Assembly: GCF_002155965.1 (NCBI RefSeq)
Contig: NZ_MUMH01000080.1
Coordinates: forward strand, 589 to 45,452
DNA length: 44,864 bases
Direction: 5' to 3'
Origin: Allokutzneria sp. NRRL B-24872
GTDB taxonomy: Bacteria; Actinomycetota; Actinomycetes; Mycobacteriales; Pseudonocardiaceae
Made by a program: the position numbers and the translations under genes. Positions 1 through 44,864 of this stretch are shown one piece after another (within the stretch, counting starts at the first letter, position 1; each line of letters starts with the position of its first letter). Below the pieces are notes generated by a model that was given only the letters and a program-made list of their open reading frames with translations, ran no database searches and had not been told where the DNA came from.

Positions 1-341
1 ATGGGGACGATGACACCGGCGGCGCGCAGCTCGATGGCGGCGCGGCGACCGAGCTCCGCGTCCACCTCGATCGCGTCGAGAACGGTGCCGGTGGCGACGA
101 GCAGCGAGTAGGGGCGGCCGCTCCACCAGGTGGCGACCTGGTCGGGCTGGGTGCCGACGCGGTCGGCCCAGTCCTGGTGCACGGGAACGGGACCGTCGGT
201 CTGGATGCCGTCCCGGCCCGCCCAGCCGGCGGCGGTCGGGTAGGTGCCCGGCAGGACCGGCCAGCCGCGCCAGGCGAGACCGATGGCCTCAGCGCGCAGC
301 TCGATCCGGAATGCTCCGCGCCAGCTGTCCGACCAATCCAT
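1..341 (-). CDS. Bifunctional primase/polymerase N-terminal domain protein (3' part missing)
   Basis: Only the first 113 codons lie in the window; the reading frame stays open to base 1. The ATG at 341 is preceded by GGAGG seven bases upstream, a strong ribosome binding site. The protein begins MDWSDSWRGAFRIELRAEAI and continues with a 'GLAWRGWPVLPG' segment, a WWSGRP segment and then LLVATGTVLDAIEVD, where the acidic 'DAIEVD' would be the metal-binding strand of an archaeo-eukaryotic primase-like (prim-pol, PF09250) fold. This pattern is typical of actinobacterial proteins annotated as bifunctional DNA primase/polymerase. It follows the Tad operon on the same strand after a gap of about 250 bases with no gene. 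The rest of the protein cannot be seen, so a role in replication or repair is an inference from the family. Confidence 0.68.
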   Translation of the reverse strand, partial: MDWSDSWRGAFRIELRAEAIGLAWRGWPVLPGTYPTAAGWAGRDGIQTDGPVPVHQDWADRVGTQPDQVATWWSGRPYSLLVATGTVLDAIEVDAELGRRAAIELRAAGVIVP

Positions 342-592
342 TTTCTGCCTCCAACAGTGCTTCTCGCTTCCAGTAAAACCAAACGGCACAACAGCCACCT
401 TGCGTAACCCCCCGTCGACAACCGGTAGCTACGGCACGGCGAATGAGACGTGGATCGCAGGCGGAACGAACTCCCGGGACCATTCGACTGCGACGGCCGA
501 CACCCTCTCTCCGGGGGTAATGCCGATCACAGTCGATCTCTCTGCCGCTCGCCGTCGCTCACCGACCGCTCATCGCAGTCGCCACTCGTCGT

Positions 593-949
593 TCACTCAG
601 CCGGACCGGCCCTGGCCCGTGCGACGACCGGTACGACGAACGGCAGGGGACCGTTCGGCACCGCTCGAACCTCGACGAGGGCGTCCCATCCGTCGAGTCG
701 ACAGGAGGTCACCACGACCGCCATCCGCGCAGCGACCCGCGCCGCGGCGCCGCACGAGGCGGTGGTCCCGGCGAGCGTCTGCCCGGCCGCCGCGAGAGCC
801 GCGAGGTCGGCCGCCGCCTCGGCCCGGTGCCGCTGGACCTGGGCCGAGCCGAGCCCGATCAGCAACACCAACACGGAGAGCAGCCCAGCGATCGCCGTTG
901 CCGCCACGACGGTCACAGAACCGCGATCCGCACTGTCTGCGCTGCTCAG
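593..949 (-). CDS. TadG/TadE-like minor pilin (Rv3654c-type)
   Basis: Last gene of the Tad operon. The protein has a short N-terminal DRGSVTV segment, one hydrophobic helix (AIAGLLSVLVLLIGLG) and then a RHRAEAAADLAALAAAG stretch, typical of actinobacterial TadE-like proteins such as Rv3654c; the rest would lie outside the membrane. It would be a minor pilin-like part of the Flp/Tad apparatus. The start is uncertain. The family keeps the DRG residues before the helix, but the only start inside that segment is CTG at 949, which overlaps the tadE stop (CTGA) and suggests translational coupling. The nearest conventional start is GTG at 916, which removes the DRGS residues and would give 107 residues. 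I prefer the coupled CTG start, giving 118 residues. The hydrophobic helix lacks the Glu of true pilins. Confidence 0.72.
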   Translation of the reverse strand: MSSADSADRGSVTVVAATAIAGLLSVLVLLIGLGSAQVQRHRAEAAADLAALAAAGQTLAGTTASCGAAARVAARMAVVVTSCRLDGWDALVEVRAVPNGPLPFVVPVVARARAGPAE

Positions 950-1302
950 GGGCCTGGAGCTGAGTCGCCGACACCGGGTTCGAGCAAGGCGAACGCGCTC
1001 CCGCGCAGCCGCAGTCCGGGAAGCAGGTGCCCGAGTGCGGCCACCGTCACCTCGACGGAGACGCTGTCGCCCTCCCGCCGAACGGTCAGCGCGGCACCGC
1101 TCGGAGCGATCTTGCTGAACGCTTCCGCCGAGCCGCCGAGATCGCCACGGGCGAGCAGCCGGGCGACCTCGCGGGCCGCGTCGACGCACCGGATCTGGTC
1201 GGCGGCCGCCCGCAGTCCGGTCAGCGCGAGGCCGAGCACGAGCACCAGCGCGGCGACCGCGACGGCGGCCTCCACGGTCGCCGCGCCGCGGTCGCCCGGC
1301 AC
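946..1302 (-). CDS. tadE: TadE-like pilus assembly protein (Rv3655c-type)
   Basis: A 118-residue protein with a GTG start whose G is the last base of the upstream pilin stop (TAGTG). It begins MPGDRGAATVEAAVAVAALV: a Gly-Ala-Ala-Thr-Val-Glu pseudopilin signature followed by a hydrophobic helix, as in TadE proteins processed by a prepilin peptidase. The remainder (AADQIRCVDAAREVARLLARGD) matches the conserved TadE periplasmic helix of actinobacteria. It lies between the Flp pilin and the TadG-like gene and is almost certainly cotranscribed with them. No prepilin peptidase gene is in the window, so processing must rely on one encoded elsewhere. Confidence 0.85.
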   Translation of the reverse strand: MPGDRGAATVEAAVAVAALVLVLGLALTGLRAAADQIRCVDAAREVARLLARGDLGGSAEAFSKIAPSGAALTVRREGDSVSVEVTVAALGHLLPGLRLRGSAFALLEPGVGDSAPGP

Positions 1303-1511
1303 TAGAAAGCGACGTCGAGCGCACGCCGGACCAACCCCTCCAGTGCCGCCGTCACCGGCTCCCCGGTGACCACCGCGTAGAGGATGCCCGCCAATGCGGC
1401 GGCGGCAATGGTGACGATCGCGTATTCCGAGCTGGCCATCCCGGCGTCGGAGTCGACGAGTCCGACAAGACGGGACCTCGATGACGAAAAGCTTTTCCCT
1501 TGCACGTTCAA
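1302..1511 (-). CDS. Flp-type pilin (DUF4244, Rv3656c-type)
   Basis: A 69-residue prepilin. A positively charged leader ends in DAG and is followed by MASSEYAIVTIAAAALAGIL: processing after Gly24 would leave a mature protein with Glu at +5 and Tyr at +6, the classic Flp 'EY' pair, then a hydrophobic assembly helix. This is the likely major subunit of the Tad pilus. The start is TTG at 1511 with AGAGG a few bases upstream. A 72-base gap separates it from tadC, the largest gap in the operon, which may hold signals for separate regulation of the abundant pilin. DUF4244 pilins are specific to actinobacteria. Confidence 0.85.
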   Translation of the reverse strand: MNVQGKSFSSSRSRLVGLVDSDAGMASSEYAIVTIAAAALAGILYAVVTGEPVTAALEGLVRRALDVAF

Positions 1512-1583
1512 CCGACCTCTTCCGGGGCTTCGACGAGTTCTCCATGTATTTCCTGTCCACTTCGGACATTTCGCATATCGGCG

Positions 1584-2309
1584 TTACCAGGTGGTCAGCA
1601 GCCCGTTCGCCAGTCCCACCACCACCGGCGCGACGCCCAAGCAGAGGAAGGCGGGCAGGAAGCACGCACCCAACGGCGCGGAGATCAGGACCGCCGCCCG
1701 CTGCGCGAGCGATTCGGCCCGTTCGGCGGCCGTGGCACGTAGCGCAACGGCCAGCTCGTGGACGAGCTGGGCGAGCGCGGCGCCCGACCGGGCCGTCCCC
1801 CGCGCTGCCCTGGCTAATCGCTTGGTCTCGGGAATCTCCGACGCCGATCGCCACGCGGCGGTGGGATCTGCGCCCAGTGCGAGCAGGTCCGCGGCCTCCA
1901 CCAACGCGGCCCGCGCTCGCCCGGAAAGCCGTTCTGCGGCAACGCGCACGGATGAGGGCACCGGCATCCCCGACTTCAGGCAGGCGGCGAGCATGTCCCA
2001 CGCCGCGGCCAGCACCAACGGATCGGCTTCGGGCGGCTTCGCCGGCCTGCCGAGCCACCAGCGCGCGCCGTACCAAGCCGCGACCGCCACAACAGGACTC
2101 AACAGTGCGGAGCTCGGTGCGAACGCGATGACGCAGCCACCGACGCTGAGGCCGACGACAACGGCCAACCACCGCTGACGAAGAGCAGCGTCGTGTTCCA
2201 CGCGTGGCTGTCCCCTCAGGGCACGAAGCCTCGCACGGGCGCTAGGAGAACTGGGCGCGACGACCAACGCCGTCGCCAACGCGAGTGCCGCAAGAGCTTG
2301 TGCCGTCAT
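1584..2309 (-). CDS. tadC: Tad secretion inner-membrane protein TadC
   Basis: A 241-residue type II secretion F-domain (GspF/TadC) platform protein. N-terminal hydrophobic segments (MTAQALAALALATALVV and a second pair near residues 45-80) precede a cytoplasmic helical domain with the conserved GMPVPSSVRVAAERL and ETKRLARAARGTARSGAAL regions, and the C-terminus is a hydrophobic hairpin (APLGACFLPAFLCLGVAPVV). It forms the membrane platform with TadB, above the ATPase TadA. The ATG at 2309 overlaps the tadB stop by four bases (ATGA). A longer reading frame exists upstream, but it would overlap tadB heavily and has an Arg/Gly-rich, non-conserved sequence, so it was not used. Confidence 0.85.
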   Translation of the reverse strand: MTAQALAALALATALVVAPSSPSARARLRALRGQPRVEHDAALRQRWLAVVVGLSVGGCVIAFAPSSALLSPVVAVAAWYGARWWLGRPAKPPEADPLVLAAAWDMLAACLKSGMPVPSSVRVAAERLSGRARAALVEAADLLALGADPTAAWRSASEIPETKRLARAARGTARSGAALAQLVHELAVALRATAAERAESLAQRAAVLISAPLGACFLPAFLCLGVAPVVVGLANGLLTTW

Positions 2310-3112
2310 GCGGTCACCACCCGCGAAACCAACCGCGCGCTCCACGCCACGCCCGCGCACATCAACGCGGAACCAACCACCAGCAGCACTTGGCCGAACC
2401 CGGTCCGCACGAGCACGGCGAGCGGCGCCGCCCCCATGGCCTCGCCGAGAAGCAGGCCCACCACCGGCAAGCACGCCAGCACCCCAGCCGTGGCGCGCGG
2501 GCCAGCCATGCGCGCCTCGACCTGGTGCGCGAAGCGGACCCGTTGGCTCAAGTCCCGGTGCACCGCCTCCAGCAACTCCGCCAGGGGCACGCCGTGGTTC
2601 TCCGCAGTGCTCCAGGCCTCGCCGAACTGCTTCAGGACCGGACCGCGCAGGGGGTCCTCCAGCGCGAAGTGGTCGACGGCCGCGCGCACATCACCACCGA
2701 GCCGAGCAGTGGAAGCTATGGCCTGCAAGGCTTTCTGGGCCTCAGGGTCCGCATCCGCGGCAACGTTGGCCACCGCGCTCGCGGGATGTGCGCCCGAACG
2801 CAGCTCTCCGACGATGAGTTCGAGCGCTTCCGCCAGACCGCACGCAGCGCTCCGCTGGCGGCGCTCGAACCGGTGTCGCCGCAGTTGCCGGACACCGGTC
2901 CACGCCAAGGCGGCGAACGCGATCCCCCCACCCACTCCGGCGAGCAGAACCCCGAACGCGCCAACGACCGGGACGAGAAGCGTGGCGTTCGGCCGGAACC
3001 TCGACCATCGGGAACGCGGTGGCGCCCCGAACAGCGCGGCGAGTCTGGGTCGCGCAGAAGGGTTGGGCCACAACGAGATCCCTAGCGCGAGGAGGAGAGC
3101 GGCAGCGACCAC
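2306..3112 (-). CDS. tadB: Tad secretion inner-membrane protein TadB
   Basis: A 268-residue F-domain protein. Two N-terminal hydrophobic segments are followed by the cytoplasmic F domain (AACGLAEALELIVGELRSG, ARLGGDVRAAVDHFA, EAWSTAENHGVPLAELLEAV) and two C-terminal membrane segments (TAGVLACLPVVGLLLGEAMG; GQVLLVVGSALMCAGVAWS). With TadC it forms the inner-membrane platform on which the ATPase acts. The GTG start at 3112 has GGAGG ten bases upstream and lies inside the last codons of tadA (31-base overlap), consistent with coupled translation. The order tadA-tadB-tadC-flp-tadE-tadG is that of M. tuberculosis Rv3659c-Rv3654c. Confidence 0.85.
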   Translation of the reverse strand: MVAAALLLALGISLWPNPSARPRLAALFGAPPRSRWSRFRPNATLLVPVVGAFGVLLAGVGGGIAFAALAWTGVRQLRRHRFERRQRSAACGLAEALELIVGELRSGAHPASAVANVAADADPEAQKALQAIASTARLGGDVRAAVDHFALEDPLRGPVLKQFGEAWSTAENHGVPLAELLEAVHRDLSQRVRFAHQVEARMAGPRATAGVLACLPVVGLLLGEAMGAAPLAVLVRTGFGQVLLVVGSALMCAGVAWSARLVSRVVTA

Positions 3113-4275
3113 GGCGGGTTCACCTCCCTCGCCCTCAGCAGGTCGGCGAGCAGGGACTGGCCGGAGGACCACCCGCTGCCGCACTGCCAGGCGGGCACGA
3201 ACCTGGCCCGCTCGTCGATGCGGGTGAGGGTGCCGATAGCCGCCAAACGACGCCGTCCGTCGGGTTCGCGCTTCATGTGCAGCACCACCTGGATCGCCGC
3301 GCTGAGCTGGCTGTGCAGGGCGTCTCGGGACAGTCCGCCGAGAGCGGCGAGTGCTTCCATGCGCGCCGGGACATCCGCCGGAGAGTTCGCGTGCACGGTG
3401 CCCGCACCGCCGTCATGGCCGGTGTTCAGCGCCGCGAGCAGCTCGCACACCTCCGCGCCGCGCACCTCTCCCACCACCAGGCGGTCGGGGCGCATGCGCA
3501 GGGCCTGCCGGACGAGCTGGCGCAGTGCGATCTCACCTGCGCCCTCGACATTGGGCGGGCGGGCCACGAGCCGCACCACGTGCGGGTGTCCCGGCCGCAG
3601 CTCCGCGGCTTCCTCGACGCTGACGATCCGCTCGTCGGCAGGAACGCAGCCGAGCATCGCGGCCAGCAGGGTCGTCTTGCCGGAACCGGTGTTGCCGACC
3701 ACGAGGAAGGCCAACCGTGCCGCGACCAACGCCTTGAGCACCGCCGTCATCTCGCGGTCGAAGGTCTTGAGGCGGCGCAGGGCGTCCAGGTCGTGCGTTG
3801 CCGGGCGCAGCACGCGAAGCGACACACAGGTGCCGTCGGCGGCGATCGGTGCGAGCACGGCGTGCAACCGGACGTTGCCCCCGGCACCGCACTCGGGGAG
3901 CCAACCGTCCACATAGGGCTGCGCGTCGTCGAGCCTCCGCCCGGCCGCGAGCGCGAGCCGTTGTGCCAGTCGCCGCACGGATTCCTCGTCCGGCAGGTCG
4001 ACCCGGGCCTCGCGCAGCCCTCGCCCCTGGTCCACCCAGACCTTGCCCGGTCCGGCCACCAGGACGTCCGTGGTCGCGGGGTCGCGCAGCAGTGGTTCGA
4101 GCGGCCCCGCACCAACGAATTCCTGATGCAGCAAGCGAATCGTGTGCAGCAGCGTGGCGTCGCCGATGACTCCCCCGGCCTCGGCGCGGACCGCGTCAGC
4201 GACCGCCCCCGCTGTCACCGGCCCGGTGGTGGCCGCGATCCGGTGCCGGACGCGGTCGGCCAGGTCCTCGCTCAT
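3082..4275 (-). CDS. tadA: TadA/CpaF-family secretion ATPase
   Basis: A 397-residue type II/IV secretion ATPase. An N-terminal domain (GPLEPLLRDPATTDVLVAGP, then VDQGRGLREARV) precedes the nucleotide-binding core: Walker A GNTGSGKTT with the lysine at about residue 200, an acidic Asp/Glu box (IVSVEEAAELRP), Walker B region (MRPDRLVVGEVRGAE) and His box (GTVHANSPADVPARMEAL). It powers pilus extension through the TadB/TadC platform. The ATG at 4275 overlaps the ssd stop (ATGA), so ssd and tadA are translationally coupled. Residues SVEEAAEL and GEVRGAEV mark this as the actinobacterial CpaF-like subfamily found beside an Ssd homologue. Confidence 0.93.
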   Translation of the reverse strand: MSEDLADRVRHRIAATTGPVTAGAVADAVRAEAGGVIGDATLLHTIRLLHQEFVGAGPLEPLLRDPATTDVLVAGPGKVWVDQGRGLREARVDLPDEESVRRLAQRLALAAGRRLDDAQPYVDGWLPECGAGGNVRLHAVLAPIAADGTCVSLRVLRPATHDLDALRRLKTFDREMTAVLKALVAARLAFLVVGNTGSGKTTLLAAMLGCVPADERIVSVEEAAELRPGHPHVVRLVARPPNVEGAGEIALRQLVRQALRMRPDRLVVGEVRGAEVCELLAALNTGHDGGAGTVHANSPADVPARMEALAALGGLSRDALHSQLSAAIQVVLHMKREPDGRRRLAAIGTLTRIDERARFVPAWQCGSGWSSGQSLLADLLRAREVNPPWSLPLSSSR

Positions 4276-5345
4276 CGCGATCCGCCCCCGCGCAACACGT
4301 CGAGCACCTGCCCCGCTGCCTCGGCGAGCGGCCCCTTGGCCTGCGCCGGGGCATGGCCGTTGTCGAGCTCGCGGTCGATGCCCGGCTCCGGGCGCATCGT
4401 CGTGAGCAGGGGCAGGGCGAGGGAGCGCCCCACGTCTTCGGCCTGCAGCCCGCCCGGAGCCGGGCCCCGGACCACGACCTGCAGCGCCGTCCCTCGGCTC
4501 AGCGCCCGCTCCGCGACACGGGAGGCCGCCGCGCAGGCGCGGACCTCGGCGGGTACGACGAGCACCGCCAGGTCGGCCAGGTCGAGCGCGGTGAGCGCGG
4601 CGTCGGGCAGGTGCCGGGGCAGGTCGCACACCACGACCCCGCCGCCACGGCGGCCCGCCGACACCACCGCCTCCACCGCTGCCGGTTCCGGACCGGTGCC
4701 GTCCCGATCGCAGGACAGCACGGTGAGGCCACCTCCCCGCACATCGGCGGTGGGCAACGCGGATCGCAGCGAGGACGGCGACATCCGGCCGCGCGTCGGG
4801 GTCAGCCCGGGCCAGCGCAGACCCTCCGTGTGCTCGGCGCCGAGCATCAGGTCCAGGCCGCCGCCGAACGGATCGCAGTCCACCAGCAGCACCTGCTCGC
4901 CCCTGCGGAGCGCGACCACCGAGACCGCGCAGGCCAGCACCGACGCCCCCGCGCCGCCTCTGCCGCCGATCACCGCGAGCACGCGGCCCGCATCCGATGC
5001 CGAGCCTTCCGCGACGTCGGCGAGCGTCGCGGTCAGCCACTCCTCGGCCTCCGGGAGGGAGAGGACCTTGTGCACTCCCAGTTCGACCGCCTGCCGCCAC
5101 ATCACCGGGTCGGGTTCGGTCGTCGTCAGCACCACGATGTCGGCCCGGCGCGGCAGATCCGCGGCGGCGCAGCTCCGCAGGCCGGAGTCGTCGAGCAGCA
5201 CCAGCGGGGCGGTCGCCCAGTGCCGCCGCGCCGCGGCGGGATCGGGCACCCGGTGCACGTCGCAGCCCGCGGCCGCGGCCAGCCGCAGTGCCTCGTCGAG
5301 GAGTTCGGTGTCCTCCATCAACACCAGAGGTCGTGCCGTTTCCAC
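4272..5345 (-). CDS. ssd: Septum-site-determining protein Ssd / CpaE-like ATPase
   Basis: A 357-residue protein of the actinobacterial CpaE-like family (M. tuberculosis Rv3660c). Residues 1-115 resemble a receiver-like domain without a clear phosphorylation site. From about residue 120 there is a MinD/ParA-type P-loop domain: GGRGGAGAS at 127-135, LLVDCDPFGGGLDL, and VVVCDLPRHLPDAALTALDLADLAVLVV. The P-loop lacks the usual lysine of KGGxGKT, as seen in this family, so canonical ATPase activity is doubtful. In Caulobacter CpaE positions the pilus machinery; in mycobacteria Ssd overexpression affects septation. The GTG start at 5345 follows GGGGAG with ideal spacing; a longer frame to 5855 is Arg/Pro-rich and not conserved. 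It is the first gene of the Tad operon. Confidence 0.85.
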   Translation of the reverse strand: METARPLVLMEDTELLDEALRLAAAAGCDVHRVPDPAAARRHWATAPLVLLDDSGLRSCAAADLPRRADIVVLTTTEPDPVMWRQAVELGVHKVLSLPEAEEWLTATLADVAEGSASDAGRVLAVIGGRGGAGASVLACAVSVVALRRGEQVLLVDCDPFGGGLDLMLGAEHTEGLRWPGLTPTRGRMSPSSLRSALPTADVRGGGLTVLSCDRDGTGPEPAAVEAVVSAGRRGGGVVVCDLPRHLPDAALTALDLADLAVLVVPAEVRACAAASRVAERALSRGTALQVVVRGPAPGGLQAEDVGRSLALPLLTTMRPEPGIDRELDNGHAPAQAKGPLAEAAGQVLDVLRGGGSR

Positions 5346-5817
5346 TGTCTCCCCCTGCCGTTCGCGTCCCGCCGGTGCGGGTTCCGGTGGTCGTTCCACC
5401 GTCGCTCGGGGCCGGGTCGGGTGCCATGGGGTCTCGGCGATCTGTGGACAACGGGCGCGTTGTGGACAACTCGGCCGCACCTGGTGGTCTTCGCGGCGGA
5501 AATGTCGGTGCCGCAGGGAAGAATTGAAAGTGGGGGGCTCCCCCACGCGCGCGCGATTGACCGCGCCGAGGCGTGGAGGAGGCCGTGGATCGGGCGGTGG
5601 TGGAGCTGAGCGGATGTGCGGCGGTGGCCTGAACCGGCCAGCGGTTCGGCATCGGCGCTCGCGGTGTGAACCCCGGGTGAAACCGTTCTGCGGCACCGAG
5701 CTTCGGCTTCGGCGGTGCACGCGGCGACGCGAGCCGGTCACGCACAACGTTGGCGTAGAACGTTTCAAGGACGTGAGAAGCGTTCTGAAGACCGGTCGAA
5801 AACGGGTCCGGACATGG
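5346..5817. other. Non-coding leader region of the ssd-tad operon
   Basis: About 470 bases with no convincing gene lie between the ssd start and the 6C RNA. Besides two DnaA-box-like sites (listed separately) there is a 7-bp hairpin with a 3-base loop at 5530-5546 (GTGGGGG/CCCCCAC), and a 10-bp inverted repeat with a 10-bp spacer at 5757-5766 and 5777-5786 (AGAACGTTTC / GAAGCGTTCT, one mismatch), which could be an operator. All forward and reverse reading frames here are Arg/Pro/Gly-rich extensions of genes in other frames. The ssd promoter must lie in this stretch, or transcription must read through from the 6C RNA. Confidence 0.5.
5443..5469 (-). promoter_or_regulatory. Pair of DnaA-box-like sites upstream of ssd
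   Basis: TGTGGACAA occurs at 5443-5451 and again at 5461-5469, the same orientation, starts 18 bp apart. On the minus strand both read TTGTCCACA, which is the high-GC actinobacterial form of the DnaA box (TTATCCACA in E. coli). They lie about 100-125 bases before the ssd start. Two perfect copies in 27 bp are unlikely by chance, but DnaA binding is inferred only from the sequence. Confidence 0.5.
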
Positions 5818-5905
5818 GACGACCCCCGCCAGGGGGGAGGGACGGGGGTCGTCATAGGTTCAGTCCCGGGGGGTCGGACTGAACCCGTCCGGCACAGCCG
5901 GACGT
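5818..5905 (-). ncRNA. 6C RNA (B11-like small RNA)
   Basis: Read on the minus strand, the RNA has a 5' hairpin (8-bp stem 5886-5893/5897-5904, 3-base loop), then two perfect stem-loops: 5876-5885 with 5857-5866 (10 bp) and 5843-5853 with 5818-5828 (11 bp). Each of these two loops carries exactly six consecutive C (complement of G5868-5873 and G5832-5837). Two stem-loops with six-C loops define the actinobacterial 6C RNA, which is known to lie near pilus-assembly and partitioning-like genes. In M. tuberculosis the 6C RNA B11 lies on the minus strand between Rv3660c (ssd) and Rv3661 (HAD), the same context as here. C-rich loops of 6C RNAs are thought to pair with G-rich ribosome binding sites. 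Ends are approximate; the 3' end may extend to the TTTT near 5793-5796. Confidence 0.88.
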
Positions 5906-5909
5906 GACT

Positions 5910-5915
5910 ACTGTA
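5910..5915 (-). promoter_or_regulatory. -10 box of the 6C RNA promoter
   Basis: On the minus strand TACAGT occupies 5915-5910, fitting the actinobacterial TAnnnT -10 consensus and placing the transcription start at about 5903-5905, exactly at the base of the first hairpin. No clear -35 hexamer is visible at the usual distance (5938-5933 reads GGCAAC). Confidence 0.55.
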
Positions 5916-6004
5916 TCCCCCCGCAACCAGAAGTTGCCTCTCGTCCGTTCGAGCGACAGGTGACGATTCGGCACCGGTGCCGCAACGAGACCTATGCTGA
6001 GCCC

Positions 6005-6859
6005 GTGATCGTTCCTGGTGAGAGCGTGCGAAAGACGGAAAAGACCCGGGTCGCGGCGTTCTTCGACCTCGACAAGACCGTCATCGCCAAATCGAGCACG
6101 CTGGCCTTCAGCAGGCCCTTCTTCCAGGAGGGGTTGATCAACCGGCGCGCGGTGCTGAAGAGCGCCTACGCCCAGTTCATGTTCATGCTCGCCGGGGCGG
6201 ACGCGGACCAGACCGAGCGCATGCGCGAGCACCTGACCTCGCTCTGCACCGGTTGGGACGTCGAACAGGTGCGCGCGATCGTGGACGAGACGCTGCACGA
6301 CATCGTCAACCCACTGGTCTACTCCGAGGCCGCCGAGCTCATCGCCGACCACAAGACCGAGGGCCACGATGTGATCGTCGTCTCTGCCTCCGGCGCGGAG
6401 ATCGTCCAGCCGATCGCGGAGATGGTCGGCGCCACCCGCAGCGTCGGCACCCGGATGGTCTCGGCCGAGGGCCGCTACACCGGCGAGGTCGACTTCTACT
6501 GCTACGGCGAGAACAAGGTCGTCGCGGCGCGGGAGCTGGCCGAGGCGGGCGGCTACGACCTGGCCGACTGCTACGCCTACTCCGACTCCATCACCGACCT
6601 GCCGCTGCTGGAGGCGGTCGGCCACCCCACGGCGGTGAACCCGGACCGGTCGCTGCGCAAGGTCGCCTCGCAGCGGGGGTGGCCGGTGCTCACCTTCTCC
6701 GACCCGGTCTCGCTCCGCTCGCGCATCCCGAGCCCTTCCGGCACGGCGGTCGCGGCGGCAGCGGTGGGACTCGGTGTCATGGCGGCGGCGGGAGTCGCTT
6801 TCTACGGCCTCCGCCGACACCAGCGACGGGCCAAAGGGCAAGAGGAACAGGGCGACTGA
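6005..6859 (+). CDS. HAD-superfamily IB hydrolase (SerB-like, Rv3661-type)
   Basis: A 284-residue phosphatase-like protein. The HAD motif I is FFDLDKTV with nucleophile Asp21 and acid/base Asp23; motif II is VIVVSASGAEIV (Ser); motif III is the lysine in YGENKVVAARE followed by YAYSDSITDLPLLE. It belongs to the HAD-IB group with phosphoserine phosphatase. A C-terminal hydrophobic segment (about residues 245-270) followed by RRHQRRAK suggests a membrane anchor with the catalytic domain in the cytoplasm. The chosen GTG start has no ribosome binding site, but TATGCT at 5993-5998 ends six bases before it, predicting a leaderless mRNA. A second GTG lies at 6026. The gene sits between the 6C RNA and the Ms1-like RNA; its substrate is unknown. 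Confidence 0.88.
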   Translation: MIVPGESVRKTEKTRVAAFFDLDKTVIAKSSTLAFSRPFFQEGLINRRAVLKSAYAQFMFMLAGADADQTERMREHLTSLCTGWDVEQVRAIVDETLHDIVNPLVYSEAAELIADHKTEGHDVIVVSASGAEIVQPIAEMVGATRSVGTRMVSAEGRYTGEVDFYCYGENKVVAARELAEAGGYDLADCYAYSDSITDLPLLEAVGHPTAVNPDRSLRKVASQRGWPVLTFSDPVSLRSRIPSPSGTAVAAAAVGLGVMAAAGVAFYGLRRHQRRAKGQEEQGD

Positions 6860-6959
6860 ACCTGTTAGGGCTAGCGGGTTCCAGCCGAAGGCGCAGCCCT
6901 ACTGACGGGTTGCCCCGGGGCGTGTCGACCTTGCTGAAACGGTGCACCCGTCCGTGCCC

Positions 6960-6988
6960 TTGCTGTGACGCCAATCACGGACTACAAA
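6960..6988 (+). promoter_or_regulatory. Promoter of the Ms1-like RNA
   Basis: TTGCTG at 6960-6965 and TACAAA at 6983-6988 are separated by exactly 17 bp, a good housekeeping-sigma promoter. Transcription would start near 6995. There is no open reading frame with a ribosome binding site directly downstream, which supports a non-coding product. Confidence 0.6.
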
Positions 6989-6994
6989 GGGAAG

Positions 6995-7242
6995 TGCGGA
7001 CCGGCAGAGGCCAGGGGCGATACGAAGAGAAGTACCGCTCACCCCCTGTCGCTCCGTGCGAGGAGATTGGGAACCCACGCGCAGCACGCCGCGGGAGGCA
7101 TGTCGTCGAAGGACTGCGTATCAGGACGCTGGACGCCGAGTCCTCACCAGGTACGACACGAGATGCACGCTTGGTACCCCGATCCTCCTCGCTGATGGGG
7201 CGGCGCCCTCGACGAAAGTCGACGGGCGCCGTCCCCTTTTTC
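6995..7242 (+). ncRNA. Ms1-like (6S-like) small RNA, by position and structure
   Basis: A unit of about 250 bases runs from a good promoter to a strong intrinsic terminator and contains no credible gene. It lies directly downstream of the Rv3661 homologue, on the same strand. In mycobacteria the abundant RNA Ms1 (MTS2823 in M. tuberculosis), which binds RNA polymerase core, is encoded at exactly this place, and Streptomyces has a homologue at the corresponding locus. Locally the RNA can fold: CAGGGG near 7012-7017 pairs with the CCCCTG near 7045, and GGACT near 7109 pairs with AGTCC near 7140. The identification rests mainly on synteny, promoter and terminator; I could not align it to Ms1. 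Ms1 in mycobacteria is about 300 nt, slightly longer. Confidence 0.68.
7197..7241 (+). terminator. Intrinsic terminator of the Ms1-like RNA
   Basis: GGGGCGGCGCCCTCGAC (7197-7213) pairs with 7218-7236 across a GAAA tetraloop, forming 17 base pairs with two single-base bulges (7223 and 7232), followed by TTTTT at 7237-7241. It is the most canonical rho-independent terminator in the window. Confidence 0.9.
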
Positions 7243-7398
7243 CGTGCCACCCTTCGGCCCCTGCCACACAGGGTGGGCACCCCGATACCGTTCGTGAAAG
7301 CCTGCAGCCACTGCGCCAGATGAACCAGTGCTGGGATCGGATTGTTCGGCAAGCGGGTGACCAGGGCACATGAGTTCGTTGCAGCCCCGTCACGCGCG

Positions 7399-7427
7399 TT
7401 GACCCCCACCATTCCCGTGGGTAACTT
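7399..7427 (+). promoter_or_regulatory. Housekeeping promoter of the nagZ-namZ operon
   Basis: TTGACC (7399-7404) and TAACTT (7422-7427) are separated by 17 bp, close to the sigma-A-type consensus. The start would be near 7434, leaving a 5' leader of about 52 bases that contains the GGGAGG ribosome binding site. No RpiR-like palindrome similar to the one before the regulator gene was seen here. Confidence 0.65.
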
Positions 7428-7485
7428 GCCGTGCTTACCGGGTATCCAGTTGAGAATTGCCCGCCAGCGACGTCGGGAGGCTCCG

Positions 7486-9312
<1,827 letters not shown>

Positions 9313-9329
9313 GCGGAGGAATGTCCACA

Positions 9330-10607
9330 ATGGATGGTCTGAACAGGCGGAGGTTCCTCGCCGCCGGTGCTCTTGCCGCGCCCGCGATCGGCCTCGGCGC
9401 CGGTACCGCGGCGGCCCAGCCGGAAGCGGAGGCCTTCGGGCGCCGCGTGCTCACCGGTGCCGACGTGCTCGCCGCGAGCGGCTGGAAGGCGTTGGCGGGC
9501 AAGAAGGTCGGCATCGTCACCAACCCGACCGGCATGCTCTCGGACATGCGGCACGTCGTCGACGCCATGGCCGACAGCAAGAAGGTCAACGTCGTCGGCA
9601 TCTACGGCCCGGAGCACGGTTTCCGCGGCACCGCGCAGGCCGGTGGCTCCGAGGGCGAGTTCGACGACCCGCGCACCGGGCTGCGGGTGTACGACGCCTA
9701 CGGCATCAACGCGACGAAGCTCGCCGAGCTGTACAAGAAGGCCGGCGTGGACACCGTGGTGTTCGACATCGGCGACGCGGGTGTGCGGTTCTACACCTAC
9801 ATCTGGATGCTCTACACGGCCATGCACGCCGCGGTGCTCGCAGGCAACCTGCCGGTCATCGTGCTCGACAGGCCCAATCCCATCGGTGGGCAGGCGTTCG
9901 GGCCGCAGTTGGACCCGAAGCACGCCTCGGGTGTCGGTCGCAAGCCGATCGCACTGCGGCACGGCATGACCATGGGCGAGCTGGCGCGGCTGTACAACGA
10001 CACGTTCCTGCCGCAGGAGACCGGCTCCAAGCTCGCCAAGCTCGACGTGATCGAGGTGCGCGGCTGGCGCAGGGACACGCAGTTCGCCGACACGGGACTG
10101 CTGTGGGTCCCGCCGAGCCCCAACGTGCCGACGCCGGACACCGTGCTCGCCTACCCCGGCACCTGCCTGTTCGAGGGCACGCTGTGGTCGGAGGGCCGGG
10201 GCACCACGCGGCCGTTCGAGATCATCGGTGCGCCCAAGGTGGACTGGAAGTGGGCCGAGGCGCTCAACGGCTACCGCATGCCGGGCGTGCTCTTCCGCGA
10301 GACGTACTTCCAGCCGACCTTCAACAAGCACGTCGGCGTGAACTGCGGCGGCGTGCAGCTGATGATCACCGATCGGCACCGCTTCGAGCCGATCCGGGCC
10401 GGGGTGGCGATGCTGGTGGAGGCCAAGCGCCTCTACCCGACGCTGTTCGCGTGGCGCACCGACAACTTCATCGCGAAGCTGTGGGGCACCGACCGGCTCA
10501 AGGACATGGTGGAGCGCGGCGCGGGCGTCGACGAGATCGTCGGCTCCTACCGGGCCGAGGAAGCCGAGTTCCGCAAGCACCGCGCCAAGTACCTGATCTA
10601 CCGGTGA
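9330..10607 (+). CDS. namZ: Secreted exo-beta-N-acetylmuramidase NamZ (DUF1343, GH171)
   Basis: A 425-residue DUF1343 protein. The N-terminus has a Tat signal (NRRRFLAAGALAAPAIG). Family motifs are present in order: KVGIVTNPTG, YGPEHGFRG, VFDIGDAGVRFYTY, LDRPNPIGG, FEGTLWSEGRGTTRPFE and a C-terminal GTDRL. B. subtilis NamZ (YbbC) removes MurNAc from the non-reducing end of glycan chains, working with NagZ; the two adjacent genes here repeat that pairing. ATG at 9330 was preferred to the ATG at 9321 because GGAGGA (9315-9320) touches 9321 but stands nine bases before 9330. It starts 17 bases after nagZ, clearly in the same operon. Tat rather than Sec export suggests it folds before export. Confidence 0.9.
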   Translation: MDGLNRRRFLAAGALAAPAIGLGAGTAAAQPEAEAFGRRVLTGADVLAASGWKALAGKKVGIVTNPTGMLSDMRHVVDAMADSKKVNVVGIYGPEHGFRGTAQAGGSEGEFDDPRTGLRVYDAYGINATKLAELYKKAGVDTVVFDIGDAGVRFYTYIWMLYTAMHAAVLAGNLPVIVLDRPNPIGGQAFGPQLDPKHASGVGRKPIALRHGMTMGELARLYNDTFLPQETGSKLAKLDVIEVRGWRRDTQFADTGLLWVPPSPNVPTPDTVLAYPGTCLFEGTLWSEGRGTTRPFEIIGAPKVDWKWAEALNGYRMPGVLFRETYFQPTFNKHVGVNCGGVQLMITDRHRFEPIRAGVAMLVEAKRLYPTLFAWRTDNFIAKLWGTDRLKDMVERGAGVDEIVGSYRAEEAEFRKHRAKYLIYR

Positions 10608-10616
10608 TGAGGTGAC

Positions 10617-12359
10617 ATGCGTTCCCCTGCACTGACTTGTGCGGCACTGCTGACGGGTCTCGCCGTGCTCGGCGGGACCGCGTCGGCGGCGCCGGAGACA
10701 TCGGCCTTCGGCGGAGCCGGGCGGTTCGACCGCCCGCACTCCGACTTCGCGCCGCAGTGGACGAAACTGCGCGACGGCAGCCCGGAGCAGGTCGGCCTCG
10801 ACCGCGCTCCGATCGACGCCGCGTGGAACCAACTGCGGTCGTGGACGGAGAAGCAGGGCACGACGAACCCGCTCTACGCGGGCGCGGTCGGCGTGCTGGT
10901 GCACGACGGCGTCGTCGTCAGCAAGGGCTCCCTGGGCCACGCGCTGCGCTACGCCGACGACAAGGGCACCGAGCTGCCGAAGGACGAGTGGGTGCCGATG
11001 GGCGCCGACACGATCTTCGACATGGCCTCGATCTCCAAGCTGTTCACCACGGTCGCGGTGATGCAGCAGGTGGAACGCGGCAAGATCGACCTCGACCGCA
11101 CGGTCGCCAGCTACCTGCCCGCCTACGCCGCCAACGGCAAGGAGGGCATCAAGGTCCGGCAGCTGCTCACCCACACCACGGGCATGCAGCCGTTCATCCC
11201 GCTGTGGCGGGACTGGCCGGACAAGGCCTCGCGGATCAGGGCGACGCTGGAGTCCAAGCTCCAGCAGCCGCCGAACACCGCCTACATCTACTCGGACCTC
11301 AACCTGATCACCCTCGCGGTGCTGGCCGAGCAGGTGGCGGGCGCGCCGCTGGACACCTTGGTGCGCAAGGGCGTCACCGATCCGCTCGGCATGGTCGACA
11401 CCGGCTACAACCCGCCGAAGGAGAAGCTGCACCGCGTGGCGGCCACGGAGTTCGCCGTGACTCCCCCGCGCGGCATGGTCCGCGGTGAGGTGCACGACGA
11501 GAACGCGTGGTCGCTCGGCGGCGTCGCCGGGCACGCGGGCGTCTTCTCCACCGCCAAGGACATGGCCGTGTTCGGGCAGATGGTGCTCAACGGCGGCAGC
11601 TACGGCGGCAAGCGCGTCCTGAAGTCGAACACGCTGCGCGAGATGATGGTCAACTACATCCCGCAGTTCGCGCCGAACCAGCGCGGGCTGGGCTTCGAGA
11701 TGAACCAGCACTGGTACATGGACGGGCTCTCAGGGCAGCGCACGGTGGGGCACACCGGGTTCACCGGCACCTCACTGGTGATCGACCCGACCTCGCGCTC
11801 GGTCGCGGTGCTCCTGACCAACCGCGTGCACCCGACGCGCAACTGGGGCTCGAACAACCCGGCGCGGCGGGCGTTCGCCAGGGGGCTCGCGCAGGCGATG
11901 TCCGTGCGGCCTGCGCAGGGCCAGGACGCCTGGTACTCCGGGGCTCCTGACGCGCGCAACGCCACGCTGACCACGCCCGCGCTGTCCGGGGCGAAGGTCG
12001 CCACGTTCGACGCGTTCGTGGACACCGAGCCGAAGCTGGACCAGCTGACCGTCGAGGCCAGCTCGGACGGCGGCGCCACGTGGAAGGCCGTGCCGCTGCG
12101 GGTCAGCGGTCGCGGCGCTCCGGACGGGGCGCAGGAGTCGCTCAGCGGCAGCGGGCACCGCTCGTGGTGGAGCGTCCGGGCGGAGCTGCCGGAGGCGAAG
12201 GACCTCGCGCTGCGGTGGCGCTACAGCACGGACGCACAGGCGTCCGGGCGCGGCGTGCACCTCGACGGCATCCGCGTCTGGGGCTCCGGCGGGCTCGTGC
12301 TCGACGGCGAGCGGCAGCCGCAGCGCCTGACCGCCGACGGGTGGCAGCCCAGGCGCTAG
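10617..12359 (+). CDS. Secreted beta-lactamase-fold serine hydrolase with C-terminal accessory domain (YbbE-like)
   Basis: A 580-residue exported protein. A Sec signal (LTCAALLTGLAVLGGTASA) precedes a class C beta-lactamase/DD-peptidase-type domain with all three motifs: Ser138-I-S-Lys141, Tyr225-S-Asp227 and His379-T-Gly381. From about residue 420 to the end is a beta-rich module (LDQLTVEASSDGGATWKAV, DLALRWRYSTDAQASGRGVH) that looks like an accessory or binding domain. In B. subtilis a homologous protein, YbbE, is encoded in the nagZ-namZ-murQ cluster, where its exact role is unsettled; removal of peptides or esterase-like activity on muropeptides is a reasonable guess. The ATG follows GAGGTGAC and lies nine bases after namZ, so the three exported proteins form one operon ending at a strong terminator. 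Confidence 0.87.
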   Translation: MRSPALTCAALLTGLAVLGGTASAAPETSAFGGAGRFDRPHSDFAPQWTKLRDGSPEQVGLDRAPIDAAWNQLRSWTEKQGTTNPLYAGAVGVLVHDGVVVSKGSLGHALRYADDKGTELPKDEWVPMGADTIFDMASISKLFTTVAVMQQVERGKIDLDRTVASYLPAYAANGKEGIKVRQLLTHTTGMQPFIPLWRDWPDKASRIRATLESKLQQPPNTAYIYSDLNLITLAVLAEQVAGAPLDTLVRKGVTDPLGMVDTGYNPPKEKLHRVAATEFAVTPPRGMVRGEVHDENAWSLGGVAGHAGVFSTAKDMAVFGQMVLNGGSYGGKRVLKSNTLREMMVNYIPQFAPNQRGLGFEMNQHWYMDGLSGQRTVGHTGFTGTSLVIDPTSRSVAVLLTNRVHPTRNWGSNNPARRAFARGLAQAMSVRPAQGQDAWYSGAPDARNATLTTPALSGAKVATFDAFVDTEPKLDQLTVEASSDGGATWKAVPLRVSGRGAPDGAQESLSGSGHRSWWSVRAELPEAKDLALRWRYSTDAQASGRGVHLDGIRVWGSGGLVLDGERQPQRLTADGWQPRR

Positions 12360-12377
12360 ATCACCCATGTGACCACG

Positions 12378-12412
12378 AAGCCCCACCTCCACCAGCGCGG
12401 GAGGTGGGGCTT
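12378..12412 (+). terminator. Intrinsic terminator after the nagZ operon
   Basis: AAGCCCCACCTCC (12378-12390) and GGAGGTGGGGCTT (12400-12412) form a perfect 13-bp stem with a 9-base loop, followed by a modestly T-rich tail (CGCCGTGTTTG). It begins 18 bases after the stop codon of the serine hydrolase gene. Confidence 0.85.
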
Positions 12413-12420
12413 CGCCGTGT

Positions 12421-12794
12421 TTGTCCGGTGTTCGGTGACGCCTTCGTCACATCCGTCCGGAGGTCGCTCCGGACGCGGTGTAACGATTCGGCCTCGCGCA
12501 CAGCGCGGACAGATGAACGTTCTACGGATTCTCGGAGTGCTGAACCGATCGGGAACAAACGTTGTCAGCAGCGAATCCGGCCATGAGAGGGCTCTCATCC
12601 GCCGCCGCGCGCACCGCCCCTACCAGCCGGTTACCTGGCCGCCAGGAAGTTGAACGTGCTACAACCTGTCGTCCGAATGAACGACATCGGAAAGCACTTT
12701 GCGTATCCAGATCGGGGCAAGTTCTTCATCAACAGCCCCGCTCAGCTGAGTTATGGTGACGAAGCAGCCTCCAAGACAAGCACGTCGCCTGGGG
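12421..12794. other. Non-coding region upstream of the MurR-like regulator
   Basis: About 370 bases without a convincing gene. Two perfect palindromes stand out: ATGAGAG-gg-CTCTCAT (12583-12598) and CCTGGC-c-GCCAGG (12634-12646). A 46-codon reading frame beginning ATG 12677 and ending TAG 12817 has no ribosome binding site and overlaps the operator; it is discussed as a finding, not called as a gene. The size of the gap suggests that more regulation or a small RNA could be hidden here, but nothing else can be supported. Confidence 0.4.
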
Positions 12795-12823
12795 TTGATC
12801 CGCAACCTACTTGTTAGTAAGTT
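12795..12823 (+). promoter_or_regulatory. Promoter and overlapping operator of the MurR/RpiR-murQ operon
   Basis: TTGATC (12795-12800) and TAAGTT (12818-12823) are 17 bp apart; the -10 ends six bases before the ATG at 12830, so the mRNA should be leaderless. A 20-bp palindrome, AACCTACT-tgtt-AGTAAGTT (12804-12823, one mismatch between arms), covers the spacer and the -10 box. A repressor bound there would block RNA polymerase, and the adjacent MurR/RpiR gene is the obvious candidate for autoregulation. Confidence 0.62.
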
Positions 12824-12829
12824 TCCGAC

Positions 12830-13765
12830 ATGGCCTCAGAGAACGGCGTAGCTATGGACACCGGCGAAGCAAGCCCCCTCGTTCGGATCCGTTCACTGTT
12901 CCCGGGTCTCGCCCGTGCGGAGCAGCGGGTCGCCCAGGTCGTGCTCGCGGACCCGGCCACGGTGGCGCACCGGAGCATCACCGAGGTGGCGGAGCAGGCA
13001 GGTACCAGTGAAACGACGGTCACCCGCTTCTGCAAGGCAATCGGCGTAGGCGGTTACCCAGATCTCCGCATCGCGCTCGCCGCCGACACCGCCAGGACCG
13101 CCGCGCGCGCCGAACGCGACGTGGGCAGCGACATCGGCCCCGGCGACGACCTGCGCGCCGTGGTGAACAAGGTCGCCTTCTCCGACGCCCGCGCGGTCGA
13201 GGAGACGGCCGACCAGATCGACGTCACCGAGCTGGAGCGCGTCGTCGAGGCGATGGCCATCGCTCGCCGGGTCGACGTCTACGGCGTCGGCGCGAGCGCC
13301 TTCGTCGCCATGGACCTCCAGCAGAAGCTGCACCGCATCGGCCGCACCTCCTTCGCGTGGAGCGACACGCACATCGCGCTGACCTCAGCCGCCGTGCTCA
13401 CCGAGGGCGACGTCGCGGTCGGCATCACCCACAGCGGCGCCACCGCGGACACCGTCGAGGCGCTGCGGGTCGCGCGCAGCCGCGGCGCGATCACCGTGGC
13501 GCTGACCAACTTCCCGCGCTCGCCGGTCACCGAGGTCGCCGACTACGTGCTGACCACCGCCGCGCGCGAGACCACGTTCCGCTCCGGCGCCACCGCGAGC
13601 CGGATCGCCCAGTTGACCGTGATCGACTGCCTGTTCGTCGGTATCGCCCAGCGGCACCACGACTCGGCGACCGCGGCCCTGGAGGCCACCTACGAAGCGG
13701 TGAGCGGTCACCGCCTCGGACCGCGGCCGGACGGCCGCCGCCGCAACCGGGAGTCAGGAAAATGA
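12830..13765 (+). CDS. MurR/RpiR-family transcriptional regulator
   Basis: A 311-residue regulator. The N-terminal HTH_6 domain (residues about 20-95) shows VRIRSLFPGLARAEQRVAQ and the recognition helix region GTSETTVTRFCKAIGVGGYP. A SIS sugar-phosphate-binding domain follows (about 135-265: VDVYGVGASAFVAMDLQQKL, VGITHSGATADTVEALRVA). In MurNAc pathways such regulators respond to MurNAc 6-phosphate, the substrate of MurQ. The stop overlaps the murQ start (ATGA), so regulator and etherase are coupled. The mRNA appears leaderless and its promoter is covered by a palindrome, implying autorepression. A later in-frame ATG at 12854 is possible but would give an mRNA leader without a ribosome binding site. 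Confidence 0.9.
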   Translation: MASENGVAMDTGEASPLVRIRSLFPGLARAEQRVAQVVLADPATVAHRSITEVAEQAGTSETTVTRFCKAIGVGGYPDLRIALAADTARTAARAERDVGSDIGPGDDLRAVVNKVAFSDARAVEETADQIDVTELERVVEAMAIARRVDVYGVGASAFVAMDLQQKLHRIGRTSFAWSDTHIALTSAAVLTEGDVAVGITHSGATADTVEALRVARSRGAITVALTNFPRSPVTEVADYVLTTAARETTFRSGATASRIAQLTVIDCLFVGIAQRHHDSATAALEATYEAVSGHRLGPRPDGRRRNRESGK

Positions 13766-14694
13766 CCGTGCCAAGCCCTCGCCCGGCCGTCCAGGTCAAC
13801 GCGCCGACCGAGCGCCGCAACCCGCGCACGATGGACATCGACCTGCTGCCGACGCAGGAGATCCTGCGCCTGATCAACAACGAGGACCGCACGGTCCCCG
13901 ACGCCGTGGCGGCCACGCTGCCGCAGCTCGCGCGCGCCGTTGACTTCGCCGTCGCCGCGCTGCGCGGCGGGGGCAAGGTGCACTACGTCGGCGCGGGCAC
14001 CTCCGGTCGCCTCGCCACGCTGGACGCCGCCGAGCTGTCGCCGACGTTCAACGCGCCGGACGACTGGTTCCTCGCGCACCACGCGGGCGGGACCGCCGCG
14101 CTGATCAAGGCCGTCGAGAACGCCGAGGACGACGACGAGGCGGGCGCGCGGGTCATCCGCGAGCACGCCGTCGCGGGCGACTTCGTGCTGGGTCTGGCCG
14201 CTTCCGGGCGCACGCCGTTCGTGCTCGGCGCGCTGGCCGAGGCGAAGCGCATCGGCGCGCACACCGGCTTCGTCTCCTCCAACCCGGCGACCGCGTCGCT
14301 GGCGGAGGTGGACGTGGTGGTGGCGCTGGAAACCGGTCCCGAAGCGATCGCGGGCTCCACCAGGATGAAGGCGGGCACCGCGCAGAAGCTGGTGCTGACG
14401 TCCTTCTCCAGCGCCGTGATGATCAAGCTCGGCCGCACGTACTCCAACCTGATGGTCAGCATGCGCGCGACCAACGCGAAGCTGCGCGGGCGCAACGTGA
14501 CGATCCTGCGCGAGGCCACCGGGCTCGGCGAGCAGGAGTGCTCCGACGCCCTGCAGGCCGCCGACGGTGACGTGAAGGTCGCGCTGGTCTGCCTTCTGTC
14601 CGGTGTGGACAGCGCGCAGGCTGCGCTGGCGCTCGGCGAGACCGACGGGCACGTGCGCGACGCCCTGGTGACGCTGGGCGCGGCGACCCGCTAG
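13762..14694 (+). CDS. murQ: N-acetylmuramic acid 6-phosphate etherase MurQ
   Basis: A 310-residue SIS-fold lyase that cleaves the lactyl ether of MurNAc 6-phosphate to give GlcNAc 6-phosphate and D-lactate in the cytoplasm. Signature regions are intact: NPRTMDIDLLPTQEIL, YVGAGTSGRLATLDAAE, LAASGRTPFVLGAL, GSTRMKAGTAQKLVL and GRTYSNLMVSMRATN. Glu91 and Glu122 align with the E. coli catalytic glutamates Glu83 and Glu114. A C-terminal three-helix extension (ATGLGEQECSDALQAADGDVK) is as usual for the family. ATG at 13762 overlaps the regulator stop and has AGGAAA just upstream. A kinase making MurNAc 6-phosphate and a MurNAc transporter are not encoded nearby, so the supply of substrate must come from elsewhere in the genome. 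Confidence 0.95.
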   Translation: MTVPSPRPAVQVNAPTERRNPRTMDIDLLPTQEILRLINNEDRTVPDAVAATLPQLARAVDFAVAALRGGGKVHYVGAGTSGRLATLDAAELSPTFNAPDDWFLAHHAGGTAALIKAVENAEDDDEAGARVIREHAVAGDFVLGLAASGRTPFVLGALAEAKRIGAHTGFVSSNPATASLAEVDVVVALETGPEAIAGSTRMKAGTAQKLVLTSFSSAVMIKLGRTYSNLMVSMRATNAKLRGRNVTILREATGLGEQECSDALQAADGDVKVALVCLLSGVDSAQAALALGETDGHVRDALVTLGAATR

Positions 14695-14708
14695 GACCCT
14701 CTGTTGTG

Positions 14709-14742
14709 GAGCTGCCCCCGGACTCTCTCCCGGGGGCAGCTC
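14709..14742. terminator. Bidirectional terminator between murQ and the convergent gene
   Basis: GAGCTGCCCCCGG (14709-14721) and CCGGGGGCAGCTC (14730-14742) form a perfect 13-bp stem with an 8-base loop, followed on the plus strand by ACTTTTCC. It sits between convergent genes and can serve both. Confidence 0.85.
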
Positions 14743-14759
14743 ACTTTTCCGTTGTCGTG

Positions 14760-15515
14760 TCAGGCTTCGAGCGCGGCGTCGGCGATGCTCTTGCCCTCGC
14801 GGGCACCGGCTTCCATTGAGGCGCAACAGAAGCGCACCCACTCACCGACGCCGTCCGGCTCTCCGGAAGCGAACGCCGCCGCGGCCCTTCGGTACTCATC
14901 CGGCTTGCGCATCCACCCCACCTCCGGCACCGCGAGCCCCTTCGGGTCGAGGCCGGTGGCGATGGCGGTCAGCCGGGCAGCCGCGCGCGCGACGACCCCG
15001 TCCGCCGTGCCGAAGGCGTCCAGCGCGAGCAGCTCCCCGTGCACCACGGAGACCAGCACCGGGCCGGGGACCTCGGTGGCACCGGCGACGAGCTGCGCGA
15101 GGAGGTCGAGCCGCGTGGAGGTCCCGGGATCGCCCTTGGGGCGGCCGAGCGCGTCGGACTGGGCGATCGGCACCAGGTCCGCCGCGGCGAGCACGTGCAA
15201 CCGGGCGAGGGCCTGCATCGGCGCGCGCTGCCAGGTGGTGAGCAGTAAGCCGACGGACTCGGCGACGCGCAGGGAACCGGCGAGCACGGGATCGCTCACC
15301 TCTCCCCCGGCGGGGATCTCCGCGCTGCCGCCGTCGAGGACCGCCGAAGCCCGCGCGGCACGCACCGACGCCTCGGCGGCGGTGGTCGGCCAGCCCTTGC
15401 GGTTGGCCGGGTGCCGGTGCAGCTCGTCGATCGCCTCCCTGGCGGACTTCACGGCCTCGGACACCCGAGGCAGATCGAGTAGCGGACGCAGTGGGTCAGC
15501 GACCAAGGCACTCAC
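14760..15515 (-). CDS. Conserved actinobacterial protein of unknown function
   Basis: A 251-residue, mostly helical, Ala- and Leu-rich protein (HRHPANRKGWPTTAAEASVRAA near residues 35-56; MQALARLHVLAAADLVPI; GMRKPDEYRRAA-like segment near 205). Homologues are often labelled 'oxidoreductase' in databases, but I see no Rossmann GxGxxG, no cofactor motif and no metal site. The first half, with conserved WPTTAAEASVRAARASAVLDG and later LHVLAAADL, loosely recalls Fic-domain N-terminal and core helices, but the Fic catalytic HPFxxGNGR is absent. The GTG start at 15515 has no ribosome binding site; TAACGT at 15530-15525 would start transcription only two or three bases before it. It stands alone, convergent with murQ and divergent from the acetyltransferase. 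Confidence 0.6.
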   Translation of the reverse strand: MSALVADPLRPLLDLPRVSEAVKSAREAIDELHRHPANRKGWPTTAAEASVRAARASAVLDGGSAEIPAGGEVSDPVLAGSLRVAESVGLLLTTWQRAPMQALARLHVLAAADLVPIAQSDALGRPKGDPGTSTRLDLLAQLVAGATEVPGPVLVSVVHGELLALDAFGTADGVVARAAARLTAIATGLDPKGLAVPEVGWMRKPDEYRRAAAAFASGEPDGVGEWVRFCCASMEAGAREGKSIADAALEA

Positions 15516-15606
15516 AAGACGGGGACGTTACCGGCGGCAGTGGCCTAGCGCGATCGTCGCGATGTGGACGTTCCCCCATCGGTGACTTGATACCTACCTT
15601 CGGGTT

Positions 15607-16209
15607 GTGACTGTTGACAGCAGGTGGTGGGAGCAGTCGGTCCTGATCGGCCGCCACGTCCGGCTCGAACCGCTGACCCAGGAGCACGCCGAAGGGCTGC
15701 ACGCGGCGGGCAAGGACCCCGAGGTCTGGCGCTGGCTGAGCTGGCGCCAGCCGATCGAGCTCGACGACACGCGGCGGATCATCGACGTCGGCATCGCCGA
15801 CCGGGAACGCGGATTCCGGCTGCCGTGGGCGCAGATCGACCAGCGCACCGGCGAGGTGGCCGGGACGACCTCCTACTACGAGATCACCCCCGAGCACCGG
15901 GGCATCGCGATCGGCTACACCTGGATCGGCGCGCCGTGGCAGCGCACCGCGCTCAACACCGAGGCCAAGCTGCTGTTGCTGGCAAGGGCGTTCGAGGTGC
16001 TGGGCGCCAACCGGGTCACCTGGCACACCGACATCAACAACCTCCGCTCGCAGCGGGCCATCGCGCGGCTCGGCGCGGTGCGCGAGGGCGTCCACCGGGC
16101 CCATCGAATCCGCCCGGACGGCTCCTTGCGGGACACCGTGACCTTCTCGATGATCTTGGAGGAGTGGCCGGAGGCGAGGGAGCGGTTGACCGCGCGCCTC
16201 ACGAGCTGA
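15607..16209 (+). CDS. GNAT-family N-acetyltransferase (RimJ/RimL-like)
   Basis: A 200-residue protein of the Acetyltransf_3 type. It begins with GRHVRLEPLTQEHAEGLHAA, has the central strand GTTSYYEITPEHRGIAIGYTWI and the acetyl-CoA-binding and C-terminal regions NTEAKLLLLARAFEVLGANRVTW and DINNLRSQRAIARLGAVREG, then FSMILEEWPEARERL. RimL-like proteins acetylate protein N-termini, small amines or antibiotics; the substrate here is unknown. GTG at 15607 is preceded by TACCTT (15595-15600) at a distance of six bases, so the mRNA is probably leaderless. It has no operon partner; acs follows after 112 bases with its own signals. Confidence 0.86.
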   Translation: MTVDSRWWEQSVLIGRHVRLEPLTQEHAEGLHAAGKDPEVWRWLSWRQPIELDDTRRIIDVGIADRERGFRLPWAQIDQRTGEVAGTTSYYEITPEHRGIAIGYTWIGAPWQRTALNTEAKLLLLARAFEVLGANRVTWHTDINNLRSQRAIARLGAVREGVHRAHRIRPDGSLRDTVTFSMILEEWPEARERLTARLTS

Positions 16210-16215
16210 CAACGA

Positions 16216-16231
16216 AGTGGTCTGGACCACA
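16216..16231. promoter_or_regulatory. DasR/GntR-type (dre-like) palindrome upstream of acs
   Basis: AGTGGTCTGGACCACA contains the perfect palindrome GTGGTC-tg-GACCAC. It differs little from the DasR-responsive element of streptomycetes, ACTGGTCTAGACCACT. It lies 91 bases before the acs start codon and about 34 bases upstream of the putative acs -10 box (TACGGT, 16265-16270). DasR is the GlcNAc 6-phosphate/GlcN 6-phosphate-sensing GntR repressor, and murQ in this window makes GlcNAc 6-phosphate. Binding is an inference. Confidence 0.5.
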
Positions 16232-16321
16232 TGGGCTCGGCTGTTTTCGTGAGCTGGATCGCACTACGGTCGAACGTGAACGTGAATGCGAAACGCCCAC
16301 TCCTCCTGGAGGTCCGCCCCC

Positions 16322-18289
16322 ATGACCCCACCGAGCGGCAACGCCCTGGACAACCTGCTCTCCGAGAGCCGCACGTTCCCGCCCAGCGCGGAGTTCGCCG
16401 AGCGGGCCAACGCCGGGACGGAGCTGGCTGAGCGGGCCGCCGCCGACCGGGAGGGCTTCTGGGCGGAGCAGGCCAGACGGCTGAGCTGGAGCTCGGAGTG
16501 GGACCAGGTGCTGGACTGGTCGGACGCGCCGTTCGCGAAGTGGTTCGTCGGCGGCACGCTCAACGTGGCCCACAACTGCGTCGACCGGCACGTGGAGGAC
16601 GGGCACGGGGACCAGGTCGCGATCCACTGGGAGGGCGAGCCCGGTGACTCCCGCACCATCACCTACGCCGACCTCAAGGACGAGGTGAGCAAGGCCGCCA
16701 ACGCGCTGGCCTCGCTCGGCCTGGTCGCAGGCGACCGCGTGGCGATCTACATGCCGATGGTGCCCGAGGCGATCTACTCGATGCTCGCGTGCGCGCGGCT
16801 CGGCCTGACCCACAGCGTGGTCTTCGCCGGGTTCTCCTCGGAGGCGCTGCGCTCGCGCATCGACGACGCCGAGGCCAAGCTGGTGATCACCACCGACGGG
16901 CAGTTCCGCCGGGGCAAGCCCGCGCCGCTGAAGACCGCGGTCGACGAGGCCGTCGCGCAGACGCCGAGCATCCAGAACGTGTTGGTGGTCAAGCGGACCG
17001 ACACCGACGTGGAGTGGACCGAGGGCCGCGACCTCTGGTGGCACGACCTGGTCGACGGGCAGTCCACCGAGCACGCGCCGGAGTCCTTCGACGCCGAGCA
17101 CCCGCTGTTCATCCTCTACACCTCGGGGACGACGGGGAAGCCGAAGGGCATCCTGCACACCTCGGGCGGCTACCTGACCCAGGCGGCCTACACCCACCAC
17201 TACGTCTTCGACCACAAGGCGGGCGAGGACGTCTACTGGTGCACCGCCGACATCGGCTGGGTCACCGGGCACTCCTACATCGTCTACGGGCCGCTGGCCA
17301 ACCGCGCGACCCAGGTCGTCTACGAGGGCACCCCGAACACGCCGAACGAGGCGCGCCACTGGGAGATCGTGCAGAAGTACAAGGTCTCCATCTACTACAC
17401 GGCGCCGACGCTGATCCGCACGTTCATGAAGTGGGGCGCGGACATCCCGGCCAAGCACGACCTGTCCTCGCTGCGGGTGCTCGGCAGCGTCGGCGAGCCG
17501 ATCAACCCCGAGGCGTGGATGTGGTACCGCGAGCACGTCGGCGGCAACCGCTGCCCCATCGTGGACACGTGGTGGCAGACCGAGACCGGCGCCATCATGA
17601 TCGCGCCGCTGCCCGGGGTCACCGAGTGCAAGCCGGGCTCGGCGATGGGCCCGCTGCCCGGCATCGGCGCGAAGGTCGTCGACGAGCTGGGCGAGGCCGT
17701 CGGCAAGGGCGGTGGCGGCTACCTCGTGCTCGACCAGCCGTGGCCGGCGATGCTGCGCGGCATCTGGGGCGACGAGCAGCGCTTCCGCGACACCTACTGG
17801 GCACGCTTCGAGGAGCAGGGCTTCTACTTCGCCGGTGACGGCGCGAAGTACGACAACGACGGCGCGGTCTGGCTGCTCGGCCGGGTGGACGACGTGATGA
17901 ACGTGTCCGGGCACCGCATCTCCACCACCGAGGTCGAGTCGGCGCTGGTCTCGCACGCCAAGGTCGCCGAGGCGGCCGTGGTCGGCGCGACCGATCCGAC
18001 CACCGGCCAGGGCATCGTGGCGTTCGTGATCCTGCGCGGCGGCGTCGAGCAGGGCGAGGGCATCGTGAAGGAGCTGCGCGACCACGTCGCCAAGGAGATC
18101 GGCCCGATCGCCAAGCCCAGGCAGATCATGGTCGTCCCCGAGCTGCCCAAGACCCGCTCCGGCAAGATCATGCGGCGACTGCTGCGCGATGTCGCGGAGA
18201 ACCGCCAGGTCGGTGACGTCACCACGCTGGCCGACTCGACCGTGATGGACCTGATCAGCTCCGGTTTGAACAAGAGCTCCGAGGACTAG
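16322..18289 (+). CDS. acs: Acetyl-CoA synthetase (AMP-forming)
   Basis: A 655-residue ANL-superfamily ligase that converts acetate, ATP and CoA to acetyl-CoA. The length is normal for Acs. Visible motifs: [15 protein letters not shown] (P-loop), [30 protein letters not shown] (A5), [13 protein letters not shown] (A7), [17 protein letters not shown] (A8 hinge) and [11 protein letters not shown] with the acetylation-controlled Lys615 (Lys609 in Salmonella). ATG at 16322 follows GGAGG (16308-16312), so an upstream in-frame ATG at 16286 was rejected. A possible -10 TACGGT (16265-16270) would leave a leader of about 45 bases, and a DasR-like palindrome precedes it. It is the counterpart of M. tuberculosis Rv3667. 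A terminator closes the gene. Confidence 0.97.
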
Positions 18290-18313
18290 CACCGTGTAGT
18301 CCTTTGTGGACAG

Positions 18314-18345
18314 ACGGGGCCCTCCGGTGTTCTGGAGGGCCCCGT
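18314..18345 (+). terminator. Intrinsic terminator after acs
   Basis: ACGGGGCCCTCC (18314-18325) and GGAGGGCCCCGT (18334-18345) form a perfect 12-bp stem with an 8-base loop, followed by TTCCTT. It lies between convergent genes (acs and the P-loop protein). Confidence 0.85.
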
Positions 18346-18352
18346 TTCCTTG

Positions 18353-19003
18353 TCAGCGGCGGGGAAGGTGCGCGCGGAAGTGCTCCTGCACCTCGTCGGC
18401 GACACCGCCCGCGCCGAGCTCACCGTCCACTGTGATCACTCGAAATCCGCACAGTCGCGCGGATCGCGCCGCGTCCCCGGCGAGCAGGCGGTCCCGCGCA
18501 ACGCGGTTCTCCTGTGCCAGAACGGGATCGCTCACCTCGACGGCGAGGTGACCGATCGCGAGACTGCGCGCCCTGTCCAGCTCGCGCAGCTGGCGCTGGC
18601 GGAACTCCTCGGACGGCACCAGGAACACCGCCTGGTCCGGCGCGGTCACCCGGGTCGCGACCAGCTCCGGCCGCAGGCCCCACCCCTCGGCGATCAGCGG
18701 CCGCGTCGTGGACAGCGCGCGCAGGTCGTCCAGCACCATCTCGAAGCGCTCGGCGAAACCGCGCAGGCAGTCCGCCGCCATCCGCTGCGGTGACCGGTGC
18801 ACCCACTGCTCGTCGGGACTGTCGTTGACGGCCGCGTTCCGGTGCGGGTAGCGGATCGCGTTGGCCATCGCCCGGTCGAAGTGACCCCGGGCGTCGTGGA
18901 AGTCGTAGTGGTAGGCGGTCAGTCCGAAGCGTTCGGCGAGTATCCGGGAGACGGTGGTCTTTCCAGCCCACTGTCCCCCACCAATCCACAGCACGGTCCC
19001 CAT
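18353..19003 (-). CDS. P-loop kinase-like protein
   Basis: A 216-residue protein that starts almost directly with a Walker A motif, IGGGQWAGKTTVSRILAERFG (residues 7-27, GxxxxGKT), followed by DFHDARGHFDRAM and later LIAEGWGLRPELV and a basic SEEFRQRQLRELDRARS segment that could be a lid. The architecture is that of adenylate-kinase-like or zeta-toxin-like small-molecule kinases, but no specific family signature is visible. ATG at 19003 was chosen because the Walker A begins at residue 7; the longer frame to 19123 runs through an AT-rich non-coding stretch. A perfect palindrome lies 30 bases upstream. Substrate unknown. Confidence 0.75.
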   Translation of the reverse strand: MGTVLWIGGGQWAGKTTVSRILAERFGLTAYHYDFHDARGHFDRAMANAIRYPHRNAAVNDSPDEQWVHRSPQRMAADCLRGFAERFEMVLDDLRALSTTRPLIAEGWGLRPELVATRVTAPDQAVFLVPSEEFRQRQLRELDRARSLAIGHLAVEVSDPVLAQENRVARDRLLAGDAARSARLCGFRVITVDGELGAGGVADEVQEHFRAHLPRR

Positions 19004-19032
19004 GGCTCGAAAGTGTGCGAGAGAGAAAGCCC

Positions 19033-19051
19033 AAGAACAAGCCTTGTTCTT
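19033..19051. promoter_or_regulatory. Perfect 19-bp palindrome before the P-loop kinase gene
   Basis: AAGAACAAG-c-CTTGTTCTT, 9-bp arms around one base, lies 30 bases upstream of the ATG at 19003, between two genes of the same strand. It is markedly AT-richer than its surroundings. It may be an operator or, as a hairpin followed by TTTC on the plus strand, part of a terminator; on the minus strand no T-run follows, so the operator reading is preferred. Confidence 0.5.
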
Positions 19052-19067
19052 TTCGGAGCTGAATGGT

Positions 19068-19856
19068 TTATTTATTGTGTGGCCGCTTGAAGAACGAGCG
19101 CACATCTCCCCAAATCGCCCCAATACCCACTGCTAGCAGCAAGAACGCCAGCAGGACGTCGGACAGGGCGTGGTCCATGAACACGGCGAACTGACTGACC
19201 ACCAGCGTTGCAAGCACTCCGGCCGCCCCCACCAAGAGGGAATCCTTCAGGCAACCGTTTCCTTTTTTCGAATTCTGGTAGCCGCCGAGCGCTGACGTCG
19301 GTAGAATCACCAGAAGCGAGGTTCCCTTCGCCGGGGCCGCCGGGAGCGAGAATCCCAGTTGCATGATCGGTACCAGCACGGTTCCCCCACCGATCCCGGT
19401 CAGCCCCGACAGCAGCCCCACCGCGATCCCGACCGGCAGCAGCAGTGCCAGGGTCCCCGGCCCGTGGCTGACCGCACCGCCGACCTCGCCGGGTGCGAGC
19501 CACAGCCGCACGGCCGTGCCCACGGCGATCACCGCGTAGAGCCAGCGCAGAGCCGCGAGCGGAGCCCGGCTGAGCAGGGCCGAGCCGAGCCAGGCTCCGA
19601 TCAGCGAACCGATGCCGAGCGGGAGCGCCACCACGAGGTCCACCTGGCGGTGCAGCGCGTACCCGATCGCCCCGGCGACGGCGAGCGGGCCGACCGCGGT
19701 CAACGACGTCGCGACCGCCTCCCGCTGGTCACGACCGCACCAGGCGACCAGCGCGGGAACGATCACCACGCCCCCGCCGACGCCGAAGAGCCCGGACAGC
19801 GTGCCCGCCGCGGCTCCGATGGTGGCCAGTCGGCGGCGTTCGGAGCTGGGTGTCAC
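19068..19856 (-). CDS. Sulfite exporter TauE/SafE-family membrane protein
   Basis: A 262-residue protein with about eight hydrophobic segments. The internal repeat of the family is visible: GTLSGLFGVGGGVVIVPALV near the N-terminus and GLLSGLTGIGGGTVLVPIMQ in the middle, each followed by a polar loop (AVATSLTAVGPLAV; APAKGTSLLVILPTS). Members export sulfite, sulfoacetate or other organic anions; the substrate here is unknown. GTG at 19856 has no ribosome binding site, but TAGGGT (19868-19863 on the minus strand) ends six bases before it, so the message is probably leaderless. The last codons and the following spacer are unusually AT-rich for this genome. It is divergent from nhaA. Confidence 0.9.
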   Translation of the reverse strand: MTPSSERRRLATIGAAAGTLSGLFGVGGGVVIVPALVAWCGRDQREAVATSLTAVGPLAVAGAIGYALHRQVDLVVALPLGIGSLIGAWLGSALLSRAPLAALRWLYAVIAVGTAVRLWLAPGEVGGAVSHGPGTLALLLPVGIAVGLLSGLTGIGGGTVLVPIMQLGFSLPAAPAKGTSLLVILPTSALGGYQNSKKGNGCLKDSLLVGAAGVLATLVVSQFAVFMDHALSDVLLAFLLLAVGIGAIWGDVRSFFKRPHNK

Positions 19857-19959
19857 AGTTCGACCCTAGGTGTCCGGCGCGCCGTTAAGATTGCGCACAG
19901 GTGTGCCGGGAAGTCTGGTCGGCGAGCGATGCGCCGTCCCCAGACCGAGGAGCACGATC

Positions 19960-21150
<1,191 letters not shown>

Positions 21151-21207
21151 CATGCCGGGGCGAGGAGCCGACACGCCGGTGTCCGTGGCGCATGGCACGA
21201 TGACCGC

Positions 21208-21693
21208 GTGACCAGCGCCCAGCACAAAGGCAACGGCAGCGGAGCCGAGCTGCCGCCCGTCGCGTCCATCCCGCTGACCGACGACAGCGCCAGCACCGCG
21301 GCCGAGCAGTCCATCGGCGGGCTCGTCCGCGAGGCGACCACGCACCTCTCCACCCTGATCAGGGCCGAGCTGGAACTCGCCAAGCTCGAGCTCAAGGGTG
21401 AGGTGCGCAAGGGCCTCAAGGGCAGCGTGTACTTCGTCCTCGCGCTCGCCGTGCTGGGTTTCAGCATGTTCTTCCTGTTCTTCTTCCTCGGCGAGCTGCT
21501 GTCGGTGTGGCTGTACCGCTGGGCGGCCTTCGGCATCGTGTTCCTGCTGATGCTGGGCGCGGCCGGGCTGTTCGGCTTCCTGGGCTACCGCAAGGTGCGC
21601 AAGATCCGCGCGCCGGAGCGGACCATCCGCACGATGCGCGAGAACGCCTCGATCGGCAGGCGCTCCCACGAGGACGAGCCCGCTCAGTACTGA
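21208..21693 (+). CDS. Phage-holin-like small membrane protein (Rv3669-type)
   Basis: A 161-residue protein of the actinobacterial 'phage holin family' (Phage_holin_3_6, DUF1469). A polar N-terminus is followed by an amphipathic segment (IGGLVREATTHLSTLIRAELELAKLELKGEV), two membrane helices (YFVLALAVLGFSMFFLFFFLG; FGIVFLLMLGAAGLFGFLGY) and a basic C-terminus. Despite the name these proteins are chromosomal and not linked to phage; function unknown. It lies between acs and marP as Rv3669 does in M. tuberculosis. The GTG at 21208 has no ribosome binding site, and a weak -10 (CACGAT, 21196-21201) stands six bases before it. Confidence 0.82.
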   Translation: MTSAQHKGNGSGAELPPVASIPLTDDSASTAAEQSIGGLVREATTHLSTLIRAELELAKLELKGEVRKGLKGSVYFVLALAVLGFSMFFLFFFLGELLSVWLYRWAAFGIVFLLMLGAAGLFGFLGYRKVRKIRAPERTIRTMRENASIGRRSHEDEPAQY

Positions 21694-21700
21694 GCCCGAC

Positions 21701-21741
21701 CGTCCAGGTGACCACGAACCCTCCGTCCAAGTGACCACGAA
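21701..21741 (+). repeat. Two 18-bp direct repeats upstream of the AAA/DUF4143 gene
   Basis: CGTCCAGGTGACCACGAA (21701-21718) and CGTCCAAGTGACCACGAA (21724-21741) differ at one base and are spaced 23 bp start to start; a third, partial copy (CCAGATGACC) follows at 21751. The core TGACCACGAA also occurs at 12370. They may be binding sites for a regulator of the downstream gene or remnants of a small repeat. Confidence 0.5.
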
Positions 21742-21790
21742 GTCAGCGGCCAGATGACCGTTGATCTTGAATTTGGGGCACAATCGCCTG

Positions 21791-23044
21791 GTGAGCACGT
21801 TGCCGAGCCTTGTGCCCCGTCACGCCGAATCCCTGGTGACCGAAGCGCTGCTGGACACCAGGGTGGTGCTCGTCAACGGAGCGCGCCAGGTCGGCAAGAG
21901 CACGCTGACCAGGCTTGCCGCCGGGCAGCGGCCCACGAGCGTGGTGCGGCTGCTGGACGACCCCGCGACCTCGCGCGCCGCGAAGGACGACCCCACCGGG
22001 TTCGTCGAGCACGACGCGCTCATGGTCATCGATGAGATCCAGCTCGCGCCGGAACTGCTCCAGCCGATCAAGGTCGTCGTCGACCTCGACCCGACACCGG
22101 GCCGCTACCTGCTGACCGGGTCCTCGCGCATCCTGGCGCTGCGCACCCTGCCGGACGCTTTGCCGGGCCGGATGGAGATCATCGAACTCTGGCCCTTCTC
22201 CCAGGGCGAGCTGTCCGGCCAGCCGGACCGGTTCGTGGACGCGGCTTTCCGGCACGGTCACCAGTTGGAGCGCTCGTCGGACCTGCGCCGACGCGACTAC
22301 CTCGATCGCCTCGTCGCCGGGGGCTACCCCGAAGCCACCCGCAGGGCCCCCAGGCGCCGAGCCGCCTTCTTCGACGCGTACCTGTCGACACTGATCGAAC
22401 GGGACGTCCTGGAGCTGGCGAGCATCGAGCGCCTCGGTGAACTGCTCAAGCTCCTCGCGCTCCTGGCAGGTCGTGCCGGGAGCCTTCTGGTGCCCGGCAC
22501 GCTCGCCAACCAGTCCGGAATCCCCAGAACGACGCTCGTGCGCTACCTGGAGCTGTTGTCCTCGGTGTTCCTGATCAAGAGCATTCCCGCGTGGTCCTCA
22601 GGGCAGACGCACCGCGCGGTGGGCACACCCAAGCTGGCGTTCGTGGACACCGGCGTCGCCTGCCACCTCATCGGCCAGGACGCCGCGCGGCTCGGTGAGC
22701 CCGGGGGCGCGGTCGGGCCGATGATGGAGAACTTCGTCGTCATGGAGCTCGCTCGGCAGCTGACCTGGTCGGAGGAGCGCGGCAGGCTCTACCACTACCG
22801 GACCAAGGACAAGGTCGAGGTCGACGCGGTCATCGAGACCCCGGACGGCAGGGTCATCGGCGTCGAGGTGAAGTCCGGCGCCACCGTGCGCACAGAGGAC
22901 CTCACCGGGCTGCGCAACCTCGCGAATCAGCTCGGCGACCGGTTCGTCGCCGGATACGTGCTCTACACGGGCCAGCAGACCCTGTCGTTCGGCGAGAAGA
23001 TCCGCGCGATGCCGCTGGACGCGCTGTGGTGCCTCGCGCCCTGA
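21791..23044 (+). CDS. AAA ATPase with DUF4143 domain
   Basis: A 417-residue protein of the AAA_14/DUF4143 type. Walker A is NGARQVGKST (about residues 29-38), Walker B is ALMVIDEIQLAPELL, then the sensor region YLLTGSSRILALRTLPDALPGRMEIIELWPFSQGEL. The second half is DUF4143: PRTTLVRYLELLSSVFLIKSIPAWS, KLAFVDTGVACHLIG and the PD-(D/E)XK-like VEVDAVIETPDGRVIGVEVKSG, in which D-x(n)-E-V-K is intact. Such proteins are scattered, highly mobile between genomes, and of unknown role. It has no equivalent at this place in M. tuberculosis and has 18-bp direct repeats upstream, so it looks like an accessory insertion. GTG at 21791 is six bases after CACAAT, a possible -10. Confidence 0.88.
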   Translation: MSTLPSLVPRHAESLVTEALLDTRVVLVNGARQVGKSTLTRLAAGQRPTSVVRLLDDPATSRAAKDDPTGFVEHDALMVIDEIQLAPELLQPIKVVVDLDPTPGRYLLTGSSRILALRTLPDALPGRMEIIELWPFSQGELSGQPDRFVDAAFRHGHQLERSSDLRRRDYLDRLVAGGYPEATRRAPRRRAAFFDAYLSTLIERDVLELASIERLGELLKLLALLAGRAGSLLVPGTLANQSGIPRTTLVRYLELLSSVFLIKSIPAWSSGQTHRAVGTPKLAFVDTGVACHLIGQDAARLGEPGGAVGPMMENFVVMELARQLTWSEERGRLYHYRTKDKVEVDAVIETPDGRVIGVEVKSGATVRTEDLTGLRNLANQLGDRFVAGYVLYTGQQTLSFGEKIRAMPLDALWCLAP

Positions 23045-23050
23045 TCGACC

Positions 23051-24235
23051 TCAGGTCGTGCAGGTTCCGGTCGAGACGCGGCTGAACAGCCTCGGGGCCG
23101 AGGCCAGCTCGTCGGCGACCTCCTTGGCGGTCAGCACGAAACCGGTCTCGTGGTCGTCGACGGCGGCGCCGAAGACCACGCCGAGGACGCGTCCGCTGGG
23201 ATCGATGAGCGGGCCGCCGGAGTTCCCGCTGCGGACCTTCGCCCGGATCGTGTAAACGTCGCGGACCACGGTCTTGGCCTCGTAGATGTCGGGGCCGCGC
23301 AGGTTGATGCGGTCGCGGACCCTGGCGGCGGACGGGGTGTACGGGCCGTCGAGCGGGTAGCCGACGACGACGCCGTCCTCGCCGGGCTTGGCGTCGGCGG
23401 CGGCCCACGGCAGCACGGGAGCCTTGAGGTCGGGCACGTTCAGGATCGCGATGTCGGTCTGCGGGTCGTAGAGCACGACGGTGGCGTCGAAGTCACCGCG
23501 ACCGACCTCGATGGTGACCTTGTCGGTACCCGCGACCACGTGCGCGTTGGTCATCACGCGCTGCGGGGCGATGACGAAACCCGTGCCCTCCAACGCCCGC
23601 GAGCACGAAGAGGCCCGGCCGCGCACCTTGAGCACGCTGGCGCGCACGCGCTGGACGACGGGATCGGTCTGCAGCGCGAGGTCCGGCGGCCCGACCTCGG
23701 CGCGCGGGGTGGAGGAGAACGGGTCGAGCGCGGCGGGGAAGCCGGAGGAGTCGAGCAGCTGGCGCAGTGAACCGGGCAGGCTCTGCGCGGCGGGCGGCAT
23801 GACGTCGTCGACGACGCCGAGCACGGTGGAGCGCTTGACGGCGGAGGACAGCGCGGGCAGACCGGCTGCGGAGGTCAGGGGCACCGCGAGCAGCCACGCG
23901 ACGACGAACACCACCGCGCTCATGGTGACCGCGCCGAGGGTGTTGTCCACGACGGTGAGCTTGGTGGCGTTGAGCTTTTCCTTGATCGGCCTGCCGACCC
24001 AGACGCCGAGCATCTCGCCGAGGGCGATCATCAGCACCACCAGCGCGACGCCGATGGCCACGCGGGTGCTCACATCGGCGAAGTTGGCCACCAGCAGCGG
24101 CGCCAGCCACAGACCGAGCATCGCGCCGGCGAGCACGCCCGCGACCGAGCACAGCGACACCACCATGCCCTGCCGGGCGCCGGAAACGGCGGCGAGCACG
24201 GCGAGCAGGACAATCAGCAGGTCGACCCAGTTCAC
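23051..24235 (-). CDS. marP: MarP-like membrane serine protease
   Basis: A 394-residue protein: four membrane helices of a CvpA-type domain (about residues 5-130) followed by a trypsin-like extracytoplasmic protease domain. The triad is His232 (MTNAHVV), Asp261 (DPQTDIAIL) and Ser339 (SGNSGGPL), spaced almost exactly as His235/Asp264/Ser343 of M. tuberculosis MarP (Rv3671c). Cysteines in SSCSRAL and near the C-terminus (STGTCTT) could form a disulfide. MarP is needed for acid resistance in mycobacteria and activates the peptidoglycan hydrolase RipA. GTG at 24235 overlaps the NUDIX stop (GTGA) and follows GGAGCAGAC. Last gene of the nth-tlpA-nudix-marP operon; convergent with the AAA gene six bases away. 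Confidence 0.95.
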   Translation of the reverse strand: MNWVDLLIVLLAVLAAVSGARQGMVVSLCSVAGVLAGAMLGLWLAPLLVANFADVSTRVAIGVALVVLMIALGEMLGVWVGRPIKEKLNATKLTVVDNTLGAVTMSAVVFVVAWLLAVPLTSAAGLPALSSAVKRSTVLGVVDDVMPPAAQSLPGSLRQLLDSSGFPAALDPFSSTPRAEVGPPDLALQTDPVVQRVRASVLKVRGRASSCSRALEGTGFVIAPQRVMTNAHVVAGTDKVTIEVGRGDFDATVVLYDPQTDIAILNVPDLKAPVLPWAAADAKPGEDGVVVGYPLDGPYTPSAARVRDRINLRGPDIYEAKTVVRDVYTIRAKVRSGNSGGPLIDPSGRVLGVVFGAAVDDHETGFVLTAKEVADELASAPRLFSRVSTGTCTT

Positions 24236-24936
24236 GTCTGCTCCTTCGCGCTCGCGGGCAGCTCGGGCTCCGAGACCGCCAGCCAGGCCTCGTCGAGGTC
24301 GCGGACGTCCTTGCGGTTCCACGGCCGTTCCCAGCCGCCGAGTTCGAGGACGCCCGACAGCAGCAGGGCGGTGAAGCCCCACACCAGCATCCCCGGAACC
24401 AGGAAACCGGGTCCTCGGTAGCCCCGGTAGGCGACCGTGCAGCGGTTGGCGGGGTCGGCGAGGTGGGCCAGCGGGACCCGCGCGACGGCAGCGGTCTCGT
24501 TGGCGTCGACCGCGATGACGGGGCTCGGTTCCACCCAGTGCGCGAGCACCGGGCTGACCAGGAAACCGGTCGGCGTCAGGTACAGCTCGGGCAGCAGCGC
24601 CACCGGGCGCACGCCCCTCGGCAGCACGCCGGTCTCCTCGGTCGCCTCGCGGAGCGCGGCCGCGACCGGACCGTCGTCCTCGGGGTCGATCGTGCCGCCG
24701 GGGAACGCGACCTGGCCCGCGTGCGAGTTCAGCGTGTCGGCGCGGCGCAGCAGCAGCACGTCGGGCCCGTCCTCGCCCTCGCCGAGCAGGATCAGCACGG
24801 CGGCGGGCCGCCCCGATCCGTCGGCGGGCGGCTTCACCCGCTGGAAGCGCTTCTTCTCCATGGTGGCCACGGAGTGCAGCAGTGGCCGCATCCACTCCGG
24901 CACGTCGTTCTCGCCGACCAGCGGTCCCGGGTTCAC
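24232..24936 (-). CDS. NUDIX hydrolase (CoA pyrophosphatase-like, Rv3672c-type)
   Basis: A 234-residue NUDIX protein. The Nudix box is complete: GGTIDPEDDGPVAAALREATEETGVL (glycine 5' part, REATEE catalytic core). The preceding segment LNSHAGQVAFPGG matches the CoA-pyrophosphatase (NudL) subgroup signature LxxHxGQvxFPGG, so hydrolysis of CoA or related nucleotide-pyrophosphates is likely. GTG at 24936 overlaps the tlpA stop (GTGA). Second to last gene of the operon with nth, tlpA and marP, as in M. tuberculosis. Confidence 0.92.
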   Translation of the reverse strand: MNPGPLVGENDVPEWMRPLLHSVATMEKKRFQRVKPPADGSGRPAAVLILLGEGEDGPDVLLLRRADTLNSHAGQVAFPGGTIDPEDDGPVAAALREATEETGVLPRGVRPVALLPELYLTPTGFLVSPVLAHWVEPSPVIAVDANETAAVARVPLAHLADPANRCTVAYRGYRGPGFLVPGMLVWGFTALLLSGVLELGGWERPWNRKDVRDLDEAWLAVSEPELPASAKEQT

Positions 24937-25556
24937 CCGAGCCGCCTCAGGTACTCGTCGACCGTCGCGCGGACCTGCTCGGCGGACTTGAAGACCACCG
25001 GCGGGTTCACGCGCTCCACGCGCCCAGAAGGGCTCACCATGTAGGACATCGGCATCACGGGCGGTTTCAGGGCTCCAGAGGCGCGCTCGTCCACGTCGAC
25101 AACGGAGGGAATGCGCGCGTTGAGACCCGCCAGCATCTCCAGGCCGTCCGCCTCGCCGCTCTTGATCTGCACGCCGAGCACTCCGGCAGCGCCGGGCGAG
25201 GAGGCGTAGGCGGCCAGCGCGGGCAACTCCTCGCGGCACGGCCCGCACCACGTGGCCCAGATGTTGATCAGAGTCGCCTTCCCGGCGAGCGCGGTGCTGA
25301 GGTCGATGCGCGAGCCGTCCGCCATGCAGGTCAGCGACAGCCCGGCCAGCCCGCTCACCGGCGCGGACCCCTCCTTTGCGACGGGGCACGCGGGCAGCGC
25401 TGCTTTGGAGCGCGCGGCGACCAGGTCGACGGAGGGCGGCCCGGAGGTGGCCGAGGACCGCGCGTCCTCACCGCGCGGCCAGATCGCCACGATCCCGGCG
25501 ACGCCGAGCACCACGACCACGAGCAACCAGCGCAGAGCCTGTCCGCGATCGGTCAT
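24933..25556 (-). CDS. TlpA-like membrane-anchored thioredoxin (Rv3673c-type)
   Basis: A 207-residue protein with an N-terminal membrane anchor ([19 protein letters not shown]) and an extracytoplasmic thioredoxin-fold domain. The active site is [15 protein letters not shown] with Cys104 and Cys107; a second pair, Cys57 and Cys77, is available for a structural disulfide. The conserved cis-proline region is [17 protein letters not shown]. It would reduce or form disulfides in exported proteins; MarP, its operon neighbour, has an outside cysteine pair and could be a client. ATG at 25556 overlaps the nth stop (ATGA). Confidence 0.92.
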
Positions 25557-26323
25557 CGACCGGCCTCGCCCTCGGCGACCAGCGATAACAGGTGCTCGGT
25601 CTCGGGACCGCGCACCAGCTTGGCCGCCTCGGCGGGGGTCGTGGGGCCCGCGCCGAAGGACGGGCAGTCCTTGGCCAGCACGCACACGCCGCACGCGGGC
25701 TTGCGGGCGTGGCAGACGCGGCGGCCGTGGAAGATCACCCGGTGCGAGAGCACGATCCAGTCCTTGCGCGGGATCAGCTCGCCGATCGCGTGCTCGACCT
25801 TGACCGGGTCCTCCAGCTCCGTCCAGCCCCACCGCCGCACCAGGCGGCCGAAGTGGGTGTCCACGGTGATGCCGGGGACGCCGAAGGCCTCGCCGAGGAT
25901 CACGTTCGCGGTCTTGCGGCCCACGCCGGGCAGCAGGACCAGGTCCTTGAGCTTGCCGGGCACCTCGCCGCCGTGGCGTTGCACCAGCGCGGCGCCGAGC
26001 CCGGTGATCGAGGTGGCCTTGTTGCGGTAGAAGCCGGTCGGCCGGATCAGCTCCTCCAACTCGGCGCGGTCGGCCCCCGCGTAGTCGGCGGCCGTGCGGT
26101 AGCGGGCGAACAGCGCCGGGGTGACCTCGTTGACCCGCTTGTCGGTGCACTGGGCGGAGAGGATCACCGCGACCGCGAGGTCGAGCGGGGTGGTGAAGTC
26201 CAGCTCGCAGTGCGCGTCCGGGAAGGCCGCCTCCAGCCCACGCAGCATGCGCCGCGCCCGTCGCACGAGGCCGAGCCTGGTTTCCCCCACTGCTGCGGAC
26301 GTCTGGCGGGTCTTCGCTGGCAC
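25553..26323 (-). CDS. nth: Endonuclease III (DNA glycosylase/AP lyase)
   Basis: A 256-residue base-excision repair enzyme for oxidised pyrimidines. The helix-hairpin-helix is [18 protein letters not shown] with catalytic Lys137, and the catalytic Asp155 lies in [15 protein letters not shown]-terminal [4Fe-4S] cluster is formed by Cys204, Cys211, Cys214 and Cys220 (C-x6-C-x2-C-x5-C). The GTG start at 26323 is preceded by TACGCT (26335-26330 on the minus strand) at six bases, so the whole four-gene operon is probably read from a leaderless promoter. It is divergent from the small membrane protein gene. Confidence 0.96.
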
Positions 26324-26407
26324 TCCACCAGCGTACGGGTGGGACCGACAGCCGAACCGACCCCGGATGCGCGCGACGAGGCGGAGTGAGGGAAGATCGG
26401 GCGCACT

Positions 26408-26671
26408 ATGACTGCATGGCTCGTAGTAGTGGTTCCACTCATCGTGATGCTCTTCGCGCTCTTCATGGAACGCGTTGAGGCTCGTCTGCGGCACGTCGCG
26501 GTGCAGGAGGACGAGGTCGAGGAGTTCCTGGAGAAGGCGCGCCCGGACGAGGTCCGCGCTCTCTACGGCCACGGCATCGGCCGCGCCCTCGAGCTGTTCC
26601 GCCGCAGGCGCCGCGTCGGCGGGACCGCGCGTCCCCCGCGCAAGCCGCGCCGCACGCGCAGCCGCGCCTGA
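26408..26671 (+). CDS. Small membrane protein (Rv3675-like)
   Basis: An 87-residue protein with one N-terminal membrane helix ([18 protein letters not shown]), then a charged segment ([42 protein letters not shown]) and a very basic tail (RRRRRVGG...RKPRRTRSR). Between nth and crp M. tuberculosis has Rv3675, a short membrane protein, at the same place. No function can be assigned. The start is ATG at 26408, with no good ribosome binding site. Confidence 0.75.
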
Positions 26672-26729
26672 TCGGGCGACGCGCCCGCGACCGAGGTCTT
26701 CACACTCGGCGGCGAGCTGTCGCACACGC

Positions 26730-26749
26730 CCTGATCAGGCCTGCTCAGG
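26730..26749. promoter_or_regulatory. Tandem 10-bp palindromic units upstream of crp
   Basis: CCTGATCAGG (26730-26739, a perfect palindrome) is followed without a gap by CCTGCTCAGG (26740-26749), one base different. They lie about 80 bases before the putative crp -10 (TAGACT, 26826-26831). They could be an operator; alternatively CCTGA/TCAGG with the following CTTTTAA could be a weak terminator of the preceding small gene. Confidence 0.4.
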
Positions 26750-26925
26750 AGGACTTTTAACAGACCGGTCGGTCGACTGATCGGTTTCAACCGGCGAGCC
26801 GAACAGATCCTTGCCCAAGACGGCCTAGACTGCTCGCCAGTGATCGGCGGCACGTGGCCGAAGACCGCATTCCTGCGGTACTGGCCGCTCACGTGAACCG
26901 TCGCGTCTCAACATGGAGGGACGAG

Positions 26926-27600
26926 GTGGACGAGACCCTGGCCCGGGCGGGCATCTTCCAGGGCGTTGAACCGGCAGCCGCCGAGGCGCTCGTTTCCACG
27001 CTGGAGCAGGTGGACTTCCCGCGTGGACACGTGATCTTCGCGGAGGGTGAGCCGGGCGACCGGCTGTACATCATCCAGTCGGGCAAGGTGAAGGTCGGCC
27101 GGAAGTCACCGGACGGCCGGGAGAACCTGCTGTCCATCATGGGTCCTTCGGACATGTTCGGTGAGCTGTCCATCTTCGACCCCGGCCCCAGGACCTCCAC
27201 CGCGACCACGGTGACCGAGGTGCGGGCGCTCACGATGGACCGGCCCAGCCTGCGCGAGTGGATCGGCAAGCGGCCGGAGATCGCCGAGCAGCTGCTGCGG
27301 GTGCTCGCGCGACGGCTGCGCCGCACGAACAACATGCTCGCCGACCTGATCTTCACCGACGTCCCGGGCCGGGTGGCGCGCGCGCTGCTGCAGTTCGCCC
27401 AGCGCTTCGGGTCGCAGGAGGCGGGTCTGCTGCGGGTCACCCACGACCTGACCCAGGAGGAGATCGCCCAGTACGTCGGCGCCTCCCGGGAGACCGTGAA
27501 CAAGGCGCTCGCCGACTTCGCGCACCGCGGCTGGCTGCGGCTGGAGGGCAAGAGCGTGCTGATCCTGGACCCGGAGCGGCTGGCCCGCCGGGCGCGCTAG
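26926..27600 (+). CDS. crp: Cyclic AMP receptor protein Crp (Rv3676-type)
   Basis: A 224-residue regulator, the same length as M. tuberculosis Crp. The cNMP-binding domain contains [20 protein letters not shown] and the phosphate-binding cassette [19 protein letters not shown]; after the C-helix ([16 protein letters not shown]) the winged-helix domain has the recognition helix in [20 protein letters not shown]. It is a global regulator of carbon and redox genes. GTG at 26926 follows GGAGG with six bases between; the upstream frame to 26854 is not conserved. A -10 box TAGACT at 26826-26831 would start the mRNA near 26838. Followed by a strong terminator. Confidence 0.95.
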
Positions 27601-27619
27601 GTCACACAGCGACAAAGAC

Positions 27620-27663
27620 AAGGAGGCCGGGCGCCGCCCCCGACGCGGCGCACCGGCCTCCTT
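27620..27663 (+). terminator. Intrinsic terminator after crp
   Basis: AAGGAGGCCGG (27620-27630) pairs with CCGGCCTCCTT (27653-27663), and inside this GCGCCGC pairs with GCGGCGC, giving an 18-bp hairpin with one unpaired base. No T-run follows; the strength comes from the GC-rich stem. Confidence 0.85.
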
Positions 27664-27974
27664 GCGTGTGCGCGACCCGTCCCCCGACCGGCCACGCTTT
27701 CCCGACCTCCGACGCCCGGCCCCGACCCGTTAGCGCCGAAGGAGGTCTTGAGCTTCCTCAAGGCGAAGCAACTGTGAGCAATTGTGGTCCATGGGTGTAA
27801 CGCGGCCGATACCAGCCCGGCGTTGGTGCCCACAATGGCCCCGAAGTGCTCGTTTACTCAATTGCTTTCACCCTCAAGGACGTCGCCGGGGGCCGTTTCG
27901 TTGTGCGATTTCACCCGTGCGTCCCAGCGTTGTTATCAAATCGTGACACGGTGAGCAAGGCCACCGCAGATTAG
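27664..27974. other. Non-coding region between crp and the MFS transporter gene
   Basis: About 310 bases without a convincing gene. A 6-bp hairpin CTTGAG-cttc-CTCAAG lies at 27747-27762. The section 27830-27960 is noticeably AT-richer than its surroundings, as expected of a promoter and operator region. No tRNA, small RNA signature or mobile-element end was recognised. Confidence 0.4.
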
Positions 27975-28010
27975 TGGTACCCCCGTACCAGTTCTCCGGC
28001 ATACTGGTAC
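27975..28010. promoter_or_regulatory. Triple GTACC operator in front of the MFS transporter gene
   Basis: TGGTAC (27975-27980) and GTACCA (27985-27990) form a palindrome with a 4-base centre; a third half-site, CTGGTAC (28004-28010), makes a wider inverted repeat with GTACCAG (27985-27991). The likely -10, CATACT (28000-28005), lies between and partly in the third half-site, seven bases before the GTG start. A repressor bound here would occlude the promoter. Confidence 0.55.
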
Positions 28011-28012
28011 GC

Positions 28013-29278
28013 GTGTCCCAGAATGCCTCCCTCGCCGACTACCGCACGGCGCTCACCGCCCCCGGTGCGCGCGGTCCCGTCCTGACCTCCCTGCTCGCCC
28101 GGCTGCCGGTCGCCATGGTCGGCATCGCGCTGCTCTTCTACGTGCAGCGGGTCAGCGGTTCCTTCGCGGCCGCGAGCCTGGTCTCCGCGGGCGCGCTCGT
28201 CGGCGTCGCGGTGGGCTCGGTCCTGCAGGGCAGGCTCGTCGACCTGCTCGGCCCCACCCGCGTGCTGCTGACCGCGTCGGCGCTGTTCAGCGTGATGGTG
28301 ACGGCGGAGATCCTGGCGATCGAGTCGGGCGCCCCCGCCTGGTTGATGGCCGTGCTCGCGCTGGCGCTGGGCACCAGCCAGCCGATGGTCGGCTCCTCGT
28401 CGAGGTCGCTGTGGACCAGGCTGCTGCCGCCCGGATCGGCCCGGCAGGCGGCCTACTCCTACGAGGCCATCAGCATGGAGGTCTTCTTCATCCTCGGCCC
28501 GGGCCTCGCCGGCCTGTTCACCGCGCTGCCGTGGGCCGGGACCGGCGTGCTGCTCGGCGCGGTCTGCGAGGTCGTCGGGGCCACCGGCTTCGCGCTGACC
28601 CGCACCGTGCGGGCGTGGCGTCCGCAGCGCGAGGAGCGGGCCAGCGTCGGCATGCTCGGCGCGATCAGCTCCCCCGGCATGCGCACGGTGGCCATCGCCG
28701 CGCTCGGCTTCGGCGTGACCATCGGCTTCGTCGAGGTCGCCGTCCCGGCCGCCGCGACGCACGCGGGCCACGAGGCGCTCGGCGGTGTGCTGCTCAGCGT
28801 CTGGTCGGTCAGCTCGGTGCTCTTCGGCGTGCTCTACGGCTCGCGCCCCTGGCCCAAGCCGATGTACCTGCGACTGCCGGTGCTGCTGGGTGGCTTCTCC
28901 GTGCTGGTGACGCTGCTCGCGATCCCGACGACGCTGGTCGGCCTGGCCGTCGCGCTGTTCGTGGTCGGCACGCTGATCACCCCGCAGGCGATGACGCACT
29001 CGGCCGCGATCGAGGAGGTCGCGCTGCCGGGCACCGCCACGGAGGCGTTCGGCTGGGTGATCACCGCGGTGACCGTGGGCCTCGCCTTCGGCCAGCTGCT
29101 CAGCGGCCAGCTCATCGAGCTGTTCGGCCCGCCCGCCGCCTTCCTCGCGTCGGCGTTCTTCGGCCTGGTGATCACGGGCGTGGTGTGGCTGCGCAGGCAC
29201 AGCGTGCGCGACAGCAGGCAATGGATGGAGAACGCGGCCAGCTGCACGCGCGACGAGGTCGAGCTCGCGGCTCGCTAG
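28013..29278 (+). CDS. Major facilitator superfamily transporter
   Basis: A 421-residue protein with about twelve hydrophobic segments. N-terminal GARGPVLTSLLARLPVAMVGIALLFYV and a GRLVDLLGPTRVLL loop (the MFS motif A position between helices 2 and 3, variant sequence) are characteristic; the second half begins near ISSPGMRTVAIAALGFGVTIGF. It resembles proton-driven drug or metabolite exporters; substrate unknown. GTG at 28013 was chosen over GTG 27974 because the latter lies inside the operator. The gene has an operator of three half-sites but no adjacent regulator. It ends three bases before the convergent metallohydrolase gene; both stops (TAG/TAG) lie in the palindrome CGCTAG-gcc-CTAGCG. 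Confidence 0.88.
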   Translation: MSQNASLADYRTALTAPGARGPVLTSLLARLPVAMVGIALLFYVQRVSGSFAAASLVSAGALVGVAVGSVLQGRLVDLLGPTRVLLTASALFSVMVTAEILAIESGAPAWLMAVLALALGTSQPMVGSSSRSLWTRLLPPGSARQAAYSYEAISMEVFFILGPGLAGLFTALPWAGTGVLLGAVCEVVGATGFALTRTVRAWRPQREERASVGMLGAISSPGMRTVAIAALGFGVTIGFVEVAVPAAATHAGHEALGGVLLSVWSVSSVLFGVLYGSRPWPKPMYLRLPVLLGGFSVLVTLLAIPTTLVGLAVALFVVGTLITPQAMTHSAAIEEVALPGTATEAFGWVITAVTVGLAFGQLLSGQLIELFGPPAAFLASAFFGLVITGVVWLRRHSVRDSRQWMENAASCTRDEVELAAR

Positions 29279-29281
29279 GCC

Positions 29282-30742
29282 CTAGCGGCGGCCCAGGAAG
29301 ATCGGGTTGGTCAGGGCGACCACGGTGTCGGGAGTCGTCGGGGTTCGCAGGGGTCTGCGGACCTCGGCGCGGACCCAGTCGGCGTCGACGGCGGCCCAGC
29401 GGACCTGAGCCCTGCCGGTGGCGGGAATCCACTCGCTGTGCGCGATCCGGGTCGGCGTGATCAGCCTGACCTCGCAGCCCGGAGCGCCCGCGATGTCCAG
29501 TTCGATCCGCGCTTCGGCCGCGCGCAGGCGATCACCAATGCCCGCGACCTGCCTGCCCGCGACGGCCCGCATGGTCAGCTCGACGCGGGAGGACTCGGCG
29601 AGCCACGACCGCCCGGCCGCGATCCCGGCGAGCACCGAGCGCGTGTCGAGATCGTCGGCCAGCACCACCGTCTGCGGCAGCCCGACCGGCTGAGGCTCGC
29701 GGTGCGCGTCGCTCGACCCGATCGCCGGCACCCACTTCCCCTCGCGCAGCAGGCCGTCCCAGAGGCGCACTGAGAGCTCGTCGTCGAAGGACCAGTCGCC
29801 GTTCCACACCTCGACGGCGTCGACGTGGTCGTAGCCGAACTCCCACGAGCAGCCGGGGCACGCCGCGTACGGGTGCGCGGCGACGACGAGGCCGCCGACC
29901 GCGTGGACGCGGCGGGCGAAGCGCTCGAACGCGGCCTGCTCCGATCCCCGGTAGCGCCAGTCGATCCAGTAGCCGGGAGGCAGGCCGAGCGCGGGCCAGT
30001 GCCCGGACCGCGTGGTGACCTCCTCGCCGTTGACGATGAGCAGGTCGGGCTGGGCGTGGTCGCCCCAGCGCAGGCTCGCGGAGGTGGTGTTGTGCTCGGT
30101 GGAGACGAAGAAGTCCAGGCCAGCGGCCTTGGCGGCGGTGATCAGCTCCTCTGGCGTGCGCTTGCCGTCGGAGTGCACGGTGTGCAGGTGGCAGTCGCCC
30201 CGGTACCAGGCCCGGCCACGACCGGTCGCCCTGCGCGGAGCCGGGTTCGGCCGGATCGGCTCACCGGGCGGGCCGAACCGCAGCGTCACGTCGACCTCGT
30301 AGTTCATCCCCTGCGGCGAGACGGTGTACGGGCCGAGCAGCACGTGCCAGGTGCCCGCGATGACGGGGCCGGGCAGGTAGCCGGGGGTCGCCCCGGACGC
30401 GCTGATCGTGAACCGGTCACGAGCCCCGCCTGACCAGCCGCGGAAACCCCTGTGGTTGCCCAGCTCGTGCCCCTCCGGCCCGAACATGCCGATGTCCAGC
30501 GCATTGCCGGGCACGCCGGGCGGCCTGTCGTAGCGGTAGACCACCTCGATCTCGTGCACTCCGCGCGGCACCTCGACGGGCAGGTAGGCCCAGTCCGGCG
30601 CGCTCGGCTCGAAGCGCCCCTTGATCGTCTTGGTGCGCTCGGAATCGAGCTGTTCGGCGAACGCGACGGCGGGCAGGAGGGTGCTCACCGCCCCGGCGAG
30701 CAGCACCGATCGCCTCGACACCCGCTTCGCGCACTCGCACAT
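29282..30742 (-). CDS. Exported PHP-domain metallohydrolase (CehA/McbA family)
   Basis: A 486-residue protein with a Tat-like signal (SRRSVLLAGAVSTLLPAVAFA). Residues about 35-165 form a beta-rich domain (WAYLPVEVPRGVHEIEVVYRY), and the second part is a PHP phosphoesterase: YRGDCHLHTVHSDG (HxH motif), STEHNTTS, VVAAHPYA and IGSSDAHRE carry metal ligands, all intact. This arrangement is that of CehA/McbA-type metal-dependent hydrolases. The substrate is unknown; related enzymes hydrolyse phosphoesters or carbamate esters. ATG at 30742 is preceded by TAGCGT (30755-30750 on the minus strand) at seven bases, so it is probably leaderless. Confidence 0.85.
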   Translation of the reverse strand: MCECAKRVSRRSVLLAGAVSTLLPAVAFAEQLDSERTKTIKGRFEPSAPDWAYLPVEVPRGVHEIEVVYRYDRPPGVPGNALDIGMFGPEGHELGNHRGFRGWSGGARDRFTISASGATPGYLPGPVIAGTWHVLLGPYTVSPQGMNYEVDVTLRFGPPGEPIRPNPAPRRATGRGRAWYRGDCHLHTVHSDGKRTPEELITAAKAAGLDFFVSTEHNTTSASLRWGDHAQPDLLIVNGEEVTTRSGHWPALGLPPGYWIDWRYRGSEQAAFERFARRVHAVGGLVVAAHPYAACPGCSWEFGYDHVDAVEVWNGDWSFDDELSVRLWDGLLREGKWVPAIGSSDAHREPQPVGLPQTVVLADDLDTRSVLAGIAAGRSWLAESSRVELTMRAVAGRQVAGIGDRLRAAEARIELDIAGAPGCEVRLITPTRIAHSEWIPATGRAQVRWAAVDADWVRAEVRRPLRTPTTPDTVVALTNPIFLGRR

Positions 30743-30795
30743 TGCTCAAACGCTATGGGGCACAACAAGATCCGGACACCGCGAACGGAGTGAAG

Positions 30796-31404
30796 TCACT
30801 CGTCCAACACGGGGTTGACCCACGCCAGGGTGTTCTCGCCCGTGTGGCTGAGCACCGAGATGCTGAACTGCTGCCCCTTGCCGACGACCGCCTCGATGGT
30901 CTCGGTCTTGCCCGCGAGCACCGTCTTCTCGACCTTGCGGTTCTTGGCGTCGGTGACCACGAACGTGCCGGTCGAGTCCGGGGGCGCGCCGTCGACGAGG
31001 CCGATGACCGCGCGGAAGGTCCCCTTGTCGGCGGGGGCGATGTAGCTCTCGCGCCGGTAGGTGGAGCGGTTCGCCGGGGCGCCGAGCACCGTTTCGTACC
31101 GGACCCCGGCGACGGTCTGCGGCGAGTAGGTGAACACCCGGGCGCCCTGCGCGGGCAGTTCGCGCAGCGACAACCCCTTGCCCGCCGGAGCGCCCGCAGG
31201 CGGCTTGGTCGTGCTCCCCGCGGGGGCAGGCACGGTCACCGTCTCGGTCTGGATGACCGTGCTGACCACGGTTTTCGGAGTCGCGGGCCCTGCGGACAAC
31301 AGCCCGCTGAGCAGTCCGCCCCCGGTGGTGATGAGTGCACCACCGATAGCGGCGACCGTCGCCCATATCGCCACGACGACCGATGGATCACGCTTGCCAG
31401 CCAC
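30796..31404 (-). CDS. Membrane-anchored protein with NPCBM-like domain
   Basis: A 202-residue protein: short cytoplasmic start (MAGKRDPS), one membrane helix (VVVAIWATVAAIGGALITTGGGLLSGLL), a Thr/Pro/Ala-rich linker (about 38-75) and an outside domain with YRRESYIAPADKGTFRAVIGLVDGAPPDSTGTFVV and C-terminal NTLAWVNPVLDE. The order 'TFxAxVGxDD ... GxVxFxVxxDGK ... ADWxxPxL' of NPCBM/NEW2 carbohydrate-binding domains is recognisable in this domain, so cell-wall or glycan binding is a fair inference. GTG at 31404 has AGGAG five bases upstream. It follows the divergent clamp gene at 106 bases and is upstream of the PHP gene on the same strand. Confidence 0.7.
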   Translation of the reverse strand: MAGKRDPSVVVAIWATVAAIGGALITTGGGLLSGLLSAGPATPKTVVSTVIQTETVTVPAPAGSTTKPPAGAPAGKGLSLRELPAQGARVFTYSPQTVAGVRYETVLGAPANRSTYRRESYIAPADKGTFRAVIGLVDGAPPDSTGTFVVTDAKNRKVEKTVLAGKTETIEAVVGKGQQFSISVLSHTGENTLAWVNPVLDE

Positions 31405-31510
31405 GTCGGCTCCTCTCGCTCAGCCCGGGGAGTCGCCTGAGGCCCGCGCGCGGTTACCGTGCGTCGCCGCTTCGTTACGTTGTCGGGGGTCTGTCGTAGC
31501 GTCCGCCAGC

Positions 31511-32635
31511 ATGAGCCTGGATCTCACCGGTCTTGATGTCACCGCGGACACCGCCGTCCTCGCCGCCGCCGTGGCCGACGCCGCGCGGTTGCTGCCGGTC
31601 AAGGGCATCGACCCGCTGCTCACCGGCCTGTTGCTGAGCGGGCAGGACGACGAGCTGGTGCTCTCCGGAACCGACCGCACGAACACCGTGCGGCTGCGGC
31701 GCACGGCCTTCGTGCACACCGACGGTGAGGTGCTGGTCCCGGCGAAACCGCTGGCCGACACCTTGGGCGCGCTGGAAGAACCCGAGGTGCGGCTCGTGGT
31801 GGAGGGCAGCAGGCTGGCGATCCGCACGCCCGGTGGCCGCTTCGCGCTGCCCCTGATGGACGGCGAGCTGCACCCCGGCGTCGGCGCGTTGCCCGCCGCG
31901 GTCGGCCAGGTGAACGCGGCGGAGCTGATCACGCTCGTCGGCAAGGTGGCGTCAGCGGCGTCGAGGGACGACGCGCTGCCACTGTTCACCGGCGTGCACG
32001 TGCAGGGGCGCGGCGACCGGCTGGCGCTGGTGGCCACGGACCGCTACCGGATGGCGATCGGCGACCTGCCCTGGCAGCCGGAGGGCGAGCTGGACGTCCT
32101 GGTGCCCGCGCCGCTGCTGATCGAGGTGGCGAAGCAGGCGCGGACCGCCGAGGTGATCACGATCCACACCGACGGCAGCCGCTTCGGGCTGAGCTGGCCC
32201 GGCGCGCAGCTCGGCACGGTGCTGCTGGCCTCGGCGTTCCCGGACGAGTCCCGGCACACCGACGCGCCGGTGGACGCCGTGGTCGAGGTCGACGGCGAGG
32301 CGCTGGCGGGCGCGGTGCGGCGGGTGGCGCCGTACTCGGGGCCGCGCGCGGTGATCGCGGTCGAGCTGGGCGACTTGGGGCTGCGGATCAGGGCGGCCGA
32401 CCCGCAGAACGGTGAGGCCGAGGAGACGGTCAAGGCGACCGTGGACGGCGATCGGTTCACCAACGGCTACCAGGCGCGATACCTCGCGGACGCGTTGCGC
32501 GTGTTCGGCTCGGCCAGGCTCCGGCTGAGCGTTCGGCACGGCATGCGTTCAACGGTCATCGCGCTCGCCGACGTCGCGGAGGGGGAGGCGAATCTGCGCT
32601 ACGTCGTGATGCCGATCCGCATGCCCTCCGACTGA
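31511..32635 (+). CDS. DNA polymerase III beta-clamp-like protein (DnaN paralogue)
   Basis: A 374-residue protein with three clamp-type repeats: DVTADTAVLAAAVADAARLLPV..., then LITLVGKVASAASRDDALPLFTGVHVQ with LVATDRYRMAIGD, and a third repeat ending NLRYVVMPIRMPSD, where the last segment matches the C-terminal 'YVVMPMRL' of DnaN. It is therefore a full-length sliding-clamp homologue. The ordinary dnaN of actinobacteria lies beside dnaA at the origin, so this is most likely a second, diverged copy with an unknown specialised role, such as repair or translesion synthesis. ATG at 31511 follows TAGCGT (31497-31502), putting the transcript start only about two bases before it. Confidence 0.86.
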   Translation: MSLDLTGLDVTADTAVLAAAVADAARLLPVKGIDPLLTGLLLSGQDDELVLSGTDRTNTVRLRRTAFVHTDGEVLVPAKPLADTLGALEEPEVRLVVEGSRLAIRTPGGRFALPLMDGELHPGVGALPAAVGQVNAAELITLVGKVASAASRDDALPLFTGVHVQGRGDRLALVATDRYRMAIGDLPWQPEGELDVLVPAPLLIEVAKQARTAEVITIHTDGSRFGLSWPGAQLGTVLLASAFPDESRHTDAPVDAVVEVDGEALAGAVRRVAPYSGPRAVIAVELGDLGLRIRAADPQNGEAEETVKATVDGDRFTNGYQARYLADALRVFGSARLRLSVRHGMRSTVIALADVAEGEANLRYVVMPIRMPSD

Positions 32636-32644
32636 GCGCTGCGC

Positions 32645-33421
32645 CTAACGCGCTCGCAGGTAGTCGAGCTGGGCGTGGACGGACATCTCGGCCGCCCACC
32701 ACAGCGACTTGTCGACCTCGGCGTAGACCAGCTCGACGACCTGACGGGCCGTCGCGTCGGCGCCGAGGGTGTCGAGCGCGCCGCGAACCTGCTCCAAGCG
32801 CTGGACGCGGTGCGCGAGGTACTGCTCCGCGACCGGCACGACGTCGGCGACCTCCGGGCCGTGGCCGGGGAACGCCGGGGTGCCCTTGGGCAGCGAGGCC
32901 AGCCAGCGCAGCGAGTCGAGGTACGGCGCGAGGCTGCCGTCCGGGTGCGCCACGACGGTGGTGCCGCGCCCGAGGATCGAATCGCCGGTGAACACCGCGT
33001 CCTGCACGAGCAGGCACAGCGAGTCCGCCGTGTGGCCCGGCGTCGCGACGACCTTGATGTCGAGCCCGGCCGCACGCACGACCTCGCCGTCCGCCAGCGC
33101 TTCGGCGCGCACGCAGAGCTTCGGGTCGATCGCCCGGATCGGTGCGCCGACCAGCTCCGCCAAGCGCGCCGCGCCGTCGCTGTGGTCGCCGTGGAAGTGG
33201 GTGAGCACGATCAGCTCGACCGGCCCGTTCGCCGCGATGCGCTCCAGGTGCGCGTCGTCTGCGGGGCCGGGGTCGACCACGACGCAGGACTCCGCGCCCG
33301 GAGCGCGCAGCAGCCAGGTGTTGGTGCCCTCCAGGGTCATGCCCGAGGGGTTCTCGGCCAGCAGCACCGCCGCGTACGGGGTGACCGCACGCAGCTCGCC
33401 GTACGCGGGATGGCTGATCAT
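32645..33421 (-). CDS. MBL-fold metallohydrolase (Rv3677c-type)
   Basis: A 258-residue metallo-beta-lactamase-fold protein. Zinc ligands: THFHGDHSDG (HxHxDH), TPGHTADS and GDSILG, with GHG near 200. NTWLLRAPGAESCVVVDPG is the usual N-terminal sheet; the C-terminal winged-helix-like segment (ARQVVELVYAEVDKSLWWAAE) places it near the LACTB2-type nuclease-like branch. The ATG at 33421 is six bases after TACGCT (33433-33428 on the minus strand), a likely leaderless start. Syntenic with M. tuberculosis Rv3677c, downstream of crp in that genome. Confidence 0.92.
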   Translation of the reverse strand: MISHPAYGELRAVTPYAAVLLAENPSGMTLEGTNTWLLRAPGAESCVVVDPGPADDAHLERIAANGPVELIVLTHFHGDHSDGAARLAELVGAPIRAIDPKLCVRAEALADGEVVRAAGLDIKVVATPGHTADSLCLLVQDAVFTGDSILGRGTTVVAHPDGSLAPYLDSLRWLASLPKGTPAFPGHGPEVADVVPVAEQYLAHRVQRLEQVRGALDTLGADATARQVVELVYAEVDKSLWWAAEMSVHAQLDYLRAR

Positions 33422-33467
33422 CGCCTCAGCGTAGGCGGATCGGGGTCACGCGCGGATGTGACGAACG

Positions 33468-34337
33468 TCAGCGTTCGATCCGGTCGCCCGGCTCGGCGTC
33501 CACGTGGGCCGGAGCGGCGTCGTAGCGCGGGTCGCCCGGTAGCACCGCGCGGATCACCGAGCCCTCCCGCACCACCCTCGGGATGATCTTGTCGATCGTC
33601 CGGTCCTCGGCGAGCGCGGAGGCCATGTCGGCGTGTTCGGCCAGCTCGGCGAGGGTCATCCAGGTCGGGGGGAGCAGCCCTCGGCGCCCCTCGCGCCACG
33701 CGGCCAGCGCCTCGGCGGGCGTGCACCACTCCACGTCCTCGGCCTCGGTGGTGACGCCGTCCGCCCGCTGGCCCTCCGGCAGCGCCGCGATGAAGAAGCG
33801 GGTGTCGTAGCGGCGCGGCTCGTCGATCGGAGTCACCCAGTTCGCCCACGGGCGCAACAGGTCCGCGCGCAGCACCAGGCCCTCCTCGGCGAGGAACTGG
33901 GCGAGCGAGACCTGGCGTCCGACCAGCGCCGCGCGGTACTCGGCGTACCGGCTCGTGTCGCCGACAACGCTGTGCTCGTCGGGCCCGGCGAGCAGGACGC
34001 CCGCCTCCTCGAAGGTCTCCCGCACGGCGGCGCACACCAGTGCGCGCGCCTTCTCCGGCGTGCACCCGAACTGGCGCGCCCACCAGGCGGGCTCGGGCCC
34101 GGCCCACGCCACCGACGTGTCCGCGTCCCGCCCGTCGAGGCCGCCCCCTGGGAAGGCGGTCATGCCACCCGCGAACGCCATCCCCAGCACGCGGCGGAGC
34201 AGGAAGACCTCGATGCCGGCCGGGGCGTCCCTGAGCAGCACCACGGTCGCGGAGTCCTTGGCCGGGGCGGGCACCTCGGGCGGGTTGTCCGCGACGTAGC
34301 CCTTCGGCAGGGTCAGTTCCTCTGGGAGCTCGGGCAT
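33468..34337 (-). CDS. NUDIX hydrolase
   Basis: A 289-residue NUDIX protein with MAFAGGMTAFPGGGLDGRD before the box and AAVRETFEEAGVLL as catalytic core (REx2EE). The long insertion between GGGLDG and the REFEE helix and the MTLAELAEHADMASAL C-terminal region are seen in actinobacterial Nudix proteins upstream of the MBL gene. Substrate not deducible. ATG at 34337 is six bases after TAGGCT (34349-34344 on the minus strand): leaderless, and its -10 overlaps that of the divergent neighbour. Confidence 0.9.
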   Translation of the reverse strand: MPELPEELTLPKGYVADNPPEVPAPAKDSATVVLLRDAPAGIEVFLLRRVLGMAFAGGMTAFPGGGLDGRDADTSVAWAGPEPAWWARQFGCTPEKARALVCAAVRETFEEAGVLLAGPDEHSVVGDTSRYAEYRAALVGRQVSLAQFLAEEGLVLRADLLRPWANWVTPIDEPRRYDTRFFIAALPEGQRADGVTTEAEDVEWCTPAEALAAWREGRRGLLPPTWMTLAELAEHADMASALAEDRTIDKIIPRVVREGSVIRAVLPGDPRYDAAPAHVDAEPGDRIER

Positions 34338-34343
34338 CCCAGC

Positions 34344-34353
34344 AGCCTAGGGT
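34344..34353. promoter_or_regulatory. Overlapping divergent leaderless promoters
   Basis: AGCCTAGGGT contains TAGGGT (34348-34353) as -10 for the plus-strand gene and, on the other strand, TAGGCT (34349-34344) as -10 for the NUDIX gene. The two hexamers share the central TA. Each ends 6-7 bases before its start codon, and the start codons are only 23 bp apart. Confidence 0.65.
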
Positions 34354-34360
34354 GTCCCCC

Positions 34361-34813
34361 ATGCCCGACCAGCACGAAGCCGAGCAGATCTCCGTCGCGC
34401 GCCCCGCACGACCGGCCGCGTTCGGCTGCCTGGCCAACATCGTCTCGGTGGTGCTCGGCGCGCTCGTCGGCACGGTGATGACCGTGGTCGCCGCGCTGCT
34501 GCTGTTCCTGCCGACGACGAGCACCGGCACGGTGCACGACGCCCCGGCCGAGGTGGCGTCCGCGGGCGGCTACTCGGGCCACGCCGCCGCGATCAAGCGA
34601 ACTTCTCGCGTTCTCGGCGGCGACTCCGACGCGGTGTGGCTCGGGCGCAACAGTGGCGGGGACGTCACTCGCGGTCACGTCGTCGAGGTGTCGGCGGGCT
34701 GGGGCCCGGCCGCCGAGATGCGGGTGGAATGGCTGGCAGACGCGGCTGTTCTGCGCTTCTCGCGCGGTGTCGAGATCCGCGTTCCGGTCAGCGTGTTTAA
34801 GGACACGCGGTGA
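34361..34813 (+). CDS. Small membrane-anchored protein of unknown function
   Basis: A 150-residue protein. A polar N-terminus is followed by one membrane helix (CLANIVSVVLGALVGTVMTVVAALLLFL) and an outside domain of about 90 residues (SGHAAAIKRTSRVLGGDSDAVWLGRNSGGD ... MRVEWLADAAVLRFSRGVEIRVPV). No family recognised. ATG at 34361 is preceded by TAGGGT with seven bases between, a probable leaderless start; a GTG at 34352 in the same frame lies inside the -10. It is 18 bases before the oxidoreductase gene and may be cotranscribed with it. Confidence 0.75.
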   Translation: MPDQHEAEQISVARPARPAAFGCLANIVSVVLGALVGTVMTVVAALLLFLPTTSTGTVHDAPAEVASAGGYSGHAAAIKRTSRVLGGDSDAVWLGRNSGGDVTRGHVVEVSAGWGPAAEMRVEWLADAAVLRFSRGVEIRVPVSVFKDTR

Positions 34814-34831
34814 CCGGGCAGGATTAGCTGG

Positions 34832-35722
34832 GTGGAACAACACCTCCGGACCGGTCTGGTCGGCGCCGGACCCTGGGCTCGCGCGATTCACGCGCCCTTG
34901 CTCGCCGACCACCCCGGAATCCGGTTCACGTCCGTGCACACCCGCCGCCTCGAAGCGGGACGGGAGCTCGCGAGTCCGTACTGCGCTGAGGCGTACGAGG
35001 ACTTCGACCAATTTCTGTCCACTGTGGACGCTGTGGCGTTCGCGGTTCCCCCTGAGGTGCAAGGCGAACTCGCGCTGCGCGCCGTCACCGCGGGCAAGCA
35101 CGTGATCCTGGAGAAGCCGATCGCGGGTTCGCTGGAGCAGGCCGAGCGCCTCGCCGACGCCGTCGAGGGCGCCGGGGTGGTCTCGCTCGTCGTGCTCACG
35201 CGGCGCTTCGCGGCCGAGACCCAGGAATGGCTCGCGGGCATCGCGCGCGCCGGGCAGTGGACCGGCGGCGGCGCGAAGTGGTTCTCCGGCGCGCTGCTCG
35301 GCGGCGACTACTCGCAGTCCGCGTGGCGGCACAGCGGCGGCGCGCTCGCCGACATCGGCCCGCACATGTTCGACCTGCTCGACGCCGCGCTCGGCGAGAT
35401 CACCGACGTGCTCGCGGCGAAGCACGAGCCCGCGACCGACCTGTGGCACGTGATGTTCGGCCACACGGGTGGCGCGGTCAGCACGGCGAGCATGTCGATG
35501 CGCATGCCGGTGCGGCCGACCCTGTGGCAGATCTCGGTCTACGGCGAGCACGGCTACCGCGAGCTGGCCAACAACAACACCACCGGCGCCGACTGCTACA
35601 CGGCGCTGCTCGACGACTTCCTCGCGATGATCCACAGCGGCACGCCGTCGCACCCGTGCGACGTCCGCAGGGGACTGCACCTGCAACGGCTGCTGCACGA
35701 GGTTCGTCACCGGGCCGGGTGA
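34832..35722 (+). CDS. Gfo/Idh/MocA-family oxidoreductase
   Basis: A 296-residue NAD(P)-dependent dehydrogenase-like protein. The N-terminal Rossmann domain has GLVGAGPWARAIHAP (GxGxxG-like) and the family signature GKHVILEKPIAGSLEQAERL, whose EKP motif carries the catalytic lysine. In the C-terminal domain the segment GGALADIGPHMFDLLDAALGE includes the conserved D-x-G-x-H (DIGPH). It would oxidise or reduce a sugar or cyclitol; substrate unknown. GTG at 34832 has no clear ribosome binding site; CAGGAT seven bases before it might serve as -10. Confidence 0.88.
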   Translation: MEQHLRTGLVGAGPWARAIHAPLLADHPGIRFTSVHTRRLEAGRELASPYCAEAYEDFDQFLSTVDAVAFAVPPEVQGELALRAVTAGKHVILEKPIAGSLEQAERLADAVEGAGVVSLVVLTRRFAAETQEWLAGIARAGQWTGGGAKWFSGALLGGDYSQSAWRHSGGALADIGPHMFDLLDAALGEITDVLAAKHEPATDLWHVMFGHTGGAVSTASMSMRMPVRPTLWQISVYGEHGYRELANNNTTGADCYTALLDDFLAMIHSGTPSHPCDVRRGLHLQRLLHEVRHRAG

Positions 35723-35797
35723 GCGGAGTAACACCGGGGGCGGTCCCGGGCGATCTACCCCACGAAGAGGCACCTGGACCGTCCACAGAGGAGCTTC

Positions 35798-37009
35798 GTG
35801 ACTCCGCCTCACATCGAGTTCTACACGCTCGCGTTCAGCATGGACGACGAGACGTTGCAGGACTCCTTCGACGATCCCGCCGCGGCGTCGGCCTGGCTGC
35901 GCAGGGCGCTCGCCGAACCGCTGCCCGCCGAGGTCGGTGAGGCGCGCCAGCACCACACGCGCATCGGCACCGCGGCCAGGATGCTGCGCAGGCTCGACAT
36001 CGCCGAGCAGCACCTGACGGCGGCGCTGGAGCTGGCGGAGCGGCACGGCAGGGACGAGGACGCGGTGTTCGCGCGCATCCGGCTCGCGCACGTGTTCCAG
36101 TGGCAGGGCCGCTTCGACGAGGCGCTGGTGGAGTTCGACCGCTGCATCGAGGACAGCGGTCGCATCGGAAGTCTCAACGCCCGCAAGTACTTCGCCTTCC
36201 AGCACGCCGGGAAGTGCCACTACGACACGGGAAACTGGGAGATCGCGCGCTCGCACTTCGCGATGGCGCTGCGGCTGCGGCTGGCCTCCGACGCCGATCC
36301 CGAGCTGATCGCCTCCTCCAGCCAGGCGCTCAACGCCGCCGACGCGTGCTTCACCGGGCAGCTCGCCGCGCAGGAGCTGGACCGGCTGATCCCGGCCGTG
36401 CGCAACAGGATCAGCGACCTCCCGTGCCACACCGAACTGCTGGTGGACATCCGCCGCCCGCTCCTGGACGGCGTGGTGCCGATGTCGTTGGTGCGCGCGG
36501 TGCACCGCTACGAGACCAAGCTCGACTTCGCGCTGGAGATGCTCGTCGGCGACGGCTGGCTGCTGCGGCGCGGTGACGGCGTCGCGCTGACCGAGCGCTC
36601 CCGCGAGCTTCTTTCCGATGTGTCCCAACGGCTTGACGCCGCCGCGACCGAACTGTGGGGTGAGCCCACCGAGCAGCTGGCGATGGTGGAGCACGTGGTC
36701 GACCGTGCCTCCGGCACCTCGGCCGGACTGGTTTTCGACGCGCTCGCTGCGCGCCACCCGGCGGGTCCAGCGGCTGGCAGGCTGCTCGACCGGCTCGGCG
36801 CGCTGCGGTACCACCGGGCGGACTCCCACGCGGCCGCCTGGCAGGCGGAGGGCCTGACCGCCGAGGGCGTGCGCGCGTTGCGCGGCAGTGATCCGGTGCG
36901 CAGGCGGATCGAGGCCGCGACCGGCCGTGTGGCAGCACGGCCGTACCGCAGGATCGAGCCGGAGCAGCGGGTGCGGTTGATCGCCGCGCTGCACGCGCTC
37001 CCGTCCTGA
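35798..37009 (+). CDS. TPR-repeat protein with C-terminal winged-helix-like domain
   Basis: A 403-residue protein. Residues about 55-200 contain tetratricopeptide-like helices (TAARMLRRLDIAEQHLTAALELAERHG; RIRLAHVFQWQGRFDEALVEFDRCIEDSG; KYFAFQHAGKCHYDTGNWEIARSHFAMAL). From about 225 a helical segment with LLVGDGWLLRRGDGVALTERSRELLSDV looks like a winged helix of the MarR type. It may be a cytosolic regulator or scaffold; no partner is evident. GTG at 35798 follows GAGGAG with six bases between, an unusually good ribosome binding site here. It ends at a strong terminator. Confidence 0.78.
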   Translation: MTPPHIEFYTLAFSMDDETLQDSFDDPAAASAWLRRALAEPLPAEVGEARQHHTRIGTAARMLRRLDIAEQHLTAALELAERHGRDEDAVFARIRLAHVFQWQGRFDEALVEFDRCIEDSGRIGSLNARKYFAFQHAGKCHYDTGNWEIARSHFAMALRLRLASDADPELIASSSQALNAADACFTGQLAAQELDRLIPAVRNRISDLPCHTELLVDIRRPLLDGVVPMSLVRAVHRYETKLDFALEMLVGDGWLLRRGDGVALTERSRELLSDVSQRLDAAATELWGEPTEQLAMVEHVVDRASGTSAGLVFDALAARHPAGPAAGRLLDRLGALRYHRADSHAAAWQAEGLTAEGVRALRGSDPVRRRIEAATGRVAARPYRRIEPEQRVRLIAALHALPS

Positions 37010-37011
37010 GT

Positions 37012-37049
37012 ACGAAGGCGGCGCCGGAGCGATCCGGCGCCGCCTTCGT
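37012..37049. terminator. Perfect 17-bp hairpin terminator after the TPR gene
   Basis: ACGAAGGCGGCGCCGGA (37012-37028), loop GCGA (a GNRA tetraloop) and TCCGGCGCCGCCTTCGT (37033-37049): a perfect 17-bp stem, then CGTGTCC. It lies between convergent genes and can act in both directions. Confidence 0.88.
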
Positions 37050-37074
37050 CGTGTCCTGGCTCCGCGCCCGGCGC

Positions 37075-37158
37075 GAATGCCTCGTTCAGTGCGTTGAGTT
37101 CCCTGAATGACTCATTCAGGACGCTGAAGTACCTCAATGAGTCATTCAGCGCACAACT
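37075..37158. repeat. Tandem 29-30 bp repeat built on the TGAATGACTCATTCA palindrome
   Basis: Three consecutive units: 37075-37103 (GAATGCCTCGTTCAG core), 37104-37133 (TGAATGACTCATTCAGG, then ACGCTGAAGTACC) and 37134-37158 (TCAATGAGTCATTCAGC, then GCACAACT). Each begins with an imperfect or perfect palindrome and continues with a similar ~13-base tail. They stand in the gap between convergent genes. Similar TGAATGA/TCATTCA units recur between genes in genomes of this order, so a dispersed intergenic repeat is likely, but I can see only this one cluster. Confidence 0.7.
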
Positions 37159-37164
37159 GTTCGG

Positions 37165-37623
37165 TCAGGCGATCTCGACGATCAGGTCGACCTCGACCGG
37201 GGCGCCCAGCGGCAGCTCGGCGACGCCGACGGCGGCACGGGCGTGCGCGCCGGCCTCGCCGAAGATCTCACCGAAGAGCTCGGAAGCGCCGTTGATCACC
37301 GCGGGCTGGCCGGTGAAGCCCTCCGCGGAGGCCACGTAGCCGGTGACCTTGATGATCTTCACGATGGAGTCGACGCCGACGAGCGCGTCGACCGCGGCCA
37401 GCGCGTTGAGCGCGCACAGCCGGGCGTGCTCCTTGGCCTCCTCCGGGCCGACCTCGGCGCCGACCTTGCCGGTCGCGGCGAGCGCGCCGTCGACGAACGG
37501 CAGCTGGCCGGAGGTGAACACGTGCGATCCGGTGCGCACCGCGGGCACGTACGCCGCGACGGGGGCCGCCACCACCGGCAGTTTCAGGCCGAGCTCGGCC
37601 AGGCGCTGCTTCCAGTCAGCCAC
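37165..37623 (-). CDS. RidA/YjgF-family protein (Rv3678c-type)
   Basis: A 152-residue protein. The RidA fold is indicated by RTGSHVFTSGQLPFVDGALAATGKVG, CALNALAAVDALVGVDSIVKIIKVTGYVAS and the C-terminal ARAAVGVAELPLGAPVEVDLIVEIA, in which the active-site Arg of RidA (R105 in the E. coli/human-type sequence) would be in HARAAVGVAELP. RidA deaminates reactive enamine/imine intermediates of amino-acid metabolism. GTG at 37623 lies four bases after the DUF4177 stop, so both form one transcript. Counterpart of Rv3678c. Confidence 0.92.
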   Translation of the reverse strand: MADWKQRLAELGLKLPVVAAPVAAYVPAVRTGSHVFTSGQLPFVDGALAATGKVGAEVGPEEAKEHARLCALNALAAVDALVGVDSIVKIIKVTGYVASAEGFTGQPAVINGASELFGEIFGEAGAHARAAVGVAELPLGAPVEVDLIVEIA

Positions 37624-37627
37624 TTCT

Positions 37628-37786
37628 CTACTCGCCCTTCGGTCGCTTCAGGTAGGCGACGTGCTGCTCGCCGCTCGGGTTCGGCAGGACCGTCACCAGC
37701 TCCCAGCCGTCCACGCCCCACTGATCCAGGATCTGCTTGGTGGCGTGGATCAGCAGTGGGACGGTCGCGTACTCCCACTTCGTCAT
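37628..37786 (-). CDS. DUF4177-type small protein (Rv3678A-like)
   Basis: A 52-residue protein with the DUF4177 pattern: MTKWEYATVPLLIHATKQILDQWGVDGWELVTVLPNPSG. Proteins of this family are short, conserved and uncharacterised; in M. tuberculosis a similar small gene lies upstream of Rv3678c. ATG at 37786 is seven bases after TAGGCT (37799-37794 on the minus strand), so it is a likely leaderless start that also leads ridA. Longer reading frames upstream are not conserved. Confidence 0.85.
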   Translation of the reverse strand: MTKWEYATVPLLIHATKQILDQWGVDGWELVTVLPNPSGEQHVAYLKRPKGE

Positions 37787-37892
37787 GGCAGGCAGCCTAA
37801 CCGCCCGCCGCACCCCCGCCCGCCACCACCACAAGGGGCAATGGCGACCCGAACGCCACCCAACCGGGATCTTGGAGCGCTACGGTTGGCGG

Positions 37893-38144
37893 GTGGAGAC
37901 CTGGCGGATGATCGCCACCGGTGTGTTCGCGCTCGGTGGGCTGGTGCTGGTACTGGTGGCGATGGCGCAGGTCCGCGACCGCAAGCACAGCACCCGCGCG
38001 CAGGTGACGCAGACCGGCCTGATCGCGCTCGCGGTCCTGTCGGTGGTCACCGCGCTCGTCGCCACGGTGCTGCCCGAAACGATCGCGTGGGCCCTGGTCG
38101 CATTCGTGGTGCTGATCGTGTTGACGCTCACCATGGTCGGCTGA
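37893..38144 (+). CDS. Small two-helix membrane protein
   Basis: An 83-residue protein with two membrane helices (MIATGVFALGGLVLVLVAMAQV; IALAVLSVVTALVATVLP and AWALVAFVVLIVLTLTMV, the latter two separated by PET). A short positively charged loop (RDRKHSTRAQVTQTG) joins them. Function unknown. GTG at 37893 is preceded by TACGGT (37881-37886) at six bases, a typical leaderless arrangement here; the frame continues to 37737 but that part is Arg/His-rich and not plausible. It lies between the DUF4177 gene, divergent, and the ArsA-like pair. Confidence 0.75.
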   Translation: METWRMIATGVFALGGLVLVLVAMAQVRDRKHSTRAQVTQTGLIALAVLSVVTALVATVLPETIAWALVAFVVLIVLTLTMVG

Positions 38145-38183
38145 GCACGGGCAGTCCGCGTCCGGCCCGCATACGCTGATCGT

Positions 38184-39185
38184 GTGACGAGCCCCAACCG
38201 GTGGACCGACCAGCTGAGCCGCGCGCGCCTGCACGTGGTCACCGGCAAGGGGGGCACCGGCAAGACCACGGTGGCCGCCGCGCTCGCGCTGGCACTGGCC
38301 TCCGGCGGGCGCCGGGTGCTGCTGGTCGAGGTCGAGGGCAGGCAGGGGATCGCGCAGGTCTTCGACACCGCGCCGCTGCCCTACTCCGAGGAGCGCATCG
38401 CCGCGGCCCCCGGCGGCGGCGAGGTCCGCGCGCTGGCGGTGGACGCCGAGGCGGCGCTGCTGGAGTACCTGTCGATGTTCTACAACCTGGGTTTCGCCGG
38501 GCGGACGCTGCGCAAGATGGGCGCCATCGAGTTCGCCACCACGCTCGCGCCGGGCCTGCGCGATGTCCTGCTGACCGGAAAGGTCAAGGAGTGCGTGCGG
38601 CGCACCGACTCCGGCGGCAGGCACGTCTACGACGCCGTTGTGCTCGACGCCCCGCCGACGGGTCGCGTGGTGAAGTTCCTCGACGTCACCAAGGCCATGG
38701 CGGACCTGGCGAAGGTCGGCCCGATCCGCTCGCAGAGCGACGGCGTGGTGCGGCTGCTGCACTCCGGCGACACGGCGGTGCACCTGGTCACGCTGCTGGA
38801 GGAGATGCCGGTCCGCGAGACCCTGGACGCGGTCACCGAGCTGGACGCGGCGGACCTGCGACCGGGCGCGGTGATCACCAACCGGGTGCGCCCGCCCCGG
38901 CTGTCCGCGAGGTCGATGAGCGCGGCGGCCGGCGGGCGGGTCGACGCCGGCCGGGTGCGCGCCGGCCTGGCCGAGGCCGGGCTCGATCTGGACACCGATG
39001 TGGTGGAGGGGCTGGTGGAGGAGACGGTGGAACACGCGATCCGGGTCCAGGCCGAACAGCGCGCCCGCGCCGACCTCGACGCGGTCGACCTGCCGTCGCT
39101 GGAGCTGCCGGAGCTGACCGACGGCGTGGACACCGGGGCCCTCTACGAGCTGGCCGAACTGCTCGGCGAACAGGGCGTGCGGTGA
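38184..39185 (+). CDS. ArsA/GET3-like ATPase, first of a pair (Rv3679-type)
   Basis: A 333-residue P-loop ATPase: [21 protein letters not shown] (deviant Walker A KGGTGKT, signature lysine present), [39 protein letters not shown] (Walker B/switch II) and [14 protein letters not shown]. In M. tuberculosis Rv3679 and Rv3680 form a complex needed for resistance to nitrosative or glycerol-linked stress and have been compared with eukaryotic Get3; they are not linked to arsenic. GTG at 38184 is six bases after TACGCT (38172-38177). The stop overlaps the next gene (GTGA), so both ATPases are made together. Confidence 0.9.
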
Positions 39186-40318
39186 GCGCGCGCACCCGTC
39201 CACCGCTGCTGGACGTCGACAAGCTGATCGACGACCCGGACACGCGCATCCTGGTGTGCTGTGGCTCCGGCGGCGTCGGCAAGACCACCACGGCGGCGGC
39301 GCTGGCCCTGCGCGCGGCGAGCCGGGGCAGGCGGGTGGTCGTGCTGACCATCGACCCGGCCCGCAGGCTGGCGCAGTCGCTCGGGCTCAGCGAGCTGAGC
39401 AACCACCCGCGCGCGGTCGACCTCGGCGCGGACAGCGGCGGCGAGCTGCACGCGATGATGCTGGACATGCGCCGCACCTTCGACGACATGGTGCTCGCGC
39501 ACGCCGGACGCCAACGCGCGCAACAGATCCTGAGCAATCCCTTCTACCAGACCATTTCCTCGTCGTTCTCCGGAACGCAGGAGTACATGGCGATGGAGAA
39601 GCTGGGCCAGCTGGTGCACGACGACCAGTGGGACCTCGTCGTGGTGGACACCCCGCCGAGCCGCTCCGCGCTGGACTTCCTCGACGCGCCGCAGCGGCTG
39701 TCCACGGTGCTCGACGGGAAGATCATCCGCATGCTCTCCGCTCCGGCGCGCGCGGGCGGACTGGGACTGAAACGGTTGGTGGGCGCGGGTTTCGGCCTCT
39801 TCACCAAGGCCGTCTCGACGATCATCGGCGGCCAGCTGCTCGCCGACGCCTCCGCGTTCGTGCAGGCCTTCGACAGCATGTTCGGCGGCTTCCGCCAGCG
39901 CGCGCAGGCCACCTACGAGCTGCTGCGCTCGCCGGGCACGGCCTTCCTGGTGATCGCCGCGCCGGAGCCGGACGCGCTGCGCGAGGCGTCCTACTTCGTC
40001 GACCGGCTCGGCGGGGACGAGATGCCGCTGGCCGGGCTCGTGGTCAACCGCACGCACCCGGTGCTCGCCGAACTCCCCGCGGCACGAGCGCTCGCCGCGG
40101 CCGAAGACCTCGAACGCGCGGGTTCGGCACCGCTGGCGAGCGCGGTGCTGCGCTTGCACGCGGACCGAGTGGCCGTGGCGGACCGGGAGAAGCGGACGCT
40201 CTCCCGGTTCACCAGGGCGCACCCGGCCGTCGCGCTGGTCGGCGTGCCCGCGCTGCCCTCCGACGTGCACGACCTCGACGGACTCCGCGAGATCGGCCAC
40301 CGGCTGGCCGGCGAGTGA
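39182..40318 (+). CDS. ArsA/GET3-like ATPase, second of a pair (Rv3680-type)
   Basis: A 378-residue ATPase with [18 protein letters not shown] as P-loop (here SGGVGKT, the signature lysine of KGGVGKT is absent), [21 protein letters not shown] (A-loop), [39 protein letters not shown] (switch II) and [14 protein letters not shown]. The loss of the first lysine in this copy and its presence in the partner suggests a heterodimer in which the two subunits play different catalytic roles. GTG at 39182 overlaps the upstream stop. It ends six bases before the convergent whiB4. Confidence 0.9.
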
Positions 40319-40324
40319 GCCGTA

Positions 40325-40609
40325 CTAGCTGACCTGGCGTTCGCGCCTGGCCTCATCGAGCAGTTCCACCCACGAGTCGACGTCGGGGCGACGGCGCAGC
40401 AGCGCGCGCCTCTCCCGCTCCGTCATCCCGCCCCAGACACCGAACTCGATGCGGTTGTCGAGCGCTTCAGCGAGGCATTCCGTGCGCACCGGGCAGCCCA
40501 TGCAGACCGTCTTGGCCTTGCGCTGCTCAGCGCCTCGAACGAACAGTTGGTCCGGGTCCTCGTCGCGGCACGACGCGTCAACCCGCCAGTCCCCCTGGCT
40601 GAACATCAT
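40325..40609 (-). CDS. whiB4: WhiB-family redox sensor and regulator (WhiB4-type)
   Basis: A 94-residue WhiB protein. Iron-sulfur ligands are Cys14, Cys36, Cys39 and Cys45 (C-x21-C-x2-C-x5-C), followed by the conserved turn FGVWGGMTERERRALLRRR (Gly-Val-Trp-Gly-Gly) and a basic C-terminus for DNA binding. In mycobacteria WhiB4 is an O2/redox-responsive regulator of antioxidant and cell-wall genes and lies next to ponA2, as here. The first of two adjacent ATG codons (40609, 40606) was used; GGGGGA lies just before it. A promoter candidate is about 130 bases upstream, so the transcript is leadered, unlike its neighbours. Confidence 0.93.
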   Translation of the reverse strand: MMFSQGDWRVDASCRDEDPDQLFVRGAEQRKAKTVCMGCPVRTECLAEALDNRIEFGVWGGMTERERRALLRRRPDVDSWVELLDEARRERQVS

Positions 40610-40736
40610 GTTCCCCCAGCTCCTCAGTACCGTCGTCGCGACCTGACCCGGCACCCCCCGGTGCCGAGCTGCGAGAACCGACGCGTCACAGAGGCATAAC
40701 ACGTTGACCGGTTTCGCAGTCGTGAGACGTTGACGG

Positions 40737-40766
40737 ACTGTAGAGCTTCGCGGTTCCAGCTTCCAA
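40737..40766 (-). promoter_or_regulatory. Candidate promoter of whiB4
   Basis: On the minus strand TTGGAA (40766-40761) and TACAGT (40742-40737) are 18 bp apart. The start would be near 40730, giving a leader of about 120 bases before the WhiB4 ATG. The stretch also contains two ACGTTGAC copies (plus strand, near 40701 and 40728). Confidence 0.42.
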
Positions 40767-40790
40767 GTGGCGTTTGCCCACCCGTTATCT

Positions 40791-40818
40791 GCGGTCACCG
40801 GAACGTGTTCGCGGTCAC
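40791..40818 (+). promoter_or_regulatory. Two 8-bp direct repeats upstream of the ponA2 promoter
   Basis: GCGGTCAC occurs at 40791-40798 and 40811-40818, a 20-bp period (about two helical turns). The ponA2 -10 (TACATT, 40839-40844) lies 20 bases further on, so the second copy abuts the -35 position. This is the usual layout of an activator site. Confidence 0.45.
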
Positions 40819-40851
40819 TGCTCCATCCGGGCCACGCGTACATTGGGCTGC

Positions 40852-43257
40852 GTGCCTGTTCGCCGTGCGGTCTTCAAGCTCGTCGGCCTGTGCCTGCTGG
40901 CGGGCGTTCTGCTCGCCGGGGTGCTCTTCCCCGCGGTCGGCGCCATCGGCGTGGTGTCCAACCGCGCGAGCGACACCGTCGACAGCACATCGGCCGACCT
41001 GGTCCAGAAGGACCCGCCGCTGCTGACCACGGTCCTGGACACCAACGGCAACCCGCTCGCGCACCTGTTCGACCAGTACCGGGTCCTGGTGGCGCCCGAC
41101 AAGATCGCCACCACGATGAAGGCCGCGATCGTGGCCATCGAGGACCAGCGCTTCTACGAGCACCAGGGCGTCGACTGGCGGGCCGCGCTGCGGGCGCTGA
41201 TCACCAACACGATCCAGGGCAAGGTCGCGCAGGGCGGCTCGACGCTGACCCAGCAGTACGTGAAGAACTACCTCATGCACGTGGTCGCGACCTCCAAGTC
41301 CGAGCAGGCCAAGGCCCAGGAGCAGTCCCCGGCGCGCAAGCTCCGCGAGCTGCGGATCGCGCTCCAGCTGGAGAACAAGATCAGCAAGGACGAGATCCTC
41401 GCCCGCTACCTGAACACCGTGCCCTTCGGCAACGGCTCCTACGGCGTCGCGGCGGCGGCCAAGACCTACTTCGACACCACCGCCGACAAGCTGACCGTGG
41501 CGCAGGCGGCACTGCTGGCGGGCATCGTCAACGAGCCCAGCGGGCTCAACCCGGAGCGGCACCCGGAGCGCGCGCTCGCCCGCCGCAACGTCGTGATCGA
41601 CGAGATGGCGAAGCAGAACCGCATCCCCAAGGAGGTCGCGGAGGCGGAGAAGAAGACCCCGCTCGGCACGCGCCCGGACATCGGCGCCCCGCCCAACGGC
41701 TGCATCGGCACGGGCGACGCGGGCTACTTCTGCGACTACGTGATCAAGTACCTGGAGGGGGCGGGCTTCTCCAAGGAGAACCTGCGCAGGGGCGGCTACA
41801 CGATCAAGACCACGCTCGACCGCGACGCGCTGACCAAGGCCAAGGCCGCGGTGGACGCCGAGGTCCCGCCGGACACCGACCACGTCGCCAACGCGATGGC
41901 GATCGTCAAGCCCGGCAAGGACAAGCACCGCGTCGTCGCGATCACCGCGAACCGCACCTACGGCCTCAACCGGGACGAGCACCAGACCACGCTCGGACTG
42001 CCCTACGCGATGCAGAACCTGGGCGCCGGCTCGATCTACAAGCTCTTCACCGCGGCCGCCGCGCTGGAGAAGGGCATGGGGATCAACAACTCGATCTCCG
42101 TGCCGGGCACCTACGTCTCCGACGTGTTCAAGGGCGGCGCGGCGAGCTGCCCGGGGGCCGCGGGCGCGAAGAAGTACTGCGTGCAGAACGCGGGCAAGTA
42201 CCCGGAGCGGATGACGCTGCAGGACGCGCTCGCGCAGTCGCCGAACACCGGCTTCGTCGCGCTGCTGGAGCGCACGACGGTGTCCTCGGCGGTGGACATG
42301 GCCGTGCGGCTGGGCCTGCGCTCGCTGGGCACGGTTCCCGCCGGTGAGGACCCCAAGAAGCGGCCGATCGGCAAGTTCTTCGCCGAGCAGAACCTCGGCT
42401 CGTTCACCCTCGGCCCGACGCCGACCAGCACGCTGGAGCTGGCGAACGTGGGCGCGACGCTGGCCAGCGAGGGCATGTGGTGCCCGCCGAGCCCGATCGA
42501 GCAGGTGCTCGACCGCAACGGCCGCCCGGTCGCGCTGCGCGAGGACGCCTGCGAGCAGGTCGTCCCCGCCGGGCTGGCCAACGCGCTGACCGTGGGCATG
42601 AGCAAGGACTCGACCTCGGGGACCGCGCGGGAAGCCGCGCGGGCGTTCGGGTGGAACCGCCCGATGGCGGGCAAGACCGGGACCACCCAGGAGCACAAGT
42701 CCTCGGGCTTCCTGGGCTACACCCCGCAGCTCGCCGGGGCGGTGTTCACCTTCGACGACACGCCGTCGCCGAAGACGCTGTGCGATCCGGCGGGCAACGC
42801 GCCGCCCCGACCGTGCAACTCCGGAACCTTCATCTACGGCGGCAAATCACCCGCGCGCAGCTGGTTCGCCGCGATGAACGGGATCGGGTCGGCGCCGGGG
42901 ATCATGACAAACATGGACACGGCGGGGCTGCCCGACGTCGAGGACCGCTACGCCGAGGGCGGCAACGAGGCCAAGGTGCCGAACGTGGTCGGGCTGAGCG
43001 AGGGCTTCGCCCGCACCAAGCTGAAGAACGCGGGCTACGAGGTCAGCGCCTCCAGCACGGACAGCCTCAAGCCGAAGGGCACCGTGCTCAGCCAGAGCCC
43101 GCGCGGCGCGGCGCTGCCCGGCGAGACGATCTCCCTCGTGGTGAGCAACGGCGTCGCGCCGACCACCGCGCCCGAACCTCCGCCCAGCGGCCCACCGTCG
43201 CCGGGTCCTGGCCCCGGTCCCGGCGGCGAGACCGGCGGTCCCGCTCCGCCGGGCTAG
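40852..43257 (+). CDS. ponA2: Class A penicillin-binding protein PonA2 with PASTA domain
   Basis: An 801-residue bifunctional peptidoglycan synthase. One N-terminal membrane helix (FKLVGLCLLAGVLLAGVLFPAV) is followed by a GT51 transglycosylase domain with catalytic Glu97 (IEDQRFYEHQGVDW) and QGGSTLTQQYVKNYL, and a transpeptidase domain with Ser394-I-Y-Lys397, SPN (QSPNTGF) and Lys608-T-Gly. Near residues 705-770 is one PASTA domain (VPNVVGLSEGFARTKLKNAG), then a Pro/Gly-rich tail. Composition and neighbours match M. tuberculosis PonA2 (Rv3682). GTG at 40852 is seven bases after TACATT, a leaderless start. Convergent with yqeY across a weak hairpin at 43246-43272. Confidence 0.96.
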   Translation: MPVRRAVFKLVGLCLLAGVLLAGVLFPAVGAIGVVSNRASDTVDSTSADLVQKDPPLLTTVLDTNGNPLAHLFDQYRVLVAPDKIATTMKAAIVAIEDQRFYEHQGVDWRAALRALITNTIQGKVAQGGSTLTQQYVKNYLMHVVATSKSEQAKAQEQSPARKLRELRIALQLENKISKDEILARYLNTVPFGNGSYGVAAAAKTYFDTTADKLTVAQAALLAGIVNEPSGLNPERHPERALARRNVVIDEMAKQNRIPKEVAEAEKKTPLGTRPDIGAPPNGCIGTGDAGYFCDYVIKYLEGAGFSKENLRRGGYTIKTTLDRDALTKAKAAVDAEVPPDTDHVANAMAIVKPGKDKHRVVAITANRTYGLNRDEHQTTLGLPYAMQNLGAGSIYKLFTAAAALEKGMGINNSISVPGTYVSDVFKGGAASCPGAAGAKKYCVQNAGKYPERMTLQDALAQSPNTGFVALLERTTVSSAVDMAVRLGLRSLGTVPAGEDPKKRPIGKFFAEQNLGSFTLGPTPTSTLELANVGATLASEGMWCPPSPIEQVLDRNGRPVALREDACEQVVPAGLANALTVGMSKDSTSGTAREAARAFGWNRPMAGKTGTTQEHKSSGFLGYTPQLAGAVFTFDDTPSPKTLCDPAGNAPPRPCNSGTFIYGGKSPARSWFAAMNGIGSAPGIMTNMDTAGLPDVEDRYAEGGNEAKVPNVVGLSEGFARTKLKNAGYEVSASSTDSLKPKGTVLSQSPRGAALPGETISLVVSNGVAPTTAPEPPPSGPPSPGPGPGPGGETGGPAPPG

Positions 43258-43272
43258 CCGGTTCCCCGGCGG

Positions 43273-43743
43273 CTACTGGCTGAGCATGGCCTTGACGAGG
43301 GTGGCGACGCGGCCGCCTTCGGCGCGTCCGGCGACCTTGGCGTTGGCGGCCTTCATGACCTGGCCCATCTGCTTCGGGCTGGGCTTGCCGCCGACCTGCT
43401 CGGTCACCTCGGCCAGTGCGTCGCGCACGACGGCGGTCAGCTCCTCGTCGGAGAGCTGCTTGGGCAGGTACGCGGAGAGCACCTCGCCCTCGGCGCGCTC
43501 CTTCGCCGCCAGCTCGTCCCGGTCGGCAGCGGCGAACGCCTCCGCCGACTCCTTGCGCTTCTTCGCCTCGCGCGCCAGGACCTTGAGCACCTCGTCGTCG
43601 GACAGCTCGCGGGCCTCCTTGCCAGCGACCTCCTCCGCGCCGACCGCGGTCAGCGCCATCCGGAGCGTGTCGAGGACGACCTTGTCCTTCGCCTTGAGCG
43701 CGGTGATCATGTCGGCCTTCAACCGTGCCTTGAGCTCTGCCAT
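43273..43743 (-). CDS. GatB/YqeY domain-containing protein
   Basis: A 156-residue helical protein of the YqeY family: MAELKARLKADMITALKAKDK, LDTLRMALTAVGAEEV, REAKKRKESAEAFAAADRDELAAKERAE and SPKQMGQVMKAANAKVAGRAEGGRVATLVKAML. It resembles the tRNA-binding tail of GatB and is uncharacterised. ATG at 43743 is seven bases after TAACCT (43756-43751 on the minus strand), so it is probably leaderless; the longer frame to 43776 is not conserved. Confidence 0.93.
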   Translation of the reverse strand: MAELKARLKADMITALKAKDKVVLDTLRMALTAVGAEEVAGKEARELSDDEVLKVLAREAKKRKESAEAFAAADRDELAAKERAEGEVLSAYLPKQLSDEELTAVVRDALAEVTEQVGGKPSPKQMGQVMKAANAKVAGRAEGGRVATLVKAMLSQ

Positions 43744-43817
43744 GGCGGCGAGGTTACCCGCGGTGAAGGGGCTCACCCGTTCCGGCGACGAGGGACAGGG
43801 TCCGTAGGCTCGGGGAG

Positions 43818-44780
43818 GTGAACACGTTCGGTCGGATTCTCCTCGGGACGACGGCGCTCGGCGCCGCGACGGTCGGCTACGCCGCGGGCATCGAACGCCT
43901 GCGCTTCACCCTGCGGCACGCCACGCTGCCGGTGCTGCCGGAGAACGCGCACCCGCTGCGCATCCTGCACATCTCCGACCTGCACATGACGCCGAACCAG
44001 ACCAAGAAGCAGCGCTGGGTCGCCGAGCTGGCCGGGCTCGAACCCGACCTCGTGATCAACACCGGGGACAACCTCGCGCACGCCAAGGCCGTCCCGACCG
44101 TGATGCGGGCGCTCGGGCCGCTGCTGGACTTCCCCGGCATGTTCGTCTTCGGCAGCAACGACTACTTCGCGCCGAAGCCGAAGAACCCCTTCCGCTACCT
44201 GATCCCCGCGCACAAGGCCAAGCGCGTGCACGGCACCGGCCTGCCGTGGCGCGACCTGCGCGCCGCCATGACCGAGCGCGGCTGGCAGGACCTGACCCAC
44301 CTGCGCCACACCACGACCGTCGCCGGTGTCACCGTGACCGCCTCCGGCGTCGACGACCCGCACCTCAAGCGCGACCGCTACGAGAAGATCGCGGGCAAGC
44401 CCGGACCGCAGACCCAGCTCAGCATCGGCGTCACGCACTCCCCCGAGCCCCGCATCCTCGACGCGTTCGCGCAGGACGACTACGACCTGGTGCTCGCCGG
44501 GCACACCCACGGCGGCCAGCTCTGCGTCCCGTTCTACGGCGCGCTGGTCACCAACTGCGGCCTCGACCGCAAGCGGGTCAAGGGCCCGTCGCAGTGGGGC
44601 GAGCACACCTGGCTGCACGTCTCCGCCGGGCTCGGCACGTCGCCGTACGCCCCCGTACGGTTCGCCTGTCTGCCGGAGGCCAGCCTGTTGACGCTGGTCC
44701 CGCGCTCGGAAGAGGCTTCGCTGAAGGGATCGCGGGCCCAGGCCCCCACCCGATTCGGAGCTGGCGCGGACATGCGATAG
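43818..44780 (+). CDS. Metallophosphoesterase (Rv3683-type)
   Basis: A 320-residue calcineurin-like phosphoesterase. Metal-binding motifs: HISDLHM, NTGDN, GSND (in place of GNHD), THSPEP and AGHTHGGQ, all in order. An N-terminal hydrophobic segment (ILLGTTALGAATVGYAAGI) suggests a membrane anchor or signal. It lies between ponA2/yqeY and the tRNA-Pro gene, as in M. tuberculosis. GTG at 43818 is seven bases after TAGGCT (43805-43810), with a GGGGAG in between that is too near to serve as ribosome binding site. The substrate may be an envelope phosphodiester, but that is not known. Confidence 0.9.
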   Translation: MNTFGRILLGTTALGAATVGYAAGIERLRFTLRHATLPVLPENAHPLRILHISDLHMTPNQTKKQRWVAELAGLEPDLVINTGDNLAHAKAVPTVMRALGPLLDFPGMFVFGSNDYFAPKPKNPFRYLIPAHKAKRVHGTGLPWRDLRAAMTERGWQDLTHLRHTTTVAGVTVTASGVDDPHLKRDRYEKIAGKPGPQTQLSIGVTHSPEPRILDAFAQDDYDLVLAGHTHGGQLCVPFYGALVTNCGLDRKRVKGPSQWGEHTWLHVSAGLGTSPYAPVRFACLPEASLLTLVPRSEEASLKGSRAQAPTRFGAGADMR

Positions 44781-44798
44781 GCTTCCTCTCGTTCCACT

Positions 44799-44864
<66 letters not shown>

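Follow-up and report, generated by a model that had tools for sequence, protein, structure and literature searches.

Three probable transcription units at the 6C-HAD-Ms1 locus of an Allokutzneria strain and a putative CRP-type site in the Ms1 promoter

Is a HAD-IB phosphatase gene that lies between two small RNAs, 6C and Ms1, functionally bound to either of them, and what might control Ms1? In both M. smegmatis and S. coelicolor, Ms1 binds core RNA polymerase lacking the main sigma factor and is abundant in stationary phase (PMC4191392, PMC9130861); in M. smegmatis its level then goes up about 130-fold (PMC4191392). B11, a member of the 6C family, base-pairs with ribosome-binding sites that are rich in G (PMC10470900). 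Here we analyse a stretch of 44,864 nucleotides from Allokutzneria sp. NRRL B-24872 (the window), in which a first-pass annotation had read the arrangement 6C-HAD-Ms1 as a regulatory island conserved beyond mycobacteria, and had suggested that the phosphatase may have a functional tie to one of the RNAs.

The main claim of that annotation was already known, since the order has been published. The position of 6C relative to Ms1, with a single gene between, was described as conserved between mycobacteria and S. coelicolor in 2019 (PMC6582537), and the same placement is given for mycobacteria in PMC9569102. SCO3558 was reported in 2021 to be flanked by scr3558 (6C) and scr3559 (PMC8539372). In 2022 Ms1 was reported in 824 species of 146 genera, including Saccharothrix, Lentzea and Saccharopolyspora, in a paper with a section on Ms1-HAD linkage in many Actinobacteria (PMC9130861), in the accessible text of which the 6C RNA is not mentioned by that name.

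Identity and reach of the three units

The features of the locus are collected in Table 1. The Rfam search of the region upstream of the phosphatase gene, which had been proposed along with the reading of a minus-strand 6C RNA there, gave a match to RF01066 at 5888-5814 of 75.1 bits, above the gathering score of 47 (E 3.5e-8). Match and fold both confirm two stem-loops with a run of six C in each loop, and none of 200 shuffled sequences folds as stably (z -5.95). Our own 6C model, R2, of which the window sequence is itself a part, scores this copy at 94.7 bits. Moreover, a third hairpin on the 5' side, absent from the first-pass annotation, also folds at 5886-5904. The 5' end would be placed by the position of the -10 box; the same hexamer, TACAGT, stands in the corresponding stretch of 48 of 79 loci, window included, among the best-80 set described below, and by eye no good -35 hexamer was seen in the window's relatives.

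Table 1. Positions of the features discussed, in window coordinates
Feature	Position	Strand	Basis
6C RNA (B11/scr3558 family)	5812-5904	minus	Rfam core 5814-5888, two C6-loop hairpins, plus 5' hairpin 5886-5904
6C promoter, -10 box TACAGT	5910-5915	minus	sequence
Possible HAD -10 box TATGCT	5993-5998	plus	window sequence
HAD-IB phosphatase gene (Rv3661/SCO3558 type)	6005-6859	plus	PF12710, E 7e-33; tblastn relatives
Ms1 promoter	6960-6988	plus	-35 TTGCTG 6960-6965, 17-base spacer, -10 TACAAA 6983-6988
CRP-type dyad in Ms1 promoter, TGTGACGCCAATCACG	6964-6979	plus	GTG-N8-CAC, within the 17-base spacer region
Ms1 RNA, core-RNA-polymerase-binding RNA (Ms1/MTS2823/scr3559 family)	6995-7246	plus	RF02566, covariation, fold
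Ms1 intrinsic terminator, hairpin and T run	about 7197-7241	plus	sequence, fold
Gene orthologous to M. tuberculosis CRP, candidate Ms1 regulator	26854-27600	plus	PF13545, PDB matches

PafBC-type promoters follow the RecA-NDp consensus TTGTCRGTG-N8-TANNNT. The stretch upstream of 6C in the window scores 9 of 12 positions against it, a weak likeness. A DNA-damage promoter of this type at 6C was rejected: 12 of 165 upstream stretches reach at least 9 of 12, compared with 4.4% of shuffles, and the set as a whole barely exceeds chance.

The phosphatase gene opens with a GTG codon at 6005 and closes with a stop at 6859, and the C-terminal segment of its product appears hydrophobic by eye. With the possible -10 box directly ahead of the GTG, the HAD mRNA would be leaderless. 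At the far end of the window a tRNA gene (44799-44864) is cut by the window end.

Downstream of the phosphatase gene the first-pass annotation had described a promoter with a spacing of 17 bases, a unit of about 250 bases without a gene, and a terminator. All three hold. The promoter is TTGCTG-17-TACAAA, its -10 box ending six bases ahead of 6995; the terminator is a hairpin followed by a T run; and the unit, whose first base lies beyond the HAD stop codon, is Ms1, with a match to RF02566 that covers model positions 1-304 of 304 at 73.5 bits (E 4.2e-18). This score is below the gathering score of 162, which is why the default Rfam scan, too strict for Ms1, missed the RNA; a scan by E-value was used in its place. 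According to PMC9130861, Rfam gives Ms1 candidates only from species near mycobacteria, and the 824 homologs of that study were located through synteny and similarity.

The fold of Ms1 is also more stable than expected (z -4.64; none of 200 shuffles equally stable). Covariance support for paired stems, whose absence would have spoken against the first-pass annotation by its own account, was found in an alignment of 29 sequences, the window and 28 relatives. Changes on both sides occur in 21 of 49 pairs, where shuffles give 11.4 +- 1.7. The covariation score of 0.240 compares with 0.133 for shuffles (0 of 500 as high) and with values no higher than 0.075 for slid structures; over these slid versions the structure has an advantage, since RNAalifold derived it as the consensus of this very alignment. 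In the closing stem, helices 4 and 5, seven of nine pairs show such changes. Ms1 thus has conserved pairing, closed by a long helix.

The order itself extends well beyond mycobacteria, as had been proposed. A HAD search gave at least 485 confirmed loci, of which the best 80, mostly from Pseudonocardiaceae, Rhodococcus and Nocardia, were kept. Among these best 80, model R2 places 6C on the minus strand, divergent and upstream of HAD, in 78 (the exceptions are L095 and L108), and our model of the Ms1 core, R1, places Ms1 on the plus strand downstream of HAD in 79; in the remaining locus (L060) the contig stops about 320 bases past the HAD match. Both models were built partly from loci later matched, so some of these matches arise partly by construction. 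An independent check of nine loci with the Rfam models found 6C in all nine and Ms1 in five (E up to 0.1). Furthermore, Ms1 was matched in 57 of 60 genomes of the window's family, and the complete order recurs in 47 of the 148 genomes of the class draw considered next. In one genome of the draw from the window's family (G256) two Ms1 matches were found, on contigs C20 and C46; PMC9569102 describes second Ms1 copies in some mycobacteria and in Rhodococcus.

Separability of the phosphatase and the two RNAs

Among 148 genomes drawn from the class, and counted without correction for kinship, 6C is found in 88, a HAD ortholog in 92 and Ms1 in 81. These counts combine whole-genome matches with local matches in the stretches around the loci; six Ms1 entries come solely from local matches, one of them weak (L214, E 0.006), and one 6C entry (G089, 40.7 bits), 2 Mb away from HAD, is possibly spurious. 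The cut-off for a HAD ortholog, more than 200 bits plus one fragment at a contig end (G060), was our own choice. Where a part seems absent, a divergent copy may have been missed or the draft may have a gap.

All three parts occur in 51 of the 148 genomes, 47 of them with the parts in order on a single contig; in the other four the parts are split across contigs (three genomes) or the 6C match is distant and weak (one). Pairs are also found: 6C with Ms1 and no HAD ortholog in 14 genomes, 6C with HAD and no detected Ms1 in 18, HAD with Ms1 and no detected 6C in 14. Single parts remain in further genomes, HAD in nine, 6C in five and Ms1 in two, and in total the HAD ortholog occurs without detected Ms1 in 27 of 148 genomes and without detected 6C in 23. 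Where the order is intact, the gap between HAD and the Ms1 core is below 300 bases in 38 of 47 genomes and 1.3-3.1 kb in nine, in two of which Ms1 is reversed.

The 14 genomes that have both RNAs and no HAD ortholog belong to families f8, f15, f16, f30 and f36. In every one of them 6C and the Ms1 core are separated by 152-408 bases, and the two RNAs are divergent in 13 and on the same strand in one (G042); the Ms1 match of one genome, G006, is weak (E 0.006). A tblastn search with HAD over 19 HAD-less 6C loci, these 14 and five further ones, returned a best E of only 0.31. Family f15 has HAD and 6C in six genomes and 6C and Ms1 in two, a mixture which means either that loss happened more than once or that Ms1 went undetected in some. 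We found no mention of HAD-less 6C-Ms1 pairs in the accessible passages of PMC6582537, PMC9569102, PMC8539372 and PMC9130861.

Two arrangements stand apart. In one genome (G047, locus L194) 6C, at 3332-3410, lies on the same strand as HAD and just upstream of it (about 3501-4286); elsewhere adjacent 6C and HAD are divergent (63 of 64 pairs). In G042 (L219), which has no HAD ortholog, Ms1 lies upstream of 6C, possibly through a local inversion.

These counts bear on whether selection holds the locus together. A functional HAD-Ms1 module has been the subject of speculation in PMC9130861; in such a scheme the phosphatase would act with one of the RNAs, Ms1 for example being tuned with cell size, and selection would keep the three together. 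The long-lived adjacency across many families and the divergence of 63 of 64 adjacent 6C-HAD pairs fit this scheme, but each of the parts turns up in many genomes that lack the others, HAD and Ms1 are 1.5-3.1 kb apart in family f19, and the RNAs stay neighbours in 14 of 14 genomes that have no HAD ortholog, so that we regard it as improbable. Separate occurrence of each part, together with RNAs adjacent where HAD is absent, argues against an obligatory tie, and in that form the tie of phosphatase to RNA put forward in the first-pass annotation is not supported; a looser functional tie between HAD and one RNA may exist. For the question of a functional link posed in PMC9130861, the HAD-less loci mean that linkage is not obligatory. 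The close spacing of the two RNAs in those genomes, divergent in 13 of them (and counting the weak Ms1 match of G006), could instead mark 6C and Ms1 as the module, kept together through shared control or a supercoiling domain. This seems unlikely to us: a plain deletion of HAD would leave the RNAs adjacent without any selection, each RNA also occurs without the other, and by eye they share no promoter element. We favour three separate transcription units, 6C, HAD and Ms1, which would share an ancestral place on the chromosome and whose order would persist through descent.

A dyad in the Ms1 promoter

The Ms1 promoter layout could be placed in all 80 loci of the best-80 set (the window and 79 relatives), with a spacer of 17 bases in 78, by a looser rule that favours CTTG, a 17-base spacer and a TA..A box and does not score any dyad. 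A sigma-A-like Ms1 promoter has been described (PMC4191392). In the window the dyad scores 9 of 10 against TGTGA-N6-TCACA, and TGTGANNNNNNTCAC occurs once in the window, at the Ms1 promoter (0.19 expected on average by chance; one is present in 14 of 100 shuffles).

Across the 80 loci, information content reaches 1.4-1.9 bits per base in GTG at the edge of the -35 box and in CAC, which follows eleven bases later, compared with 0.1-0.9 for the eight bases between. Among 67 distinct promoters the arm positions are complements of one another in 66, 59 and 60, the flanking outer and inner positions in just 14 and 20, with T..G the commonest outer pair. Conserved, complementary GTG and CAC arms around a variable centre correspond to the core of a CRP/GlxR-type site. 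On average 54 distinct promoters score 7.63 of 10 against TGTGA-N6-TCACA, compared with 4.04 +- 0.13 for shuffled spacers, where the promoters were placed by a stricter pattern that reached 60 of the 80 rows (window and relatives) and 16 of 77 class rows. The 20 rows of the 80 that fall outside this average include many from Lentzea with a poorer right arm. The dyad shuffles take no account of kinship among related sequences.

A fresh draw of the window's family, limited to the best 30 of 58 Ms1 matches, gave 27 distinct promoters, 22 of them previously unseen. Both arms stand at the fixed place in 21 of these 22, where shuffled spacers predict 0.05%, and a perfect AGTGA-N6-TCACT is present in 11 promoters of the draw; rows from Nocardia have a perfect TGTGA-N6-TCACA. 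Within the order, a strict pattern that combines promoter and dyad occurs in 12 of 120 genomes, once in each (in the window's own family in only 2 of 17), the Ms1 match starts 58-64 bases from it in 12 of 12, and the reversed pattern had no match in the 120 genomes. Taken by family, the class draw has the dyad ahead of the -10 box in nine of the 11 f2 genomes (the two without a call score 6) and in 1 of 11 of f24, and it was found in 0 of 11 genomes of f10, f12 and f14 and 0 of 31 of f16, f18 and f19. In the literature searched we found no published account of a dyad in the Ms1 promoter spacer.

The strict pattern also occurs in a viral contig (L230, 12405-12433), perhaps as a CRP-type site in a phage promoter; this contig has no Ms1 match, and a phage-borne Ms1 was rejected.

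Which protein could bind here? The gene at 26854-27600, 20 kb from the Ms1 locus and within the same window, encodes the best PF13545 match of the genome, and its product matches M. tuberculosis CRP (PDB 3i54 and 3d0s) over 227 and 225 residues with E 1e-121. Three further proteins of the genome pass the HTH cut-off, and other CRP/FNR proteins could bind the Ms1 dyad. Repression tends to accompany those CRP sites of M. tuberculosis that lie near start sites (PMC4117774). The accessible text of that paper names a CRP site upstream of ncRv13660c, not of Ms1; ncRv13660c is B11 (6C), and CRP has been called the regulator of B11 (PMC8805019). Between 6C and HAD a CRP motif did not exceed chance, the best score of 8 of 10 being reached in 6 of 75 loci and scores of at least 8 in 3.8% of shuffles. 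PMC3207917, which links CRP to another sRNA, saw no match to a promoter where the start of MTS2823 had been mapped. In the accessible literature that we searched, no published link of Ms1/MTS2823 to CRP or cAMP was found. That the dyad's partner is CRP, the likeliest candidate, and that it represses Ms1, we would put at about even odds.

A different element marks other Ms1 promoters of the class. Of 77 class promoters, 27 carry a GTAAAG-like box at a distance of exactly 44-45 bases ahead of the -10 box, counting any match per row (24 genomes if only the last match per row is taken), compared with a mean of 0.05 and a maximum of 2 in shuffles. These promoters belong to families f7, f9, f16, f18 and f19, at loci L121, L130, L134, L139, L142, L143, L145, L148 and L150, part of L151-L171, and L205-L209, L212 and L215. 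At L203, L205-L209, L212, L215, L216 and some loci of f19 and f24, the distance from the -10 box to the model core downstream is about 16-23 bases, in place of the usual 64 or so, and the Ms1 5' hairpin seems to be missing there.

The dyad could also belong to an extended core promoter, the -35 flank and spacer being contacted by sigma A, RbpA or CarD, with no regulator involved. Its fixed place between the -35 and -10 boxes and the frequent asymmetry of the outer positions would suit such contacts, as would the report that Ms1 was the stationary-phase gene most affected by depletion of CrsL or CarD (one of the two; PMC12709188). Against this stand the complementarity of the GTG and CAC arms in 66, 59 and 60 of 67 promoters around a variable centre, which is partly a consequence of conservation itself, and the perfect AGTGA-N6-TCACT in 11 of the 22 fresh promoters and TGTGA-N6-TCACA in Nocardia, as expected for a dimer site. 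Furthermore, all 31 promoters of f16, f18 and f19 keep a TANAAA box though they are without the dyad. Core-promoter contacts therefore appear a possible but doubtful account of the dyad. The regulator-site reading in its full form, in which Ms1 would be a direct target of a repressor of the cAMP-receptor family through the dyad between -35 and -10, the switch being old in the mycobacterial and pseudonocardial branch, with the GTAAAG element 44-45 bases before the -10 box taking its place elsewhere in the class, seems to us as likely to be right as wrong.

Three units compared with known systems

Taken together, the RNA and protein identities by homology, the structures and the gene order favour, with a probability that we put at roughly 0.8, three independent units in an order kept by descent. 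To these the conserved dyad adds a putative CRP-type control of Ms1, at about even odds. 6C, an sRNA of about 90 bases, would be transcribed away from HAD and, as in mycobacteria, its C-rich loops would pair with G-rich ribosome-binding sites. The phosphatase would form a unit of its own, needed by neither RNA. Ms1, of about 250 bases, would be made from its own sigma-70-type promoter and bind core RNA polymerase free of the main sigma factor. A dimer of the CRP/FNR family, the likeliest being the CRP whose gene lies 20 kb away, would occupy the dyad and block RNA polymerase, so that Ms1 would be low in growth and released once CRP leaves. If this is true, global transcription capacity would be coupled to cAMP signalling through one small RNA. 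The control of Ms1 was left open by PMC4191392, to which a conserved dimer-type promoter site would offer a directly testable answer.

The putative control can be set beside the CRP regulon of M. tuberculosis (PMC4117774), with which the window shares the type of palindrome and an orthologous CRP; the accessible text of that study does not list Ms1/MTS2823 as a target. The 6C RNA of the window has no notable difference from the known family (RF01066; B11, scr3558): it has the two C6-loop hairpins and is divergent from the HAD gene, and like B11 of M. marinum (PMC12395582) it has three hairpins. Ms1 of the window agrees with RF02566, to which MTS2823 of M. tuberculosis and scr3559 of S. coelicolor belong, in its full-length structural match, its place downstream of HAD, and its own sigma-70-type promoter and terminator, whereas its length of about 252 bases, compared with 304 model positions, reflects a shorter middle region, and its score falls under the Rfam cut-off. 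The SCO3558 locus of S. coelicolor (scr3558-SCO3558-scr3559; PMC8539372) has the same three parts in the same order as the window. Unlike the window, family f18, whose 12 genomes are probably Streptomyces-like, has an Ms1 promoter in which a GTAAAG box stands instead of the dyad.
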